Assembly (NCBI GenBank): GCA_024304985.1
Contig: JAMWZC010000001.1
Coordinates: 620,001 to 684,000 of the forward strand
Direction: 5' to 3'
Length of the DNA stretch: 64,000 bases
DNA from: Paracoccaceae bacterium
Lineage (GTDB): Bacteria > Pseudomonadota > Alphaproteobacteria > Rhodobacterales > Rhodobacteraceae
Both the position numbers and the translations under genes were made by a program. Every line of letters starts with the position of its first letter. The stretch's first letter is position 1. Positions 1 to 64,000 of the stretch are shown one piece after another. Below the pieces are notes generated by a model, which had not been told where the DNA came from, did no database searches, and saw nothing but the letters and a program-made list of their open reading frames with translations.

Positions 1-603
1 CGCCAAGGGATGCGCGGCCTGCGGGGCGGGCAGATCCGGGGCGCCCACGCAGAGGATCGTGGGGCGGTGGCCCGCTTCCAACTGGTCGATCCATGTCTTG
101 AGATGGGGTGCGGCGATGGCTTCGTTGGAGAGGTAAATGACTTCGGGATGCGGGCGGTCATCCGGGGCAGATGCGGCAGGGCTGTGGGTGGAGCGGGCGC
201 GCATGATCTCGACCCCGAGGGCGCCGGGGCCGCGGTCCAGCTTTTCGATCCGGACGAAGACGCGGCGGGCCTGGGGTTCCATGAGGATCCGGTCGGCGAC
301 GCGTTGGGCGAGGGTTTCCAGCAGGTTCAGGCGTTCGGCGGCGAGTTCATGGGCGATGGCCTCGGTCACCTTGTCGTAGGACAGGATGCGGTCCACATCG
401 TCGTCAAGCTGGCCTTGAGGGGCGACTTCGACCACGACGTTGAAGCAGATGCGCTGGGTTGTGCCGCGTTCGGCCTGAAAGGCACCGATTTCGACGGTGA
501 CGATATGGTCACGCAGCGAGATGCGGTCCAGGACTTCGGGACCGGCGGTGGCTTCGGCCCGTTCAAGCGGGTGGCCGAAGGCCCATGTGATTTCGCTGCT
601 CAT
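1..603 (-). CDS. folB: Dihydroneopterin aldolase FolB, long form (cut by window edge)
   Basis: The reading frame starts at ATG 603 and runs off the left edge, so at least 201 residues are visible. FolB cleaves 7,8-dihydroneopterin to 6-hydroxymethyl-dihydropterin and glycolaldehyde in cytosolic folate synthesis. The FolB domain covers about residues 24-130. It shows the substrate segment IGAFQAERG, the LSYDKVTEAI segment with the conserved Tyr, and FVRIEKLDRG with the conserved Lys near the domain end. Classical FolB ends at about 120 residues. Here at least 70 more residues follow, including EVIYLSNEAIAAPHL, of unknown role. It may share the pathway with folE2 at 12.3-13.4 kb. The domain call is firm; the total length cannot be seen. 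Confidence 0.85.
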   Translation of the reverse strand, partial: MSSEITWAFGHPLERAEATAGPEVLDRISLRDHIVTVEIGAFQAERGTTQRICFNVVVEVAPQGQLDDDVDRILSYDKVTEAIAHELAAERLNLLETLAQRVADRILMEPQARRVFVRIEKLDRGPGALGVEIMRARSTHSPAASAPDDRPHPEVIYLSNEAIAAPHLKTWIDQLEAGHRPTILCVGAPDLPAPQAAHPLA

Positions 604-708
604 GACACTTCCCCTGTCGCGCTGTGGACGCACCCTACCGCTGATATGGCCAGCCGCAAGACCGGGCGCGGCACAAGCGGGTGCGAAACCGTCGCGCGGG
701 GGTCGCGC

Positions 709-1332
709 TCAGTTCTGGGCGAGGACCGTGGGGTGGCGATAGAAGTGATGCACGCCGATGGTGGCGGTGCGGGGGAATTTGCGCGACCAGTTGGGGCGCA
801 CGGCCTTGGTGTGGTAATGGGTGGCCCCATCCGTCAGGGCGCGCGGGGCGCCGCTGACCATCACGCTGGCGACCTTGGCGGACACGTCGAAGGCGGCCTT
901 CTCGTTGATCACATCCGGGATACCGTCGCAGGTATAGGTGAACTGGCACTGGTATTTGCGCCCGGTGCCCTGATGGATCACACCGCAGACGGTGTCGGGA
1001 TAGAGCGTGCTGTCGACGCGGTTCAGGATCACCTCGGCCACGGCGAACTGCCCACGGACCGATTCACCGCGCGCTTCGAAATAGAGCGCCTCGGAGAGGC
1101 AGCGCATCTCGGCATCGCTGAGCTTGGGACGCGGCAGGCTGTCCAGCCAGTCCTGGCTGTAGCTGACCTGCCCGGCGGCGGGTCGGGCCTTTTGCAGAAA
1201 GCTGTCCAGATGCGCTGTGGGCAGGCTGTTCAGCCCGCGGCTTTCTTCTCTCAGCACGTCATGGATCGGCGTTTCTCCCACAGCGGGGAAGGCCACCGAA
1301 GTGGCCAGAACAATGGCAGCAAAAAAGCGCAT
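709..1332 (-). CDS. Exported cell-wall hydrolase, SleB / Hydrolase_2 family
   Basis: This is a 207-residue protein. The start is set at ATG 1332 because AAGGAG lies nine bases upstream; in-frame ATGs at 1341 and 1380 fit worse. The N-terminus [19 protein letters not shown] is a Sec signal peptide. The mature part carries the SleB-type core: the acidic motif ALYFEARGE (about residues 77-85), then [12 protein letters not shown], two Cys around [11 protein letters not shown], and the C-terminal block THYHT. Family members cleave peptidoglycan (SleB is a spore cortex lytic enzyme; Gram-negative members act in envelope remodelling), so it should act in the periplasm. It lies downstream of ppdK on the same strand, but a 207-bp gap with a long palindrome suggests its own promoter. 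Confidence 0.85.
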
Positions 1333-1485
1333 TTTCGTCATCTCCTTGTCAAAATGTTCAAGGAGCAGATCCTTGGCCATTCTGCAAAATCAGACGCGGC
1401 TATAGCCAAAAACGGCCAAGCCGTCCACCCGACGGCGATTCGAGGGGCAAACAGGCGGATCCCCGCTCAAAAGCGCAAGAGCGAT

Positions 1486-1508
1486 TTTTGCATAAGATCT
1501 ATGCAAAA
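1486..1508. promoter_or_regulatory. Perfect 9-bp palindrome TTTTGCATA-N5-TATGCAAAA
   Basis: A perfect dyad with a 5-bp spacer lies in the gap between the ppdK stop and the cell-wall hydrolase start. It is AT-rich in a GC-rich genome, and no U-run follows it on either strand. That makes an operator more likely than a terminator. I do not recognise the regulator. Confidence 0.45.
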
Positions 1509-1539
1509 CCGGAAAATATTGGGACATGGCGCGGGGGCG

Positions 1540-4080
1540 CTACCCTATCTTGTCCAGCACCGCCAATTGCGCTGCGGCCAGTCTGGCGACCGGCACGCGG
1601 AAGGGGGAACAGGACACATAGTCGAATCCAGCATCCCGGCAGAAGGCGATTGATTCGGGGCTGCCGCCATGTTCGCCGCAGATCGACAGGACCAGATTCG
1701 GGCGAGCTTTTCGCCCTCTTGTTGCCGCAATCTGCAACAGTTCGCCCACGCCGTCCTGATCCAGCGTGTGGAACGGGTCCTCGGGGAACACCCCTTGCTG
1801 GACATAGGCCGACATGAAGCGGCCCGCATCGTCGCGCGACAGGCCATAGGTCATCTGCGTCAGGTCATTGGTCCCGAAGCTGAGAAAGGCGGTATGCGGC
1901 GCGATTTCACCCGCGCGCAGGGCGGCGCGGGGCGTTTCCACCATCACCCCCAGACGGTAGGTGAAATTCACCCCGGATTCGTTGCGCACGGCGGCGGCCA
2001 CGGCATCGACGCGGGTCTTGACCAGTTCCACCTCGCGCTTGGCCGAGACCAGCGGGATCATGATTTCCGGCACGACGGGATCGCCGTCCTTGCTGGCCAG
2101 AATCGTCGCCTCGAAAATGGCGCGGGCCTGCATGTCGTAAATCTCGGGCACGGTGATGCCCAGACGCACGCCGCGCATCCCCAGCATGGGATTGTATTCG
2201 GCCAAAGCCTCGCAGCGGCGGGTCACGTCCGACAGCGGCAGATCCAGCGCTTCGGCCAGTTCGCGATGGCCCGCGCGGTCATGGGGCAGGAATTCATGCA
2301 AGGGCGGATCGAACAGGCGGATGCAGACAGGCTGCCCCTGCATGATGCGGAAGAGTTCGGCAAAATCGGCGCGCTGCATCGGCAGGAGACGGTCCAACGC
2401 CGCCCGGCGATCCTTGCTGGCATCGGCAAAGATCATCTCGCGCATCACGGTGAGGCGGTCGGCCTCGAAGAACATGTGCTCGGTCCGGCACAGGCCGATG
2501 CCTTGCGCCTTGAAATTGCGCGCGGTCTGGGCATCGGCCGGCGTGTCGGCATTGGCCCGCACGCCGATGTCGCGCACCGCATCGGCCCATTCCATCAAGG
2601 TCTGGAAGGCATCGTCCTGCGTCGCCTCAAGCATGGCCGGTTCGCCCGCCAGCACCTCGCCATTGGTGCCGTCGATGGTCAGGATGTCGCCCGCGCGGAA
2701 TTCGCGCCCATCCGGGGCGGTCAGGACATTCTTGCGCAGGTTGAAGCGGATGTCGCTGGCCCCCACCACGCAAGGCAGGCCAAGCCCGCGCCCGATCACG
2801 GCGGCGTGGCTGGTCATGCCGCCGCGTTCCGTCAGCACCGCGACGGCGGCATGCATGCCGCGGATATCCTCGGGGCTGGTTTCGCGGCGCACGAGGATGC
2901 AAGGCTCGCCCCGCGCGGCGCTGGCCTGCGCCTCGGCGGCGGTAAAGACAAGACGCCCGCTGGCCGCCCCCGGACTGGCGGCGATCCCCTTGGCCAGACG
3001 GTCGCGCGGCGCGGTCGGGTCGATCTGGCGGTGCAACAGTTCATTGAGCGAGCGCGGCTCGATCCGCAGCAAGGCTTCCTCGCGCGGGATGATGCCCTCT
3101 TCGGCCAGCGCCACGGCAATGCGCACGGCGGCGCGGGCATTGCGGGCCACGCGCACCCCGTCAAGGATATGGACGCGGCCATTCTCGATGGTGAATTCGG
3201 CCTGCATCTCTTCGCGCAGGCGATGGCGCATCAGGGCGGTATGGGCTTTTAATTCCTCGAAGGCTTGCGGGGCCAGTTCCTCGAGCGAGGGGCCGCGGCT
3301 GTCGCGTTCCAGATAGAGGGCGTTGGTGCCCCGTTGCAGCGCGTCACGCCCCTGACTTTGCGACAGATACCGCCCGGTGATCTGCTTGTAGCCGGTCTGG
3401 GAGTTCACAAGCTGTATCACGCCCGAACCACATTCCCCCTGCCCCAGACCCAGCGCCATGGCCTGCACCACCAGACCCAGTCCCGCATCGGCGGGCGCGC
3501 CCTTGGCCTGCCGCAGCAGACGCGCGGTCGTGCCCGACCAGGCGCGGGCCATGGAGCGCAGCACCTCGGCCAGTTGCACGGCGGGGTCCTGGGGAAATTC
3601 CTCTTCGGTTTCGGCTTCATAGGCGCGCAGCACCTCGGCCAGGCCGTCGGGGCCGTCCAGTGTCACATCGTCGAACATGTCAGGGTCCAACCGCGCGACA
3701 TGCATCGCATAGCCCTGCACGAAGCGCAGATAGACGGCCGCAGCGGCGTCCTTGCCCAGTTCGGCGCTGAGATCGGCATAGACTTTGTCGTTCATCCCGA
3801 TATTCAGCACCGCGCCCGGACCGCCCCAATCCGGGTCTTCCGAGGAAGGGCGCACGCAGAGAAGCGGTGTGTCACCAAAGGGTTCCAGCAGGGCGCGCAT
3901 ATCCGGCATCTCGCCCGCCGCGATCCGCTGCACCGCCCCGAAGCTGAGCGCGACGGTCAGCGGCACCGGCAGGTCGAGCCGCGCCAGACGTTGCAGGCAT
4001 TTCGCCCGCCCGCCATGGGTGGTGGCCTTGATCGGCGCCGTGGGGGTGATGAGGGTCAGGTCGGGGTCGTTTTGCTGCAC
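1540..4080 (-). CDS. ppdK: Pyruvate, phosphate dikinase homologue with altered ATP-grasp motif
   Basis: This is 846 residues from GTG 4080, preceded at seven bases by AAAGG; the upstream TTG at 4128 lies inside a hairpin and is less likely. PPDK interconverts ATP, Pi and pyruvate with AMP, PPi and PEP. The central His domain is intact (ERGGMTSHAAVIGRG, catalytic His about residue 425). The C-terminal PEP/pyruvate barrel is also intact (GTNDLTQMTYG and CGEHGG with the conserved Cys). The N-terminal half is divergent. The usual MPGMMDTVLNLG reads WGGPGAVLNIGMN, and LQTRNGKRT after the conserved EFTIE reads ILDGVRVARNA. This replaces the Gln and Arg known to be needed for nucleotide phosphoryl transfer in Clostridium symbiosum PPDK. 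It may still be PPDK, or it may use another phosphoryl donor. It follows glyQ-glyS on the same strand. Confidence 0.75.
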   Translation of the reverse strand: MQQNDPDLTLITPTAPIKATTHGGRAKCLQRLARLDLPVPLTVALSFGAVQRIAAGEMPDMRALLEPFGDTPLLCVRPSSEDPDWGGPGAVLNIGMNDKVYADLSAELGKDAAAAVYLRFVQGYAMHVARLDPDMFDDVTLDGPDGLAEVLRAYEAETEEEFPQDPAVQLAEVLRSMARAWSGTTARLLRQAKGAPADAGLGLVVQAMALGLGQGECGSGVIQLVNSQTGYKQITGRYLSQSQGRDALQRGTNALYLERDSRGPSLEELAPQAFEELKAHTALMRHRLREEMQAEFTIENGRVHILDGVRVARNARAAVRIAVALAEEGIIPREEALLRIEPRSLNELLHRQIDPTAPRDRLAKGIAASPGAASGRLVFTAAEAQASAARGEPCILVRRETSPEDIRGMHAAVAVLTERGGMTSHAAVIGRGLGLPCVVGASDIRFNLRKNVLTAPDGREFRAGDILTIDGTNGEVLAGEPAMLEATQDDAFQTLMEWADAVRDIGVRANADTPADAQTARNFKAQGIGLCRTEHMFFEADRLTVMREMIFADASKDRRAALDRLLPMQRADFAELFRIMQGQPVCIRLFDPPLHEFLPHDRAGHRELAEALDLPLSDVTRRCEALAEYNPMLGMRGVRLGITVPEIYDMQARAIFEATILASKDGDPVVPEIMIPLVSAKREVELVKTRVDAVAAAVRNESGVNFTYRLGVMVETPRAALRAGEIAPHTAFLSFGTNDLTQMTYGLSRDDAGRFMSAYVQQGVFPEDPFHTLDQDGVGELLQIAATRGRKARPNLVLSICGEHGGSPESIAFCRDAGFDYVSCSPFRVPVARLAAAQLAVLDKIG

Positions 4081-4122
4081 TGCGGCGCCTTTCGTATTCA
4101 GATGCAGAATACGCCCGATGCG

Positions 4123-4147
4123 CCCCAACGCAAGCGCAGCGTTGGGG
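4123..4147 (-). terminator. Hairpin between glyS and ppdK
   Basis: CCCCAACGC and GCGTTGGGG form a perfect 9-bp stem with a 7-nt loop, 28 bases after the glyS stop codon. No U-tract follows. It could be an attenuator, an mRNA-processing hairpin or a weak terminator separating glyS from ppdK. Confidence 0.4.
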
Positions 4148-4175
4148 CAGTGTCAGAAAAACATGACAGTTTGAG

Positions 4176-6287
4176 TCAGCCGTCCAGACGGGTCAGGTCG
4201 GCCACCGACAGGCAGATCGTCCGGATGCGCGACAGCAGGTTGAGGCGGTTGCGCCGGATGACCGCATTGTCGGTATTGACCTGCACGGTCTCGAAGAAGG
4301 CGTCGATGGGCGCGCGCAGGGCGGCCATGGCGGACATGGCAGTGGCGAAATCCTCGGTCTTCATGGCCGGGGCGATGGCGGTTTCGGCCTGGTCGAGGGC
4401 CACGAACAGCGCGCGTTCGGCGTCGGTTTCCGCGAACTTGATATCAGCGCCGTAGGAATATTCGACGCCGTCTTTCTCTTCCGCTTGGCTAAGGATGTTG
4501 GCCGCGCGTTTGAAGCCCTGCAGCAGGTTTTCCCCGTCATCGGTTTTCAGGAAGGCGGCGAGGGCTTCGGCGCGTTTGACCAGCAGCGTGAGGTCGTCAT
4601 TGCCGGGCATGGCCAAGCAGGCGTCGATGACGTCGTGGCGGATGCCTTGGTCCTTGAGATAGACTTTGAGGCGGTCGTGGAAGAAGGACAGCAGGTTTAA
4701 GGGGATCTCAAGGTTTGTGGTGTTTTCTGAGTCGGGCGCGGCTTGGAGTTGTGCGCTCAGAACCGTCATCGCAGTCTGGATCAGAGAGAGTTGACCCATC
4801 CGCACGCCATTCCCCAGCACCAACCGGATCACACCCAGTGCGGCGCGGCGCAGGGCGTAGGGGTCTTTCGATCCCGTGGGTTTTTCATCAATGGCCCAGA
4901 ACCCGGTCAGCGTGTCGATCTTGTCGGCCAGCGCTACGGCGACGGATACGGGATGCGTGGGCACCGCGTCGGATGGGCCGAGCGGTTTGTAATGCATCTC
5001 GCAGGCCTCTGGCACGCCATCGTCATGACCTGCGGCGGTGGCGTAATAACGGCCCATAAGCCCTTGAAGTTCAGGGAATTCGCCCACCATTTCGGATTGC
5101 AGATCGGCCTTGGCCACGCGCGCCGCCTCGGCTGCGAGGTCGGGTTTGGCCCCCACAAGCGGCGCGATCTCACGCGCCAGCGCCTCGATCCGCGCGACGC
5201 GGTCGGCCTGGCTGCCCAGCTTGTTGTGGAAGGTGACGGAAGACAGGCCCGCGGCCATGCCCTCCAACCCCTTGGTCTTGACCGTGCGCAGGTCGTTGTC
5301 CCAAAAGAAACGCGCGTCGGACAGGCGGGCGGACAGCACCTTCTGGTTGCCGGCAAGGATGGTCGCGCCGTGGTCGCGGGTTTCGATATTGGCCACCGTG
5401 ATGAAGCGCTCGATCCGGCCCGTCCCGGGGTTGCGGACCGAAAAGAACTTCTGATGCTCCTTCATCGAGGTTTGCAGCACCTCGGGCGGCAGGCCAAGGA
5501 AGGCGTCGTCGATCGCGCCCATCAGCACCACGGGCCATTCCACCAGACCCGCCACTTCGGCCAGCAGGCCCGCATCCTCGACCACCTCAAGACCGTTGGC
5601 GAATGCCTGGTTCGTGGCTTCGGCCCAGATCGCATCCGCGCGCGCGGCGGGGTCGAGGATCACGCGGTTCTGCTTCAGCTTCGCGGCGTAATCGTCGAAA
5701 GACGTGACGGAAAACCGCCCCTTGCCCATGAAGCGGTGCCCTTCGGTGGTATTGCCGGCGGTGATCCCGTCCAGGGTCAGCGGCACAACCTCGGCCCCCG
5801 CCTCGGTCGTCAGGATGCACAGGATGGATTGCAGCGGGCGCACCCAGCGCAAGCTGCCCGCGCCCCAGCGCATCGACTTGGGCCATGGGAAATTGCGGAT
5901 GGTGGAGTCCAGAACCTCGGCCACGATCTCGGCCGCCGGGCGGCCCGGTTTTTCCACCACGGCGAAAAAGACGCGGGCCTTGCCAACCTCGCGTTCCTCC
6001 AACTGATCGCGGGTCAGGCCCGCACCGCGCAGAAAGCCCTCGATCGCCTGTTCCGGCGCGTCCACGCGCGGGCCCTTGCGCTCTTCGCGCAGGGTCGGCG
6101 AGTTGGCCAGAAGCCCCTCGATCGCCAGCGTCAGGCGGCGGGGTGTCGAGAAGGCGGCGGCCCCGGCATAGGTCAGGCCGGCCTCGACCAGACCGTTTGT
6201 CACCAGTTTGCGCAAATCCTCGGCCGCGCGGGTCTGCATCCGGGCGGGGATTTCCTCGGAGAAGAGTTCAATCAGAAAATCGGGCAT
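4176..6287 (-). CDS. glyS: Glycine--tRNA ligase beta subunit
   Basis: This 703-residue protein is the beta chain of the bacterial alpha2-beta2 glycyl-tRNA synthetase, which charges tRNA-Gly in the cytosol. It begins with the diagnostic LIELFSEEIPARMQ. It contains the family blocks FSTPRRLTLAIEGL (about 46-59), PFPKSMRW-like NFPWPKSMRWG, SMKEHQKFF and the HD-type block MVGEFPELQGLMGRYYA. A C-terminal anticodon-binding region ends near FFETVQVNTDN. The length is normal for the family. It is co-directional with glyQ, with one small gene between them and only 3 bases to that gene's stop, so the three form one operon. Confidence 0.97.
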   Translation of the reverse strand: MPDFLIELFSEEIPARMQTRAAEDLRKLVTNGLVEAGLTYAGAAAFSTPRRLTLAIEGLLANSPTLREERKGPRVDAPEQAIEGFLRGAGLTRDQLEEREVGKARVFFAVVEKPGRPAAEIVAEVLDSTIRNFPWPKSMRWGAGSLRWVRPLQSILCILTTEAGAEVVPLTLDGITAGNTTEGHRFMGKGRFSVTSFDDYAAKLKQNRVILDPAARADAIWAEATNQAFANGLEVVEDAGLLAEVAGLVEWPVVLMGAIDDAFLGLPPEVLQTSMKEHQKFFSVRNPGTGRIERFITVANIETRDHGATILAGNQKVLSARLSDARFFWDNDLRTVKTKGLEGMAAGLSSVTFHNKLGSQADRVARIEALAREIAPLVGAKPDLAAEAARVAKADLQSEMVGEFPELQGLMGRYYATAAGHDDGVPEACEMHYKPLGPSDAVPTHPVSVAVALADKIDTLTGFWAIDEKPTGSKDPYALRRAALGVIRLVLGNGVRMGQLSLIQTAMTVLSAQLQAAPDSENTTNLEIPLNLLSFFHDRLKVYLKDQGIRHDVIDACLAMPGNDDLTLLVKRAEALAAFLKTDDGENLLQGFKRAANILSQAEEKDGVEYSYGADIKFAETDAERALFVALDQAETAIAPAMKTEDFATAMSAMAALRAPIDAFFETVQVNTDNAVIRRNRLNLLSRIRTICLSVADLTRLDG

Positions 6288-6290
6288 GGA

Positions 6291-6815
6291 TCAGTTTCCT
6301 TGCGGCGGAGGCGGGCAATCGGCGGGGGCGGGCTGGCCGTCAAAGACCACCTCGCCGCAGCGGTTGATCTGGTGCCAGACAAAACCGCGCCCGTCGGACA
6401 TGACGGCGATGATACGGTCGATGCCGTAGCGGATATTCCCGGTCCCCATGAAGGCCAGGGCGCGGCCCTCTTCCAGCGCGGCCCCGATTTCGCGGGCGTC
6501 GAAACAGTCGAACCATTTGGGGGCCAGAAGCGGCACGGCACCGGGATAGGGCTGAAAGGTCGCGGTCAGATCATCCTGCGTGAGGTCCGTTCTGAAACAG
6601 GCACGATAGCGGATCGGGCTGCTGTCGGAATCGATCGCCTGAAAATCAGAATGGGGCAAAGGCGCGGGCTGGCCGGTGGTCAGCAAGGTCGCCTGCACGT
6701 CATCGGGGCCCGAGGCGGCGATTTCGTCATAATAGCCATAGACTTGCAGGTAATACATCGCCCCGCCGCCAATCAGCGCGCAGACAAGGATGAGGATGGC
6801 CAGAAACTTGCCCAT
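6291..6815 (-). CDS. Small membrane-anchored protein between glyQ and glyS (DUF6446-like)
   Basis: This is 174 residues with one N-terminal membrane segment (about residues 5-24, FLAILILVCALIGGGAMYYL) and a periplasmic domain. The domain contains two conserved-looking Cys (FRYRACF-type YRACFRTDL and KWFDCFD), a WHQIN segment, and a Pro-rich tail ending QPAPADCPPPPQ. Its start abuts the glyQ stop and its stop lies 3 bases before the glyS start, so it is translated with the synthetase subunits. From memory it matches a Rhodobacteraceae-restricted family named DUF6446; that name is tentative. No function is known to me. Its constant place inside the glycyl-tRNA synthetase operon may be conserved linkage rather than shared function. 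Confidence 0.75.
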   Translation of the reverse strand: MGKFLAILILVCALIGGGAMYYLQVYGYYDEIAASGPDDVQATLLTTGQPAPLPHSDFQAIDSDSSPIRYRACFRTDLTQDDLTATFQPYPGAVPLLAPKWFDCFDAREIGAALEEGRALAFMGTGNIRYGIDRIIAVMSDGRGFVWHQINRCGEVVFDGQPAPADCPPPPQGN

Positions 6816-7745
6816 TTACGCGGCCCACCCACCTGCTTCGGTCTGCACGAAGGCATCGGCGCAGGCCTTGGCCAGTGCCCGCACGCGGCCGATATAGGCC
6901 TGCCGTTCGGTCACGGAAATGACGCCGCGCGCATCGAGCAGGTTGAACAGATGCGACGCCTTGATGCACTGGTCATAGGCGGGATGCGCCATGATGATGC
7001 GGCGGCCGGTCTTGGGATCCTCGGCCGGCTGCGCCAGAAGGCGGGCACATTCGGCCTCGGCATCCTCGAAATGCCGCAGCAGCATCTCGGTCGTCGCGGC
7101 ATCGAAGTTGTGGCGGCTGTATTCCTGTTCGGTCTGGCGGAACACATCGCCATAGGTCAGCGGAATGGGCGCGTCAGGGTCGTTATACGGCATGTCCATC
7201 ACGTGACTGACGCCCAGCACATACATGGCAAGGCGTTCAAGACCATAGGTCAGCTCACCCGACACCGGATGGCAATCATGGCCCCCGACCTGCTGGAAAT
7301 AGGTGAACTGCGACACTTCCATGCCGTCGCACCAGACCTCCCAGCCCAGACCCCAGGCACCCAGGGTTGGGGATTCCCAGTCATCCTCGACAAAGCGGAT
7401 GTCATGCAACGCCATGTCGATGCCGATGGCCTCAAGAGAGCCCAGATAGAGCGCCTGAAGATCGGGCGGGCTGGGTTTGATCAGGACCTGATACTGGTAG
7501 TAGTGCTGCAGGCGGTTCGGGTTCTCGCCATAGCGGCCATCGGTGGGGCGGCGCGAGGGTTGCACATAGGCGGCGGCCCAGGCCTTGGTGCCCAAGCTGC
7601 GCAGGGTGGTGGCGGGATGGAAGGTGCCAGCGCCGACCTCCATGTCATAGGGTTGCATCACGGCACAGCCCTTGGACGCCCAATAGGACTGAAGCCGCAG
7701 GATGATCTCCTGAAAGCTGCGCGGTGTGCTGCCTGTCTGTGCCAT
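6816..7745 (-). CDS. glyQ: Glycine--tRNA ligase alpha subunit
   Basis: This is 309 residues from ATG 7745; the in-frame TTG 21 bases upstream is rejected because the protein then matches the family N-terminus. The alpha subunit holds the class II catalytic core that makes glycyl-adenylate and works with GlyS. Recognisable blocks are [18 protein letters not shown] (about 11-28), [33 protein letters not shown], the glycine-site region [19 protein letters not shown], and QQVGGHDC. It is the first gene of the glyQ-(membrane protein)-glyS-(ppdK) run. The promoter must lie in the 230-bp divergent gap shared with the gene starting at 7976. Confidence 0.97.
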
Positions 7746-7975
7746 GGTCCCGTCCGACCTTTCCAAAAGAGATGCTGCCGCCCCTGATCGCCGCCCCTGG
7801 ACCCGATCAAATCGCGCGCCCTACCTACGGTTCGCCGCGCATGGGGTCAATCGCGCGATCACGCATTATTCGGGTGCATGTAGGGCTGGATTTGTTAAAA
7901 CACCCCCTGAGCAGGCCGACAGGGGCCAAAATGCCCCATCGGGCCATATTGAACTGGGCAGGGACTGAATTTTTC

Positions 7976-9748
7976 ATGTTGAGACATCTTGTAGCGGTAT
8001 TGACCTTCACGCTGATCCTGGCACGGGCCGCCCTTGCGCAACAGGACATCGTCTGGGTCCAGATCGAGGCGCGCCCCACACTGGCCGAGGCGACAGAGCG
8101 CGCGCGGGCCTATGCGGCGGATCTGCCGGATGTGAACGGCTTTGCCTTGTCCAGCGGGTGGTATGCCGTGGCGCTTGGCCCCTATACGCGGTCGGACGCG
8201 GAGCAGGTGCTGCGGGTCTATCGCGCCGAAGGGGCGATTCCGAATGACAGCTACATCGCCTTCACCAACAGTTTCCGTCAGCAGTTCTGGCCCGTCGGGT
8301 CCAATCTGCTGAGCCCGTCGCAGCCCGCCCTGCCCCCGGCCACGCCCGAGGAAGAGCCTCTGGCCGCGCTGCCGGATGAGTCGCCGCTGGTGACGGATGA
8401 GGCGGGGATTCCCCAACCGCCCCTGCCCGACGAAAGCCCCACCGAAGCCCGCGCCAGCGAGGCGGCCTTGACCCGCGAGGGGCGCGAGGCGTTGCAGGTC
8501 GCGCTGAAATGGGCCGGGTTCTATGACGGGCCGATCGACGGGGCCTTCGGGCGCGGCACGCGGGCGTCGATGGCGGCGTGGCAGGGGGCCAATGCCTTTG
8601 AGGCGACCGGCATCCTGACCACCCTGCAACGCGCGACATTGCTGCGGCAATACAATGCCGTTCTGGAAGGTCTTGCTCTGCAGATGGTGCGCGACGACAC
8701 CGCCGGGATCGAGATGATGCTGCCCCTTGGGGCGGTCAGCTTTGACCGGATCGAGCCGCCCTTCGTGCATTACGAGGCCAACGGTGACATTGACGCACGC
8801 GTTCTGCTGATCAGTCAGGAAGGCGACCGCGGCACGATGTTCGGCCTTTATGACATCATGCAGACGCTGGCCATCGTCCCGGTCGAGGGGCCGCGCGAAC
8901 GGCGCGAGGATGGGTTTACCCTGATCGGTCAGGGGGGCGATTTCGTCTCGCATACGGAAGTCAGCCTTGCGAACGGGCGGATCAAGGGCTTTACCCTTGT
9001 CTGGCCTGCCGGTGACGAGGACCGCCGCCTGCGCCTGCTGGGCGAGATGCAGAAGAGCTTTACCCGCATCGACGGCGTGCTGAGCTTTGCCGAAGGCGGG
9101 CAGAGCGAGCAGCGGATCGACCTTGTCTCGGGGTTGGAGGTGCGCAAGCCCAAGCTGACGCGGTCGGGCTTTTTCGTGGATCAGACCGGCACCGTCATCA
9201 CGACCACGGATGCTGTCGCAAGCTGCGGGCGGATCACTCTGGACAACGATGCCGAGGCACAGGTCGTGGGGACGGATGCGGCGATGGGGATCGCCGTGCT
9301 GCGCCCCGAGGTGCCGCTTGTGCCCATCGCCTCGGCTGCGTTCCAGACCGCCACGCCGCGCCTGCAATCCGAGGTCGCGGTGGCGGGTTTTTCCTATGGC
9401 GGCATCCTGAGTGCGCCGACCCTGACCTATGGCCGTCTGGCTGATTTGCAGGGCCTGAATGGCGAGGCCAATCTGAAGCGGCTGGACCTGCAATCGCTGC
9501 CGGGCGATGTGGGCGGGCCTGTCTTTGACGCGGGTGGCGCGGTTCTGGGCATGCTGAGCGCGCCCGTGATCAATGGCCGCCAGTTGCCGCAGGATGTCAG
9601 CTTCAGCGTCGATGCCAGTGCGATCCGGTCGCTGCTGGACAGCCTTGGTCTGCCGACCACGGCCGCGCAGGGGCCCGAGGCGATCGACCCGGTCGATCTG
9701 ACGCGCCGCGCCAGCATGATGACGGTGCTAGTCGGCTGCTGGGACTGA
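7976..9748 (+). CDS. Exported peptidoglycan-binding protein with catalytically dead trypsin-like domain
   Basis: This is 590 residues starting at ATG 7976, chosen because MLRHLVAVLTFTLILARAALA is a clear signal peptide. Four regions follow. About 20-95 is a SPOR-like stretch (VQIEARPTLAEA, YAVALGPYTRSDAEQV). About 100-165 is a Pro/Glu-rich linker. About 165-225 is a peptidoglycan-binding domain (ALKWAGFYDGPIDGAFGRG). A middle domain leads to a C-terminal S1/HtrA-like fold (about 395-560). All three catalytic positions appear changed: the His place reads TTTDAVAS, the Asp place reads MGIAVLRP, and GxSGGP reads GDVGGPVFD with Val at about 512. It is probably a periplasmic scaffold or sensor rather than a protease. 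It is followed by a strong bidirectional terminator. Confidence 0.8.
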   Translation: MLRHLVAVLTFTLILARAALAQQDIVWVQIEARPTLAEATERARAYAADLPDVNGFALSSGWYAVALGPYTRSDAEQVLRVYRAEGAIPNDSYIAFTNSFRQQFWPVGSNLLSPSQPALPPATPEEEPLAALPDESPLVTDEAGIPQPPLPDESPTEARASEAALTREGREALQVALKWAGFYDGPIDGAFGRGTRASMAAWQGANAFEATGILTTLQRATLLRQYNAVLEGLALQMVRDDTAGIEMMLPLGAVSFDRIEPPFVHYEANGDIDARVLLISQEGDRGTMFGLYDIMQTLAIVPVEGPRERREDGFTLIGQGGDFVSHTEVSLANGRIKGFTLVWPAGDEDRRLRLLGEMQKSFTRIDGVLSFAEGGQSEQRIDLVSGLEVRKPKLTRSGFFVDQTGTVITTTDAVASCGRITLDNDAEAQVVGTDAAMGIAVLRPEVPLVPIASAAFQTATPRLQSEVAVAGFSYGGILSAPTLTYGRLADLQGLNGEANLKRLDLQSLPGDVGGPVFDAGGAVLGMLSAPVINGRQLPQDVSFSVDASAIRSLLDSLGLPTTAAQGPEAIDPVDLTRRASMMTVLVGCWD

Positions 9749-9777
9749 TCCGCATCCGATCAGAGATCGGGGCCACC

Positions 9778-9807
9778 AAAGGGACAGCCTCACAGGGCTG
9801 TCCCTTT
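9778..9807. terminator. Bidirectional rho-independent terminator
   Basis: AAAGGGACAGCC pairs with GGCTGTCCCTTT across a 6-nt loop, with A and T runs on the two sides. It separates the convergent protease-like gene and trkH, and can end both. Confidence 0.9.
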
Positions 9808-9818
9808 TGCGTTGTGCT

Positions 9819-11267
9819 TCAGGCGCGCCAGAAACTGGGGGTGAAGACGGCGAAGACGACCAGCAATTCAAGCCGTCCGACAAACATGGTGAAACACAGG
9901 ATCCATTTCGCGGTATCGTTCAGCCCGGCAAAATTTCCCGCCGGGCCGATCTGGTCGCCCAGACCGGGGCCGATATTGGCGATGGCCGTGGCCGCCCCCG
10001 AGATCGAGGTGATGAAATCCAGACCGGTCAGAGACAGGGCCACGGCGACCAGTCCCAAGGTCAGCACGAAGAAGCCGAAGAAAGCGATGACCGAATCCAT
10101 CACGTCATCGGTGATGGGCGCCCCCTCGAAGCGGGGGATGAATACGCCATGCGGCATCTGCGTCTTGCGGATCTGCGCCTTGATGGCGGAAAAGAGGATC
10201 TGATAGCGGAAGATCTTGACCGAACAGGCGGTCGATCCCGCGCAGCCGCCGATCAGTCCGATGAAAAAGAACATCCCGATCAAGAGGCTGCCCCAGCCCA
10301 TGTAATCGACACTGGCATAGCCGGTGCCCGTCATGATCGAGGTGATGTTGAACAGCGCCTCGCGGAAGGCCTGTTCGGGATGGCTGGGAAAGACATTGGT
10401 CAGGATGGCCGCCGTGCCGATCGCCAGCCCCATGATGATCCCGATGAACCAGCGCACCTGCGTGTCATGAAGCAGCGGGCGCGCCGTGCCGTTGAGGATC
10501 TGGACATAGCGCACGAAGGGTAGCGCCGCGAGGACCATGAATACCGAGGCGGCATATTCCATCGGCCCCTGAAACGCACCGAACGAGGCGTCGTAATTGG
10601 CGAAACCGCCCGTCGACAATGTGGTCAGCGCGTGCACCGTCGCGTCAAAGGCGTTCATGCCAAGGATCAGATAGGTAAACATGCAGGCGATGGTCAGGCC
10701 GACATAGATGATCGAGATCTGCGAGGCGATGGCGCTGGCGCGCGGCAGGATCTTTCCCATCGTCTCGAAGGCTTCGGATTTGAACACCTGCATCCCGCCC
10801 ACGCGCAATTCGGGCAGGAACACCATGGCGACAACGATGATCCCGATCCCGCCCAGCCATTGCAGGATCCCGCGCCAGAGCAGCAATCCCTTGGGCAGAT
10901 CATCCAGCCCGGTAAAGACGGTCGAGCCTGTGGTGGTCATGCCCGACATGGCCTCGAAGAAGGCATCGACGAAGCGGGCCTCGGTCGCACCCAGCATGAA
11001 AGGAAGAGCGCCGAACATCGGCAGGACCAGCCAGACACCACTGGTCAGGATGAAGGTCTGCTGGAGGGTCAACCCTTCGCGCGCGCCGCTGCTACAGGCC
11101 AAGGCCACCAATGCGCCGCAGAGGAAGGTCAGGATCGCGCTTTCGGCAAAGACGGGCCAATGCCCCCTGCCCTCGGCCAGATCCACCGCCAGAGGCGGGA
11201 TCATGGTCAGGCCAAGCGTCGCGACCAGAAGGCCGATCACATATCCGACGGGTCGCATATCCAACAT
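9819..11267 (-). CDS. trkH: Potassium uptake protein, TrkH family
   Basis: This is 482 residues from ATG 11267 (another ATG follows at 11258; no clear ribosome site decides between them). It is a polytopic inner-membrane K+ translocator of the Trk/Ktr/HKT superfamily, usually gated by TrkA. The four pore-loop filter segments are visible in order: SGMTTTGSTVF, TLSTGGFANYD, IMTGTGYASVD and SGAATAIANIGPG, each with the selectivity Gly. The length matches E. coli TrkH (483). No trkA lies beside it. It converges on the gene at 7976-9748, from which it is separated by a terminator. Confidence 0.93.
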   Translation of the reverse strand: MLDMRPVGYVIGLLVATLGLTMIPPLAVDLAEGRGHWPVFAESAILTFLCGALVALACSSGAREGLTLQQTFILTSGVWLVLPMFGALPFMLGATEARFVDAFFEAMSGMTTTGSTVFTGLDDLPKGLLLWRGILQWLGGIGIIVVAMVFLPELRVGGMQVFKSEAFETMGKILPRASAIASQISIIYVGLTIACMFTYLILGMNAFDATVHALTTLSTGGFANYDASFGAFQGPMEYAASVFMVLAALPFVRYVQILNGTARPLLHDTQVRWFIGIIMGLAIGTAAILTNVFPSHPEQAFREALFNITSIMTGTGYASVDYMGWGSLLIGMFFFIGLIGGCAGSTACSVKIFRYQILFSAIKAQIRKTQMPHGVFIPRFEGAPITDDVMDSVIAFFGFFVLTLGLVAVALSLTGLDFITSISGAATAIANIGPGLGDQIGPAGNFAGLNDTAKWILCFTMFVGRLELLVVFAVFTPSFWRA

Positions 11268-11371
11268 GGGGCAAGGCTTGGCTGTGGCGCGCGTCGCTGT
11301 CAAGCGCCACGCCGCCACAGAGCGCCTGATCACGTGCCTGACCCGTGGTCCGGCGTCAGCGCGAGCAGACC

Positions 11372-11608
11372 TTAGATATAGAAGGTATCGCGGAACACAT
11401 AGCGCGGGATATCGTCACGCGTGATGCCGATCTCGGCCAGTTCGGCATCGGATTTGGCATGCAGCGCTTCGATTTCGTCCATGCGCGACTTGCGGTGCAT
11501 ATAGGCGTTCATGCCTTGGCCCAGGGTTGCGAAGAAGGCATCGACGCGCGCCATCAGACGGGCACGAGTGTCGGTCGCTTGGGTCAGGTTGGTGGTTTGG
11601 GTAGCCAT
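11372..11608 (-). CDS. DUF1127 domain protein (first of a tandem pair)
   Basis: This is 78 residues. The C-terminal half is a DUF1127 domain: IEALHAKSDAELAEIGITRDDIPRYVF, where ELAxIGIxRxxI is the family signature and Arg-rich residues precede it (MHRKSRMDE). In Rhodobacter sphaeroides one DUF1127 protein (CcaF1) binds RNA, and in Agrobacterium others affect phosphate and carbon metabolism; a similar role here is inference. The start is preceded by AAAGAGGTTCCCA. It is paralogous to the 72-residue protein 220 bp upstream, with the same domain end (YVFRD), so the pair looks like an old duplication. Confidence 0.85.
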   Translation of the reverse strand: MATQTTNLTQATDTRARLMARVDAFFATLGQGMNAYMHRKSRMDEIEALHAKSDAELAEIGITRDDIPRYVFRDTFYI

Positions 11609-11759
11609 TGGGAACCTCTTTCAGTTTGTTTCAAGTGTCTCCCTGCACCCAAGATAGGTCAGCAATAATGACTTTACTACGGCCAATGCTGCATTGCGGC
11701 ATTGCCGTCAGCGCAAGCCTGCCCCGTTGGCCTTGGGCAAACCGCTGACAGAAACGGCA

Positions 11760-11785
11760 AAAGGCTGCCCGATGGGGCAGCCTTT
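11760..11785. terminator. Rho-independent terminator between the DUF1127 genes
   Basis: AAAGGCTGCCC and GGGCAGCCTTT form an 11-bp stem with a short loop, followed by T on both strands. It ends the upstream DUF1127 gene (11831-12049), so the two paralogues are separate transcription units. Confidence 0.85.
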
Positions 11786-11830
11786 GCATGATCAGGGGCG
11801 TTTGCCGACCCGAAGGGGTGGCGGTCGCTC

Positions 11831-12049
11831 TCAGCTCCAGTAGAGATCGCGGAAGACATATTGCACGATCTGGTCCCGACGGATGCCCAATGCGGACAGT
11901 TCCTTGTCGGACAGGGCTTCCAGCGCCTGAATGCGGTCGGTGCGCGACCGGCGGGCGACATACGCCTCGAAAGCGCGGCCGAACCATGCGGTGAAGGCGG
12001 CCCAGCCGGCGCCGTGGGAGAGGGAAATATTGGTGGTGTTGCTGCTCAT
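11831..12049 (-). CDS. DUF1127 domain protein (second of the pair)
   Basis: This is 72 residues. An N-terminal helix-forming region (GWAAFTAWFGRAFEAYVARR) is followed by the DUF1127 domain RIQALEALSDKELSALGIRRDQIVQYVFRD. The domain is basic and small enough to bind RNA, as shown for one R. sphaeroides homologue; function here is inferred only from the family. The upstream gap to folE2 contains the folE2 terminator, and the downstream gap contains its own terminator, so it is monocistronic. It shares the ELxxxGIxRDxIxxYVFRD pattern with the neighbouring gene at 11372-11608. Confidence 0.87.
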   Translation of the reverse strand: MSSNTTNISLSHGAGWAAFTAWFGRAFEAYVARRSRTDRIQALEALSDKELSALGIRRDQIVQYVFRDLYWS

Positions 12050-12191
12050 CAGTCTTGTCCTTGTGCGTCACCCGATTGCGGGCTCGGGTGTGACATAGGC
12101 AAGCCGGACCGCCGCAACCACCGCCAAAACTGCAACCCCGCCCTGCGCTTTCCGCAACGCAGCATTGTTGTGCCGCGATGCAGCATCACGC

Positions 12192-12229
12192 AACAAAAAG
12201 CCGCCGCCGGGGTGGGCCCGGGCGGCGGC
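12192..12229 (-). terminator. Rho-independent terminator of folE2
   Basis: On the minus strand GCCGCCGCC and GGCGGCGGC form a 9-bp GC stem followed directly by TTTTTGTT, 44 bases after the folE2 stop codon. Confidence 0.9.
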
Positions 12230-12273
12230 GGAATCAGCGGGTGCGCGGGGCGGCAGGCGTACCGCCCGCCACC

Positions 12274-13374
12274 TCAGCCGACGTGGAACAGGGTGTTGAA
12301 CAGCTTGGGATCGACGCTGTCGCTGGCGAAGGTCGGTCCTTCGGTCAGGATGCTGACGGCATCATGGCTGTGCAGGCTTTCCTGATGGCTGGCGACGACG
12401 CGGAAATCACCGACCCGTTCGTCCTGCTGGAGTTGCGCGCAGAACAGGCGCGCCGCATCCTCGACGAAGATCGGATTGGCGGCGTTGAGTTCCGCAAAAG
12501 CCTGCTCATCCTCGCGCTTGACCATGACCTGCGTTTCCGTGGGCACGGCGCGGCGGGCCATTTCGATCACATCCTCGAACCAGAGGCAGGCGCCGTTCAT
12601 GACTTCGAGGGAAATCCGCGCAACCGAGCGCTGCGAATGGGGTGTTGCCAGTTGCCCGCGCGTCTGGCGGGCATGTTCGGACAGTTCCAGCGAACAGGGG
12701 CAGGTCGAGGAATAGACATAGTCCAGATGGATGATCTTCTTGCGCAGGCCCGCTTTCTCGATCAGTTCCAGCGCGATGTCGTAATACTGATAGCCTTCCA
12801 GACCCGAGCGCAGGGACATGATCTTGACCGGATAGGAGAAGCGCATCTGGATGCGGGCATCGAAGCTGTCCAGATCGGTCATGTAATCTTCGAGCGCGGC
12901 TTCGATCACCTCGAAGCTGAAGGTCTTTTCGGAATGCTTGTAGAAGGACCGCATGATCCGGGACATGTTGATGCCCTTCTTGTCGGCCTCGAGGCTGACG
13001 GTGCCGGTCACGCTGGTTTCCAGCGTCAGATCGCCGTTGTCGCGTGTGTGAAAGCGGATCGGCAGGCGGAAATTGGAAATCCCCACATGCTGGATCTGCT
13101 GGCGGGCGCCACGGATCAGGCTGGAAGGGCCGTTCTGCAGATCCGGCAGGCTGTCCTTGTAGGCTGCGTCCACCTCGAACGCATGGGGGTAGGTGCGCGA
13201 CAGCACAGGATAGGCCGCGGCATCGGTGCCCGGCAGCAACCGCGCCAGTGCGGGGTCGAGATCGGCAATCTCGGCCTCGGAGGCGCGCGCCGCCCAGTGG
13301 CGCAGACGCTCCAACGCATCCGCCGCATCCTCGCGGGTGAAATGGCGGTCCAGATCCGGCGTATGAATGTTCAT
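12274..13374 (-). CDS. folE2: GTP cyclohydrolase FolE2 (type IB)
   Basis: This is 366 residues from ATG 13374, the usual length for FolE2. The enzyme opens GTP to dihydroneopterin triphosphate, the first step of folate synthesis. It belongs to the metal-flexible class that replaces zinc-dependent FolE. Visible family blocks are YPHAFEVDAAYKDSLP, KGINMSRIMRSFY (about 150), the active-site segment YSSTCPCSLELSEHAR with the conserved Cys and His, TPHSQRSVARISLEV, and LVASHQESLHSHDA-type VVASHQESLHSHDA near the C-terminus. A short hairpin (CATCC-TATTTAA-GGATG) sits in the 5' leader. I looked for a Zur box upstream, as some folE2 genes have, and did not see one. Confidence 0.95.
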   Translation of the reverse strand: MNIHTPDLDRHFTREDAADALERLRHWAARASEAEIADLDPALARLLPGTDAAAYPVLSRTYPHAFEVDAAYKDSLPDLQNGPSSLIRGARQQIQHVGISNFRLPIRFHTRDNGDLTLETSVTGTVSLEADKKGINMSRIMRSFYKHSEKTFSFEVIEAALEDYMTDLDSFDARIQMRFSYPVKIMSLRSGLEGYQYYDIALELIEKAGLRKKIIHLDYVYSSTCPCSLELSEHARQTRGQLATPHSQRSVARISLEVMNGACLWFEDVIEMARRAVPTETQVMVKREDEQAFAELNAANPIFVEDAARLFCAQLQQDERVGDFRVVASHQESLHSHDAVSILTEGPTFASDSVDPKLFNTLFHVG

Positions 13375-13560
13375 GAGGGGGCCCCTTCGCATCATGGTGC
13401 CATCCTTAAATAGGATGGGCGGTGGCAGATTGCCAATAACGAAAGGAATTACGTCGGACGCGACAGATCGGATCAACACTGCGGCGATCATTGCGATGAA
13501 AAACGCGGGGCCGGTCGGCAATCCCGTGGCAGACCCGCGGCGGCAGCGCCCCTGGCCCCG

Positions 13561-14025
13561 TCATGGGCAGGGAAACGGTCCGCCCCAGTTGCCCGTCTGG
13601 GCCGCGAACAGGCAAAGCCTGCGGGCCCGATCCTGTGGCGGGCCATAGGTATGCCAATCGGAACTGCTGCCGCCATTCATGAACAGGGTCCATGCCGCCA
13701 TAACGGCCTGTGGCGGTGCGTTCTGGGCGGCGCAGCGATCCGCATCCCGTTCTTTCAGCATCGTGTTGCCGCCCGGATTCAGGTGATGCCCCAACAGGAC
13801 GTGACAATGCTCATGCACCGCAAAGAAGCGGCAGGCCAGACCGATCTGCTGACAGAGGGACGGGTTGAACAGGATGACGGCCCCCGTCGGGGAATTGGGG
13901 TGTGCGACCACCACTGCGATGTCGTTCAGACCGGGGGTGGGCACTTCCGGTGTTGCCGTTTGCGCCCCCACAGACGAGGACAGCAACAGGAAAATCGCCG
14001 CCACATGGCGTGCCAGTCTACTCAT
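13561..14025 (-). CDS. Small exported HExxH protein (putative metallopeptidase)
   Basis: This is 154 residues from ATG 14025, chosen because GGAG lies nine bases upstream and MSRLARHVAAIFLLLSSSVGAQT is a signal peptide with an Ala-x-Ala-like cleavage site. The mature protein has HEHCHVLLGH at about residues 84-93, which fits the HExxH zinc motif. It is followed about 15 residues later by KERDADRCAA, which resembles the ExxxD third-ligand segment of M48-like gluzincins. Cys pairs (SLCQQIGLACR, CHV, RCAA, RLCLF, PFPCP) suggest disulfides and a periplasmic location. The rest does not match a family I can name. Protease activity is inference from the motif only. Confidence 0.7.
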   Translation of the reverse strand: MSRLARHVAAIFLLLSSSVGAQTATPEVPTPGLNDIAVVVAHPNSPTGAVILFNPSLCQQIGLACRFFAVHEHCHVLLGHHLNPGGNTMLKERDADRCAAQNAPPQAVMAAWTLFMNGGSSSDWHTYGPPQDRARRLCLFAAQTGNWGGPFPCP

Positions 14026-14234
14026 ACCATACCACTCCGAAAAAACCTGACCGGGGCAGGTCACAGGACCACGTCGGGCAGGATAATGCAATGGGGGCGT
14101 CACATCAACGCCTTGGCAGGAGCGGATCAGAGCGTGGGCCGGGTCTGACACGACGGGGCGTTCCGGGATGCGCAGGGCCTCTGCCCCCGACAGGGCGGCA
14201 TTGCAAAAGCGCGATCAGGGTGTAGCCTGCCCGG

Positions 14235-14789
14235 ATGATCGCCCCTCTTGTTCTGCTCCTGCTATCGGTCGCGGGTCTTCTTTGCGCGCTGCTCATTCCG
14301 GGGGCCACGGACTGGCTGTTGCTGGCTGTCCCATCGGCCCTGGCCAGCCTGATCCTCTGGCTCAAGGCGCTTGGCCGCGTGGTGGCGGCGGAACTGCCCT
14401 GGGTGATCCTTGACGGCTCGAATGTCATGCATTGGCGCGACGACACCCCGCAGATCGAGACGCTGCGCGAGGTGATCGTCGCCCTGGAGCGGGCGGGCTT
14501 TGCCCCCGGTGTCGTCTTTGACGCCAATGCGGGCTACAAGCTGGTCGGTCATTATCTGGACAACCGCAAGCTCGCCGCGGCGCTGGGATTGCCGGAGGGT
14601 CGCGTGATGATCGTGCCACGGGGGGAACCAGCCGACCCGACCCTGCTGGCCGCCGCGCGCGACCACGGGGTGCGGATCGTCACGAATGACAAGTTCCGCG
14701 ACTGGGCCGACAGCTTTCCCGAGATCGCCACAGCGGGCACCCTGATCCGTGGCGGCTACAGGGGCGGGCAGCTCTGGCTGGATCTGTAG
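14235..14789 (+). CDS. Membrane-anchored NYN / Zc3h12a-type ribonuclease
   Basis: This is 184 residues. Two hydrophobic segments fill about residues 3-45. A cytosolic nuclease-like domain follows with the acidic active-site pattern of the Zc3h12a/NYN (PIN-like) family: VILDGSNVMHW (about 57-67), VVFDANAGYKL, VPRGEPADPTLLAAARDHG and RIVTNDKFRDWADSF. The Asp residues in DGSNV, DAN, ADP and TND are the expected metal ligands. In animals Zc3h12a (regnase) degrades mRNA; bacterial members are largely uncharacterised, so the substrate is unknown. It is transcribed away from the HExxH gene and its end faces metZ, 14 bases away. Confidence 0.75.
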   Translation: MIAPLVLLLLSVAGLLCALLIPGATDWLLLAVPSALASLILWLKALGRVVAAELPWVILDGSNVMHWRDDTPQIETLREVIVALERAGFAPGVVFDANAGYKLVGHYLDNRKLAAALGLPEGRVMIVPRGEPADPTLLAAARDHGVRIVTNDKFRDWADSFPEIATAGTLIRGGYRGGQLWLDL

Positions 14790-14803
14790 CGCCCTGCCCT
14801 GAT

Positions 14804-15985
14804 CTAGGCCTTGTCCAGTGCCTGCAGGATATCGCCCAGCAGATCGCGGGCATCCTCCAGCCCAAGGCTCAGGCGCACCAGACCCGGCGTGATGCCCAGA
14901 TGCGCTTTCTGATCCGCAGGCAGACGTTGATGTGTCGTCGTGGCAGGATGGGTCGCGATGGATTTCGCATCGCCAAGGTTGTTCGAGATGATGACGATCC
15001 CCAGCGCGTTGAGAAAGCGGAAGGCCGCCTCCTGCCCGCCCGCCAGATCCAGCGCGATCACCGTGCCGCCCGCATCCATCTGCGCCAGCGTCAGGTCCTG
15101 CTGGGGGTGGCTGGGATGGCCCGGATAGATCACGCGGGACAGTTTGGGATGGCCCTGCAGCGCATCCGCCACGGTCAGGGCGGTGGCGGCCTGCGCACGC
15201 ACGCGCAGGTCCATCGTCTCCAGACCCTTGAGCATGATCCAGGCGGTAAAGGGGCTCATCGCGCCGCCGGTATGCTTCATGTAAGGCTCGACCACGCCGC
15301 GGATATAGTCGCGGGTGCCAAGGATCACGCCGCCCAGCGCGCGGCCCTGCCCGTCGATATGTTTGGTGGCGGAATAGATCACCACATCGGCGCCCAGATC
15401 CAGCGCACGGGAAAAGACGGGCGTGGCGAAGACATTGTCCACGACCACGGTGGCGCCCACCGCATGGGCGATGTCGGACACAGCGCGGATGTCGATCACT
15501 TCCAGCGTGGGGTTCGAGATCGACTCGAAAAACGCCACTTTCGTATCGGCGCGCATCGCCGCGCGCCATTGGTCCAGATCGGTGCCATCGACCAGCGTCA
15601 CCTCGACCCCGTAGCGGGTCAGGACCTCTTCGAGGATATAAAGACAGGACCCGAACAGCGCGCGTGCCGCGACGACGTGATCGCCGGCCCGCAGCATCGC
15701 CGTCAGCGCGCCTGACACAGCCGCCATGCCGGAAGCGGTGGCAAAGGCATCCTCGGCCCCTTCCAGCGCGGCGATGCGGTCCTCGAACATGGCCACGGTG
15801 GGGTTGCCGTAGCGGGCATAGATGAACTCGTCCGGTCCGGCTTTCAGAAACCGCGCCTCGGCCTGTTCGGCGCTGTCATAGACGAAGCCCTGCGTCAGGA
15901 AGATCGCCTCGGATACCTCGTTATATTGCGAGCGGCGGGTTCCGCCATGCACCAGCGTGGTGCGCTTGTTCCAGTCCTTGCTCAT
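14804..15985 (-). CDS. metZ: O-succinylhomoserine sulfhydrylase
   Basis: This is 393 residues in the Cys/Met-metabolism PLP family (fold type I). MetZ joins O-succinylhomoserine and sulfide to homocysteine, the direct sulfhydrylation route to methionine. Visible are the N-terminal RTTLVHGGTRRSQYNE, YARYGNPTV (substrate/PLP phosphate contacts), SGMAA, and the PLP lysine in VIYSATKHIDGQGR (about residue 206). TTTHQRLP and RLSLGLEDARDL follow near the end. MetY (acetylated substrate) and MetB are close relatives; the alphaproteobacterial metZ context and the SAM-II element upstream support MetZ. Expression should fall when S-adenosylmethionine is abundant. Confidence 0.92.
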   Translation of the reverse strand: MSKDWNKRTTLVHGGTRRSQYNEVSEAIFLTQGFVYDSAEQAEARFLKAGPDEFIYARYGNPTVAMFEDRIAALEGAEDAFATASGMAAVSGALTAMLRAGDHVVAARALFGSCLYILEEVLTRYGVEVTLVDGTDLDQWRAAMRADTKVAFFESISNPTLEVIDIRAVSDIAHAVGATVVVDNVFATPVFSRALDLGADVVIYSATKHIDGQGRALGGVILGTRDYIRGVVEPYMKHTGGAMSPFTAWIMLKGLETMDLRVRAQAATALTVADALQGHPKLSRVIYPGHPSHPQQDLTLAQMDAGGTVIALDLAGGQEAAFRFLNALGIVIISNNLGDAKSIATHPATTTHQRLPADQKAHLGITPGLVRLSLGLEDARDLLGDILQALDKA

Positions 15986-16015
15986 CTCATTCTCCGTCGG
16001 GCGGCATGGCCCAAT

Positions 16016-16050
16016 AAAAAAAGCCCCGTCGCGGTCAAGCGAAAGGGGCT
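16016..16050 (-). terminator. Intrinsic terminator in the metZ leader
   Basis: On the minus strand AGCCCC and GGGGCT form a GC-rich stem followed by seven T residues. It lies 13 bases after the SAM-II aptamer and before the metZ start codon, so premature termination could be part of the metZ control. Confidence 0.8.
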
Positions 16051-16062
16051 TCCTTCATCCTG

Positions 16063-16116
16063 ACCTCTTTAGCGGGATGTTTAACGTGGCCCGCAATCCG
16101 GTAACAAATCGCCACG
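16063..16116 (-). promoter_or_regulatory. SAM-II riboswitch (metA-type RNA) of metZ
   Basis: On the minus strand the leader contains the SAM-II consensus pieces in order: GTGGCGATTTG, ACCGG, TTGC, GGGCCACGTTAAA and GCTAAAGAGG. GTGGC pairs with GCCAC to make P1, and the GCTAAA segment provides the pseudoknot strand. The element sits 78 bases before metZ, the usual target in alphaproteobacteria. Ligand binding is known for the class; here it is inferred from the match. Confidence 0.9.
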
Positions 16117-16148
16117 CGCCGCTGATACGCCTGTCAGAGCGTTGCGTC

Positions 16149-16179
16149 AACTGCCCGCGCCAGCCCTCGCAGGGCAGTT
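16149..16179 (-). terminator. Hairpin downstream of ispZ
   Basis: AACTGCCC and GGGCAGTT form a perfect 8-bp stem with a 15-nt loop between the ispZ stop and the metZ leader. No U-run follows, so termination is uncertain. Confidence 0.45.
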
Positions 16180-16204
16180 TCTACTTGCCTCAAATATCCC
16201 CGCC
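16178..16204 (-). repeat. Dispersed intergenic element, copy 1
   Basis: The minus strand reads GGGGATATTTGAGGCAAG followed by TAGAAAC. It lies about 30 bases after the ispZ stop and resembles the copies at 38900, 52918 and 58366 (GGGAT, an AT-rich core, then a purine-rich AAG/GAA end). Confidence 0.5.
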
Positions 16205-16235
16205 GGAGGCATCTGCCCCCACCGCGCGCGCGCCG

Positions 16236-16853
16236 TTACCGATCCTGCGCGTCCGGGGCCTCCGTCTTGATGGCATGGGTTTCGAAGAGCCTGCCTTGCG
16301 TGATGAAGAAGACAAAGACTGCCGCCGTCAGCACGAAGGTCTCGAAATAGACCCAGGCCTCGGTGCTCATGAAGCGCCAGACGATCTCGTTCGACACCGC
16401 CAGACCGAAGAACAGCGCGGTCAGGCGGCGGGTCAGGATCATCCAGCCGGTTTCCGTCATGGGGATCATCTCCTCCATCACATATTGCAGATAGGACCGC
16501 CCCCGCATGAGGCCGATCCCCAGCAGTCCGGCAAAGACCAGATAGACGATCGTGGGCTTGATCTTGAGGAAGCGTTCGTCATTCAGCCAGACGGTCAGCC
16601 CGCCGAAGAGCACGACCAGCACCATGGTCATGATCTGCATCCGCGACAGGCGACCCGTGAGTTTCCACAGGATGCCGGTGCTGAGCAGCAGAAGCGGAAT
16701 CAGCGCCGCCGTGGCCACGATGAAGCCGCCATATTCGGTGCCATTGATGGTGAAGACCCGGTCCTTGAGCGCGATATAGGCCACGAAAAAGGCCAGCACC
16801 GGCCCCAGTTCCAGGGCGGTCTTCACCAGCGGGTTGATGTCCTTTTGGGCCAT
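16236..16853 (-). CDS. ispZ: Inner-membrane septation protein A (YciB/IspZ family)
   Basis: This is 205 residues starting at ATG 16853. It begins KTALELGPVLAFFVAY, the typical IspZ/YciB opening. About five to six membrane segments follow, with the family blocks TALIPLLLLSTGIL, WLNDERFLKIKPTIVY (very characteristic) and TRRLTALFFGLAVSNEIVWR. The tail ends EAPDAQDR. YciB in E. coli interacts with elongasome and division proteins and influences cell envelope synthesis; its exact activity is unresolved. It is co-directional with the transporter gene 11 bases upstream and so belongs to the ftsY-(17770)-transporter-ispZ run. Confidence 0.93.
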   Translation of the reverse strand: MAQKDINPLVKTALELGPVLAFFVAYIALKDRVFTINGTEYGGFIVATAALIPLLLLSTGILWKLTGRLSRMQIMTMVLVVLFGGLTVWLNDERFLKIKPTIVYLVFAGLLGIGLMRGRSYLQYVMEEMIPMTETGWMILTRRLTALFFGLAVSNEIVWRFMSTEAWVYFETFVLTAAVFVFFITQGRLFETHAIKTEAPDAQDR

Positions 16854-16864
16854 GAAGCAGTCTC

Positions 16865-17773
16865 CTAGCTTCCGAATTGCACGATGACCGCGCCCAGCGC
16901 GATCAGGCACATCAGCGCGATGCGCCGTGGGCCTACGGTTTCCTTCAGCACCAGCCAGCCGATCAGAGCGGCAAAGACGGTGGATGTCTCGCGCAGCACC
17001 GCCGCCTCGCCGACTTTGTCCAGACGGGTGGCCAACATGATAGAGCCGAAGCTGAAAAAGGCGATCACCGCGCCGACCACGCCGCGCTGCATCAAGGGCA
17101 GGACGGGTGGGCGCAGATGCGTGGCCATCGCGCGCCAGCGCAGGCTTGCCACGACGGGCATGACCAGACCATCGATCATGAAGAACCACATCAAAAAGGT
17201 GAAGGGGTCCGCCGTCGCCCGGATGCCGTAGGCGTCATAGGTGGTGTAAAGCGCCACGAAAAGGCCCGTCAGCACCGCCAGACCCAGCGCCATGTTCAGC
17301 GTGTCGCGGTTCAGCGTGACATGGATCAGGTTATAGACGGCAAGGCCGAAGATGCCGCAGAGCAGGACGGCCACGCCCAGCCATTGCGTCAGGGTAAAGA
17401 CCTCACCGAAGATCAGCCATGCGCCGATCACGGCAAAAAGCGGCCCCGTCCCGCGCACCACCGGATAGACCACGGTATAGGCTCCGCGCGTATAGGCCAT
17501 GGCTTGGAGGAACTTATAGGCGGTGTGGATCACGAAGGCCCCCGCGAAGATGGGCCACATATGCGGTTCGGGAAAGGGCACCACGAACAGCGCGAAAGGG
17601 GCGGCGATCATCGCATAGTTGATGTCGATGGCCCCGCGCATCAGCCAGGGGTCGTGGCGGCCCTTTTGCAGCGCGCCGAAAATCGCATGCAGCACCGCCG
17701 CCAGCAGCGCCAGCATCATGGCCACCTGACTGCCCGCCGGAGTTCCCTCCAGCGAGACGAGCCAGGCGCTCAT
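16865..17773 (-). CDS. EamA/DMT-superfamily transporter
   Basis: This is 302 residues with ten predicted membrane helices in two repeats, as in drug/metabolite exporters. The first repeat includes AVLHAIFGALQKGRHDPW and YPVVRGTGPLFAVIGAWL. The second includes VLRETSTVFAALIGWLVLKETVG, matching the EamA signature of a helix ending in E-x-x-S/T followed by W-L-x-L-K-E. The substrate cannot be inferred. Its start overlaps the stop of the upstream gene by four bases (ATGA type), showing translational coupling, and ispZ follows after 11 bases. Confidence 0.88.
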   Translation of the reverse strand: MSAWLVSLEGTPAGSQVAMMLALLAAVLHAIFGALQKGRHDPWLMRGAIDINYAMIAAPFALFVVPFPEPHMWPIFAGAFVIHTAYKFLQAMAYTRGAYTVVYPVVRGTGPLFAVIGAWLIFGEVFTLTQWLGVAVLLCGIFGLAVYNLIHVTLNRDTLNMALGLAVLTGLFVALYTTYDAYGIRATADPFTFLMWFFMIDGLVMPVVASLRWRAMATHLRPPVLPLMQRGVVGAVIAFFSFGSIMLATRLDKVGEAAVLRETSTVFAALIGWLVLKETVGPRRIALMCLIALGAVIVQFGS

Positions 17774-18186
17774 GCGCGCAGCCGTCCGGGGCTGCGCCCA
17801 AGGCTTTCGTCATGGAGTTCGCGGGCGCGGCGGGAAATGTCGATCTCATCGCCCTCGCGGCCGATCACGATATCGCCCCCTTCGGCGGCGAAGGCGTATT
17901 CGTCGATCAGTTCCTGTTCCAGCGTGTCCAGCACGAAGGTGTTGCGATGTTCGGGCAGCAGGCACAGATCGAAGATGCGCGGCGGCACATCCAGATGCGC
18001 GTCCCAGATCATGCGGCCAAAGCCCACGACCTGACCGTCGTTCAAGACCACGCATTCGCTCATGACCAGCCGGTCATCGGGCCAGTCCTCGATCTCGTCC
18101 GCCTCGCGCAGGCGTGCGCCGTCGATCACCGCCTCAAGGGCGGTGATGTCGGGCTGGAAATCCGTTGTCCGTCTTATTTCAAGCAT
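17770..18186 (-). CDS. Small acidic protein, possible GNAT-like fold
   Basis: This is 138 residues from ATG 18186. The middle part VVLNDGQVVGFGRMIWD, then RIFDLCLLPEHRNTFVLDTLE, resembles the beta4-alpha3 region of GNAT acetyltransferases. The acetyl-CoA loop motif (R/Q-x-x-G-x-G/A) is absent, so if it is a GNAT it is degenerate. The tail is charged (IGREGDEIDISRRARELHDES). It lies between ftsY (12 bases) and the DMT transporter (4-base overlap) in one transcription unit. I cannot assign a function. Confidence 0.7.
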   Translation of the reverse strand: MLEIRRTTDFQPDITALEAVIDGARLREADEIEDWPDDRLVMSECVVLNDGQVVGFGRMIWDAHLDVPPRIFDLCLLPEHRNTFVLDTLEQELIDEYAFAAEGGDIVIGREGDEIDISRRARELHDESLGRSPGRLRA

Positions 18187-18198
18187 CAAGGTCAATTC

Positions 18199-19629
18199 TC
18201 ACGCATCCAGACCCGTCAGCGCCTTTGCGAAATCCTCGGGGTCGAAAGGTGCCAGATCGTCGATCTGCTCGCCCACGCCGATCGCATGGATGGGCAGACC
18301 GAACTTGTCGGCCAGCGCCACCAGCACGCCGCCCTTGGCGGTACCGTCCAGCTTGGTCATCACAAGGCCCGACACATCGGCCAGCTTGCGGAAGATTTCC
18401 ACCTGGCTGAGCGCGTTCTGGCCGGTCGTGGCGTCCAGCACCAGCAGGGTGTTGTGGGGGGCGGACGGGTCCTTCTTGCGGATGACGCGGACGATCTTGG
18501 ACAGCTCCTCCATCAGATCGGCGCGGTTCTGCAAGCGGCCTGCCGTGTCGATCAAGAGCAGGTCCGCGCCCTCGGCCTCGGCCCGTGTCATGGCGTCGAA
18601 GGCAAGGCTGGCGGGGTCCGATCCTTCGGGCGCGGTCAGGACGGGCACGCCCGCGCGCTGTCCCCAGACCTGCAACTGTTCCACAGCGGCGGCGCGGAAG
18701 GTGTCGCCTGCGGCGATGATCACGGTCTTGCCGGCGGCGCGGAACTGGCTGGCCAGCTTGCCGATGGTCGTGGTCTTGCCCGAGCCGTTCACGCCCACGA
18801 CCAGCACGACCTGCGGGGTCTTGGGGAAAATCGGCATGGGCCGGGCCACGGGTTCCATGATGCGCGCGATCTCATCCGCCAGAGCGCGCTTGATATCGGT
18901 GACCGAGAGTTTCCGGCCATAGCGCCCTTCGGCAAGGTTGGCCGTCACGCGCAGCGCGGTGTCCACGCCCATATCAGAGGCGATGAGCAACTCTTCAAGC
19001 TGTTCCAGCATCGCATCGTCCAGCACGCGGCGCACCACCGGACCGGCAGGCGCGGCAGGGATTCTGGCAACGGGTTCGGCTTCGGCCACAGCGGCGGATG
19101 TGGACGCGGCAGAGCGGCCAAGCAGACGGCCCAGAAAACCGACCTTCGCGGCCCCGGAGTCGGCCACGGCCATGGCCCGGTCCATCGGCATTTCGGACGG
19201 TGTGCCCAAGGGAATTTCCATCGGCGCCGGGCCGGGCATGATGTCCCCCTGCGGGGCGGGCACTTCCGAGGGCCAGTCGCCGGGCATTTCCTCGGGCTGG
19301 TCATAGCCGGGGATTTCCTCGGGTGCCTCTTCGGGGGTGTCGGGGTCTTCGGGCACTTCGGCGGGATAGTCCGGTTCCTCGGGTTCCTGCGGTTCGGGCA
19401 CAGGCAAGGGTTCGGGTTCCGGTGCAGGCGTGTCCGGTTCGGGCACAGGCTCCGGCTCCGGCGCGGGGACAGGCTCGACCTCGGGGGTGGGATCAGGGTC
19501 CTGCGACGTCAGGCGCGTGTCGTCTTCGACCTCTGCCGCGCCGCCCTGTGCCACGATCGCATCCAGCCCCTGGTCCAGCCGGGACGAGGAGGTGAACAGG
19601 CGTTGTTTGAGTTTGCCGAAAAATGACAT
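18199..19629 (-). CDS. ftsY: Signal recognition particle receptor FtsY
   Basis: This is 476 residues. FtsY docks SRP-ribosome complexes at the inner membrane and hydrolyses GTP together with Ffh. The NG domain is canonical: N-domain helices around 215-270, then VNGSGKTTTIGKLA (P-loop, about 282), DTFRAAAVEQL, DTAGR, TKLDGTAKGG and GVGEQIDDLAPFD at the end. The N-terminal A region (about 30-160) is Pro/Glu-rich with repeated PEPEP-type units and is probably disordered. It follows a short basic start MSFFGKLKQRLFTSS that may bind lipid. It is the first gene of a run that continues to ispZ. Confidence 0.97.
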   Translation of the reverse strand: MSFFGKLKQRLFTSSSRLDQGLDAIVAQGGAAEVEDDTRLTSQDPDPTPEVEPVPAPEPEPVPEPDTPAPEPEPLPVPEPQEPEEPDYPAEVPEDPDTPEEAPEEIPGYDQPEEMPGDWPSEVPAPQGDIMPGPAPMEIPLGTPSEMPMDRAMAVADSGAAKVGFLGRLLGRSAASTSAAVAEAEPVARIPAAPAGPVVRRVLDDAMLEQLEELLIASDMGVDTALRVTANLAEGRYGRKLSVTDIKRALADEIARIMEPVARPMPIFPKTPQVVLVVGVNGSGKTTTIGKLASQFRAAGKTVIIAAGDTFRAAAVEQLQVWGQRAGVPVLTAPEGSDPASLAFDAMTRAEAEGADLLLIDTAGRLQNRADLMEELSKIVRVIRKKDPSAPHNTLLVLDATTGQNALSQVEIFRKLADVSGLVMTKLDGTAKGGVLVALADKFGLPIHAIGVGEQIDDLAPFDPEDFAKALTGLDA

Positions 19630-19820
19630 GGCGGCCTCGCGGGGTGTTTGCTTTCACCTAGACCCTCTTGGTCGGTTTTGAAAGCCCCCCAGGGTCAATC
19701 TGTCCCATGGGTCACGCGGCCGTGCAGGTGTGCGGGCGCCGTTGGGGATATCCGCTGACCCCTGTGCCGCGACTGTTTGATCACTGGCCAAATCGGGGTG
19801 GACTGGGGCAGGATGCGCGC

Positions 19821-20276
19821 ATGAGACATCCGTTACCCCCCCTGTTCGCACCCGCCCTGCCCCGTCTGATCCTGTCGGCCCTTCTGGCAGTGGGTCTGCT
19901 GCTTTTGTCCGCCATCACCCTGCGCGCGCAGACAGGCAGCCCGATGGATGGGGCCGCCTTTGATGCCTATACGCGCGGGCAGACCTTTACCTATGGCACC
20001 GGGGCCGCGCCCTATGGTGCCGAGGAGTATATGGACAACCGCCGGGTGCGCTGGTCCTTTCTGGATGGCCGCTGTCAGGAAGGGGAGTGGTATGAGGAGA
20101 ACGGCATGATCTGCTTTGTCTATGACGACAATCCCGATCCGCAATGCTGGAGCTTCTATCAGACCCCCGGCGGGATCGTGGCCCGGTTCGAGGATGATCC
20201 AAGCCAGACCACGCTTTACGAGATCACGCGCAGCCCCGAGCCGATGATGTGCCTTGGCCCGGAGGTGGGGACGTGA
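19821..20276 (+). CDS. Exported protein of unknown function
   Basis: This is 151 residues from ATG 19821. The first 38 residues are a signal peptide or anchor (LILSALLAVGLLLLSAITLRAQT). The mature domain has the pattern VRWSFLDGRCQEGEWYEEN, then ICFVYDDNPDPQCWSFYQ and a late MMCLGPEV. This gives three or four Cys and several Trp that suggest a small disulfide-bonded periplasmic fold. I know similar short exported proteins in Rhodobacteraceae but no function. It is divergent from ftsY and lies 53 bases before the AlkB-like gene, so the two may share a transcript. Confidence 0.7.
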   Translation: MRHPLPPLFAPALPRLILSALLAVGLLLLSAITLRAQTGSPMDGAAFDAYTRGQTFTYGTGAAPYGAEEYMDNRRVRWSFLDGRCQEGEWYEENGMICFVYDDNPDPQCWSFYQTPGGIVARFEDDPSQTTLYEITRSPEPMMCLGPEVGT

Positions 20277-20329
20277 CGCGGGCTCTGACCCCGCCGCGGC
20301 GGACCTGACCCGACGCGGACCGGTTTGCC

Positions 20330-21349
20330 ATGTTCCTGTTTGCCATTGCCACGATTGCCCCCCTGACCCTGCTGATCCTTGGCAGCCTTGTTGGCGGCTG
20401 GTGGGTCGCGGCGGGCATTGTGATGATCACCGTCTTTACATGGGCCGCCGACCACCTGATGCGCCACGCAGCGGCGGTGACAGGGCGGGATGACGAATTT
20501 CCCAGCGGTGACGGGCTGGCCGTGGTGCTGGCGCTGCTGTTGCTGGCGGGGCTGGTGCTGGCGGTGCGGGCCTTCGGCGCGGGCTTTGCGGCGGTGGAAC
20601 TGCTGGGGCTGGTGATCGGCTGGGGGCTGGCCTTTGGCCAGATCGGCCATCCGGTGGCGCATGAGCTGATTCATCGGCGGGCGACATGGATGCGGGTCTT
20701 GGGGCGCGCGGTTTATTGTGCGGTGCTGATGGGGCATCACGCCTCCAGCCATCTGCGGGTGCATCATGTGCATGTGGGCACCGCCGACGATCCGGCCTCC
20801 GCCCCGCTGGGGATGGGGTTCTGGCGCTATGCGCCGCGCGCCTGGGCGGGATCGTTCATGGCGGGGCTACGGGCGGAGTCGGCGCTGCGCGCGCGGGCAT
20901 CGGTGCCTGCGCCGGGGTGGACGCATCCCTATCTGGGCTATGGTCTGGGTGCGTTGCTGGCGCTGGCGCTGGCCTTTGGGCTGGCGGGGTGGGGCGGTGT
21001 TCCGGGCCTGCTGGGGATCGCGGCCTATGCGCAGGTGCAGATCCTGCTGTCGGATTACATCCAGCATTACGGGCTGACGCGGGCAAGGCTGGCGGATGGG
21101 CGGCTGGAACCCGTCGGGGCGCGTCATTCGTGGAACGCGCCGCAGGCGTGGTCGAGCGCGATGATGCTGAACGCGCCGCGCCATTCGGATCATCATGCGC
21201 ATCCTGCGCGCCCCTACCTGGCGCTGCGGCTTGAGGCGGAAATGCCGCTGCTGCCGCGTGCCGTGCCGGTGATGGCGGTGGCGGCGCTGGTTCCGCCGCT
21301 CTGGCGGCGGATGATGGACCGGCGCGCGCGGCGCTGGATGGGCCGTTAA
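20330..21349 (+). CDS. AlkB-like non-haem diiron monooxygenase / fatty-acid desaturase superfamily
   Basis: This is 339 residues with several membrane helices. Three His clusters match the integral-membrane alkane hydroxylase pattern: HELIH (about 109), HLRVHHVHVGTADDPAS (about 142, like AlkB HxxxHHxxVATPEDPAS) and APRHSDHHAHP (about 283). DYIQHYGLTR replaces the usual NYxEHYG. In AlkB the reaction is terminal hydroxylation of alkanes with rubredoxin electrons. Here the LQRHSDHH motif reads NAPRHSDHH and the protein is shorter than typical AlkB (about 400), so the substrate may differ. Its stop codon overlaps that of convergent xseA. No rubredoxin gene lies nearby. Confidence 0.82.
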   Translation: MFLFAIATIAPLTLLILGSLVGGWWVAAGIVMITVFTWAADHLMRHAAAVTGRDDEFPSGDGLAVVLALLLLAGLVLAVRAFGAGFAAVELLGLVIGWGLAFGQIGHPVAHELIHRRATWMRVLGRAVYCAVLMGHHASSHLRVHHVHVGTADDPASAPLGMGFWRYAPRAWAGSFMAGLRAESALRARASVPAPGWTHPYLGYGLGALLALALAFGLAGWGGVPGLLGIAAYAQVQILLSDYIQHYGLTRARLADGRLEPVGARHSWNAPQAWSSAMMLNAPRHSDHHAHPARPYLALRLEAEMPLLPRAVPVMAVAALVPPLWRRMMDRRARRWMGR

Positions 21350-22842
21350 AGCAGACTGCCCTGTTCTGGTGGCGGGGTCTTGCCAGCCGGTTTGGGTGCG
21401 GGTTTGCCGCCGACGGCAAGCCGGCCATCGCTGAACTGGATTTCCAGCGCGCGGGCCTTGGCGGCGTCTGCCTTGGTGGTCAGCACCGCGCCATCCTCGC
21501 CGCGCACCACGGCATAGCCGCGCTGCAAGGTCGCCTCGTATCCCAGTGTCAGGCGCAGGCGGTCTTGTTCTTCAATGCGTTGCCGCCAAGACTTCACCTG
21601 TCGCTGGCCCGCATTCGACAGGCGGCGCGAGAGGGCTGTGAGGTCGCGGTTCTTGCGCTCCAGATCGGCGCGGAAACGGTCAAGGCTGAGGCGATCCGAT
21701 GCCACGGCCAGATTGCGCCGCTCGGCCTGAATGGCACGGCGCAGGAGGGCCGGGCGCAGCGCGCCCGCGTGATCGGACAGGGCGACGCGGCGCAACTGGA
21801 CCGTGCGGATCAGGGCGGCGGGCAGACGGTCGGACATCACGTCAAGCCGCTGGCGCGGGGCGTCCAGCAGCGTCTCGGCGCGCGGCAAGGCGCGGGACAG
21901 ATCGCGCAGGCGTTGGGCGCGCAAGGATACGCCGCCCGTCAAGGCGCGGGTCAGGCGGCCCGATTGCCCGTCCAGCCATGCCAGAAGGTCCAGCCGCACG
22001 GGCACGGCCATTTCCGCCGCCGCCGTGGGCGTGGGCGCGCGGCGGTCGGCGGCATAGTCGATGAGGGTCGTATCGGTTTCGTGCCCCACGGCGGAAATCA
22101 GCGGGATGCGCGAGGCGGCAGCGGCGCGGACGACGATTTCCTCGTTGAATCCCCACAGATCCTCAAGCGAGCCGCCACCGCGCGCCACGATGATCAGATC
22201 GGGGCGTGGCAGCGCGCCGCCGGGTGTCATTGCGTTGAAGCCGTGGATGGCGCGGGCGACTTCCGCTGCGCAATTGGCGCCCTGCACGGCGACAGGCCAG
22301 ATCAGCACCTTGCGCGGGAAACGGTCGCGCAGGCGGTGCAGGATATCGCGGATCACCGCCCCGGTGGGAGAGGTGACGACGCCGATGATCTCGGGCAGAT
22401 AGGGGATCGGCTGCTTGCGGGTGTCGTCAAACAGCCCCTCGGCGGCCAGCATCCGACGGCGCTTGTCCAGCATCGCCATCAAGGCCCCTGCCCCTGCGGG
22501 TTCGATATCCTCGATGATCAGCTGGTATTTCGACTGCCCGCCGAAGGTGGTGATGCGGCCCGTGGCGATCACTTCCATCCCCTCTTCGGGCTGCACCGAC
22601 AGGCGGGCGGCGACACCTTTCCAGATCACGGCGGCCAGCACCGAGCGGTCATCCTTGAGATCCAGATAGATATGCCCTGAGCGCGGCATGGTCACGCGGC
22701 CCAGCTCGCCCCGGATGCGGACATGGGAAAACTCGCCCTCCAGCACCCGTTTCACGGCGCCCGAAATCTCGGATACGGTGTATTCGGGGTTGTTCTGCCC
22801 GCCTTGCGGCAGGGGGGCGTCATCGTCGAGAAGATCGGACAT
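21346..22842 (-). CDS. xseA: Exodeoxyribonuclease VII large subunit
   Basis: This is 498 residues from ATG 22842. ExoVII, made with XseB, degrades single-stranded DNA in both directions in the cytosol. An OB-fold domain occupies about 20-120 (YTVSEISGAVKRVLEGEF, VRIRGELGRV). The catalytic domain follows with VVTSPTGAVIRDIL (about 160), DLIIVARGGGSLEDLWGFN (about 208) and SAVGHETDTTLIDY. A long helical region (about 290-430) and a C-terminal LQRGYAVV segment close the protein. The tail is Pro/Gly-rich. It is divergent from purD and its stop (TAA on the minus strand) shares bases with the alkB-like stop. No xseB is in the window. Confidence 0.96.
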   Translation of the reverse strand: MSDLLDDDAPLPQGGQNNPEYTVSEISGAVKRVLEGEFSHVRIRGELGRVTMPRSGHIYLDLKDDRSVLAAVIWKGVAARLSVQPEEGMEVIATGRITTFGGQSKYQLIIEDIEPAGAGALMAMLDKRRRMLAAEGLFDDTRKQPIPYLPEIIGVVTSPTGAVIRDILHRLRDRFPRKVLIWPVAVQGANCAAEVARAIHGFNAMTPGGALPRPDLIIVARGGGSLEDLWGFNEEIVVRAAAASRIPLISAVGHETDTTLIDYAADRRAPTPTAAAEMAVPVRLDLLAWLDGQSGRLTRALTGGVSLRAQRLRDLSRALPRAETLLDAPRQRLDVMSDRLPAALIRTVQLRRVALSDHAGALRPALLRRAIQAERRNLAVASDRLSLDRFRADLERKNRDLTALSRRLSNAGQRQVKSWRQRIEEQDRLRLTLGYEATLQRGYAVVRGEDGAVLTTKADAAKARALEIQFSDGRLAVGGKPAPKPAGKTPPPEQGSLL

Positions 22843-22925
22843 GCGGGCGGGCCTTCCCTCTGGCTTGTCTAAGGGGTCGCGGCACCTTAAAGCGGGGCAC
22901 GACAAAGGCCAAGCGGGAGAGCGCC

Positions 22926-24188
22926 ATGAATATCCTGATCCTCGGCAGCGGCGGGCGTGAACATGCGCTGGCATGGGCCGTGATGCAGAACCCCAAATGC
23001 GACAAGCTGATCGTGGCGCCGGGCAATGCGGGCATCGCGCAGATCGCGGAATGTGCAGATCTGGATGTGCTCAACGGCGCGGCGGTGGTGAATTTCTGCG
23101 ACGAGAACGCCATTGATTTCATCATCGTGGGGCCGGAAGCCCCCTTGGCCGCAGGCATCAGCGACCGTCTGCGCGAGGCGGGGTTCAATGTGTTTGGTCC
23201 CTCGAAGGCGGCGGCGATGCTGGAGGCGAGCAAGGCCTTCACCAAGGAGATCTGCGCGGCTGTGAATGCGCCCACCGCAGGCTATGGCCATTTCACCGAT
23301 GCGGACGCCGCGCGCGCCCATATCCGCGAACAGGGCGCGCCCATCGTGGTCAAGGCCGATGGTCTGGCCGCGGGCAAGGGCGTGATCGTGGCGATGACCG
23401 AGGCCGAAGCCTTGGCCGCGGTCGATGACATGTTCGGCGGAGCCTTTGGTGGCGCGGGGGCCGAAGTGGTGATCGAAGAGTTCATGGAGGGCGAGGAGGC
23501 GTCGTTCTTTGTCCTGTGCGATGGCAAGGATGTGCTGGCCATCGGCACGGCGCAGGATCACAAGCGCGTGGGCGATGGCGACACGGGGCCGAATACCGGC
23601 GGGATGGGGGCCTATTCCCCTGCCCCGGTGTTGTCGGATGCCGTGGCAACCTTGGCGATGGAGCAGATCGTCAAGCCCTGCATGGATGAAATGGCGCGGC
23701 GCGGGATGCCCTATCAGGGCGTGCTCTATGCCGGGTTGATGATCAAGGACGGCCAGCCCCGCCTGGTGGAATACAACGTGCGATTTGGCGATCCCGAATG
23801 TCAGGTGCTGATGATGCGGCTGGGCGCGCAGGCGCTGGACCTGATGCTGGCCTGTGCCGAGGGGCGTCTGGCGGATGCGCAGGTGCATTGGGCGGATGAC
23901 CATGCGTTGACCGTGGTGATGGCGGCCAATGGCTATCCGGGCGATTATGCCAAGGGCAGCGTGATCGGCGGGCTGGACGGATTGCCCGAGGACAGTTTCC
24001 ATATGTGTTTCCACGCCGGCACGGCGCGGGACAAGGGTCAGTTCACCGCCAATGGCGGCCGCGTGCTGAACGTGACCGCGCGGGGCGCGACACTGGCCGA
24101 GGCGCAGGCGCGCGCTTATGCGATGGTCGATGCGATCGACTGGCCCGGCGGGTTCTGCCGCCGCGACATCGGCTGGCGGGCGCTGTGA
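22926..24188 (+). CDS. purD: Phosphoribosylamine--glycine ligase
   Basis: This is 420 residues, normal for GARS. It ligates phosphoribosylamine and glycine with ATP in the second step of purine synthesis. The start follows GGGAGAGCGCC. Blocks in order are NILILGSGGREHALAWA (1-18), VGPEAPLAAGISD (about 68), FGPSKAAAMLEASKAFTK, the ATP-grasp lysine region VVKADGLAAGKGV (about 142), DHKRVGDGDTGPNTGGMGAYSP, and RFGDPECQ (about 289). The stop overlaps the GTG start of the next gene by four bases, so that membrane protein is likely co-translated. Confidence 0.97.
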   Translation: MNILILGSGGREHALAWAVMQNPKCDKLIVAPGNAGIAQIAECADLDVLNGAAVVNFCDENAIDFIIVGPEAPLAAGISDRLREAGFNVFGPSKAAAMLEASKAFTKEICAAVNAPTAGYGHFTDADAARAHIREQGAPIVVKADGLAAGKGVIVAMTEAEALAAVDDMFGGAFGGAGAEVVIEEFMEGEEASFFVLCDGKDVLAIGTAQDHKRVGDGDTGPNTGGMGAYSPAPVLSDAVATLAMEQIVKPCMDEMARRGMPYQGVLYAGLMIKDGQPRLVEYNVRFGDPECQVLMMRLGAQALDLMLACAEGRLADAQVHWADDHALTVVMAANGYPGDYAKGSVIGGLDGLPEDSFHMCFHAGTARDKGQFTANGGRVLNVTARGATLAEAQARAYAMVDAIDWPGGFCRRDIGWRAL

Positions 24189-24769
24189 GAAAACCGCGCC
24201 GCCACGCGGTCAAGCCCGCGCTGATCAAATCGCCCCTGACCTATGTGCTGGCGGACGGGGCGCTGGTTTGCGAGGACGCCAAGGGCGGCACGCTCTGGCG
24301 GATGGAGCTTGCGGCGGTGACCTTTGCCCATTGGAGCGCGTCGCGGGCGGGGCAAAGCCTGACGCGGGTGTTGCGGCTGGAGGACGGCACGCAGCGCCGC
24401 GCGATCCGGCAGCATCTCTATCGCCGCGCGCTGGTGGGCGGGCCGGATGACATGGCTTTCCGCGCCTGCGTGGCGGATGTGCTGCGCGCGCTGATGGCGG
24501 CGCAACCGGGGCTGGATGTGGAGAGCGGGCCGTCGGCGGGCACGGCGGCGGCGCTGCGGGTTCTGGGTGTGGCGCTGCTGGCGGGGGCTTTGGCCGCGCC
24601 GGTTCTGGCGCTGGCGACGGGGCAGGATCTGATGGCCTTCGTGAACTGGGGGATTCCCGTCACGCTGATCGGCCTTCTGGGTCTGGCGCTGCTGCGGACC
24701 TATGCGCCGGGGCGCGGGCGGCGGCAACGGACTCCGGCCGAGGTGGTGGCGGAGGTCGAGGGGGTTTGA
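24185..24769 (+). CDS. Small membrane protein co-translated with purD
   Basis: This is 194 residues from GTG 24185, whose GTGA overlaps the purD stop. The N-terminal cytosolic domain includes TYVLADGALVCEDAKGGTLWRMEL and repeats of Arg-rich strands (LRLEDGTQRRAIR). Two membrane segments lie at about 121-141 (RVLGVALLAGALAAPVLALA) and about 155-173. A basic tail follows. I do not recognise the family; the strand-rich first part could be a small PH-like domain, but that is a guess. A downstream in-frame start is possible. There is no ribosome site beyond coupling to purD. Confidence 0.7.
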   Translation: MRKPRRHAVKPALIKSPLTYVLADGALVCEDAKGGTLWRMELAAVTFAHWSASRAGQSLTRVLRLEDGTQRRAIRQHLYRRALVGGPDDMAFRACVADVLRALMAAQPGLDVESGPSAGTAAALRVLGVALLAGALAAPVLALATGQDLMAFVNWGIPVTLIGLLGLALLRTYAPGRGRRQRTPAEVVAEVEGV

Positions 24770-24841
24770 CGTCATAGGGTCGAGACAGTCCGCACGGTTG
24801 CCAACAGGTACCCCGCGCGGAATCAAGGTGCGCAGCACCGC

Positions 24842-24978
24842 CGCGCGATCGCCGACACACCACCCCCGGGGCGGCGATCGGCTACCGCTGCGGCATGAAC
24901 TGAGGTTCGATAATGTTGCAGGGATAAACTGCCCCCAACAACCGTTGCATCGCCACCCCACATGTCGGCGATCGCGCG
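24842..24978. repeat. 16-bp inverted repeat bounding about 105 bp of non-coding DNA
   Basis: CGCGCGATCGCCGACA at 24842-24857 is the exact reverse complement of 24963-24978. A second shorter dyad (CGATCGCCG with CGGCGATCG) lies at its left end. The element fills the gap between the purD-linked gene and the ferredoxin gene. It could fold as a long stem in RNA or be the remains of a small mobile element; nothing in it looks coding. Confidence 0.5.
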
Positions 24979-25006
24979 CCTTGATCCAGTGCGGGTGCCT
25001 GATAGA

Positions 25007-25360
<354 letters not shown>

Positions 25361-25447
25361 TCACCCCTACCTAGACAAGCATCGCAGGGCGTTCCAGCCC
25401 CTTTTGTGCAGTTTTCCCCAAGGGCGCGCGCGCCCTGTGATCCCGGC

Positions 25448-25476
25448 TTGCGGCATTGGTCGGATGTTCCTATATT
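25448..25476 (+). promoter_or_regulatory. Sigma-70-like promoter of the orphan OB-fold gene
   Basis: TTGCGG (25448-25453) and TATATT (25471-25476) are separated by 17 bases. The -10 box ends 6 bases before ATG 25483, so transcription would begin at or near the start codon, giving a leaderless mRNA. The LexA box overlaps the -10 box. Confidence 0.6.
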
Positions 25477-25480
25477 GTTC
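25466..25480 (+). promoter_or_regulatory. LexA box (GTTC-N7-GTTC)
   Basis: GTTC, seven bases, GTTC is the SOS box of alphaproteobacteria such as Rhodobacter and Caulobacter. The AT-rich spacer contains the -10 hexamer, so bound LexA would block RNA polymerase. It ends two bases before the start codon of the OB-fold gene. Confidence 0.8.
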
Positions 25481-25482
25481 TC

Positions 25483-25863
25483 ATGCCTGCCAGACCCGCT
25501 TCCCCTGCCTCTCCGCCTGCCCCCGCTTGCACCCCTGCGGCGCATCTGGGCTATGTCAGCACGGGGCACCGCGTGACCGTGGCGGGGCTGGTGATCCTGC
25601 GCCAGCGGCCCGGCACCGCCAAGGGCGTGATCTTCCTGACGCTGGAGGATGAGACGGGCGTGATCAATGTGATCGTCTGGCGCAAGTTCTATGAGCAGTT
25701 CCGCCGCGCCATCATCGCGGGCCGCCTGTTGCGCGTGACGGGCCGGATGCAGCATGAGGGAGGCGTGTCGCATCTGATCGCGGAACGGATCGAGGATATC
25801 TCGGACATGCTGGACCTGCTGTTGCAGGACGAGGCCGCGCTGATCCCGCCGCCCCGCCGCTAA
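25483..25863 (+). CDS. Stand-alone OB-fold protein like the C-terminus of DnaE2
   Basis: This is 126 residues from ATG 25483. After a Pro/Ala-rich start (about 1-25) comes one OB-fold that closely resembles the C-terminal nucleic-acid-binding domain of the error-prone polymerase DnaE2. The matching segments are HRVTVAGLVILRQRPGTAKG, FLTLEDETGVINVIVWRK and HLIAERIEDISDML. The polymerase, PHP and thumb domains are absent, and no imuA or imuB is adjacent. The LexA box overlapping its promoter means it is probably induced by DNA damage, like the imuA-imuB-dnaE2 cassette of relatives. It could be a remnant of such a cassette or a small damage-response DNA-binding protein. It lacks the usual DnaE2 tail. 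Confidence 0.8.
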   Translation: MPARPASPASPPAPACTPAAHLGYVSTGHRVTVAGLVILRQRPGTAKGVIFLTLEDETGVINVIVWRKFYEQFRRAIIAGRLLRVTGRMQHEGGVSHLIAERIEDISDMLDLLLQDEAALIPPPRR

Positions 25864-26043
25864 AGCCTTTTGTCATGACTTGTGTGCACCCATGCAGACC
25901 TGCATTTGAGTGAGCGCAACAGGTTCTGCCCCCGTCAAGAGGCATTGCGCCCTGCCCAAAAGCCGCTAGGTTCACCCGAACCGGGCAAAGCCCCGGCAGG
26001 ACAGCCGGGCCAGACCGGGGGCAACAGAGCAGATGACCGACCG

Positions 26044-26583
26044 ATGATCCGACCCCGCCCCTCCTTGCGTCTGGCGCTCATGGTGCTGATGGGCCTTGCC
26101 GCCTGCATGCCCGTGGGCACCGAGAATCCTGCCGATCTGCTGATGGGCAGCATGCTGGATGTGCCCGAGGGCGCGCCGCCAGGCACCTGCTGGGGCAAGA
26201 TCGTCAGCCCCGCCCTGATCGAGACCGTGACCGAACAGGTGCTGGTGACCCCGGCCCGGCTGGCCGCCGATGGCACGGTCGAAACCCCCGCCACCTTTCG
26301 CACCGAAACCCGTCAGCGGATCCTGACCGAACGCGAGGTGACATGGTTCGAAACCCCCTGCCCCGCCGCCATGACACCCGAGCTGATCGCCACCCTGCAA
26401 CGCGCGCTGGCCGCGCGGGATCTTTATGCCGGGCCGATCAGCGGCAGGATCGACCCCGCCACCAGCGCGGCGGTCAGGGTTTATCAATCCGAAACCGGGC
26501 TGGACAGCCCGATCCTGTCGCTGTCCAGCGCCCGTGCCCTTGGCCTGATCGCCACGCCGCTGGACCAGTTGGACAATGACTAG
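26044..26583 (+). CDS. Lipoprotein with peptidoglycan-binding domain
   Basis: This is 179 residues from ATG 26044. MIRPRPSLRLALMVLMGLAAC is a type II signal peptide with lipobox LAAC, so the mature protein is lipidated at Cys21. A middle region with paired Cys (GTCWGKI and ETPCPAAM) is followed by a peptidoglycan-binding-like module at about 120-165 (LIATLQRALAARDLYAGPI, RIDPATSAAVRVYQSE). The role is presumably structural in the envelope. It stands alone on the plus strand, converging with the small DUF gene that ends at 26593. Confidence 0.8.
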   Translation: MIRPRPSLRLALMVLMGLAACMPVGTENPADLLMGSMLDVPEGAPPGTCWGKIVSPALIETVTEQVLVTPARLAADGTVETPATFRTETRQRILTEREVTWFETPCPAAMTPELIATLQRALAARDLYAGPISGRIDPATSAAVRVYQSETGLDSPILSLSSARALGLIATPLDQLDND

Positions 26584-26592
26584 GACGGCAGG

Positions 26593-26868
26593 TCAGGTCT
26601 GACGCGCCCCGCCTGACGCCATCCGGTCGCGCCGCAGCCTTGCGGATTGCAGGGCGTCCAGACGGGCCAGGGCCTCTTGCGGGGCCTGCACTTCGGCCAG
26701 GGCGCGCAGATAGGCGCGACGGGCGGAACGCGGGCTCCATGGCAGGGCGGCCCCGGCCAGCCAGCGGCGCAGGTCGGCCGGCAGACGGTCGAATTCCGCC
26801 ATCGGATCACGCATGGGCCGCGCCTTGCGGCGCCGGCTGAGCGCGGAGCAGAGATTGGCGCGGGGCAT
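26593..26868 (-). CDS. Small basic protein downstream of the CobW-family gene (DUF6525-like)
   Basis: This is 91 residues from ATG 26868, with GAGG eight bases upstream and only 11 bases after the CobW-type gene. The sequence is Arg-rich: NLCSALSRRRKARPM at the start, then EFDRLPADLRRWLAGAALPW and SPRSARRAYLRAL. This LPxxLRRWLxxAxLPWSxxS pattern recurs in Rhodobacteraceae proteins that I recall under the name DUF6525 (tentative). No function is known. Its coupling to a Zur-type regulated gene suggests co-expression under zinc limitation, which is inference. Confidence 0.7.
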   Translation of the reverse strand: MPRANLCSALSRRRKARPMRDPMAEFDRLPADLRRWLAGAALPWSPRSARRAYLRALAEVQAPQEALARLDALQSARLRRDRMASGGARQT

Positions 26869-26879
26869 GGGAGCGCGCC

Positions 26880-28094
26880 TCAGGCCGCGTCCGGGCGGCG
26901 CCAGACCGGAAAGGGATCGGGCAGTTTGGCCCAATGCGGCTGGAGCCCGGTTGACTCGTCCCCGATCAGGCAGGTGTCGAGGGCGGTGCGGATCGCCGCC
27001 TCGTCAATGCCTGCGCCGATAAAGACCAGTTCCTGCCGCCGGTCGCCCCAAGGCTCGATCCAGTGGCGCGCCGCATAGTCGCGGGCGGCCTGAGTGTCGG
27101 GCCAGCGGTTGCGCGGCACGGCGGCCCACCATGTGCCCAAAGGTGTCACCCCGCTCAACGCGCCTGCCAGCGAGAATTCGGCCACGAAATCTGGGCGTGA
27201 GGCGATCCAGAAATGCCCCTTGGCGCGGATCACGCCGGGCAGGTCGCCGTTGAGCACATCGTATAGCCGTGCCGGATCGAAGGGCCGCCGCGCGCGATAG
27301 GTGAAATGGGTCACGCCGTATTCGGCGGTCTCGGGCACATGATCGGCAAAACCGTAAAGCTCCTTGGCCCACATCGGGTGGTCATGGGCGGTGGCGAAAT
27401 CGAACAGCCCCGTGTCGAAGATGGCAGCGGGATCGACACGCGAAAAATCAGTCTCGATCAACCGCGCATCGGGGTTCAGCGCGCGAATGATCTTGCGCGC
27501 GGCATCCGTCCGCGCGGCCCCGGCATCACCCACCTTGTTCAGCACGATGACATCGGCGAATTCGATCTGGTCGGTCAGCAGATGCACCAGCGTGCGGGTA
27601 TCCCCCTCGCCCGCGACTTCGCCCCGATCGGACAGGACATCGTGGCTGGCATAGTCGCGCAGCAGGTTCACCGCATCGACCACAGTGACCATCGTGTCGA
27701 GCCGCGCCACATCGGACAGACTGTCGCCCGCCGCGTCGCGGAATTCGAAGGTCGTCGCCACCGGCAAGGGTTCCGACACGCCCGTCGATTCGATCAGCAG
27801 ATAGTCGAAGCGCCCCGCCTCGGACAGACGCCGCACCTCTTGCAGAAGATCATCGCGAAGGGTGCAGCAGATGCAACCGTTCGACATCTCGACCAGCGTT
27901 TCCTCGGTCTGGGACAGGCTCGTGCCTGCGCGCACCAGATCCGCGTCGATGTTGACCTCGGCCATGTCGTTGACGATCACGGCCACGCGCCGCCCGTCGC
28001 GATTGTTCAGAACGGCGTTGAGGAGCGTCGTCTTGCCCGCGCCCAGAAAGCCGGACAGGACGGTGACGGGCAGGCGTGAATCGGTGCGTGGCAT
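26880..28094 (-). CDS. CobW/COG0523-family GTPase, zinc metallochaperone type
   Basis: This is 404 residues from ATG 28094. The P-loop [11 protein letters not shown] lies at about 15-25, the metal-binding CxCC motif is in [13 protein letters not shown] (about 73), and ESTGVSEP is at about 100. The G4 motif reads NKVG where NKxD is usual, and the CobW C-terminal domain begins near [12 protein letters not shown]. The length and the long C-terminus match the ZigA/YeiR-like zinc subgroup rather than cobalamin CobW. Proteins of this group deliver Zn to client enzymes when zinc is scarce. A Zur-box-like palindrome lies 20 bases upstream, which supports zinc regulation. It is followed by a small basic gene after 11 bases. 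Confidence 0.87.
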
Positions 28095-28113
28095 GGGGTT
28101 CTCCGTGATTGAC

Positions 28114-28136
28114 GTTATGTTATTACATAACATATC
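28114..28136 (-). promoter_or_regulatory. Zur-box-like palindrome
   Basis: ATGTTAT-N3-ATAACAT (28117-28133) is a perfect 7-bp dyad containing GTTAT-N3-ATAAC, the core of the alphaproteobacterial Zur operator. It is placed 20 bases before the start of the CobW-family zinc chaperone gene, where it would cover the promoter. Confidence 0.78.
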
Positions 28137-28161
28137 AAGTTCAGGACAAGCCCCCGCCATG

Positions 28162-28191
28162 AAAAAAGGGGCGCCCGCAGGACGCCCCTTT
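28162..28191 (-). terminator. Rho-independent terminator of degP
   Basis: On the minus strand AAAGGGGCG and CGCCCCTTT form a 9-bp stem with a 9-nt loop followed by TTTTTT, 27 bases after the degP stop. On the plus strand it could weakly terminate too. Confidence 0.9.
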
Positions 28192-28217
28192 CCGGATTTC
28201 GACCGACTGACCCGTGA

Positions 28218-29675
28218 TCAGTCCAGCGACAGCGCCACAAAGCGCGGATCGCCACCGCGCCGCACCAGCAGCAGCAGCGACTTGCGCCCGGCCTCGCGCG
28301 CCTCTTCGACGCGGTCGGTCAGATCGCTGGCGGTCTCGACCTTCTGCTGACCGGCTTCGGTGATCAGATCGCCGGCGCGCATGCCCTTTTCATAGGCTTC
28401 CGATGTTTCATCGACATCGACCACGACCAGTCCGGTGGCCCCTGCGGGCAGATCAAGCTCGGCGCGCAACTCTTCCGTGATGGGGCTCAGCGACAGGCCC
28501 ATCATTTCGGCCGGTTCTTCCGGCGCATCAGAGGGTTGCACGGCAGGCACGGCGCCTTCGGCCTCTTCCCGGCGGCCCAGCGTCACCAGAAGGTTCTGCG
28601 TCTTGCCGTCGCGCCAGACCATCACGCGGACAGCCTTGCCCACTTCGGTATTGCCGACCTGACGCACCAATCCCCGCGTATCGGCCACATCCTTGCCGTC
28701 AAAGGACAGGATCACATCGCCTTGCATGATGCCGGCTTCCTTGCCGGGGCCTTCGGGCACGTCGGTGACCAGCGCCCCTGCGGTCTTTTCCAGACCCATC
28801 GCCTCGGCCACGTCATCGGTCACGTCCTGAATGCGCACACCCAGCCAGCCGCGGCGCGTCTCGCCGAATTCCTTGAGCTGATCGACCACGCGGGTCACCA
28901 CATTCGAGGCCATCGAGAAGCCGATCCCGATCGAGCCGCCATTGGGCGACAGGATCGCGGTGTTCACGCCAACCACTTCGCCATCCATGTTGAACAGCGG
29001 TCCGCCCGAATTGCCCCGGTTGATCGCGGCATCGGTCTGGATGTAGTCGTCATAGCTGCCCGACAGGGCCCGGTTGCGGGCCGAGACGATCCCGGCACTG
29101 ACCGAGAAGCCCTGCCCCAGCGGGTTGCCCATGGCCACGACCCAGTCACCCACACGCGCGGTATCGCTGTCGCCAAAGCTGACATAGGGCAGCGGCGCAT
29201 CCGCCTCGACCTTTAGAAGGGCAATATCGGTGTTGGGGTCTGTTCCGATGACCTTGGCCACCAGTTCCTCGCCAGTGAAGAACTCGATAGTGATTTCATC
29301 TGCGCTTTCAATGACATGGTTGTTCGTGACGATGAAACCATCTTCCGAGATCACAAAGCCCGACCCAAGGGCCGAGGACCGGCGCGGCCGGTCGCCCGGA
29401 GGGCCGTTGCGGTCCTGAAACTCGCGGAAGAAGTCCTCGAACGGGCTGCCTTCGGGCACGATGGGATTTGGACCCGTGCCTGCCGCGACCGTGGTGGAGG
29501 TGGTGATGTTCACGACCGCCGGGCTGATCTTGTCGGCGAGATCTGCGAAACTCTCGGGCCGCGCCTGCGCCTGCACGGCCATCATCAGCATCATCACACT
29601 TGTCACAAAGCCCAGCCATACGGCGCGGACGAGGCCGGGTCGTTGATCGGGGATCGAAACCGCTGTGTAGTTCAC
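28218..29675 (-). CDS. degP: DegP/DegQ-type periplasmic serine endoprotease
   Basis: This is 485 residues from GTG 29675, chosen because GAGGAG lies eight bases upstream; ATG 29696 would put that site inside the gene. The signal peptide runs to about AVQAQA. The protease domain has an intact triad: VTNNHVIES (His), DPNTDIALLKV (Asp) and INRGNSGGPLFN (Ser, about 217). PDZ1 (about 275-370) and PDZ2 (about 400-480) follow, with an acidic Pro-rich linker between them. HtrA proteases degrade misfolded envelope proteins. It follows hflK-hflC-DUF2065 on the same strand, but a 137-bp gap suggests an extra promoter. The intact triad contrasts with the dead homologue at 7976. Confidence 0.94.
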   Translation of the reverse strand: MNYTAVSIPDQRPGLVRAVWLGFVTSVMMLMMAVQAQARPESFADLADKISPAVVNITTSTTVAAGTGPNPIVPEGSPFEDFFREFQDRNGPPGDRPRRSSALGSGFVISEDGFIVTNNHVIESADEITIEFFTGEELVAKVIGTDPNTDIALLKVEADAPLPYVSFGDSDTARVGDWVVAMGNPLGQGFSVSAGIVSARNRALSGSYDDYIQTDAAINRGNSGGPLFNMDGEVVGVNTAILSPNGGSIGIGFSMASNVVTRVVDQLKEFGETRRGWLGVRIQDVTDDVAEAMGLEKTAGALVTDVPEGPGKEAGIMQGDVILSFDGKDVADTRGLVRQVGNTEVGKAVRVMVWRDGKTQNLLVTLGRREEAEGAVPAVQPSDAPEEPAEMMGLSLSPITEELRAELDLPAGATGLVVVDVDETSEAYEKGMRAGDLITEAGQQKVETASDLTDRVEEAREAGRKSLLLLVRRGGDPRFVALSLD

Positions 29676-29812
29676 TCCCGTAACTCCTCTATTCAATGCG
29701 CGGTGGCGGCCTGGCCGTCATCCAGCGCGCTATCATCTGTGGCAATGTAGTCGTTGCCCGTTGCAAGACCAAGGACCGATCCACCCGCTCAAGAGGGTGT
29801 GATGGAGGCGGA

Positions 29813-30010
29813 TCACGCTGCGATCAGCTTCGCCAGCCAGACGAAAGCGACGCCGGCCACGATGGCCAGCAAGCCAAGGGTGCGGCGCGCGGGTTCGGGG
29901 ATTTCGCGCAGGGCGGCCAGCAGGGTCTCGACAAGCGAAGGGGCCAGCGCATAGGCCAGCCCCTCCACGATCAGCACCAGCCCAAGGGCCAGAAGTGCCG
30001 TCTCGATCAT
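29813..30010 (-). CDS. DUF2065 small membrane protein
   Basis: This is 65 residues with two membrane helices (about 3-23 ETALLALGLVLIVEGLAYAL and about 44-62). The sequence PEPARRTLGLLAIVAG between them fits DUF2065. This family regularly accompanies hflK-hflC; in E. coli the equivalent is YjeT, of unknown role. The start overlaps the hflC stop by one base, so it is translationally coupled. Confidence 0.87.
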   Translation of the reverse strand: MIETALLALGLVLIVEGLAYALAPSLVETLLAALREIPEPARRTLGLLAIVAGVAFVWLAKLIAA

Positions 30011-30921
30011 CAGTTCTGCACGGCCGGTGCCGCCGGCTCTTCGGTCCGCGTCGGGCGATCCGAGCGCAGGTAATCGAAGAACTGGCTGTCCGGCGTCATC
30101 ACCATCGAGGAATTCGACCCCTGCAAGGCCGTCTCATAGGCCTGCATCGAGCGGTAGAAGGTGAAAAATTCCTGATTGGCACCAAAGGCTTCGGCCAGAA
30201 TGGCGTTGCGTTCTGCATCCGCCTCACCACGCGTGATCTGGGCCTCGCGCTCGGCTTCGGACAGCGTCTCGACCACGGTCCGGTCGGCCAGCGCGCGCAC
30301 ACGCTGCGCGGCTTCGTTACCGCGTGCGATCTCGTCCGCGGCTTCGCGTTCCCGCTCGGCCCGCATCCGGGCGAAGGTGGCGTCAAGGTTCTGCGCGGGC
30401 AGGTTGGTCTGCTTCAACCGCACATCCACCACGTCCAGCCCCAGACCCCGTGCCGAGGTTTGCGCCTGATCGCGGATACGGTTCATCAGGATGCGGCGGT
30501 CCTGCGACAGGATCGTGTCGGACGTCACCTGATCCGCACCCAGAACCTCACGGATCTGTGCGTTCAGGATCGAGGACAGACGATCCTCGGCGGCGCGCAG
30601 GCCACCGACGCCGACGGCCTGACGGAACTGCACCACATCGGCGATGCGGTAGCGGGCGAAAGCATCGACGACCAGACGGCGATCGTCCGAGGGCGTCACT
30701 TCGATCGTGTCGGTATCCAGCGACAGGATGCGGTCGTCATAGCGCACGACCTCCTGGATCAGGGGGATCTTGAAGGCCAGACCCGGTTGTTCCTTGACGG
30801 CCTTGATCTGGCCGAATTGCAGAACCAGCGCTTTTTCACGCTCGTCCACGACGAAGATCGAGGACAGCGCCGTCGCGATCAGGACCACGACGATGGGAAG
30901 AAGAAATGTTGTCTTGCGCAT
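30010..30921 (-). CDS. hflC: FtsH-protease modulator HflC
   Basis: This is 303 residues. One N-terminal membrane helix (about 5-24) precedes a periplasmic SPFH/band-7 domain: FVVDEREKALVLQFGQI and TLDTDTIEV-like SLDTDTIEVTPSD, with YRIADVVQFRQAVG and a long coiled coil with repeated Arg/Glu/Ala (about 180-240). With HflK it forms a ring around FtsH and limits its access to membrane substrates. The gene starts 4 bases after the hflK stop. The C-terminal GSNSSMVMTPDSQFFDYL is typical of HflC. Confidence 0.95.
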   Translation of the reverse strand: MRKTTFLLPIVVVLIATALSSIFVVDEREKALVLQFGQIKAVKEQPGLAFKIPLIQEVVRYDDRILSLDTDTIEVTPSDDRRLVVDAFARYRIADVVQFRQAVGVGGLRAAEDRLSSILNAQIREVLGADQVTSDTILSQDRRILMNRIRDQAQTSARGLGLDVVDVRLKQTNLPAQNLDATFARMRAEREREAADEIARGNEAAQRVRALADRTVVETLSEAEREAQITRGEADAERNAILAEAFGANQEFFTFYRSMQAYETALQGSNSSMVMTPDSQFFDYLRSDRPTRTEEPAAPAVQN

Positions 30922-30925
30922 GATC

Positions 30926-32083
30926 TCAGTTCCCCTGTGTTGCGGGACGCCGCAATTCGTTCAGCGGCAGATAGGGCACGACACCCTGCCCGCCTTCGCC
31001 GCCCACGATCGAGCTGTCGAGGATGGTCTTGTCGATATTGCCCAGAACGCGCTCCATCGTTTCGATGTAAAGACGGCTGCGGGTCACATCCTCGGCCTTT
31101 TCATACTCGGCCAGAACCGAGTTGAAGCGGCTTGCCTCACCCAGCGCCTGGTTGACGACCTGGGCGCGATAGCCTTCGGCCTGTTCAAGGATCTGTGCGG
31201 CTTCACCGCGTGCCTCGGCCAGAACGCGGTTGGCATAGGCATCGGCCTGACGCTGGAGACGGTCGCGCTCCTGCTCGGCGGCCTGCACCTCACGGAAGCT
31301 GTTGATGACTTCGGCCGGCGGGTCGGCGCGGTCAAGGTTGACGCGGACGATGGTGATGCCGCTGTCATAGTCATCCATCGTCGCCTGAATGTTCTGCATC
31401 GCGGTATCCGCGATCAGACCACGGTCCCGGTTGAGGATCGGGGACAGGTTCGACGCGGCGATGATCTCGCGCATGACAGATTCCGACACGGACTGCACGG
31501 TCTGGCGCGGGTCGCGCAGGTTGAACAGCAGCTTGGCCGGATCGTTGATGTTCCAGACGACCTGAAAGTCGATATCCACGATATTGGCATCTGTGGTCAG
31601 CATCAGGCCCGTCGATTCGCTGCCGCGCGCGACGCCCACATCCTCGGTCCGTTCCGAGGTGACGTTCACCACTTCGGCGGTGACCAGAGGCCAGGGCGCG
31701 AAGTTCAGACCGGGATTGCCGATCTTGTAGAATTCCCCAAGGAACAATTCGACGGACTGTTCTTCCGGGCGCACGGTATAGAAGCTGGTGAAAGCCCACA
31801 GGCCCACCGCCGCCAGAATACCCAGACCCACGGTCGAGCGGGTGAAGATCGGGCCGCGCGGGCCACCCTCGCCACCGCCGCCGGTGCCGCCGCGCCCCCC
31901 GCGACCGCCCATCAGGACGCGCAGTTGCTCTTGCCCCTTGCGCATCAATTCGTCGATTTCCGGGATCTGCGGCCCGCTCTCGTCACCGGGACGGCGTCCG
32001 CCCCCGTTGTTGCGGCGATCATCGTCACCACCGCCCTTGTTACCGCCGCCGCCGCCCCATGGGCCGCCCGAATTTCCAGCCAT
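30926..32083 (-). CDS. hflK: FtsH-protease modulator HflK
   Basis: This is 385 residues. The first 75 residues are Gly/Asn/Arg-rich and disordered (GGGGGNKGGGDDDRRN), which is characteristic of HflK. A membrane helix (about 86-106) and an SPFH domain follow: YTVRPEEQSVELFLGEFY, NPGLNFAPWP and VVWNINDPAKLLFN. A coiled coil with EVQAAEQERDRLQRQADAYA lies at about 265-320. It pairs with HflC in a membrane microdomain that regulates FtsH. It is the first gene of the hflK-hflC-DUF2065-(degP) cluster and lies 78 bases after gor. Confidence 0.95.
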   Translation of the reverse strand: MAGNSGGPWGGGGGNKGGGDDDRRNNGGGRRPGDESGPQIPEIDELMRKGQEQLRVLMGGRGGRGGTGGGGEGGPRGPIFTRSTVGLGILAAVGLWAFTSFYTVRPEEQSVELFLGEFYKIGNPGLNFAPWPLVTAEVVNVTSERTEDVGVARGSESTGLMLTTDANIVDIDFQVVWNINDPAKLLFNLRDPRQTVQSVSESVMREIIAASNLSPILNRDRGLIADTAMQNIQATMDDYDSGITIVRVNLDRADPPAEVINSFREVQAAEQERDRLQRQADAYANRVLAEARGEAAQILEQAEGYRAQVVNQALGEASRFNSVLAEYEKAEDVTRSRLYIETMERVLGNIDKTILDSSIVGGEGGQGVVPYLPLNELRRPATQGN

Positions 32084-32161
32084 TGACCTGAGTTCCCCTT
32101 GTTGTCTTCTTTTGATCGGTTCTGAACACCTGCCCCTAACCTGTGAGGCCGGCGCGAAATT

Positions 32162-33520
32162 TCAAGCAGTCCGCGTGGGCGATTTCATCGTCACCATTTC
32201 CTCGGCCATGGTGGGATGAACCGCCACGGTGCGGTCAAAATCCTCTTTCGTGGCCCCCATCTTGATCGCGATCCCCGCCATCTGGATCATTTCCCCGGCC
32301 TGAGGCGCGACGATATGACAGCCCAATACCTTTCGCGTGGCGATGCTGACAACCAGTTTCATCAGCACACGGCGCGGGCTGCCGGCAAAGGCGCTCTGCA
32401 TCGGCTTGAACGAGGTGCAGTAGATCTCGACCGGTTCGAGGTCACGCGCGGCCTCTTCGGACAGGCCGATGGTGCCCATCTCGGGCTGGGTGAAGATCGC
32501 GGTCGGGATCAGGTCGTGATCGACGGGCGTGGGATTGCCGCCAAAGACCGTCTCGACAAAGGCCATGCCTTCGCGGATCGCCACCGGGGTCAGGTTCACG
32601 CGGTCGGTCACATCGCCCACCGCATAGATCGAAGGGATGGCCGTCTGCGAATACTTGTCCACCACCACCTGCCCGTTGCGGCCCAGTTCGACGCCCAGCG
32701 CCTTGAGGCCCATGTCCTCGGTATTGGGTGCGCGGCCGGTGGCGAACATGACCTGATCGAACAGCTTTTCGTCGCCATTGGTGGCCTTGGTGCGGATGGC
32801 GTCGCCTTCACGCTCCAGCGACAGGATATTGGTGCCCAGATGCAGCTTGATGCCGTTTTGCTGCATTTCCTCGGCGACCAGTCCGCGCGCCTCGTCGTCG
32901 AAACCGCGCAGGATCTGCGCGCCGCGATAATACTGCGTGACCTCGACCCCCAATCCGTTGAGGATGCAGGCGAATTCGCAGGCGATATAGCCGCCGCCGA
33001 TGATCAGGATGGACTTGGGCAGCCGGTCCAGATGGAAGATGTCGTTCGAGGTGATGCCCAGTTCCGCCCCCGGCATGTCGGGCTTGACCGGCCGTCCACC
33101 CATCGCCAGCAGGATATGCTTGGCCGTCTTGCGGGTGCCGTCCGCCAGTTCCACCGTATGCGGATCGACCAGCGTGGCGCGGGCGTCAAATGTCTCGACC
33201 CCGTTGGACTTGAGGATGTTGCGGTAGACGCCTTCCAGCCGGTCCAGTTCGGCATGCAGGCGCGTGCGGAACGCGGACCAGTCGAAGTCCCCCGCCTGCA
33301 TGTCCCAGCCATAGGCGCGGGCTTCTTCGGCGATCCCGGCATATTCGCTGGCAAAGACCATCAGCTTCTTGGGCACGCAGCCCCGGATGACGCAGGTGCC
33401 GCCGTAGCGGTCCTCTTCGGCCAGCGCCACCTTGACGCCGCGCTGCGCCGCGACACGCGCCGCGCGCACGCCGCCCGAGCCGCCGCCGATGACGAACAGA
33501 TCATAGTCGAAATCGCTCAT
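32162..33520 (-). CDS. gor: Glutathione-disulfide reductase
   Basis: This is 452 residues of the class I pyridine nucleotide-disulfide oxidoreductase family. It shows the FAD Rossmann motif VIGGGSGGVRAARVAAQRG (about 9-27), the redox pair GGTCVIRGCVPKKLMVF (about 40-56), the NADPH motif IIGGGYIACEFA (about 173), FATGRAPNT, and the C-terminal AVHPTMAEEMVTM bearing the catalytic His-Glu. The CVIRGCVPKK form and VHPT ending separate it from mercuric and lipoamide enzymes. It reduces GSSG to GSH in the cytosol. It is upstream of hflK on the same strand. Confidence 0.94.
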   Translation of the reverse strand: MSDFDYDLFVIGGGSGGVRAARVAAQRGVKVALAEEDRYGGTCVIRGCVPKKLMVFASEYAGIAEEARAYGWDMQAGDFDWSAFRTRLHAELDRLEGVYRNILKSNGVETFDARATLVDPHTVELADGTRKTAKHILLAMGGRPVKPDMPGAELGITSNDIFHLDRLPKSILIIGGGYIACEFACILNGLGVEVTQYYRGAQILRGFDDEARGLVAEEMQQNGIKLHLGTNILSLEREGDAIRTKATNGDEKLFDQVMFATGRAPNTEDMGLKALGVELGRNGQVVVDKYSQTAIPSIYAVGDVTDRVNLTPVAIREGMAFVETVFGGNPTPVDHDLIPTAIFTQPEMGTIGLSEEAARDLEPVEIYCTSFKPMQSAFAGSPRRVLMKLVVSIATRKVLGCHIVAPQAGEMIQMAGIAIKMGATKEDFDRTVAVHPTMAEEMVTMKSPTRTA

Positions 33521-33697
33521 CAGATCCCCCTGCCTTGATCGGGCACAGGTATTTCACATCAGGGCGGGAAGGGCCAGCGAAAGCGGGTGAGCGGATCAAG
33601 AACGCGGGCTCTGGTATCCGCAGGCGCGCTTTGCCATGATCGCGCGGGGCCGGTCAGGGCCTGTGGCGGGCAGACAGTCGGGAAAGCGGCAGCAAGC

Positions 33698-34873
33698 ATG
33701 ATCAAGGACATCACCCTCCGCGCCGTGGCCATGGGGCTTCTGGCGGCCTTCGTCGGCTATGCCGCGTCCTTTGCCATCGTGCTGGCAGGGCTGGATGCGA
33801 TGGGGGCCAGCCCGGCGCAGGCGGCGACGGGGCTGTTTTTCGCAACCTTGGGCATGGGGGTGTGCGGGCTGTGGCTGTCCGTGTCCACGCGCATTCCGGC
33901 GGCGGTGGCGTGGTCCACACCCGGCGCGGCCTTTCTGGCGGGCAGCGGGGCCCTGCCCGGCGGGTTCGGCGAGGCGGTGGGCGCGATGATCGCCTGTGCC
34001 GCGTTGATCGTGATTACCGGAGTCGTGCCCGTGCTGGGCCGGGCCGTAGCGGCCATTCCCAAGCCCGTGGCCAATGGGTTGCTGGCAGGGGTGCTGCTGA
34101 AGCTGTGCTTTGCGCCCGCGCTGGCACTGGGCGAGATTCCGGGTCTGGTGTTGCCGGTGCTGTTGGCCTGGCTGGTGGGGCTGCGGTGGAACCGTCTGGC
34201 CGCGATGCCATGCGCGGTGATCGCCTTTGCGCTGGTGCTGATGTTCACTGTCGGTCCGGGCGGGGCCACGCCTGAGGATGGGCGGGCGCTTCTGCCCGAT
34301 CTGGCGCTGGTGACGCCGGTGTTCACATGGCAGGCGCTGATCTCGGTCGCGCTGCCTTTGTATCTGGTGACGATGGCGGGGCAGAATATCCCCGGTTTCG
34401 CGGTGCTGGACCTGAACGGCTACCGGGTGGAGCGTCAGCCGATGCTGTTGAAAACCGGTTTGGTCAGTCTGGCCATCGCGCCGCTCGGGGCGATCCCGGT
34501 GAACATGTCCGCCATCACCGCCGCGATCATGGCGGGCGAGGATGCCGGTCCCGACCCCGCCCGGCGTTACTGGGCGGCGATGATCTGCGGGCTGGCCTAT
34601 ATCGGGCTTGCCTGCATGGCGGGGCTTGTCGCGGCGCTGGCGAGTGTCGCCCCTGCGGCGCTGATCACGGCGGTGGCGGGGCTGGCGCTGATCCCGGCGC
34701 TGGTGGGGTCGCTGTCCGCGGCCTTCAGCGTGCCGGGTCAGGTCGAGGGACCGGCCCTGACGTTCCTGATCGCAGCCAGCGGGATGACCCTGATGGGCAT
34801 CAGCGGTGCCTTCTGGGGCGTGCTCGCGGGCACGATTGTCTGGGTGGTCAAGGCACGCACCGCCCCGCGATAG
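33698..34873 (+). CDS. benE: BenE-family (benzoate/H+ symporter) transporter
   Basis: This is 391 residues from ATG 33698. About 11-12 hydrophobic helices fill the protein. Family blocks include AAVAWSTPGAAFLAGSGALPG (about 68-88), IPKPVANGLLAGVLLKLCF (about 121), YLVTMAGQNIPGFAVL (about 225) and AIPLGAIPVNMSAITAAI-like PLGAIPVNMSAITAA. BenE imports benzoate in Acinetobacter, but many homologues have no assigned substrate. No aromatic degradation genes lie nearby, so substrate identity is uncertain. It is divergent from gor and converges on the glycosyltransferase gene after 18 bases. Confidence 0.88.
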   Translation: MIKDITLRAVAMGLLAAFVGYAASFAIVLAGLDAMGASPAQAATGLFFATLGMGVCGLWLSVSTRIPAAVAWSTPGAAFLAGSGALPGGFGEAVGAMIACAALIVITGVVPVLGRAVAAIPKPVANGLLAGVLLKLCFAPALALGEIPGLVLPVLLAWLVGLRWNRLAAMPCAVIAFALVLMFTVGPGGATPEDGRALLPDLALVTPVFTWQALISVALPLYLVTMAGQNIPGFAVLDLNGYRVERQPMLLKTGLVSLAIAPLGAIPVNMSAITAAIMAGEDAGPDPARRYWAAMICGLAYIGLACMAGLVAALASVAPAALITAVAGLALIPALVGSLSAAFSVPGQVEGPALTFLIAASGMTLMGISGAFWGVLAGTIVWVVKARTAPR

Positions 34874-34891
34874 GGGCCATGGTCGTTGGGG

Positions 34892-35764
34892 TCACGCCGT
34901 CGGATCGGGCAGGCCCGGTGGAGGTGCTTCGATGGCCGGAGGCTGATAGAGCGCCTTGCGATAAAGCGCCAGCACACGGTTCACCCAGAACCGCTTCTGC
35001 TTGAGCAGACCATAGGTCCAGCGCCGCCCCGCATAGCGGCTGGCCTTGGTCCCCGCATCGATGACCGAGGGGCCGTCATAAGCGCGGGCCAGCGGCGGCG
35101 TCACCGCCAGCCCCTTGCCCGAGCGGATCATCATATGGCGGAACAGGTTGTCCACCGTCATCGTGACGCGGGCATGATCACGGACAAAGGCCGCCGCCCC
35201 TGCCCTGCTCCACAACAGGGCATGGGCGGTCTGCGGAAAGTAATGCGCCGCCACAAGGCGATGGCCCGCGCCCAGATCGGCCAGCGGCGTGAAGATCCGC
35301 GTGGAGGGTGCGCCCAGATTGACCAGATGCCAGTCGATGTCGCTGTGTGCCAGACAGGCCAGAACAGACCGCAGATGGATCAGAAAATCCGGCGCGAGGC
35401 AGACGTCATCCTCGAAGACCAGCGCATGGGAATGCCCCTCGTCCAGCATCCGCTGCGCGCAGGCGAGGTGGCTTTTGTAGCAGCCATATTCCCCGCCCTT
35501 GAGGGGGCGGCCATATCGCCTGAGCGCGGCTTGTGCGTCGCAGTCGGGAACGGTGTTCAGGTCCAGCCCGCGCCCGTCCACGGCCGGCACGCGGACAAAG
35601 GACAGACCGGCACGGGTCAGGGCCTCGGTGCTGGAAGCCAATCTTTCGGCATTTCCGTCAAGGTTGATCAGGTAGGCAGGCACATCCCGAAGATCGCGCA
35701 TGGGGCACACAACATGGACACTGGTAAAGGGCCTGGTCTCGGCCCGTGCGGATGGGTCCGCCAT
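34892..35764 (-). CDS. Glycosyltransferase family 25 (LPS-type) protein
   Basis: This is 290 residues. The GT25 domain begins near residue 27 with VPAYLINLDGNAERL, followed by VPAVDGRGLDL, KGGEYGCYKSHLACAQRML (about 93-111) and the metal-binding acidic motif VFEDDVCLAP (about 122). GT25 members add galactose or glucose to lipopolysaccharide cores in Gram-negative bacteria. The start could instead be ATG 35701, which is closer to the domain; neither has a clear ribosome site. No other LPS genes are adjacent, so it is a stand-alone transferase. Confidence 0.85.
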   Translation of the reverse strand: MADPSARAETRPFTSVHVVCPMRDLRDVPAYLINLDGNAERLASSTEALTRAGLSFVRVPAVDGRGLDLNTVPDCDAQAALRRYGRPLKGGEYGCYKSHLACAQRMLDEGHSHALVFEDDVCLAPDFLIHLRSVLACLAHSDIDWHLVNLGAPSTRIFTPLADLGAGHRLVAAHYFPQTAHALLWSRAGAAAFVRDHARVTMTVDNLFRHMMIRSGKGLAVTPPLARAYDGPSVIDAGTKASRYAGRRWTYGLLKQKRFWVNRVLALYRKALYQPPAIEAPPPGLPDPTA

Positions 35765-35869
35765 CCCGCACTGACGCAGGCGTAGCGCGCCGCTGTCGCG
35801 GCTTCAAGTGGTATCAGAGCGGGTGGCGCGCCCCGGCCAGTGCTGACCGAGAGGGGCAGCGGGCGTGAC

Positions 35870-36658
35870 TTAGTCCGCCAGATCGGTGAACAGATTGTCG
35901 TTTTCCACGAAATCCAGACGGTCCTGTTCGATCGTGCCCTGATTGATGTCGCGGGTTTCCACGCGGCCATCGCCATAGCCCACGATCACGATATCGCAGA
36001 TGTCGATGAAAAGCCCGTTCTCGACCACACCCGGCACCTGATTGAGAACCATCGCCAGTTGCCGCGCATTGCCGATGCGGTTCAGATGCAGGTCAAGGAT
36101 GTGATTGCCCTCGTCGGTGATGAAGGGGCGGTCGCCATTCATGCGCAGCGTCACGTCGCGGCCCAGCACATCCATCGAGATCAGCATCTCCTCGACCAGC
36201 GCGCGGGTGGTCTGCCAGCCGAAGGGGATCACCTCGATGGGCAGGGGGAAGGCGCCCAGCGTTTCTACCTCCTTGCCGACATCGGCGATGACGATCATCT
36301 GGTCGCTGGCCGTGGCCACGATCTTTTCCTGCAACAGCGCCCCGCCGCCGCCCTTGATCAGGTTCAGCTCGCCATCGAATTCATCCGCCCCGTCGATCGT
36401 CAGGTCCAGCCACTTGGCCTCATCCAGACTGATCACCTCGATCCCGACCTCACGGGCCAGCGCAGCGGTGCGGGTCGATGTGGGCACACCCTTGATCTTC
36501 AGACCATCCTCGCGCACCAATTCGCCCAGACAGCGGACCATCCATGCGGCGGTCGATCCGGTGCCAAGGCCCACGCGCATCCCGTCCTCGACATAATCCA
36601 CCGCGCGTTTCGCGGCGACAAACTTGGCCTTGTCGATGGGTGACAATTCTCCGGGCAT
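35870..36658 (-). CDS. rpiA: Ribose-5-phosphate isomerase A
   Basis: This is 262 residues from ATG 36658. RpiA interconverts ribose 5-phosphate and ribulose 5-phosphate in the pentose phosphate pathway. Active-site segments are intact: GLGTGSTAAW (phosphate loop, about 30), LTIDGADEFD (about 87) and LIKGGGGALLQEKIVA (about 100), holding the catalytic Asp, Lys and Glu. The C-terminus carries a roughly 30-residue extension beyond the usual 220-230, ending DFVENDNLFTDLAD, which seems lineage-specific. It is divergent from the GST gene. Confidence 0.95.
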   Translation of the reverse strand: MPGELSPIDKAKFVAAKRAVDYVEDGMRVGLGTGSTAAWMVRCLGELVREDGLKIKGVPTSTRTAALAREVGIEVISLDEAKWLDLTIDGADEFDGELNLIKGGGGALLQEKIVATASDQMIVIADVGKEVETLGAFPLPIEVIPFGWQTTRALVEEMLISMDVLGRDVTLRMNGDRPFITDEGNHILDLHLNRIGNARQLAMVLNQVPGVVENGLFIDICDIVIVGYGDGRVETRDINQGTIEQDRLDFVENDNLFTDLAD

Positions 36659-36804
36659 GGCAGCGACTCCGTCTGGTTGCGGGTCGCTTATAGGAAAGAT
36701 GTGGCCCGCCTGCGAGGGGGCAATCGCGCCGATTTGCGCGAAAGCCGCCGCAGAGGTCGTTTTCCGCCAAGGCGACGGAGGCCAAATGGCGGCAGATTGC
36801 GCCC

Positions 36805-37509
36805 ATGACGCACCGCTACCGCCTGCATTACGCGCCCGACAACGCATCCTTGATCATCCGGCTGGCGCTGGAGGAATTGCACCTGCCTTACACGGCGGTG
36901 CTGGTGGACCGCAAAGCACAGGCGCAGCGGTCGGCGCCTTATCTGGCGCTGAATCCGCATGGGCGCATCCCGGTGCTGGAAACTCCGGATGGCGCGATCT
37001 TCGAGACGGGCGCGATCCTGCTCTGGCTGGCGGACAGGCATGGCGGGCTGTGTCCCGCGCCGGATCACCCCGACCGGGGGGATGCGCTGAAATGGCTGTT
37101 TTTCCTGTCGAACACGCTGCATGCGGAACTGAGGATGCTGTTCTACCCCGAGATCTATATCGGTCCTGACCCCGCGCATCATGCCGCCCTGCGCGATGGC
37201 CTGCGCGTCTCGCTCGCCGCCCATCTGGCGCGGCTGGAGGCTGTGGCGGGTGCAGGGCATGCGTGGCTGAACGGCGACACCCCCACGATGCTGGACCTCT
37301 ATCTGGCGGCCTGCCTGCGCTGGATCGCGCTTTATCCCCGTGATAGGGCAGGCTGGTGGGACCGGGACGCGGCCCCGCATCTGGCAAGGCTGTGCGCGCG
37401 GATCGAGGCGCGGCCCGCCACCCGTGCCTGTGCCATGGCCGAGGGGTTGGGAGAGCATCCCTTCACCCTGCCCGATTATCCGATCCCGCCTGAAGGAAGT
37501 GCTACATAA
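36805..37509 (+). CDS. Glutathione S-transferase family protein
   Basis: This is 234 residues. The N-terminal thioredoxin-like domain shows YAPDNASLIIRLALEELHLPY and the glutathione-binding NPHGRIPVLETPDGAIFETGAI (in two parts, about 50-72). The all-helical C-terminal domain contains TMLDLYLAACLRWIALY. It matches the general bacterial GST fold; the substrate is unknown. Its TAA stop shares one base with the ATG of sdaA, so the two are translated together, although no metabolic link is obvious. Confidence 0.88.
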   Translation: MTHRYRLHYAPDNASLIIRLALEELHLPYTAVLVDRKAQAQRSAPYLALNPHGRIPVLETPDGAIFETGAILLWLADRHGGLCPAPDHPDRGDALKWLFFLSNTLHAELRMLFYPEIYIGPDPAHHAALRDGLRVSLAAHLARLEAVAGAGHAWLNGDTPTMLDLYLAACLRWIALYPRDRAGWWDRDAAPHLARLCARIEARPATRACAMAEGLGEHPFTLPDYPIPPEGSAT

Positions 37510-38882
37510 TGTTCCTGTCCGTTTTCGAGATGTTCAAGGTCGGCATCGGCCCCTCATCCTCCCACACGATGGGGCCGATGGTGGCCGCCGCGCGGTTTCT
37601 GGACCTGTTGCGCAGCCAGCCTTTCACGGCGCACGGGCTGCGCGCGTCATTGCACGGGTCGCTGGCCTTTACCGGGGTGGGCCATGCCACGGACCGCGCC
37701 ACGATTCTGGGTCTGGCAGGGTTGAAGCCGGACAGTTACGACCATGAAAAGGCCGAAGCCTTGATGATCAGCATCCGTGACACAAAGGTGATCGAGGTTG
37801 ATGGCCTGCCGCCCTTGCATTTCGATCCGCTGGCCGATCTGGTCTTCGATTTCGGCCCCGCCCTGCCGGGCCACGCCAATGGAATGAAGCTGATGGCCAC
37901 CGACAAGCAGGGCGACGTCATCCTGCGCGAGACCTATTATTCCATCGGCGGCGGCTTCGTGATGACAGAGGCCGAACTGGCCGCAGGCAAGGACACGGAT
38001 GATGGCGCGCCGGTGCCCTATCCGTTCAAATCCGCCGACGAGATGCTGGCGATGACGAAAGCCTCGGGCAAGACCATCGCCGAGATGAAACGCGCCAATG
38101 AGCTGTCGCGGCGTCCGCGCACGGAACTGGACCAAGGGATCAAGCGCATCTGGCAGGTGATGAATGACTGCATCGACCGGGGGTTGGAGCATGACGGCAT
38201 CCTGCCCGGTGGGTTGAACGTGCGCCGCCGGGCGCGCGGCATCCATCAGGCGCTTTTGGCCGAGCGCGGGCTGAACCTGACCGCGCCCCATGTCATCAAC
38301 GACTGGATGAGCACCTATGCCATGGCCGTGAACGAGGAAAACGCGGCCGGGGGGCAGGTCGTCACCGCGCCCACCAATGGGGCGGCGGGGGTGATGCCCG
38401 CAGTGATCCGCTACTGGCTGGATCATGTGCCGGGGGCGAATCCGGCCCGCGTGGATGAATTCCTGCTGACCGCTGCCGCCATCGGGGGGCTGGTGAAATA
38501 CAACGCCTCGATCTCGGGGGCCGAGGCCGGGTGTCAGGCGGAAGTGGGCAGCGCCGCCGCCATGGCCGCCGCTGGCCTGTGCGCCGTTCTGGGTGGCACG
38601 CCCGAGCAGATCGAGAACGCGGCCGAAATCGCGCTGGAACATCATCTGGGCATGACCTGCGACCCGGTCAAAGGGCTGGTGCAGGTGCCCTGTATCGAAC
38701 GCAACGGGCTGGGTGCCATCAAGGCGGTATCGGCGGCGTCCTTGGCGATGCGCGGCGACGGGCAGCATCTTGTGTCGCTGGATGTCTGCATCGAGACGAT
38801 GCGCCAGACCGGCGTGGACATGTCCGAGAAGTATAAAGAGACATCCCTTGGCGGGCTGGCAGTCAATGTGCCCAACTGCTGA
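37509..38882 (+). CDS. sdaA: L-serine ammonia-lyase (iron-sulfur, single chain)
   Basis: This is 457 residues, the size of single-chain type II L-serine dehydratases. It deaminates L-serine to pyruvate using a [4Fe-4S] cluster. Blocks are [19 protein letters not shown] (about 6-24, beta domain), then the alpha domain with [17 protein letters not shown] (about 292) and the three cluster Cys in [25 protein letters not shown] and PCIERN. The signature SSSHTMGP is diagnostic. It overlaps the GST stop by one base. It is followed after 17 bases by a copy of the dispersed GAGTATTT element. Confidence 0.96.
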
Positions 38883-38899
38883 TGCGCGGGGCGCAGGCC

Positions 38900-38931
38900 G
38901 GGGATTTTGAGTATTTTTGGCAAGATGAAAG
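38900..38931 (+). repeat. Dispersed intergenic element, copy 2
   Basis: The plus strand reads GGGGATTTTGAGTATTTT, then TGGCAAGATGAAAG, 18 bases after the sdaA stop. It is the fullest copy of the four related elements in this window and is nearly the same as the minus-strand copy at 52918-52945. Confidence 0.6.
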
Positions 38932-38983
38932 GCGCGTCGCTTTTGGCATGGCAGGGGCGCGCGAGGCGCGGTAAGGCCGTGAT

Positions 38984-39922
38984 ATGAGTGATATCCGCGC
39001 GCCTGCCCTTCCCTATCTGAATGACCGCGTCGTGCTGGGCGTGGTCTTGATGCTGGGCTTTTGCCTGACGGCGCCGCTGATTGATGTGGCGTCGAAACTG
39101 GCGGCGCAGACCATCCCGGTGGGGCAGATCACAACCGCGCGGTTCATCGTGCAGGGCGCGCTGATGCTGCCGCTCTGCTGGTTGATGGGGCATGCGCTGC
39201 GCCTGCCGCCGGGGGTAGCGGGGCGGCTGGTGCTGCGGGCGCTGTTCCTGATCCTGTCCACGTATTTCTTCGTGGCCGCCGTGAAGGTGATGCCCATCGC
39301 CGATGCGCTGGTGATCGTGTTCGTGGAGCCGTTCATCCTGCTGCTGCTGGGCAAATACATGTATGGCGAGGAAGTGGGGCCGCGCCGTCTGGGGGCCAGC
39401 GTGGTGGGATTTGCAGGCGCGCTTCTGGTGATCCAGCCAAGCCTTGCCGCCTTTGGTCTGGTGGCGCTGTTTCCGCTGGGCACGGCGCTGTTCTTCGCCT
39501 TCTACATGCTGGTGACGCGCAGCCTGTCGCGGCAGATGCATCCGGTGCCGATGCAGTTTCATACATCGGCCATTGCGGCGCTGATCTGCCTGCCCTTCAT
39601 GGTGCTGGGGATGGGTATCGAGATCCCCACGATCAGCCCGGTCTGGCCGGCGGGGATCGAGTGGACATGGCTTTTCGCCGTGGGCGCGGCCTCGGCCCTG
39701 TCGCATCTGATGATCAGCTATGCGCTGCGCTTTGCGCCCTCGGCCACGGTGGCGCCGCTGCATTATCTGGAAATCCTGAGCGCGGTCGCCTTTGGCTGGC
39801 TGTTCTTTTCGGACCTGCCCAATGCGATGACCTTCGCAGGCATGGCGGTGATCACGGCGTCGGGTCTGTATATCTTTCACCGCGAAAGGGTGCAGGAGCG
39901 GGCCGCGCGGAAAACCGGCTGA
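38984..39922 (+). CDS. EamA/DMT-superfamily transporter (first of a tandem pair)
   Basis: This is 312 residues with ten predicted helices in two EamA repeats. It begins after a short polar start with LGVVLMLGFCLTAPLIDVASK and contains VMPIADALVIVFVEPFILLLLG, YGEEVGPRRLGASVVGFAGAL and LHYLEILSAVAFGWLFFSDLP. It shares the order and several motifs with the next gene (LGFC, EEVGPRRL, LLVIQPS, YLEI), so the two are tandem paralogues. The substrate is unknown; relatives export small metabolites or S-adenosylmethionine-like compounds, which is not evidence for this one. Confidence 0.88.
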   Translation: MSDIRAPALPYLNDRVVLGVVLMLGFCLTAPLIDVASKLAAQTIPVGQITTARFIVQGALMLPLCWLMGHALRLPPGVAGRLVLRALFLILSTYFFVAAVKVMPIADALVIVFVEPFILLLLGKYMYGEEVGPRRLGASVVGFAGALLVIQPSLAAFGLVALFPLGTALFFAFYMLVTRSLSRQMHPVPMQFHTSAIAALICLPFMVLGMGIEIPTISPVWPAGIEWTWLFAVGAASALSHLMISYALRFAPSATVAPLHYLEILSAVAFGWLFFSDLPNAMTFAGMAVITASGLYIFHRERVQERAARKTG

Positions 39923-39975
39923 GCGCGCATCGCCTGCGATTGCCATTCCCGAAGCGCCCAAGATTTTGTGTTTGC

Positions 39976-40021
39976 GCATGTTTTTCCGCGCAAAACCGGT
40001 TCCCACTTTTGCGCAACATGC
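39976..40021. repeat. Nested palindromic element, rhizobial/alphaproteobacterial type
   Basis: GCATGTT (39976) pairs with AACATGC (40015), and inside it GCGCAAAA (39988) pairs with TTTTGCGC (40007) around a CCGGTTCCCAC loop. The AAAACCGGTTCCCACTTTT core is widespread between genes in alphaproteobacteria. It lies between the two tandem DMT genes, just before the start of the second. Confidence 0.75.
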
Positions 40022-40036
40022 TTTAGCGTGGCGCGC

Positions 40037-40990
40037 ATGACAACGACCACGCCCCCCGCCCTTCATCCCCCTGACCGCCCGCTGCTGGGTATCCTGCTGA
40101 TGCTGGGCTTTTGCGCCGTGGCCCCCATGGCCGATGCGGTGGCCAAGATCCTTGGCGAAACCGTGCCCCTGATGATGGCGGTCTTTGCCCGATTCGCGGT
40201 GCAGGCGATCCTGCTGGTACCGCTGGTGATCACCGGCGGGCGGGTCTGGCGCCTGAAGGGGCGGATGCTGCATCTGGTGATCCTGCGCACCGCGCTGCAT
40301 ATCGCGGGGATCACGCTGATGTTCAGCGCGCTGACATTCCTGCCGCTGGCCGATGCCATCGCCATCGCCTTCGTCATGCCCTTCGTGCTGCTGCTGCTGG
40401 GGCATCTCATCCTCAAGGAAGAGGTCGGCCCCCGCCGCCTGATCGCCTGTATCGTGGGCTTCATCGGCACGCTGCTGGTGATCCAGCCAAGTTTCGCGGA
40501 AGTCGGCTGGCCCGCCCTGCTGCCCGTGGGCGTGGCGGTGGTCTTTGCCGCCTTCATCCTTGTCACCCGGCTGGTCGCGCGCGACACCGACCCGATCGGG
40601 TTGCAGGCGGTCAGCGGCGTCATGGCCAGCGTTGTGCTGCTGCCGGTGCTGCTGATCTTTGGCAGCAGCGACAGCGGGCCGGATCAGTTGCGCCTGATGA
40701 TCCCCGATGCCCGCGACTGGGGCCTGCTCATCGGGGTGGGTGTGCTGGGCACGGTGGGGCACCTGCTGATGACATGGTCGCTGCGCTATGCCCCCGCCGC
40801 GACATTGGCCCCGATGCAATATCTGGAGATCCCCTTCGCCACCGTGATTGGCTGGCTGATCTGGCGCGACCTGCCCGACGGTCTGGCCGCCATCGGCATC
40901 ACGATCACGATCGCCTCGGGCCTCTATATCGTGATGCGCGAGCGCAACCTCAGCCGGGATGCCGCCCGGCTGGCTCAATCCCAGCCATAG
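40037..40990 (+). CDS. EamA/DMT-superfamily transporter (second of a tandem pair)
   Basis: This is 317 residues from ATG 40037; an upstream in-frame ATG lies in the palindromic element and is rejected. Ten helices in two EamA repeats are visible: LLGILLMLGFCAVAPMADAV, LPLADAIAIAFVMPFVLLLL, LKEEVGPRRLIACIVGFIG and PMQYLEIPFATVIGWLIWRDL. It is paralogous to the preceding gene. The 3' end overlaps the convergent thiN gene by 16 bases. The substrate is unknown. Confidence 0.88.
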   Translation: MTTTTPPALHPPDRPLLGILLMLGFCAVAPMADAVAKILGETVPLMMAVFARFAVQAILLVPLVITGGRVWRLKGRMLHLVILRTALHIAGITLMFSALTFLPLADAIAIAFVMPFVLLLLGHLILKEEVGPRRLIACIVGFIGTLLVIQPSFAEVGWPALLPVGVAVVFAAFILVTRLVARDTDPIGLQAVSGVMASVVLLPVLLIFGSSDSGPDQLRLMIPDARDWGLLIGVGVLGTVGHLLMTWSLRYAPAATLAPMQYLEIPFATVIGWLIWRDLPDGLAAIGITITIASGLYIVMRERNLSRDAARLAQSQP

Positions 40991-41652
40991 GGACGGTCCA
41001 GCAGGGTCGCAACCAGTTGCCCCAGCACCCCGCGCGGCAGGAACAGCAGCATCTTGGGCGCGGTCACCGCCAGCCAGATCGGCCCCGTCGCGCGATTGGA
41101 CGTGCCCACGCGGCCATCGGGCGCGAAGCTCAGGCCCCCGACGGGCCAGTGCAACCCTTCGGACTTCGCCTCGACCGCGCCCATGGGAAAAAGCGAGACG
41201 GTCGCCCCCGGCTCCAGATCCAGCCGCAGCGCGGGCGGGGCCAGCATCACGATCTCGCGCGGGCCGACAAGAATGCAGCGCTGCCGGTAGTGGCGCACCA
41301 GACTGTTGAAGGCCGCCATCTGATGATCCAGACGCGGGCCAGTGAAGCCCAGCCCCAGCACCACAGGTGCGCGGATCGCCACCAGGCATTTGTCGAAATC
41401 CGTGCTGTCCTGTTCATCGATCCGGTGGATCCTGTCCGCCTGCAACCGGGCGCGCGTGGCGGGCGACAGCGAATCCATATCGCCGATCACCGCCTCGGGG
41501 ACATGTCCCGCCGCCAGCGCCGCCGTCGCACCGCCATCTGCGGCAACCAGCCGTGGACCAAGACCAAGGACCTGTGCCAGGGTCTCGGCATCGGTCTGAC
41601 CGCCGCCGATCAGGGTGACAGGCTCATCGGCGTGGACAATGACATCTTGCAT
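40975..41652 (-). CDS. thiN: Thiamine pyrophosphokinase
   Basis: This is 225 residues from ATG 41652. TPK transfers pyrophosphate from ATP to thiamine to give thiamine diphosphate. Conserved elements are LVAADGGATAAL (about 35), VIGDMDSLSP (about 56), DEQDSTDFDKCLVAI (about 80) and LGFTGPRLDHQMAAFNSL. The C-terminal thiamine-binding half includes GLHWPVGGLSF and GTSNRATG. No TPP riboswitch is visible upstream, and none is expected for a salvage kinase. It overlaps the DMT gene tail-to-tail by 16 bases. Confidence 0.9.
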   Translation of the reverse strand: MQDVIVHADEPVTLIGGGQTDAETLAQVLGLGPRLVAADGGATAALAAGHVPEAVIGDMDSLSPATRARLQADRIHRIDEQDSTDFDKCLVAIRAPVVLGLGFTGPRLDHQMAAFNSLVRHYRQRCILVGPREIVMLAPPALRLDLEPGATVSLFPMGAVEAKSEGLHWPVGGLSFAPDGRVGTSNRATGPIWLAVTAPKMLLFLPRGVLGQLVATLLDRPYGWD

Positions 41653-41791
41653 GGCGGGATTAACGTCCTTTCAGGAAACAGATCACAATGTAAACACAAA
41701 ATGATACGGTAAATATCGAAGATTCGTTCAGGTTTCGACGCCTATCACATGGTAAACACATGGATTACAGGCAAAAGAAAGCGAGTGACCA

Positions 41792-43948
41792 ATGGTGAGC
41801 ACCAGCAAGATTCTTACGGTCTCCTATGGAACATTTTCATGCACGCTTGAAGGATTCGACGATTCTTTCGAGACCATGAAGGCCATTGCGGAGTATTTCC
41901 GGGATCTCGCCGCGGAGGATCGGTATTTCGGCGCGGAACCGCCGGTGCCGGATGCCGACATGCTGGCCCGCATCGCCGAGCGCGAGATCGCCCGCCGGGT
42001 CGAGGCGCGTGAGGAACGCGGCAGCATCGTGCTGCGCGCCGCACCTTATGGGGCCGTGGCCGCACCGCTGGCCCCGCAACCCGCCGCAGCTTTTGCCCCT
42101 GCCCCCGCAGCGCCCCAAGCCGCCCCGCAGGCCGCCCCCTTGTCCCAACCCGCTGCGACGGCCGCCGTGGCGCAGCCTGTGGCCCAGCCTGTGGCCGAAG
42201 CGCCCGCACCGACGCCAGCCCCGGCCTGGTCCGACACGGAGAATGCTGCGGCCGCCGAAGCGCCCGCCGCAGACGAATGGGAAGACGTCTCGCTTGAGGA
42301 TTTCTCGACCGAGGAGGTGGCGACGCCTGCCGCCGCCGCGCCGCAGCGACCGACCCCTGTCCCGCATCCCGATCCGGACAGCGTGGCGGCCAAGTTGCAG
42401 CGCATCCGCGACGTGGTCACCAAGACCGCGGCCACCCCTGCGCCCGACGCCTATTCCGAGGATGAACATGCCGAGAGCTTCCTTGCGGAAGCAACCGCAA
42501 GCATCGAGACCGCCCTGGCCCAGGACGCTGCCGCCGATCAGGACACCGATGAGGAGGATGGCGACGAGATCGCAGCCCTGCTGAGCCGTCTGACCGGCGA
42601 CGCGCAGCCTGCGGAGGCTGCGGAGGCTGTCGCAGAAGCGCCGGTTGATCAGGATGTGGCGGAAGATCACGCCGATGAGGGCGTTGCGCAGGATCTGGAT
42701 GCGGCACTGATCGCCGACGATCTGGCCGAAGACGATCTGGTCGCCGAAGATCTGCCCGATGCCGAGTTGGACGACACGGCCGGGAATGATCAGCCCGACG
42801 CGGGCGGTATCGTTCTGGATCAGGTGGACGAGGACGATCTGGCCCCTGCCGCCCTGTCCGGTCGCGTCATCAAGATCAAGCGCGAGGATTTCGAAGCCGC
42901 CCTCGCGAGCGGCGCATTGGTCGCCGCCGATGAGGACGAGGCCGAGACCTCTGCCGCTGACGAGAATGAGTCGCCCGCCCCGCGCGCCGATACGTTGCGG
43001 ATCCGGCCCGATGCCGACCTCAGCCCCGAGGAAGAAGACGACCTGCGCCGCGAGCTGGCCGCCGTCGAGGCGGAACTGGTCGACATCTACCGCGACACCG
43101 AGGATCACGCCGATCCCCGCGCGACCAGTGCCTTCGATGACGAAGAAGATGATGATCTGACCTCGCTTTTCGACGAGGATGATGAGGAAGATGCCGCACA
43201 GGACAGCAGACCGCTTGTGCTGCGCGATCCGCGCGAGCAACTGGTCAATGTCCGCGCCGAGGATGACATGTCGCGCCTGATGGCCAAAGCCGAAAGCGCC
43301 ATGACCGAACCCGAAAGCGCCAGCCGCCGCAATGCCATCGCGCATCTGCGCGCCGCCGTGGCCGCGACCAAGGCCGAACAGTCGGCAGGCAACATCCCCG
43401 TCCGCGATCCTGCGGCCAATGCGTTCCGCGATGATCTGGCCAGCGTGGTGCGCCCGCGCCGCCCGGTGGGTGAGACCGCCTCTGCCACGCCGCGCCCTGC
43501 CGAGACGCGCCCCGCGCCGCTCAAGCTGGTGGCCGAGCAGCGCGTCGATCTGCAGATGGATCGCACCGCCTCGCCCGTGCGGCCGCGCCGGGTGTCGCTT
43601 GCCCCCACCGCGGACGAGGCCGAAGCGCCCGCCACCAGTCCTGCCGCCCCGGCCGTGGCCGAGGGCGAGTTTGCCGATTTCGCCCGCAAGATGGCGGCAA
43701 CCGCCCTGCCCGACGTGCTGGAGGCCGCCGCGGCCTATCTTGTGCATGTGGAGGGACAGGCCGAATTCTCGCGCCCGCAACTGATGAGCAAGGCCCGTCA
43801 GGGTGCGTCCTCGTCGCTCAGCCGCGAGGACGGTCTGCGCGCTTTCGGCCAGTTGCTGCGTCAGGGCAAGATCCAGAAGATCCGGGGCGGGCGCTTCACC
43901 GCGGCCGAGGATATCGGCTTCAAACCCGCCGCCCGCCGCGCGGGCTAA
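41792..43948 (+). CDS. Long acidic low-complexity protein of unknown function
   Basis: This is 718 residues. The N-terminal block (1-75) is ordered and looks conserved: KILTVSYGTFSCTLEGFDDS, then MKAIAEYFRDLAAEDRYFG and IAEREIARRVEAREE. A huge central region (about 85-640) is dominated by Ala, Pro, Asp and Glu, with repeats such as AEDDLVAEDLPDAEL, and is probably disordered. The last 80 residues are ordered again: FADFARKMAATALPDVLEAA, FSRPQLMSKARQGA and LRAFGQLLRQGKIQKIRGG, which looks like a winged-helix-like end. I know similar proteins in Rhodobacteraceae but no function. There is no signal peptide, so it is cytosolic. A strong terminator follows. Confidence 0.82.
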   Translation: MVSTSKILTVSYGTFSCTLEGFDDSFETMKAIAEYFRDLAAEDRYFGAEPPVPDADMLARIAEREIARRVEAREERGSIVLRAAPYGAVAAPLAPQPAAAFAPAPAAPQAAPQAAPLSQPAATAAVAQPVAQPVAEAPAPTPAPAWSDTENAAAAEAPAADEWEDVSLEDFSTEEVATPAAAAPQRPTPVPHPDPDSVAAKLQRIRDVVTKTAATPAPDAYSEDEHAESFLAEATASIETALAQDAAADQDTDEEDGDEIAALLSRLTGDAQPAEAAEAVAEAPVDQDVAEDHADEGVAQDLDAALIADDLAEDDLVAEDLPDAELDDTAGNDQPDAGGIVLDQVDEDDLAPAALSGRVIKIKREDFEAALASGALVAADEDEAETSAADENESPAPRADTLRIRPDADLSPEEEDDLRRELAAVEAELVDIYRDTEDHADPRATSAFDDEEDDDLTSLFDEDDEEDAAQDSRPLVLRDPREQLVNVRAEDDMSRLMAKAESAMTEPESASRRNAIAHLRAAVAATKAEQSAGNIPVRDPAANAFRDDLASVVRPRRPVGETASATPRPAETRPAPLKLVAEQRVDLQMDRTASPVRPRRVSLAPTADEAEAPATSPAAPAVAEGEFADFARKMAATALPDVLEAAAAYLVHVEGQAEFSRPQLMSKARQGASSSLSREDGLRAFGQLLRQGKIQKIRGGRFTAAEDIGFKPAARRAG

Positions 43949-43974
43949 ACCCTGTCCAACGATCCCGAACGAAA

Positions 43975-44001
43975 AAAGGGCGACCGCTTCGGTCGCCCTT
44001 T
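43975..44001. terminator. Bidirectional rho-independent terminator
   Basis: AAAGGGCGACC and GGTCGCCCTTT form an 11-bp stem with a 5-nt loop, flanked by an A run and a short T run. It separates the acidic protein gene from the convergent DUF2842-purA unit. Confidence 0.92.
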
Positions 44002-44025
44002 GTCATGTCCGCGCGTCGGCGTCGG

Positions 44026-44262
44026 TCAGCCCTTATCGCTGTCCCGCGGCGCGTCCGGGTCGGCCTGACCGATACCGCGGAACACGAATTTGAAGGGCAT
44101 CATCCACAAGAAGCCCAAACCCACAAAGATCAGCAGTTCCAGCCATAGCGGCGGGCGGTCGAACATCTCGACCACGTTCACCGCCACGGTGATATAGACC
44201 GGCAGACCGATCAGCAGGATCACCAGTGACCAGCGACGGCGGGCCTTGTAACTCAGCGCCAT
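44026..44262 (-). CDS. DUF2842 small membrane protein
   Basis: This is 78 residues with two membrane helices (about 12-31 SLVILLIGLPVYITVAVNVV, and about 39-57). The family pattern ARRRWSL at the start, FDRPPLWLELLIFVGLG in the middle and PFKFVFRGIGQ at the end fits DUF2842, a family common in alphaproteobacteria. It starts 22 bases after the purA stop on the same strand, so it is likely co-transcribed. Function is unknown. Confidence 0.88.
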   Translation of the reverse strand: MALSYKARRRWSLVILLIGLPVYITVAVNVVEMFDRPPLWLELLIFVGLGFLWMMPFKFVFRGIGQADPDAPRDSDKG

Positions 44263-44284
44263 GGGCTTTCCCCGTCTGTATGTC

Positions 44285-45577
44285 TCAATCCTCGAACGGG
44301 TCGGTCACGAGGATCGTATCCTCCCGCTCGGGTGAGGTGGACAGTAGCGCGACAGGGCAGTCGATCAACTCCTCGACGCGGCGGACATACTTGATCGCCG
44401 CCGCAGGAAGGTCGGCCCAGCTGCGCGCGCCTTCGGTCGATTCGCTCCAGCCCGGCAATTCCTCGTAGATGGGCTTGCAGCGCGCCTGATGATCGGCGGC
44501 GGTGGGCAGATAGTCGATCCGCGCGCCGTCCAGTTCGTAACCGACGCAGATCTTCAGCGTCTCGAACCCGTCCAGCACGTCCAGCTTGGTCAGGGCGATC
44601 CCGTTGACGCCCGATGTCGCGCAGGTCTGGCGCACCAGCACCGCATCGAACCAGCCGCAGCGGCGCTTGCGCCCGGTATTGGTGCCGAATTCATGCCCGC
44701 GCTCGCCCAGACGTTCTCCGTCCGCGTCATGCAGTTCCGCCGGGAACGGGCCTTCGCCCACGCGGGTCGTATAGGCCTTGACGATACCCAGCACGAAATC
44801 AATCGCCCCCGGCCCAAGGCCCACGCCCGTGGCCGCCTGCCCCGCGATGACATTGGACGAGGTGACATAGGGATAGGTGCCGAAGTCGATATCCAGAAGC
44901 GCCCCCTGCGCCCCCTCGAACAGGATGCGCTTGCCCGCCTTGCGCTTGTCGTTCAGCACTTTCCAGACGGGCGCGGCGTATTCCAGCACCGCAGGCGCGA
45001 TCTCGGCCAGCGCCTTGATCAGCGCGGCGCGGTCCACCGGTTCCATCCCCAGACCCCGGCGCAGCGCATCGTGGTGCACCAGAGCACGGTCCACGCGGCT
45101 TTCCAGCGTGGCGGAATCGGCCAGATCGGCCACGCGGATGGCGCGACGACCGACCTTGTCCTCATAGGCGGGGCCGATGCCGCGCCCGGTGGTGCCAATC
45201 TTGGCCACACCCACAGCCTCTTCCCGCGCGCGGTCCAACTCGCCATGGAAGGGCAGGATCAGGGGGGTATTCTCCGCGATCATCAGGGTTTCCGGGGTGA
45301 TCGAGACGCCACGCTCGCGCAGGCTGGCGATCTCCTTGACCAGATGCCAGGGGTCCAGCACCACGCCATTGCCGATCACGCTCAGCTTGCCGCCGCGCAC
45401 GATGCCCGAGGGCAGGATCGCCAGTTTGAAGACATTGCCGTCGATGACCAGCGTGTGGCCCGCATTGTGTCCGCCCTGAAAGCGCGCGATCACATCGGCG
45501 CGCTCGGACAGCCAATCGACGATCTTGCCTTTGCCCTCATCGCCCCATTGGGCCCCGACTACCACCACGTTCGCCAT
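44285..45577 (-). CDS. purA: Adenylosuccinate synthase
   Basis: This is 430 residues, normal length. It joins IMP and aspartate using GTP, the first committed step to AMP. The N-terminal [19 protein letters not shown] is the diagnostic P-loop (about 4-22). [12 protein letters not shown] (about 36), [14 protein letters not shown] (about 127), [20 protein letters not shown] (about 219) and [10 protein letters not shown] follow. It is followed by DUF2842 and divergent from secG. There is no sign of special regulation in the 220-bp gap. Confidence 0.97.
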
Positions 45578-45797
45578 TGCGAGTCCTTCTTTGCTGGATC
45601 AAACCCGCGCCTTCATATCGACCCATGCGGCCACATGAAACCGGAAACTGGAGGGCACCCCCCCAATCACACCGCTTTCTGCACCGCTTGCCAGGCAGGA
45701 CATGAGGCCGCCCCGTTTCGCGGGTTGCCCCGCGTGATCAAATTGCCTAGATAGCACGGCAGAACACGGCCCACCCAGACCAGTCAGGCGATCGTCC

Positions 45798-46154
45798 ATG
45801 GAAAACGTCATCCTCATCATCCACCTTCTTCTGGCGCTGGCGCTGATCGGCGTCGTGCTGATGCAGCGGTCCGAGGGCGGCGGTCTTGGCATGGGTGGCG
45901 GCGGTGGCGGCGTGATGTCGGGCCGCTCGGCGGCGACCGCGCTGGCCAAGGTGACATGGGTTCTGGCGATTGCCTTCATCTGCACCTCGATCACGCTGAC
46001 CATCATCGCGGCGCAGAAATCGGCAGGCTCTTCGGTGCTGGACCGCATCGGGACCGAAAGGTCGGCCCCGGCGGCCGATCCGGCGGTGCCGGCAGGCGAT
46101 CTGCTGCCCCCGCCCGCTGGCGACAACGCCCCGCTGGTGCCGCGCGCCGACTGA
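45798..46154 (+). CDS. secG: Preprotein translocase subunit SecG
   Basis: This is 118 residues. Two membrane helices (about 2-20 and 53-74) flank the conserved cytosolic loop LMQRSEGGGLGMGGG. The tail is Pro/Ala-rich and acidic, typical of alphaproteobacterial SecG. It assists SecYEG by helping SecA cycling during protein export. It lies 171 bases before pyrG on the same strand, an arrangement common in this group, and a small hairpin sits between them. Confidence 0.94.
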   Translation: MENVILIIHLLLALALIGVVLMQRSEGGGLGMGGGGGGVMSGRSAATALAKVTWVLAIAFICTSITLTIIAAQKSAGSSVLDRIGTERSAPAADPAVPAGDLLPPPAGDNAPLVPRAD

Positions 46155-46181
46155 TCCACAAGGGATTGAGACACCATCGCT

Positions 46182-46200
46182 CGCCGCAACATCATGTTGC
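46182..46200 (+). terminator. Palindrome between secG and pyrG
   Basis: CCGCAACAT, one base, ATGTTGCGG is a perfect 9-bp dyad 28 bases after the secG stop. A weak TTTT run comes 13 bases later. It may be a weak terminator or an operator before pyrG. Confidence 0.35.
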
Positions 46201-46325
46201 GGCCAGCTTGCCTTTTGTCCGCGAATCCTCTATGGGTCAAATCCCGTGGTGCTGCGGTCGGAGACATCCGCAAAAGGCGCTAATTCGCTGAGAGACGCAG
46301 CCTGAACGACGGGGGACGCCAACCG

Positions 46326-47969
46326 ATGGCACGCTATATTTTCATCACGGGCGGGGTTGTATCGTCGCTGGGCAAGGGTCTGGCTTCGGCGGCTTTGGGC
46401 GCACTGTTGCAGGCGCGCGGCTTTTCCGTGCGGTTGCGCAAGCTGGACCCCTATCTGAACGTCGATCCCGGCACGATGTCGCCTTTCGAGCATGGAGAGG
46501 TGTTCGTGACAGATGACGGCGCGGAAACCGATCTGGACCTTGGCCATTACGAGCGCTTCACCGGCGTGGCCGCGCGCAAGACCGACTCGGTCAGTTCCGG
46601 GCGCATCTATTCCAACGTGCTGGAAAAGGAACGTCGTGGCGATTACCTGGGCAAGACCATTCAGGTGATCCCGCATGTCACCAACGAGATCAAGGATTTC
46701 CTGGCGGTAGGCTCCGACGAGGTCGATTTCATGCTGTGCGAGATCGGCGGCACCGTCGGCGATATCGAGGGCCTGCCGTTCTTCGAGGCGATCCGCCAGT
46801 TTTCCCATGACCGCCCGCGCGGCCAGTGCATCTTCATGCATCTGACGCTGCTGCCCTATCTGGCGGCGAGTGGCGAGTTGAAGACGAAACCCACCCAGCA
46901 CTCGGTCAAGGAATTGCAAAGCATCGGTATCGCGCCCGATATCCTTGTCTGCCGGTCGGAACATCCGATCCCGGAAAAGGAACGCGAGAAGATCGCGCTG
47001 TTCTGCAACGTCCGCAAAGAGGCGGTTGTTGCCGCCTATGACCTGAATTCGATCTATGAGGCGCCGCTGGCCTATCACCGCGAAGGTCTGGATCAGGCCG
47101 TGCTTGACGCGTTCCAGATCAGCCCCGCCCCGCGCCCCGACCTGACCGTGTGGGAGGATGTGGTGGACCGCATCCACAATACCGATGGCGCGGTGAACGT
47201 GGCCATCGTGGGCAAATACACCCAGCTTGAGGATGCCTATAAATCCATCAAGGAGGCTTTGACCCATGGCGGCATGGCCAACCGGGTCAAGGTCAATGTG
47301 GATTGGGTCGATGCCGAGATTTTCGACACCCAGGACCCCGCCCCGTATCTGGAGGGTTTCCACGCCATTCTGGTGCCTGGCGGGTTTGGCGAGCGCGGCA
47401 CAGAGGGCAAGATCAAGGCCGCCGAATTCGCCCGCACCCGCAACATCCCCTATCTGGGCATCTGTCTGGGCATGCAGATGGCCGTGATCGAGGCCGCGCG
47501 CAATGTGGCGGGCCTGACCACCGCCGGGTCCGAGGAGTTCGACCACGAATCCGGCAAGAAGCGGTTTGAACCTGTGGTCTATCACCTCAAGGAATGGGTG
47601 CAGGGCAACCACAAGGTCGAACGCAAACTGGGTGACGACAAGGGCGGCACCATGCGTCTGGGCGCCTATGACGCGACTCTGGCACCGGGGTCACTGGTGG
47701 CGCGCGTCTACGGCACCACCACGATCGAGGAACGCCACCGCCACCGCTATGAGGTGGATATCCGCTACCGCGAAAAACTGGAAAGCTGCGGGCTGCAATT
47801 TTCGGGCATGTCCCCCGATGGCAGCCTGCCAGAGATCGTGGAATGGAAGGATCACCCGTGGTTCATCGGCGTGCAGTTCCACCCCGAGCTGAAGTCGAAA
47901 CCCTTCGCGCCGCATCCGCTTTTCGCCGATTTCGTGCGCGCCGCCGTGGAAACCTCGCGTCTGGTCTGA
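46326..47969 (+). CDS. pyrG: CTP synthase
   Basis: This is 547 residues. The N-terminal synthase domain (1-270) shows [38 protein letters not shown] and [19 protein letters not shown]. The C-terminal class-I glutaminase domain (about 300-540) carries the nucleophile in [18 protein letters not shown] (Cys about 381) and the His-Glu pair in [10 protein letters not shown] (about 516). It aminates UTP to CTP with glutamine and ATP in the cytosol, and can form filaments in many bacteria. All motifs are intact and the length is normal. It converges on the small gene ending at 47982. Confidence 0.98.
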
Positions 47970-47981
47970 GGCTGTGCGGCC

Positions 47982-48539
47982 TCAGTTCTCCAACTCGCAG
48001 GGTGGCTTGATCTGACGCTCGCGCCGCAGCATCCGCGCAAGGCGCTTCCACAGGCTGTCCAGTGCCGCAGGTTCGACCGGGCGCTGCACGATGATGGGGC
48101 GGGCGGGCCCTGTCACCTGAATGTCCAGCAGGCTGTTGTCAAACACCCAGCGGCCCGATCGTCCGGCCGTCCCGTCCACCCGCTGACGCTCGATCCAGAG
48201 CTGCATCTGCCCGCGTGCATGGCCCAGACCGCGCTCGGGATCGGGCAGGTAGAAGCCACAGGCAATGCGCCGGTGGATACTGTCCAGAAGATTGCAGCGC
48301 GCCTGCACCTGCGGCAGCAGGTCAGTCTTGGCAATCATGTTGTAACGTTCTGGCAAGCCTTTGAAAAACACCTGTGCCGCCGTTTCCAGATCCACACCCT
48401 TGCGCGACATCATCCGCCGCAGCGGGTCCAGATCGTCGCCGTCCCAATCGAAGGACAGCGCCTCATGCCGCAAAGGCCCGGCCACCGCTTCGGCAGTGCC
48501 CGCGATATGGTAACCCGTCGGTTCCGAGGCGCTGGTCAT
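47982..48539 (-). CDS. Conserved cytosolic protein, DUF4274-like N-terminus
   Basis: This is 185 residues from ATG 48539. There is no signal peptide or membrane helix. The segment ALSFDWDGDDLDPLRRMMSR followed by DLETAAQVFFKGLPERYN (about 28-65) resembles the DUF4274 pattern of a Trp-Asp turn, a helix, and a Thr-Ala-x-x-x-Phe helix. The later part (QMQLWIERQRVDGTAG, ARPIIVQRPVEPAALDSLW) is not recognised. The DUF name is tentative, and no function can be offered. It is divergent from the exported protein gene at 48612, with a 72-bp gap. Confidence 0.7.
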   Translation of the reverse strand: MTSASEPTGYHIAGTAEAVAGPLRHEALSFDWDGDDLDPLRRMMSRKGVDLETAAQVFFKGLPERYNMIAKTDLLPQVQARCNLLDSIHRRIACGFYLPDPERGLGHARGQMQLWIERQRVDGTAGRSGRWVFDNSLLDIQVTGPARPIIVQRPVEPAALDSLWKRLARMLRRERQIKPPCELEN

Positions 48540-48611
48540 GGCAGACTGTCCCTTCGCGCTGTAACATCGCACCACGCTGGCACCGCAAAAGGGTGAATTT
48601 GAGGAGCGAAT

Positions 48612-49484
48612 GTGACAAGCCTGTGCAACCTGCGCTATTATTCCGCAATCGCGCGTCGGTGCGGCGTGGCCGCGCTGATCTTCTGCACCGCGATCTGGGC
48701 GGGCGGCCCGGCCCAAGCCGACTCCATCCTGCCTCGCCCCTATGAGGTGCTGCGACAGGAACTTGACCGGATCGAAGGGTTCGAGGCATGGCCCGCCCGC
48801 CCCGAACCGGGCCATCTTCTGTCTGCCCCCCATCGCGGCGATGGCATCCGGGTCGCCAGCCATTTCACCGGACAATCCCCCGCCATCCTGACGCAGCAGA
48901 CGGGGGCGCGTTTCGACACGCTCGCCACCGCCCGCGCCTTGCCCCCCTTGCAGCTTGAGACAGGCCCGCCGGATCAGGGCATCGCCATCGCGCAGCATCG
49001 CGGCTTTGGATCGAACGCGGTCTTTCCCATCGGGCCAGACGGGTTTGCGGCCCTGTCGGGACGTGGCGAGGGGTCGCTGGCGATCCTGTTCGATCACGAT
49101 CAGGCCGCGGTGGGCCTGCTGGTCCATGCCGATTACGCCGATCCGCTGGGCACGCGCCCCGCCCCGCGCGGCACGGTCGAGGTGATCGTGCTGGGCCGCG
49201 ACGGCCATGTTCTGGCCCGCCCCGTCACAGGGCTGTCCAGCGGGCTCACCGCGTTGGGCTTCGGCACCGCCAGCGGCGCACCCGCCATCGCGGGGCTTGT
49301 GGTGCTGAACACCGATCCGGGCGGGATCGCGGTGGATGATATCCTCTATTCGCGCGCTGCCGTCATGGGCAGAATGCAACAGTCACCACTCAACCGCAGG
49401 GCGGTATCTTGGCACGCTGACAGGCGCGCGATACTCTCGCCGCATGCTTGGAAAACTGCTCAGATCCTTCCGCTCCAGCCATGA
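48612..49484 (+). CDS. Exported protein of unknown function
   Basis: This is 290 residues from GTG 48612, with GAGGAG five bases upstream. The leader (about 1-36, CGVAALIFCTAIWAGGPAQA) is a Sec signal peptide. The mature protein begins DSILPRPYEVLRQELDRIEG and contains HRGDGIRVASHFTGQSP, an AVFPIGPDGFAALSGRGEGS stretch and GLVVLNTDPGGIAVDDILYS near the end. The strand-rich pattern suggests a beta-sandwich. The last 41 bases overlap the next gene, so the C-terminal tail may not be under selection, or the true end is shorter through a sequencing difference. Function is unknown. Confidence 0.72.
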   Translation: MTSLCNLRYYSAIARRCGVAALIFCTAIWAGGPAQADSILPRPYEVLRQELDRIEGFEAWPARPEPGHLLSAPHRGDGIRVASHFTGQSPAILTQQTGARFDTLATARALPPLQLETGPPDQGIAIAQHRGFGSNAVFPIGPDGFAALSGRGEGSLAILFDHDQAAVGLLVHADYADPLGTRPAPRGTVEVIVLGRDGHVLARPVTGLSSGLTALGFGTASGAPAIAGLVVLNTDPGGIAVDDILYSRAAVMGRMQQSPLNRRAVSWHADRRAILSPHAWKTAQILPLQP

Positions 49485-49887
49485 GGTGCCGCTGCCGCAA
49501 CCGGACGCGCAACTGGCGCTTGGCGCGCTGATGGTGCGGGTGGCCAAGTCCGATCACAGCTACAAACTGACCGAGATTCAGCGCATCGACCGCCTGCTGG
49601 CACGGCTGTTCGGCCTGAACCCGGTCGCGGCGGCCAAGATGCGCGCCACCTGCGAAAAGCTGGACGCCCGCGCGCCGCATACCGATGCGTTCGCCGAACT
49701 GATCCGCGCGGAACTGGATCACGCGCATCGCCTCTCCGCGCTCGAGGCGCTGTGCGAGGTGATGCTGGCCGATGGCATGCCCCATGTCGAAGAGATCGAG
49801 GAAATCCACACCACCCGCGTCATGTTGGGTCTGGACGAGGCGGATCTTCACGCAGCCCTGACCCGCGCCCGCGCCGAGAGCGGTTGA
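49444..49887 (+). CDS. TerB-fold protein (first of a tandem pair)
   Basis: This is 147 residues from ATG 49444. It is all-helical, with the TerB (tellurite-resistance B-like) pattern: LALGALMVRVAKSDHSYKLTE (split about 23-43), then IDRLLARLFGL, and a second similar half with ALEALCEVMLADGMPHVEEI. Acidic residues at the helix ends resemble the metal-binding sites of TerB proteins. Stand-alone TerB proteins are common in alphaproteobacteria and do not by themselves mean tellurite resistance. It is closely related to the next gene. Confidence 0.83.
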   Translation: MLGKLLRSFRSSHEVPLPQPDAQLALGALMVRVAKSDHSYKLTEIQRIDRLLARLFGLNPVAAAKMRATCEKLDARAPHTDAFAELIRAELDHAHRLSALEALCEVMLADGMPHVEEIEEIHTTRVMLGLDEADLHAALTRARAESG

Positions 49888-49962
49888 CCTGTGCACCATA
49901 CGCCTCATCCTTAGGGGTCAACGCGGCCTCTGCCGCATCATGCCAAAAGAAAGACCGCCCCG

Positions 49963-50406
49963 ATGTTTGCCGATCTTCTGAAACGCCTGACCCAATCCAG
50001 CCCAGATCGCCCGCTGCCCGATGCGGATGCGCGTCTGGCGCTTGGCGCGCTGCTGGTGCGGATCGCCCGCGCCGATGGCGACTATGCCGAAACCGAACTG
50101 CACAGAATCGACCGCATCCTGATGCAGCGCTATGGTCTTGCCCCGCACGCCACCATTGCGCTGCGAAAAGAGGCAGAGGTGCTGGAAAGCGAGGCACCCG
50201 ATACCGTGCGCTTCACCCGCGCGATCAAGGACGCCGTCCCCTATGAGGATCGTCTCGCCGTGATCGAGGCGCTGTGGCAGGTGGCGCTGGCCGATGGGGC
50301 CCGCGACGGGGCCGAGGATGCGCTGGTCCGCATGGTCTCGTCCATGCTGGGGGTCTCTGATCAGGACAGCGCCGTGGCGCGCCAACGGATACAGGCGCGC
50401 GGATGA
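49963..50406 (+). CDS. TerB-fold protein (second of a tandem pair)
   Basis: This is 147 residues, the same size as its neighbour and with the same layout: DARLALGALLVRIARADGDY (about 22-41), ELHRIDRILMQRYGL and VIEALWQVALADGARDG. Several positions (LALGALxVRxAxxD, RIDRxL, ALxxVxLADG) are identical between the two, showing a local duplication. Its stop overlaps the start of the PhnD-like gene by four bases, so the two proteins are co-translated and may work together. The mechanism is unknown. Confidence 0.83.
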   Translation: MFADLLKRLTQSSPDRPLPDADARLALGALLVRIARADGDYAETELHRIDRILMQRYGLAPHATIALRKEAEVLESEAPDTVRFTRAIKDAVPYEDRLAVIEALWQVALADGARDGAEDALVRMVSSMLGVSDQDSAVARQRIQARG

Positions 50407-51146
50407 TCGCCAGCCTGCCGATGTATGACTGGCCCGAACTGCGGGCCGCGACGGATACATATTGGCAGGCGATCCGCGGCGCATTGGGCCATGGCCCTGC
50501 CGCGCTGACACGTGGGTTCACCGATTACATGGACCATTGGCAGCGGCCCGACCTGCTGCTGTCGCAGACCTGCGGGATGCCGTTCCGCACCCGCCTGCAT
50601 GACAGGGTGACGCTGGTCGGAACGCCGGATTTCGGCCTGCCCGGCTGCGCGCCGGGCCATTATTGCAGCGTTCTGGTCGTGAACGCACAAGACGACCGCG
50701 CACAACTGTCTGATTTCGCTGGCGATATCTTCGCCTATAACGAGGGCGGATCGCAATCGGGCTGGGCCGCGCCGGCCACCTATTTTGCCGCGCATAACCT
50801 GCGCCTGACACGGCCATCGGCCACCGGATCGCACCGTGCCGCGCTGCGCGCCGTGGCCGAAGGCCGCGCCGCCATGGCCGCCATCGACGCCGTGACATGG
50901 GAACTGGCCCGTCGCCATGATCCCGCCACCGCCCGGTTGCGGGTGCTGGACCGCACCGCCCCCACCCCCGGCCTGCCCTATATCACCGCGCGCCACGCTG
51001 ACCCCGCGCCCCTGGCCGCCGCCATCGCAACCGCCATCGCCGGGCTGGATGCGGACACGCGCGCCGCCCTGATGCTGCGCGGCCTCGTCCAGATCCCTGT
51101 CAGCGCCTATCTGTCCGTGCCCACGCCGGACGCGCCGGTGGCGTGA
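50403..51146 (+). CDS. PhnD-like (phosphate/phosphonate-binding fold) protein without signal peptide
   Basis: This is 247 residues starting at ATG 50403 by a four-base overlap. It matches the PhnD/phosphonate-binding superfamily: MIASLPMYDWPELRAATDTY at the start, then PDLLLSQTCGMPFRTRL (about 50), VTLVGTPDFGLPGCAPGHY (about 75) and FAGDIFAYNEGGSQSGWAAP (about 101). Classical PhnD proteins are periplasmic, but this one begins directly with the first strand and shows no export signal. No phosphonate transporter genes are present. It may be a cytosolic ligand-binding protein linked to the TerB pair. Confidence 0.82.
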   Translation: MIASLPMYDWPELRAATDTYWQAIRGALGHGPAALTRGFTDYMDHWQRPDLLLSQTCGMPFRTRLHDRVTLVGTPDFGLPGCAPGHYCSVLVVNAQDDRAQLSDFAGDIFAYNEGGSQSGWAAPATYFAAHNLRLTRPSATGSHRAALRAVAEGRAAMAAIDAVTWELARRHDPATARLRVLDRTAPTPGLPYITARHADPAPLAAAIATAIAGLDADTRAALMLRGLVQIPVSAYLSVPTPDAPVA

Positions 51147-51281
51147 ACCAGCCTCCGTTCCGGGCTTGACCAAGGGTCATTTCGCCCGCCACGGCGCGAA
51201 TTCTTCCGTTTTGGAAGTTGCAATAGGCCATTTTTTCCGCCCTATTGTGACGCTAACATCACGATGAACCCGCCCTGAACA

Positions 51282-52070
51282 ATGGACGCCCCCTTGACCG
51301 ACGCCCCGCCTGTCATCGAGATCCGCAATCTGCACAAAGCCTATGGCGCGCTCGAAGTGCTCAAGGGCGTGGACATCTCGGCCCGGCGCGGCGATGTGGT
51401 CTCGCTGATCGGCTCCTCCGGTTCCGGCAAATCGACGCTGCTGCGCTGCGCCAATCTGCTTGAGGACAGCCAGCAGGGCGAGATCCTGTTCAAGGGCGAA
51501 CCCGTGCGCTGGCGGGGCACGGGGCTGAACCGCCATCCGGCCGATCCGGGGCAGGTGCTGCGTATCCGCACCAATCTGTCCATGGTGTTCCAGCAGTTCA
51601 ACCTGTGGTCCCACATGACGATCCTGCAAAACGTGATGGAAGCGCCCGTGACGGTGCTCAAGCGCGACCGGGCCGAGGTCGAGGCATCCGCCCGCCGCTA
51701 TCTGGACAAGGTCGGCATCGGCGACAAATGCGACGCCTATCCCGCGCAGTTGTCGGGCGGCCAGCAGCAGCGCGCCGCCATCGCCCGCGCCCTGTGCATG
51801 GAGCCCGAGGCGCTCTTGTTCGACGAACCCACCTCGGCGCTTGATCCGGAACTGGAGCAGGAAGTGGTCAAGGTCATCAAGGATCTGGCCGCCGAGGGGC
51901 GCACGATGATGATCGTGACCCATGACATGCGCATGGCCGCCGATGTCTCGGATCATGTGGTCTTTCTGCATCTGGGCCGGATCGAGGAACAGGGACCGCC
52001 CGCCACCCTGTTCAGCGCGCCCAAGACAGAACGGCTGCAACAATTCCTGTCCGCCTCGGTCCCGGCCTGA
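51282..52070 (+). CDS. Polar amino acid ABC transporter, ATP-binding subunit
   Basis: This is 262 residues. Walker A is LIGSSGSGKSTLLRC (about 44-57), the Q-loop is SMVFQQFNLWSHMTI, the signature is AQLSGGQQQRAAIARAL (about 153) and Walker B is ALLFDEPTSALDPEL (about 175). The H-loop is VTHDMRMA. The close match to HisP/OccP and the RWRGTGLNRHPADP insert place it in the histidine/opine/octopine group. It powers uptake through the two permeases encoded downstream, after the binding protein. It starts the transporter operon. Confidence 0.95.
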   Translation: MDAPLTDAPPVIEIRNLHKAYGALEVLKGVDISARRGDVVSLIGSSGSGKSTLLRCANLLEDSQQGEILFKGEPVRWRGTGLNRHPADPGQVLRIRTNLSMVFQQFNLWSHMTILQNVMEAPVTVLKRDRAEVEASARRYLDKVGIGDKCDAYPAQLSGGQQQRAAIARALCMEPEALLFDEPTSALDPELEQEVVKVIKDLAAEGRTMMIVTHDMRMAADVSDHVVFLHLGRIEEQGPPATLFSAPKTERLQQFLSASVPA

Positions 52071-52141
52071 CCGGCGTTCCCCTTTCCTGACCAGTATCCT
52101 GTTTGCGTGCCTGTTACCCCCTTCACTAGGAGTTGATGACA

Positions 52142-52870
52142 ATGAAGACACTGATCCTGACCACCGCCGCACTGGCCCTGACCACAGGGATGGCGCTGGC
52201 CCAAAGCCAGACCATCCGCATGGGCACCGAAGGCGCCTACCCTCCCTACAACTTCCTCAACGACAAGGGCGAGGTTGACGGCTTCGAGCGCGAGGTCGGT
52301 GACGAGCTGTGCAAGCGGGCCGAGCTGACCTGCGAATGGGTCACCACCGATTGGGACGGCATCATCCCCAACCTCGTGTCGGGCAACTACGACACCATCA
52401 TCGCGGGCATGAGCATCACCGCCGAACGCGATGAAGTGATTGATTTCACGCAAAACTACTTCCCCCCCGCAGCATCGGCCTATGTCGGCCTGACCGCGGA
52501 TATCGACGTGACCAGCGCTGTCGTGTCGGCACAGGCCTCGACCATTCAGGCCGGCCATGTCGCGGCCAGCGGGGCCACCTTGCTGGAATTCGCCACGCCT
52601 GAAGAAACCGTCGCCTCGGTGCGCAACGGCGAGGCGGATGCCGTCTTTGCCGACAAGGATTACCTGATCCCGATCGTCGAGGAATCGGGCGGCGAACTCA
52701 GCTTCGTGGGCGAGGATGTCCAGCTGGGCGGCGGCATCGGCATCGGCCTGCGCGAAAGCGACACCGAGCTGCGCGCGAAATTCGACGCGGCCATCCAGTC
52801 GATGAAGGATGACGGCACGCTGAACACGCTGATCACCAAATGGTTCGGCGAAGACGCCGCAACCTTCTGA
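52142..52870 (+). CDS. Polar amino acid ABC transporter, periplasmic binding protein
   Basis: This is 242 residues from ATG 52142, with AGGAG nine bases upstream. MKTLILTTAALALTTGMALAQ is a signal peptide. The SBP family 3 fold shows IRMGTEGAYPPYNFLNDKGE (about 25), FEREVGDELCKRAEL, WDGIIPNLVSGNYDTIIAGM (about 72), and ITAERDEVIDFTQNYF. Family 3 proteins bind polar amino acids, opines or related amines. Its position between the ATPase and permease genes and the following hairpin suggest higher expression than the rest. The ligand is not predictable by eye. Confidence 0.94.
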   Translation: MKTLILTTAALALTTGMALAQSQTIRMGTEGAYPPYNFLNDKGEVDGFEREVGDELCKRAELTCEWVTTDWDGIIPNLVSGNYDTIIAGMSITAERDEVIDFTQNYFPPAASAYVGLTADIDVTSAVVSAQASTIQAGHVAASGATLLEFATPEETVASVRNGEADAVFADKDYLIPIVEESGGELSFVGEDVQLGGGIGIGLRESDTELRAKFDAAIQSMKDDGTLNTLITKWFGEDAATF

Positions 52871-52882
52871 TCCACGCCTGAC

Positions 52883-52915
52883 AGGGGACGCCGCCACGGA
52901 TGCGCGGCGCCCCCT
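52883..52915 (+). terminator. GC-rich hairpin after the binding-protein gene
   Basis: AGGGGACGCCGC pairs with GCGGCGCCCCCT with one mismatch and a 9-nt loop, 12 bases after the stop. No U-run follows. Such hairpins after binding-protein genes often stabilise the upstream mRNA or cause partial termination. Confidence 0.5.
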
Positions 52916-52917
52916 GC

Positions 52918-52945
52918 TTCATCTTGCTGCAAATACTCAATCCGC
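52918..52945 (-). repeat. Dispersed intergenic element, copy 3 (antisense)
   Basis: The minus strand reads GCGGATTGAGTATTTGCAG, then CAAGATGAAG. It matches the sdaA copy at GAGTATTT, GCAAGATGAA and spacing. Here it is antisense to the flanking genes, which argues against a simple role as terminator of the upstream gene. Confidence 0.55.
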
Positions 52946-52966
52946 ACCTCCGCGTCAGGGCCCGTC

Positions 52967-53851
52967 ATGTTCAGTTTCTGCACAGATCCAGCCACGCTGT
53001 CCGATCTGCCATGGATGGCCTGCTATCTGACGACCGGAAAACACCTGAATTTCTACTGGGCTTTCGGCACCGTGCTGCTGCTGCTGGCGATCACCGCGCC
53101 CGCGGCGCTGGCCTTCGGCTTTGCAGGCGCCTCGGCCGCGCGGTCGCGCTTTGCCCCGCTCAGCCTTGTCGGCAAGACCTATATCGCCATCGTGCGCGGC
53201 GTGCCCGACATCGCCTTTTTCCTGTTCTTCGTAATCGCACTGGATCAGGGGCTGGAATATCTCAAGCACCAATGGGTCTGCCCCGACTGGGATCAGGCGA
53301 TCCGGCAGGGCAATGACTTCATCGTCTGTCAGGCGGCCAAGGTGCCGCTGGGCACCTCGCCGCAATGGGTCCACAAGACCTACAGCTTCTTCGTCGCCGC
53401 CTTCACCTTCGCCATCGTGTTCGGGGCTTTTGCCGCCAATGTCCTCTACGGAGCCATGCGCGCCGTGCCCCGCAGCCAGCTTGAAACCGCCGAGGCCTAT
53501 GGCATGTCGCAGCGCCAGACATTCCGGCGCATCGTCGTGCCGCAGATGTGGGTCTATGCCCTGCCGGGCCTGTCGAATCTCTGGATGGTGCTGATCAAAT
53601 CCACGCCGTTGCTGTTCCTGCTGGGGGTCGAGGATATCGTCTACTGGGCGCGTGAACTGGGCGGCTCCAAGACACCGCGCTTCACCGATTACCCGCATGG
53701 CGACTGGCGCATGTGGTATTTCCTTGTCCTGCTGGTCTTCTACCTTGCCTTCACCCGTGTGTCCGAGGTCGTGCTGGACCGCCTCATGGCGCGGCTCACG
53801 CTCGGGCAGGCCACCACGGGCGGCGAAGCCCAGCGAAGGGCCGAAACATGA
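52967..53851 (+). CDS. Polar amino acid ABC transporter permease (HisQ-like)
   Basis: This is 294 residues. About five membrane helices include FYWAFGTVLLLLAITAPAAL (about 29-48) and the EAA-type loop ETAEAYGMSQRQTFRRIVVPQ (in two pieces, about 168-189), the contact with the ATPase. VRGVPDIAFFLFFVIALDQG is the typical His/Glu permease segment. A roughly 60-residue insert (about 88-145) between helices, with two Cys (VCPDWD and IVCQAA), is longer than usual. The stop overlaps the next permease start by four bases. Confidence 0.92.
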   Translation: MFSFCTDPATLSDLPWMACYLTTGKHLNFYWAFGTVLLLLAITAPAALAFGFAGASAARSRFAPLSLVGKTYIAIVRGVPDIAFFLFFVIALDQGLEYLKHQWVCPDWDQAIRQGNDFIVCQAAKVPLGTSPQWVHKTYSFFVAAFTFAIVFGAFAANVLYGAMRAVPRSQLETAEAYGMSQRQTFRRIVVPQMWVYALPGLSNLWMVLIKSTPLLFLLGVEDIVYWARELGGSKTPRFTDYPHGDWRMWYFLVLLVFYLAFTRVSEVVLDRLMARLTLGQATTGGEAQRRAET

Positions 53852-54654
53852 GCTGCCTCCAGACCGTCACGGATTACGGGCTGCGCAGCCTCGGATATGG
53901 CGAACGGCTGCTGCCGCGCTCGGATTTCACGCTCTGCCAGCAATTCACGCTGATCGGCTCGGGGCTGATCTGGAACGTCTATTTCGGCGTGCTGGCGCTG
54001 GCGGCGGGGTTCTTTCTGGCCACCGCGCTGGCCCTGGGCAAGGGTGCCCGCGCGCGGGTCATCCGCAAGCCGTCCGAATGGTTCATCTTCATCTTTCGCG
54101 GCTCGCCTCTCTTCATCCAGTTCTTCTTCGCCTATTTCCTGTTCCTCAGCCTGAAATCCGTGCATCCGGTCTTTGACCCGTTCAGTTCGGCCTGGCTGGG
54201 CGCGCTGGTGGTGCTGTTCTTCAACACCGCCGCCTATTCGGCCGAGATTTTCTATGGCGCGCTGAAATCCATCCCGCGCGGCGATGTCGAGGCGGCGGAT
54301 GCCTACGGCATGTCGGGCTGGCCGCGCTTTCGCCGGATCATCTGGCCCACCATGCTGCGGCTGGCCTGGCCCGGCTACACGAACGAGGCGATCTTCCTGT
54401 TCCACGCCACGACGCTGGTGTTCTTTTCGGGCTTTCCCGCGCAGCAGCAAAAGGGCGACGCGCTTTACTACGCGCGGTATTTCGCGGATCAGACCTTCAA
54501 CCCCTTCGTGCCCTACCCGATCCTTGCGGGCTATTTCATCCTGCTGACACTGGCCATCATCGGCCTCTTCGGGCTGGTCAACCGCCACCTGAACCGCCAC
54601 CTGCCGCCCGAACAACGTCGCAAAATTCGCTTGCGTCCGAATCTGATCCGGTAG
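53848..54654 (+). CDS. Polar amino acid ABC transporter permease (HisM-like)
   Basis: This is 268 residues from ATG 53848 (ATGA overlap with the first permease). It has five or so helices, with LIWNVYFGVLALAAGFFLAT (about 41-60), FRGSPLFIQFFFAYFLF (about 84) and the ATPase-contact loop VEAADAYGMSGWPRFRRIIW (about 147-166). A basic tail follows (RHLPPEQRRKIRLRPN). It forms a heterodimer with the preceding permease. It is the last transporter gene before a 187-bp regulatory gap. Confidence 0.93.
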   Translation: MSCLQTVTDYGLRSLGYGERLLPRSDFTLCQQFTLIGSGLIWNVYFGVLALAAGFFLATALALGKGARARVIRKPSEWFIFIFRGSPLFIQFFFAYFLFLSLKSVHPVFDPFSSAWLGALVVLFFNTAAYSAEIFYGALKSIPRGDVEAADAYGMSGWPRFRRIIWPTMLRLAWPGYTNEAIFLFHATTLVFFSGFPAQQQKGDALYYARYFADQTFNPFVPYPILAGYFILLTLAIIGLFGLVNRHLNRHLPPEQRRKIRLRPNLIR

Positions 54655-54663
54655 TATCAATAT

Positions 54664-54746
54664 TTTGATCAAATTATTTGGGTGTGATCCGATCCGCTTT
54701 TTCTGATGCGGCGGGCAGCTACAACCTATCTCGTGAAATTTGATCA
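54664..54746 (+). promoter_or_regulatory. Pair of TTTGATCA boxes before the ligase gene
   Basis: TTTGATCAAA (54664-54673) is a perfect 10-bp palindrome, and TTTGATCA recurs at 54739-54746. Their centres are 75 bases apart, about seven helical turns, in an AT-rich gap. This fits paired operators of one regulator, which is not identified. Confidence 0.4.
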
Positions 54747-54765
54747 TAAACAAAGGACCAAGGGC

Positions 54766-54837
54766 ATGGACCTGATATCGTCGGGACGCGGCAATCGCGC
54801 CCTGTCGATGCATGCCAGCCCTCAACCCGTCAGGTGA
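54766..54837 (+). CDS. Possible 23-residue leader peptide
   Basis: ATG 54766 is preceded at eight bases by AAAGGA and opens a 23-codon frame whose TGA ends four bases before the ligase ATG at 54842. The peptide begins MDLISSGRGNRAL and ends PQPVR, with four Arg. It could couple translation to the ligase gene or act as an attenuator; it may also be chance. Confidence 0.35.
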   Translation: MDLISSGRGNRALSMHASPQPVR

Positions 54838-54841
54838 GACG

Positions 54842-56176
54842 ATGAAGAACTGGCTGAGAAAGCACCCCGAGGTGCGCACGATCCGCGTGGCCGCCGCCGA
54901 TCTGAACGCCCAGGCGCGCGGCAAGCGCGTGCCCACGCGCTATGCCGACAAGGTGGTGGACGAGGGGACGCGCTTTCCGCTTTCCGTGCTGAACCTCGAT
55001 ATCTGGGGCGAGGATATCGATGACAGCCCTCTGGTGTTTGAAACCGGCGATGCCGACGGCGTGCTGAAACCGACCGAGCGTGGCTTCATGCCGATGCCCT
55101 GGCTGGAGGCGCCGACGGCGCTGCTGCCGATCTGGATGTTCCGCGAGGATGGCCGCCCCTATGAGGGCGATCCCCGCCACGCCCTGCGCGCCGTGGTGGA
55201 CCGCTACAAGGCCCATGGCCTGACCCCCGTGGTCGCGGTCGAACTGGAATTCTTCCTGATCGACGACTCGGGCCGCAAGTTGCAGGTTCCGGTCAGCCCG
55301 CGCTCGGGCAAGCGGCGCAAGGCGGCGGAAACCCTGTCGATCCGCGCGCTGGATGCCTTCGATACCTTCTTCACCGACCTTTACGAGGCCTGCGAGGAGA
55401 TGGACATCCCCGCCGACACCGCCATTTCCGAGGCAGGTCTGGGCCAGTTCGAAGTCAACCTCATGCATTGCGACGACGCCCTGCGCGCCGCCGACGATGC
55501 CTGGCTTTTCAAGATGCTGGTCAAGGGTCTGGCGCGGCGGCACGGCTTTGCCGCCTCCTTCATGGCCAAGCCCTATGAGGATTACGCAGGCTCCGGCCTT
55601 CACACACATTTCTCGGTTCTGGACGCAGAAGGACGCAACATTTTTGATGATGGCGGGCCTTTGGGCACAGAAAAGTTGCGCCATGCGGTGGCTGGCTGCC
55701 TGAACGCCATGTCCGGCTCGACGCTGATCTTCGCCCCGCACTGGAACAGCTATGACCGCCTTGTGCCCGACGCCCATGCCCCGACCGGCATCTGCTGGGG
55801 CTATGAGAACCGCACGGCGGCGGTGCGTATTCCGTCCGGCAGCAGCCGCGCCCGGCGGATCGAGCATCGCGTGGCTGGCGGCGACGTGAACCCCTATCTG
55901 ATGCTGGCCGCCATCCTGGGGGCCGCGCTGAACGGGATCGAGGCACAGGCCGAACCACCCGCCCCCATCACCGGCAACGCCTATGCGCTGGACCTGCCGC
56001 AGGTGCCCACCACATGGGTCGATGCGATCAACACCTTCGAGACAAGTCCCGAAATCGCCGGCATCTTCGCCCCCGAACTGATCCGCAACTTCGTGCTGAC
56101 CAAACGGCAGGAATTGCATTACATGGGCGAGTTGACCCCCGAAGAACGGGTCGAGATCTATCTCGACACCGTCTGA
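54842..56176 (+). CDS. Glutamine-synthetase-family ligase (PuuA/GlnA-like), first copy
   Basis: This is 444 residues from ATG 54842, with AGGTGAG upstream. The GS fold is complete: the N-terminal domain motif AAADLNAQARGKRVPTRYAD (about 17-36), the catalytic VAVELEFFLID (about 131), GLGQFEVNLMHCDDAL (about 199), GSGLHTHFSVLD (about 250) and GGDVNPYLMLAAILGAAL near 347. The ARGKRVP form is typical of gamma-glutamyl-amine ligases such as PuuA rather than nitrogen-assimilating GlnA. It probably attaches glutamate to an amine imported by the adjacent transporter; the amine is unknown. Confidence 0.85.
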   Translation: MKNWLRKHPEVRTIRVAAADLNAQARGKRVPTRYADKVVDEGTRFPLSVLNLDIWGEDIDDSPLVFETGDADGVLKPTERGFMPMPWLEAPTALLPIWMFREDGRPYEGDPRHALRAVVDRYKAHGLTPVVAVELEFFLIDDSGRKLQVPVSPRSGKRRKAAETLSIRALDAFDTFFTDLYEACEEMDIPADTAISEAGLGQFEVNLMHCDDALRAADDAWLFKMLVKGLARRHGFAASFMAKPYEDYAGSGLHTHFSVLDAEGRNIFDDGGPLGTEKLRHAVAGCLNAMSGSTLIFAPHWNSYDRLVPDAHAPTGICWGYENRTAAVRIPSGSSRARRIEHRVAGGDVNPYLMLAAILGAALNGIEAQAEPPAPITGNAYALDLPQVPTTWVDAINTFETSPEIAGIFAPELIRNFVLTKRQELHYMGELTPEERVEIYLDTV

Positions 56177-56282
56177 CGCCATGGGATCGGGGGGCGGTCT
56201 TGCCCGCCCCCCCTTGCCCTGCCCCCCTTGCCGTGACACGGGGGCTTGGCTACCATGACGACCATTCCAAAACTGGTGTTCC

Positions 56283-56960
56283 ATGAAAATCGGCATCCTG
56301 CAAACCGGCCATTCCCCTGACGAGGTCAGGGGCGCGCTTGGCGATTACTCCGACATGTTCGCGCGCCTTCTGGGCGGGCACGGCTTCGACTTCGTCACCT
56401 TCAACGTGGTGGATGGCCAATTCCCCGCAGGCCCGGATGATGCCGATGGCTGGCTGATCACCGGCTCCAAACACGGCGCCTACGAGGATCATCCCTGGAT
56501 TCCCCCGCTGGAAGACCTGATCCGCGCCATACGCGATGCGGGCAAACCGCTGATCGGCGTCTGCTTCGGCCATCAGATCATCGCCCAGGCCCTTGGCGGC
56601 AAGGTCGAGAAATTCGCCGGCGGCTGGGCCGTAGGCCCCACCAATTACGATTTCGGGGACGAGATCATGACCCTGAACGCCTGGCATCAGGATCAGGTCA
56701 CGGTCCTGCCCGAAGGCGCAAAGGTGCTGGCCTCCAACGATTTCTGCGCCAATGCCGCGCTTGCCTATGGCGACACCATCCTGACCATCCAACCCCATCC
56801 GGAATTCGGCAAACCGCTGCTTGACGGGCTGATCACCCACCGCGCCCCCGGTGTCGTGCCCGCAGACCAGATCGCCGCCGCCCGCGACAAGCTGGACGCG
56901 CCGCTGGATTCCGCCCGCTTTGCTGACCGCATGGCGGCCTTCCTCAAAAGGACCGCATGA
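56283..56960 (+). CDS. Class I glutamine amidotransferase-like protein
   Basis: This is 225 residues. The nucleophile elbow is IGVCFGHQIIAQALGG (about 95-110) and the His-Glu pair lies in IQPHPEFGKPL (about 167), so the triad is complete. WLITGSKHGAYEDHPWI is the substrate loop. It sits between two GS-like genes, with only one base to the second, which suggests it hydrolyses the gamma-glutamyl bond of the pathway product. This is the role PuuD has in E. coli, although PuuD belongs to another subfamily (peptidase C26). The assignment of substrate is inference from context. Confidence 0.87.
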   Translation: MKIGILQTGHSPDEVRGALGDYSDMFARLLGGHGFDFVTFNVVDGQFPAGPDDADGWLITGSKHGAYEDHPWIPPLEDLIRAIRDAGKPLIGVCFGHQIIAQALGGKVEKFAGGWAVGPTNYDFGDEIMTLNAWHQDQVTVLPEGAKVLASNDFCANAALAYGDTILTIQPHPEFGKPLLDGLITHRAPGVVPADQIAAARDKLDAPLDSARFADRMAAFLKRTA

Positions 56961-56961
56961 G

Positions 56962-58320
56962 ATGAAAGACTGGACCGACCACCTGCCCGAGGCCGCGCGC
57001 CTGTTTCTGGAAAACCGACGATTGGACGAGGTGGAATGCATCATCTCGGACCTGCCCGGCATCGCGCGCGGCAAGGCGGTGCCTGCCAGCAAATTCGCGC
57101 GGCAGGATTACTTCCACCTGCCGGATTCGATCTTCTACCAGACCATCACCGGCGACTGGGGCGAGGCGGCAGGTGCCGAAGGCTTCATCGAGCGCGACAT
57201 GATCCTGCGCCCCGACATGAGCACCGCCACCGCTGCGCCCTGGACCGGCGACTGGACCCTTCAGGTGATCCACGACGCCTATGACCGCAAGGGCAACGCG
57301 ATCCCCTTCGCCCCGCGCAACGTGCTCAAGCGCGTGATCGACCTTTATCACAAACAGGGATGGGAACCCGTCGTCGCCCCCGAGATGGAATTCTATCTGG
57401 TTGCGCGCAATCTGGACCCGGCCAAGAAGATCGAACCGATGATGGGCCGCTCGGGCCGTCCCGCCGCCGCGCGTCAGGCCTATTCGATGACCGCCGTGGA
57501 TGAATTCGGCCCCGTGATCGACGACATCTATGATTTCGCCGAAGCTCAGGGTTTCGAGATCGACGGCATCACCCAGGAAGGCGGCGCCGGGCAGCTGGAG
57601 ATCAACCTGCTGCATGGCGATCCGATCAAGCTGGCCGATGAGGTGTTCTATTTCAAACGCCTGATCCGCGAAGCCGCGCTGCGCCACGATTGCTTTGCCA
57701 CCTTCATGGCCAAACCCATTGCCGATGAACCCGGCAGCGCCATGCATATCCACCACTCCGTTCTTGACATGGAAACGGGGCAGAACCTTTTCTCCGGCCC
57801 GCAGGGCGGCGAGACGGATGCGTTTTTCCACTTCATCGGCGGCATGCAGAAACACCTGCCCTCGGCGATCGCGGTGCTGGCGCCCTATGTGAACAGCTAT
57901 CGCCGCTATGTGGTGGGCCATGCCGCGCCCATCAATCTGGAATGGGGCCGCGACAACCGCACGACCGGCATCCGCGTGCCCCTGTCCAGCCCCGCCGCGC
58001 GCCGGGTGGAAAACCGTCTGGCGGGCATGGATTGCAACCCCTATCTGGGCATCGCCGCAAGTCTGGCCTGCGGCTATCTGGGCATGATGCAGGAAATCTG
58101 GCCCGAAAAGCAGTTCAAGGGCGACGCCTATGAGGGCGAGGGCGATATCCCCCGCGTGATGGGCGATGCGCTGGACCTGTTCGAGGAGGCCAAGGACCTG
58201 CACGAGGTGCTGGGCCCTGATTTCGCCCGCGTCTATTCCATCGTGAAGCGCACGGAATACGAAGAATTCCTGCAAGTCATCAGCCCGTGGGAGCGGGAAC
58301 ATCTGCTGTTGAACGTGTGA
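56962..58320 (+). CDS. Glutamine-synthetase-family ligase (PuuA-like), second copy
   Basis: This is 452 residues from ATG 56962, one base after the amidotransferase stop. It shows ISDLPGIARGKAVPASKFA (about 28-46), APEMEFYLVARN (about 138), AGQLEINLLHGDPIK (about 211), GSAMHIHHSVLD (about 258), LEWGRDNRTTGIRVPL (about 326) and MDCNPYLGIAASLACGYLG. All ATP- and glutamate-site residues appear intact. It differs substantially from the first ligase, so the two likely have different amine substrates or steps. Gamma-glutamylputrescine synthetase is the best-known relative. Confidence 0.87.
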   Translation: MKDWTDHLPEAARLFLENRRLDEVECIISDLPGIARGKAVPASKFARQDYFHLPDSIFYQTITGDWGEAAGAEGFIERDMILRPDMSTATAAPWTGDWTLQVIHDAYDRKGNAIPFAPRNVLKRVIDLYHKQGWEPVVAPEMEFYLVARNLDPAKKIEPMMGRSGRPAAARQAYSMTAVDEFGPVIDDIYDFAEAQGFEIDGITQEGGAGQLEINLLHGDPIKLADEVFYFKRLIREAALRHDCFATFMAKPIADEPGSAMHIHHSVLDMETGQNLFSGPQGGETDAFFHFIGGMQKHLPSAIAVLAPYVNSYRRYVVGHAAPINLEWGRDNRTTGIRVPLSSPAARRVENRLAGMDCNPYLGIAASLACGYLGMMQEIWPEKQFKGDAYEGEGDIPRVMGDALDLFEEAKDLHEVLGPDFARVYSIVKRTEYEEFLQVISPWEREHLLLNV

Positions 58321-58331
58321 TCGCGGGCGCT

Positions 58332-58348
58332 GGGGGGCGCTGCCCCCC
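58332..58348 (+). terminator. GC hairpin after the second ligase gene
   Basis: GGGGGGC and GCCCCCC form a 7-bp stem with a 3-nt loop, 11 bases after the stop; a second GC-rich dyad follows. There is no direct U-run, but the AT-rich dispersed element lies 17 bases further. Confidence 0.45.
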
Positions 58349-58365
58349 GGCCTGCGGCCGCCCCC

Positions 58366-58390
58366 CGGGATATTTTCCGCAAAAAGAAAC
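58366..58390 (+). repeat. Dispersed intergenic element, copy 4
   Basis: CGGGATATTTTCCGCAAAAA followed by GAAAC is the most divergent of the four copies. It keeps the GGGAT start, the AT core and a purine-rich end. It lies 45 bases after the ligase stop in sense orientation. Confidence 0.45.
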
Positions 58391-58422
58391 AGAACGTCCG
58401 TCACCAGAACAGGAGGGGCGCC

Positions 58423-59727
58423 ATGAACCTGCTATTTTCCAATGACCGTCAGGGCGAGTATCCGCCAAGCTGGTATGCCGCCACCGCCCATGACGCCCCG
58501 CGTCACCCGGCGTTGAAAGGCACGGCGCGGGCCGATGTCTGCGTCGTGGGCGCGGGCTACACGGGTCTCTCGGCGGCGCTCCATCTGGCGGAAGCGGGCT
58601 TTGACGTGGTGCTGCTGGAGGCGCATCGCGTGGGCTTCGGGGCCTCGGGGCGCAATGGCGGGCAGTTGGGATCGGGACAGCGACAGGATCAGGCCAGCCT
58701 TGAGAAGATGCTGGGCAAGCCTGCGGCGCGGCAATTGTGGGATCTGGGCGAGGAGGCCAAGGATCTGGTCAAGGGGCTGATCGCGCGGCATGGGATCGAC
58801 TGCGATCTGAAACCCGGCGTCGCCTGGACCGGATTTTCCCCGCGCGAGGTGGATGACCTGCACCGCTATGCGGATCTCTTGCAGCGCGATTATGGCTACG
58901 CCGGGATCGAGGCGCTGGACGCGGCGGCCTGCCACGCGCTCTGCCCCTCGCCCGTCTATAAAGGCGGGGTGCTGGACATGGGGGCCGCGCATCTGCATCC
59001 GCTGAACTTCGCGCTGGGACTGGCCCGTGCGGCGGTGGCGGCGGGGGTGCGGATCTTCGAGAACAGCCATGTGCATCACATCACCGAGGGCGCAAGGATC
59101 GCCGTGCAGACCGGACAGGGACGGATCGAGGCGGATCACCTGATCCTGGCCTGCAACGGATACCTTGGCGGGTTGAACCGCAAGGTGGCCGCGCGGGTGA
59201 TGCCCATCAACAATTTCATCGTGGCGACCGAACCGCTGGGCGATGACGCCGGCCGCGTGCTGACCCGCGACGTGGCGGTGGCGGACAGCAAATTCGTGGT
59301 CAATTACTTCCGCCTGAGTGCGGACAAGCGGCTTTTGTTCGGGGGCGGGGAATCCTATGGCTACCGTTTCCCGCGCGACATCGCGGCACTGGTGCGCAAG
59401 CCGATGTCCGAGATTTTTCCGCATCTGGCGGATATCCGTCTGGATTACGCCTGGGGCGGCACTTTGGCCATCACCATGAAACGCCTGCCCTATCTGGCCC
59501 GGGTGGCGCCCAATATCCTGTCCGCGTCGGGCTATTCCGGCCACGGTGTCGGCACCGCGACCCATGCGGGCTATCTCATGGCCAAGGCCATCGGCGGGCA
59601 GGCCGAAGGCTTCGACACCATGGCGCGCATTCCGACCACGCCCTTCCCCGGTGGCGCGGCCTTCCGCAACCCGCTGCTGGTCCTGGCGATGACATGGTAT
59701 TCCCTGCGCGACCGTCTAGGGATCTGA
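58423..59727 (+). CDS. FAD-dependent amine oxidase, PuuB/OrdL-like
   Basis: This is 434 residues, preceded by AGGAGG eight bases before ATG 58423. The FAD Rossmann motif VCVVGAGYTGLSAALHLAEAG (in two parts, about 38-58) is followed by GFGASGRNGGQLGSGQRQDQ (about 76-95), which is highly typical of gamma-glutamylputrescine oxidase. ASGYSGHGVGTATHAGYLMA (about 367) closes the DAO domain. It would oxidise the gamma-glutamylated amine to an aldehyde with release of H2O2. No aldehyde dehydrogenase follows in the window; instead an aminotransferase gene lies downstream. Confidence 0.9.
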   Translation: MNLLFSNDRQGEYPPSWYAATAHDAPRHPALKGTARADVCVVGAGYTGLSAALHLAEAGFDVVLLEAHRVGFGASGRNGGQLGSGQRQDQASLEKMLGKPAARQLWDLGEEAKDLVKGLIARHGIDCDLKPGVAWTGFSPREVDDLHRYADLLQRDYGYAGIEALDAAACHALCPSPVYKGGVLDMGAAHLHPLNFALGLARAAVAAGVRIFENSHVHHITEGARIAVQTGQGRIEADHLILACNGYLGGLNRKVAARVMPINNFIVATEPLGDDAGRVLTRDVAVADSKFVVNYFRLSADKRLLFGGGESYGYRFPRDIAALVRKPMSEIFPHLADIRLDYAWGGTLAITMKRLPYLARVAPNILSASGYSGHGVGTATHAGYLMAKAIGGQAEGFDTMARIPTTPFPGGAAFRNPLLVLAMTWYSLRDRLGI

Positions 59728-59819
59728 GACAGAAACCCGCCTTGCGCGCATTTGGGGCTTGAGTGACAGCGATAATCGTTTAGAAATCCTGAAAAGAGTA
59801 TTCAGGAAAGCCGAAACGC

Positions 59820-61052
59820 ATGTCGCTCGATACCCCTGCCGCCCTTCCCCCCAACACCTATGACGCGGAACCCATCCCGCCCGCGGCCCGGGCCGAGATC
59901 GAACGCCTGCTGCAAACGGGGGACCTGTTCCGTTACACCTCGACCGAGGCGTCGCCGGTGGCGCTTCTGGAACGGGAGTTCGCGGCGATGATGGGCGTGC
60001 GCTATGCTTTGGCGGTCTCCTCCTGCTCCGCCGCGTTGTTCCTGTCGCTCAAGGCGCTGGACCTGCCACGGGGGGCAAAGGTGCTGATCCCGGCGTTTAC
60101 CTTTGCTGCCGTGCCCTCGTCCATCGTGCATGCCGATTGCGTCCCGGTCCTGTGCGAGGTGGGCGAGAATTACCGCATCGACATGGCCGATTTCGCGGCC
60201 AAGCTGCCCGACGTGCAGGCCGTGATGATCAGCCATATGCGCGGGCACACATCCGACATGGATGCGATCATGGCGCTGTCTGACGCGGCAGGGGTCCCGG
60301 TGATCGAGGATGCGGCCCATTCCCTGGGCACCACATGGCATGGCAAGATCATCGGCAGCATCGGCAAGATGGGCTGTTTTTCGTTCCAGAGCTACAAGCT
60401 CCTGAACGCGGGCGAGGGTGGCATCCTGATTTCCGACGATGCCGATCTGGTGGCCCGCGCCATCATCATGTCCGGCGCTTACGAGCATAACTGGAAGAAA
60501 CACGGCAGTCTGGATCCGGCCGCGCAGGCCGATCTGGAGGCAGCCTTTGCCCGCTGGCAGAACAAGCTGCCGCTTTACAATCTGCGCCTCAACAACCTGA
60601 GCGCGGCGCTTATCCGGCCGCAACTGGCGGAAATGGCCCGGCGCGTGGCGGATGGGCGGCGCAACCATGATTATGTGGCGGCGAAACTGAACGCCTCGCC
60701 CTGGATCGAGGTGCCCGAGAAACTGGCCCCCGAAGAACGCGCGCCCGATTCCATCCAGTTCAACATGGTCGGCATGTCGGATGACGATATCCGCGCCTTT
60801 GCGGATGCCGCCGCCCGGCGCGGCGTCAAGGTGCAGGTTTTCGGGATGAGTGCCGATAACGCCCGCGCCTTCTGGAACTGGCAGTTTCTGGGCGATATCC
60901 CCGCCCTGCCCCAGACCCGCGCCATGCTGATGCGCGCCTGCGACACCCGCCTACCCGCGCGCCTGCAGCTGCCGGAACTGGATGTGATCGCCGATGCCCT
61001 GATCGCCGCCGCGCAAGAGGTGATGGGCAATCTGCGGGCCTATGCCACCTAG
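59820..61052 (+). CDS. DegT/DnrJ/EryC1/StrS-family aminotransferase
   Basis: This is 410 residues in PLP fold type I. SSCSAALFLSLKAL (about 67-80), IPAFTFAAVPSSI (about 90) and VIEDAAHSLGTTWHGK (Asp164 for the PLP pyridine) are visible. The PLP lysine is Lys193 in FSFQSYKLLNAGEGG. Most family members aminate nucleotide sugars, but this one lies in an amine catabolism cluster with no sugar genes, so it may act on a product of that pathway. The last four bases overlap the end of the convergent LysR gene. Confidence 0.87.
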   Translation: MSLDTPAALPPNTYDAEPIPPAARAEIERLLQTGDLFRYTSTEASPVALLEREFAAMMGVRYALAVSSCSAALFLSLKALDLPRGAKVLIPAFTFAAVPSSIVHADCVPVLCEVGENYRIDMADFAAKLPDVQAVMISHMRGHTSDMDAIMALSDAAGVPVIEDAAHSLGTTWHGKIIGSIGKMGCFSFQSYKLLNAGEGGILISDDADLVARAIIMSGAYEHNWKKHGSLDPAAQADLEAAFARWQNKLPLYNLRLNNLSAALIRPQLAEMARRVADGRRNHDYVAAKLNASPWIEVPEKLAPEERAPDSIQFNMVGMSDDDIRAFADAAARRGVKVQVFGMSADNARAFWNWQFLGDIPALPQTRAMLMRACDTRLPARLQLPELDVIADALIAAAQEVMGNLRAYAT

Positions 61053-62014
61053 ATAAGCGTCAATTGCCCGGCCATGAAGGGATGCGCCTGAATGGCCGGG
61101 GTCACGATGATGTCACGCAACAGCGGCCTTAGCCGCTCTGCCACCTGAGCGGGCATGTCCTGCAACACGCCCTTGCGCGCCGTCAGGGAAATCGTGCGCG
61201 ACAGCGGCGCGAAGGGCAGTTCGAACACATCCAGCCGGTCGGCAAAGCGCCGCGCCCGCATCAGGGCCAGCGGCGTCAGGATCGTCCAGCCCGCGCCCTG
61301 CGCTACCAGCGCCAGAATGGCGTGATAGCTGTCCAGTTCGAACCGATGCGCCAGCGTCAGGTTCTGCCGCGCCAGATGCGCCGCGATCAACCGGCCCATG
61401 TAATGCCGCGTCGTGTATTGCACCAAAGGCAGGGTTTTCAACTGCTTGAGCACGTCACGATCCGGGCGCAACGCCCCCTTGGCGGTGGCCACGACGAAGC
61501 CTTCGGTCAAAAGCGGATGCAGCTCCATCCAGTCGGCCTCGGCCCCCATATCGGCGGCCACGATCACATCCAGCGCGCGCGCGTCCAACTGGTCATGCAG
61601 GTGATGGCTGGCCCCGGTTTCCAGCAGGAACTGGCAGCCTTTCAGACTGGCCGCCAGATCGGTCAGCAGGCGCGGCGTCACATCGGCCTCGAAATCCTCG
61701 ATCATGCCCAGCCTGAACCGGGTCAAGGCCGACAGATCGGCCATCGCCAGCTCGGCCCGCGCCAAAGACGCCTCGTTCAGAATGATGCCCGCCCGCCTGC
61801 GGAACAACTCGCCCGCCGGGGTCAGGGTCACGGGGCGCGCGTTGCGTTGCAGCAGCGTGGCCCCGATCGCGCCTTCCAGATTGGTCAATTGCTGGCTGAC
61901 CGCCGAGGCGCTGGCGCCAAGGCGGCGCGCGGCGGCCGAGATGCTACCCTCTTCCGCCGTGGCCACGAAAACCTCGATCCCCCAGAGGGTTATGCGACCG
62001 GGGCTGTCGACCAT
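61049..62014 (-). CDS. LysR-family transcriptional regulator
   Basis: This is 321 residues from ATG 62014. The N-terminal winged helix-turn-helix (about 10-68) reads WGIEVFVATAEEGSISAAA, RRLGASASAVSQQLTNLEG and TPAGELFRRRAG. The C-terminal effector domain (about 95-310) includes LRLGMIED-like FRLGMIEDFEADVTPRLL and VQYTTRHYMGRLIAAH. It is likely the regulator of the adjacent amine cluster, which it faces tail-to-tail. It starts only seven bases after phaR on the same strand, so it may be transcribed with phaR instead. Confidence 0.93.
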   Translation of the reverse strand: MVDSPGRITLWGIEVFVATAEEGSISAAARRLGASASAVSQQLTNLEGAIGATLLQRNARPVTLTPAGELFRRRAGIILNEASLARAELAMADLSALTRFRLGMIEDFEADVTPRLLTDLAASLKGCQFLLETGASHHLHDQLDARALDVIVAADMGAEADWMELHPLLTEGFVVATAKGALRPDRDVLKQLKTLPLVQYTTRHYMGRLIAAHLARQNLTLAHRFELDSYHAILALVAQGAGWTILTPLALMRARRFADRLDVFELPFAPLSRTISLTARKGVLQDMPAQVAERLRPLLRDIIVTPAIQAHPFMAGQLTLI

Positions 62015-62021
62015 GACGGGA

Positions 62022-62591
62022 TCACTTGCCCATCTTGGACAGTTTCGTCTGCAAGTCCTGCAACTGGCGCTTGATCTCGTCCAGCCCGGCCTCGTCATCC
62101 TTGTCGGTATCCGCCTCGCGCGCAGGGCCGGACGATCCCACGGGCCATCCGCTTTTCAGACCGCCGGTCATCGCCTTCAGGAACGCCTCCTGCTGGGCCT
62201 GCATCGCCTCGAATCCGGGCAGCTTGGCCATGGGCGTGACCCGGGCCATATTTTCCATCATCTTGGACTGGCTGTCGCGCAGCATGTCAAAGGACATGGC
62301 CAGGAATTGCGGCACAACCGACCCGGCCTGCGTGGTATAGCTGCGCACCAGATCGGTCAGCACATTCACCGGCAGCATCGTCTCGCCCCGACTTTCATGT
62401 TCGGCGATGATCTGCAGCAGATATTGCCGCGTCAGGTCGTCGCCGGATTTCAGATCGACGATCTGCACCTCGCGACCCTCGCGGATGAAACCGGCGATAT
62501 CCTCAAGCGTGACGTAATCGCTGGTTTCGGTATTGTACAAACGGCGACTGGCATAACGCTTGATCAGAAGCGGTTTCTTGTCTTCGGCCAC
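62022..62591 (-). CDS. phaR: Polyhydroxyalkanoate synthesis repressor PhaR
   Basis: This is 189 residues from GTG 62591, with GGGGAGG upstream. The N-terminal DNA-binding domain (about 8-70) is the PHA accumulation regulator signature: LLIKRYASRRLYNTETSDYV, then TLEDIAGFIREG and VQIVDLKSGDDLTRQYLLQI. A PHB accumulation region (about 75-130) and a coiled-coil C-terminus with Asp/Lys follow. PhaR represses phasin genes until granules titrate it away. A 17-bp dyad of the same type as those at phaP lies 17 bases upstream, so autoregulation is likely. LysR follows after seven bases. Confidence 0.95.
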   Translation of the reverse strand: MAEDKKPLLIKRYASRRLYNTETSDYVTLEDIAGFIREGREVQIVDLKSGDDLTRQYLLQIIAEHESRGETMLPVNVLTDLVRSYTTQAGSVVPQFLAMSFDMLRDSQSKMMENMARVTPMAKLPGFEAMQAQQEAFLKAMTGGLKSGWPVGSSGPAREADTDKDDEAGLDEIKRQLQDLQTKLSKMGK

Positions 62592-62608
62592 GGGCGACCC
62601 TCCCCTTG

Positions 62609-62625
62609 ATGCAGCACTGCAGCAT
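62609..62625. promoter_or_regulatory. PhaR operator candidate upstream of phaR
   Basis: ATGCAGC-ACT-GCAGCAT fits the pattern ATGCNGC-N3-GCNGCAT shared with two sites at phaP. It also contains two direct copies of TGCAGCA. TGC-rich PhaR sites are known in Paracoccus and Rhodobacter. Confidence 0.72.
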
Positions 62626-62644
62626 AGCTTAGGCCCATGCAGAA

Positions 62645-62738
62645 CAAAAAGAAAGGGCGGGCACAATGGCCCGCCCTCGCGTGTCGCATCCCAGGGAGGA
62701 GGAGAAGGATGCGTCAGTGCGTTCGTTACCGTCCGCGA
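62645..62738 (-). ncRNA. Candidate CCUCCUCCC-loop sRNA in the phaP 3' UTR
   Basis: Directly after the phaP stop, the minus strand holds a 7-bp stem CGCATCC/GGATGCG (62707-62713 with 62685-62691) whose 15-nt loop contains CTCCTCCTCCC. It is followed by a strong terminator. Alphaproteobacterial CcsR or cuckoo RNAs carry CCUCCUCCC in hairpin loops and are often released from 3' regions of mRNAs. Expression here is not shown. Confidence 0.55.
62646..62676 (-). terminator. Rho-independent terminator of phaP
   Basis: GGGCGGGC and GCCCGCCC form an 8-bp GC stem with a 6-nt loop, followed on the minus strand by TTTCTTTTT. It ends the phaP transcript and separates it from the phaR promoter. Confidence 0.92.
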
Positions 62739-63182
62739 TTACTTCGCAGCGGCTTTTTTCGCCACGGTGGTCGCGTCCTTGGCGGCTTTCTGCACAGCGG
62801 CAGAAGCTTCCTCGGTCATGTCCTTGCCGGCAGCCATCAGCAGTTCGACGGTGTCCATCTGCATTTTCTTGGCGACTTCGGCGAAAGCGGCCATGTACTC
62901 GGCCGATGCTTCTGCCTGAGCCGATGCGAAATCGGTCATGGCTTTGGCGTAATCGGCAGGCTCTGCCTTCACTTTGGTCATTTCGGCCAGCTTGGACAGC
63001 GTGTCCTTGGTCCATTTGGTCGAGATCTCGGTCGATTTCTCGGCCGCGGTCAGGGCCAGACCCGACAGTTTCTCGTTCAGGGTCGCCTGAGTCTTGAAGG
63101 CGTCTTCCATCGACTTGGTGTCAACGGGGAATGCGCCCATCATGTCTTTCATCATGGCGGTGAAATCTTGCGTCTTGGCCAT
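62739..63182 (-). CDS. phaP: Phasin
   Basis: This is 147 residues from ATG 63182, with AAAAGGATC upstream. Phasins coat polyhydroxyalkanoate granules and control their number and size. The protein is all-helical and amphipathic: DFTAMMKDMMGAFPVDTKSM (about 6-25), then AFKTQATLNEKLSGLALTAA, KWTKDTLSKLAEMTKVKAEP and YAKAMTDFASAQAEASAEYM. The tail is Ala/Lys-rich (AAVQKAAKDATTVAKKAAAK), as in PhaP-type phasins. It lies between phaC and phaR, has its own strong promoter with two PhaR sites, and ends in a UTR that may release an sRNA. Confidence 0.93.
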   Translation of the reverse strand: MAKTQDFTAMMKDMMGAFPVDTKSMEDAFKTQATLNEKLSGLALTAAEKSTEISTKWTKDTLSKLAEMTKVKAEPADYAKAMTDFASAQAEASAEYMAAFAEVAKKMQMDTVELLMAAGKDMTEEASAAVQKAAKDATTVAKKAAAK

Positions 63183-63237
63183 TGTCTTGATCCTTTTCGT
63201 GCTTTCCGGGCCCACCCCGGTGTTTGAAGCTGCACCC

Positions 63238-63266
63238 AATATGCATGCTGCAACGCGGCATTTCAA
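63238..63266 (-). promoter_or_regulatory. Sigma-70-like promoter of phaP
   Basis: On the minus strand TTGAAA (63261-63266) and CATATT (63238-63243) are spaced by 17 bases, 55 bases before the phaP ATG. The spacer is filled by a PhaR-type operator, so repressor binding would exclude RNA polymerase. Confidence 0.7.
63245..63261. promoter_or_regulatory. PhaR operator candidate A (in the phaP promoter spacer)
   Basis: ATGCTGC-AAC-GCGGCAT is an imperfect dyad of pattern ATGCYGC-N3-GCRGCAT. It lies between the -35 and -10 hexamers of phaP. Confidence 0.78.
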
Positions 63267-63273
63267 GGATTTT

Positions 63274-63290
63274 ATGCCGCATCGCAGCAT
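63274..63290. promoter_or_regulatory. PhaR operator candidate B (upstream of the phaP -35)
   Basis: ATGCCGC-ATC-GCAGCAT is the same 17-bp pattern as site A in opposite orientation. The centres of A and B are 29 bases apart, close to three helical turns, so two PhaR dimers or tetramers could bind side by side. Confidence 0.78.
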
Positions 63291-63312
63291 AATTTCTTTT
63301 ATGTCTTGTGAA

Positions 63313-64000
63313 TCAGTCCCTTGCAGGCGGAAGCACATATGTTCCGGGTGCCGGACACAGCGGTGGATGGGTAGAATCACCCGGTTCCCTAGCGTCAACC
63401 GTCTTGCCCGACCGCTTGGCCAGCCACTTGCCCCAGCGCGGCCACCAGCTGCCCTCGTGGAAGTCAGCCTTGCCCTTCCAGTCGTCGGCGGGCAGGCTCA
63501 TGTCCTCGTTGGTGTAATGGCCGTATTTCTTCTTGGTGGGCGGGTTGATGATCCCCGCGATATGGCCCGACTGCGACAGGATGAAGGTGCGGTCATTCGA
63601 CCCCATGCCCTGCGCGCCGCGATAGCTGTCCTTCCAGGCCGCGATGTGATCGGTCTCGCAGGCGATCAGACAGACGGGCAGATCCACCTCGGACAGTTGC
63701 AACCGCGTGCCCAGCAAGTCGATCCCCTCTCCGGCGAAACGGTTCTGCTGGCAGAGCCAGCGCAGATACTCCACCACCATGCGCGCGGGCAGGTTCGTGC
63801 CGTCGCCGTTCCAATACAGCAGATCAAAGGCGGGCGGTGCCTCACCCAGCATATAGCTTTTGATGGCAGGCCCATAAATCAGGTCGTTCGACCGCAGGAA
63901 CGAGAACGTCCGCGCCATGATGAAGGACCGCAACACGCCATTCTCGGCCACCTCGGCCTCGATCCCGTCGATGAAATCATCCTGAAGGAAGGGCGTGAAT
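63313..64000 (-). CDS. phaC: Poly(3-hydroxyalkanoate) polymerase, C-terminal part (cut by window edge)
   Basis: The visible 228 codons are the C-terminal end; the start lies beyond the right edge. The segment contains NDLIYGPAIKSYMLGEAPPA and the class I PHA synthase block FDLLYWNGDGTNLPARM. Two members of the catalytic triad are visible: Asp in ACETDHIAAW and His in SQSGHIAGIINPP (the nucleophilic Cys is upstream, outside the window). WKGKADFHEGSWWPRW follows near the end. PhaC polymerises hydroxyacyl-CoA on the granule surface. It is upstream of phaP on the same strand, with the phaP promoter between them. Confidence 0.96.
   Translation of the reverse strand, partial: FTPFLQDDFIDGIEAEVAENGVLRSFIMARTFSFLRSNDLIYGPAIKSYMLGEAPPAFDLLYWNGDGTNLPARMVVEYLRWLCQQNRFAGEGIDLLGTRLQLSEVDLPVCLIACETDHIAAWKDSYRGAQGMGSNDRTFILSQSGHIAGIINPPTKKKYGHYTNEDMSLPADDWKGKADFHEGSWWPRWGKWLAKRSGKTVDAREPGDSTHPPLCPAPGTYVLPPARD

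Follow-up and report, generated by a model that had tools for sequence, protein, structure and literature searches.

The SOS response begins with the activation of RecA by DNA damage; cleavage of LexA follows, and the genes of the response are derepressed. The closest described relative of the system reported here is the ImuA-ImuB-DnaE2 mutasome, encoded by a LexA-regulated cassette and involving the same proteins and the same kind of control. The "split" versions of this cassette consist, to our knowledge, of separate whole genes. Both contiguous and split (dispersed) imuA-imuB-dnaE2 cassettes are already described in the accessible part of PMC3919608, and the excerpt available from PMC10883770 places imuB and dnaE2 of Phaeobacter inhibens in one operon. 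In contrast to these cassettes, the polymerase polypeptide itself is divided in the case described here, and the OB domain forms a fourth gene.

Several DnaE2 sequences without an OB domain are reported in PMC3919608, and the polymerase bodies that we describe look like them; however, the accessible part of that paper neither mentions an OB domain encoded elsewhere nor names the organisms concerned. A standalone mutasome domain has been reported in the case of ImuB-C (PMC12926913, sections available to us). This is a domain of ImuB found in Actinobacteria, whereas our case concerns the OB domain of DnaE2, of which those sections make no mention. The cyanobacterial intein-split DnaE is an example of a C-family polymerase encoded on two genes (PMC3919608, same excerpt). 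Unlike in that system, no intein-like stretch is apparent at the ends of the split DnaE2, and its parts would have to act unjoined. We found no description of a separately encoded DnaE2 OB domain in the literature searched, and none is given in the accessible portions of PMC3919608, PMC12926913, PMC6473078, PMC10883770 and PMC9426580.

The OB gene and its SOS-type promoter

The window, i.e., the whole 64-kb stretch of DNA that was analyzed, contains the following features:

25007..25330, minus strand: divergent gene for what we take, from its sequence, to be a 2Fe-2S ferredoxin; the conserved neighbor that marks the insertion place, outside the mutasome
25448..25453, plus strand: -35-like element TTGCGG, read directly; candidate promoter element
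25466..25480, plus strand: LexA-type (SOS) box GTTCCTATATTGTTC, exact GTTC-N7-GTTC, two bases before the ATG
25471..25476, plus strand: -10-like element TATATT within the box spacer, read directly; candidate promoter element
25483..25863, plus strand: gene for the putative OB-fold subunit of a split DnaE2, 126 aa (NF004225, PF01336, structure model)

The original prediction described a GTTC-N7-GTTC motif overlapping a TTGCGG-N17-TATATT promoter, two bases before the start of a 126-residue protein, and direct reading agrees. The two promoter-like elements are separated by 17 bases, with the -10-like element inside the box, and the frame opens with an ATG at 25483 and is closed by a stop codon whose last base is 25863. 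The protein was also correctly seen as an OB-fold resembling the C-terminus of DnaE2. Among NCBI families it matches NF004225 (PRK05672, error-prone DNA polymerase) best (E 9.4e-32), with the match confined to the C-terminal end of DnaE2 (positions 941-1037 of 1047); the runner-up is DNA polymerase III alpha (E 1.8e-08). The OB-fold family PF01336 is matched at E 1.4e-13 and passes its gathering cut-off (51 bits versus 27). In the AlphaFold2 model (mean pLDDT 85.9) strands and helices follow each other in OB order. A sequence comparison with solved structures gave no close match (best E 0.02), and a PDB fold search with the protein returned OB-folds of many kinds and no useful lead.

Standalone relatives of this gene (orphans hereafter) keep the reading frame in all 35 aligned sequences, at 59-84% identity. 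Most orphans beyond the window protein's own close group also conserve a W-P-R/K-P-P stretch before the OB-fold, which has been lost from the window protein and from L102-L106; this N-terminal stretch is possibly a docking segment.

A single box proves little by itself. The exact pattern occurs twice in the window, compared with 1.2 expected, and genome-wide its 104 matches versus 114 in the reversed control reveal no enrichment. The other match in the window (51266-51280, minus strand) is at chance level. However, the box at the OB gene is more than chance because it is conserved: an exact box lies upstream of all 48 orphans examined (one per 260-nt upstream stretch, the window's genome counted), and the rest of the same 243 kb of orphan loci contains just 3. 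The original prediction was right about the SOS-type box. The surrounding putative promoter is conserved as well. Positions -18 to -16 relative to the box, in the -35-like element, are T in 46, T or G in 48, and G in 41 of the 48 loci, and the T/A-rich spacer with its -10-like element is kept across the 48 loci. Exact boxes also precede lexA and recA in the window's genome, which suggests that LexA binds the box at the OB gene, and the Dinoroseobacter consensus motifs GTTC and GAAC, given in the accessible part of PMC6473078, agree with these boxes.

The gap between box and ATG is exactly 2 nt in 34 of the 48 orphans, and in nine the first in-frame ATG is at least 16 bases from the box. A leaderless message, which had been deduced for the window gene from the placement of the -10 element and is sound as a prediction, is therefore expected for most orphans but not for all.

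The polymerase body, ImuA and ImuB

The polymerase body, ImuA and ImuB had been described as missing. This is true for the window but not for the genome, where they are found on contigs 6, 7 and 10, respectively, and a search of the genome for imuA, imuB and dnaE2 settled the reading. In the 3.76-Mb genome NF004225 is matched at three places, on contig 6, on contig 13 and in the window. The match on contig 6 is a DnaE2 body, covering family positions 4-938 with 1216.6 bits, over the cut-off, in an open frame of 972 aa with C-terminal HPLALLRPLLTP followed by a short tail; the polymerase on contig 13 (564.7 bits) is taken as DnaE1. The body and the window protein are complementary: positions 4-938 and 941-1037 of the same family are encoded by separate genes. 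Residues D388, D390, D392, K537 and D539 (L064 numbering), which are presumably the catalytic residues of DnaE2, are invariant in a 28-sequence alignment that includes this body. By profile score and alignment, the genome therefore contains a DnaE2-type polymerase with an intact catalytic core. ImuB is encoded on contig 10 (G000:C10:71427-73061) and an ImuA-like protein on contig 7 (G000:C7:138419-138964, E 1.6e-20), so that the four parts of the mutasome are spread over four contigs. The canonical trait of OB domain and polymerase in one chain is absent, with the body ending at position 938 and the OB domain on its own gene, and the OB protein therefore belongs to a variant of the mutasome and not to its canonical form.

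These genes bear on an explanation put forward in the original prediction, that a cassette collapsed around its promoter and left the promoter and a fragment as a relic. The tail domain alone does remain at the window locus, and many relatives have a full cassette (L065-L067). However, the body, imuB and imuA are open elsewhere in the genome, and at all 48 orphan loci the OB gene occupies a place beside the ferredoxin rather than a former cassette site. A relic is contradicted by the partner genes and by the conserved frame (the 59-84% identity of the aligned orphans) and promoter, and we regard it as very improbable. In the fused-type locus L067, a gene at 509-1234 lies between an exact box and imuA-imuB-dnaE2; we take its product to resemble SOS-response-associated peptidases.

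A different possibility is that the split is real but the OB protein serves another polymerase too or instead, such as DnaE1 or DinB. The genome encodes a DnaE1 and also a second Y-family gene; however, the OB domain is missing from the five examined genomes that lack DnaE2, ImuA and ImuB, which leaves this explanation a small chance.

SOS-type boxes, which are putative LexA operators, are present at all four mutasome genes. An exact box is present at 20 of 20 imuA loci and at 28 of 30 imuB loci, and all 30 of the latter have a box with at most one mismatch. Among 31 body loci (L222-L251 and L001), four have the exact GAAC-N7-GAAC and 24 have GAAC-N7-GAAT; in one a box overlaps the start, and two have no box. 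Boxes with at most one mismatch occur by chance in 573 of 6200 random windows of the same size (9%). The GAAC-N7-GAAT just upstream of the body ATG is a conserved one-base departure from the consensus. The box of the OB gene is oriented opposite to those of the body, imuA and imuB.

Distribution and origin of the split

At E 1e-8 there are matches to the window protein in 255 of 295 family genomes. Among the 150 places listed, the frame is shorter than 500 aa at 126 (in 126 genomes) and exceeds 1000 aa at 24 (in 23 genomes). The list is sorted by E-value, an order that favors orphans, and at least one of the short frames, that of G178, belongs to a fused gene. We queried 62 chosen genomes with the C-terminal 330 aa of a fused DnaE2. 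They comprise 37 with an orphan, one with both forms (G035), 17 of fused type, and 7 from the 40 that had given no OB match. In each of the 37 orphan genomes the body piece (query position 1 to 180-213) and the OB piece lie at different places. A full-span DnaE2 is present in all 17 fused-type genomes; two of these carry two fused genes each, and partial pieces are present in G178 as well. The seven without an OB match divide into two with the body only and five with no match. ImuB and ImuA co-occur in the same 57 of the 62 genomes and are both absent from the same five, which also lack DnaE2. The two genomes with the body only (G044, locus L250, and G064, locus L251) have ImuA and ImuB, and the OB gene was not found in them even at E up to 1. 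They are drafts of 100 and 490 contigs, and either gene loss or an assembly gap may account for the lack of a match.

A comparison of the best 80 of 251 relatives yields 18 orphans, which come from Seohaeicola, Puniceibacterium, Roseovarius, Shimia, Cognatishimia and Rhodobacteraceae, Paracoccaceae or alphaproteobacterial bins; the remaining 62 belong to fused genes, are truncated by a contig end or lie in shortened frames. In some split genomes, e.g., G097, G184 and G031, imuB is near the body. G035 (L075, L213, L247, L286) carries a fused imuA-imuB-dnaE2 set on contig 4 and a split pair on contig 1.

In a search for a second split outside the family, 176 of 385 class genomes matched, with about 150 places listed. 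None of the four short frames that we followed from the matches listed represents a second independent split: L295 is a decayed gene, L296 has a change of frame, and L297 and L298 are cut by contig ends. About eight further short frames were seen outside the family, and the coordinates of most of these put them close to the start of a contig. L295 (G591, a single-contig region in another family) is a decayed dnaE2 whose C-terminal half is matched only in parts.

These cases raise the question of whether the split itself is an artefact of assembly or of a frameshift in an ordinary fused dnaE2. Broken dnaE2 genes do exist, with adjacent pieces in different frames in L295 and L296, and the class sample includes short frames close to contig ends. 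However, the body and OB gene are separate in 37 of 37 orphan genomes, and the OB gene has its own conserved promoter and neighbor. An artefact is also contradicted by the single-contig assemblies G045, G141 and G269, in which the two halves lie at least 0.4 Mb apart on the same contig, and we give this explanation practically no credence.

The split proteins share a common origin. A quick tree of 62 bodies groups the 31 split sequences in one clade (SH-aLRT 100), with the fused sequence of G276 as sister (99). In a tree of 79 OB domains, which comprises 131 columns and leaves many inner forks unsettled, the 48 split sequences also form one clade (93/82; recovered in 93% of bootstrap trees), again with G276 as sister (85/45). 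Because both trees give a single split clade with the same fused sister, we conclude that there was one fission, in the Rhodobacteraceae. In G276 the fused dnaE2, imuA and imuB are already on different contigs, and a box lies 42 nt before dnaE2; this suggests that the cassette was probably dispersed before the gene was divided. In a structure model of the fused G276 protein (pLDDT 75.8), the break falls between the helix 932-942 and the first OB strand at 964.

A ferredoxin relative is found on the divergent side of the OB gene at the same 48 loci that keep the box, and in nine of nine fused-only genomes the approximately 480 bases beside the ferredoxin contain no exact box (for G254, one of the two ferredoxin copies was considered). 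G035, which carries a split pair, has an exact box beside the ferredoxin. These patterns suggest a single insertion of the OB gene beside the ferredoxin. Among the neighbors of the body, compared over short flanks, an RppH-like gene was found at 2 of 31 loci and two other neighbors at none.

The constraint on the OB domain is unchanged. Of the columns of 31 fused OB domains, 24 reach a conservation of at least 95%, and each of these shows the same residue in at least 95% of 48 split domains. In 24 genomes the raw distances, with species history left in, between OB sequences correlate with those of the body (0.46) and ImuB (0.52), and not with those of the adjoining ferredoxin (-0.15); on the same raw basis body and ImuB give 0.86 and body and ferredoxin 0.23.

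The tails are different. SRDF is the end of 64 of 66 fused proteins and is absent from 31 split bodies and 48 split OB proteins, so the split proteins did change in some respect. Split bodies end 13-80 aa after or around an HPxALLR motif, and the OB proteins begin shortly before the OB domain. An HPR motif follows the OB domain in 45 of 66 fused proteins, lies near the end of 4 of 31 split bodies, and is found in none of the split OB proteins. Its position near the end of some bodies hints that an internal loss may have removed the OB domain and left the tail on the body, perhaps once a copy already existed at another site. Five of the 31 split bodies (L224, L228, L236, L238 and L246) end with TRANPD or a near form (TRGNPD, TRANTD), possibly a new tail motif in place of SRDF.

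The role of the separate OB protein

These bacteria seem to build an error-prone polymerase from two separately made parts, and we consider it likely that the OB domain is a separate subunit of an SOS-induced mutasome, acting in trans. One gene would give rise to the polymerase body and the other, beside the ferredoxin and under its own SOS-type promoter, to the C-terminal OB domain. LexA would repress all four genes, and damage would induce the body, the OB protein, imuA and imuB together. ImuB and ImuA would place the DnaE2 body; the accessible sections of PMC12926913 model ImuB as contacting the PHP and helix-hairpin-helix regions of DnaE2, and both regions are retained by the split body. 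The OB protein would dock on the body at the site of the fused domain, where it probably holds the template strand. Counting against a subunit in trans are the two genomes in which no OB gene was detected, the usual one-base departure in the body box and its absence from 2 of 31 bodies, the lack of genome-wide enrichment of the exact box, and the loss of the SRDF tail.

An alternative explanation is that the OB protein has left the mutasome as an independent, SOS-induced ssDNA-binding protein, and that the truncated body works without it. If this were the case, then an SSB-like role would leave much the same genomic pattern. The protein models as a free OB domain, G044 and G064 retain a body without a detectable OB gene, and the missing SRDF tail also fits. 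However, the 24 conserved columns are all kept, a body is present in all 38 split genomes that carry the OB gene (the 37 and G035), and the SSB family PF00436 reaches only 16.2 bits on the window protein, below its gathering cut-off of 26. We favor a function in trans with DnaE2 over a new independent one because the OB domain is the part that the body lacks and because its conserved columns persist; we regard the independent protein as unlikely. Of the suggestion in the original prediction that a small damage-induced DNA-binding protein evolved from the DnaE2 tail, the origin from the tail therefore stands, whereas the new role appears less likely.

Within the reading of a subunit in trans, a speculative extension, which we hold to be rather improbable, is that the split acts as a separate switch: the polymerase could work on DNA only once the OB protein is provided by full derepression. 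The body, with its imperfect operator GAAC-N7-GAAT (24 of 31 loci), may be made early or leakily, whereas the operator of the OB gene is perfect, reversed and merged with a putative leaderless promoter. If this were true, then a translesion polymerase would be gated by a separately induced DNA-binding subunit.

The split DnaE2 represents a C-family polymerase that was divided once and has been kept divided across many genera. It offers a possible explanation for DnaE2 sequences reported without an OB domain, as in this family the domain is encoded elsewhere, and it illustrates that a likely subunit of SOS mutagenesis can carry just a general OB-fold label from family models. The division also makes the role of the OB domain in DnaE2 testable through one small protein that can be added or removed.
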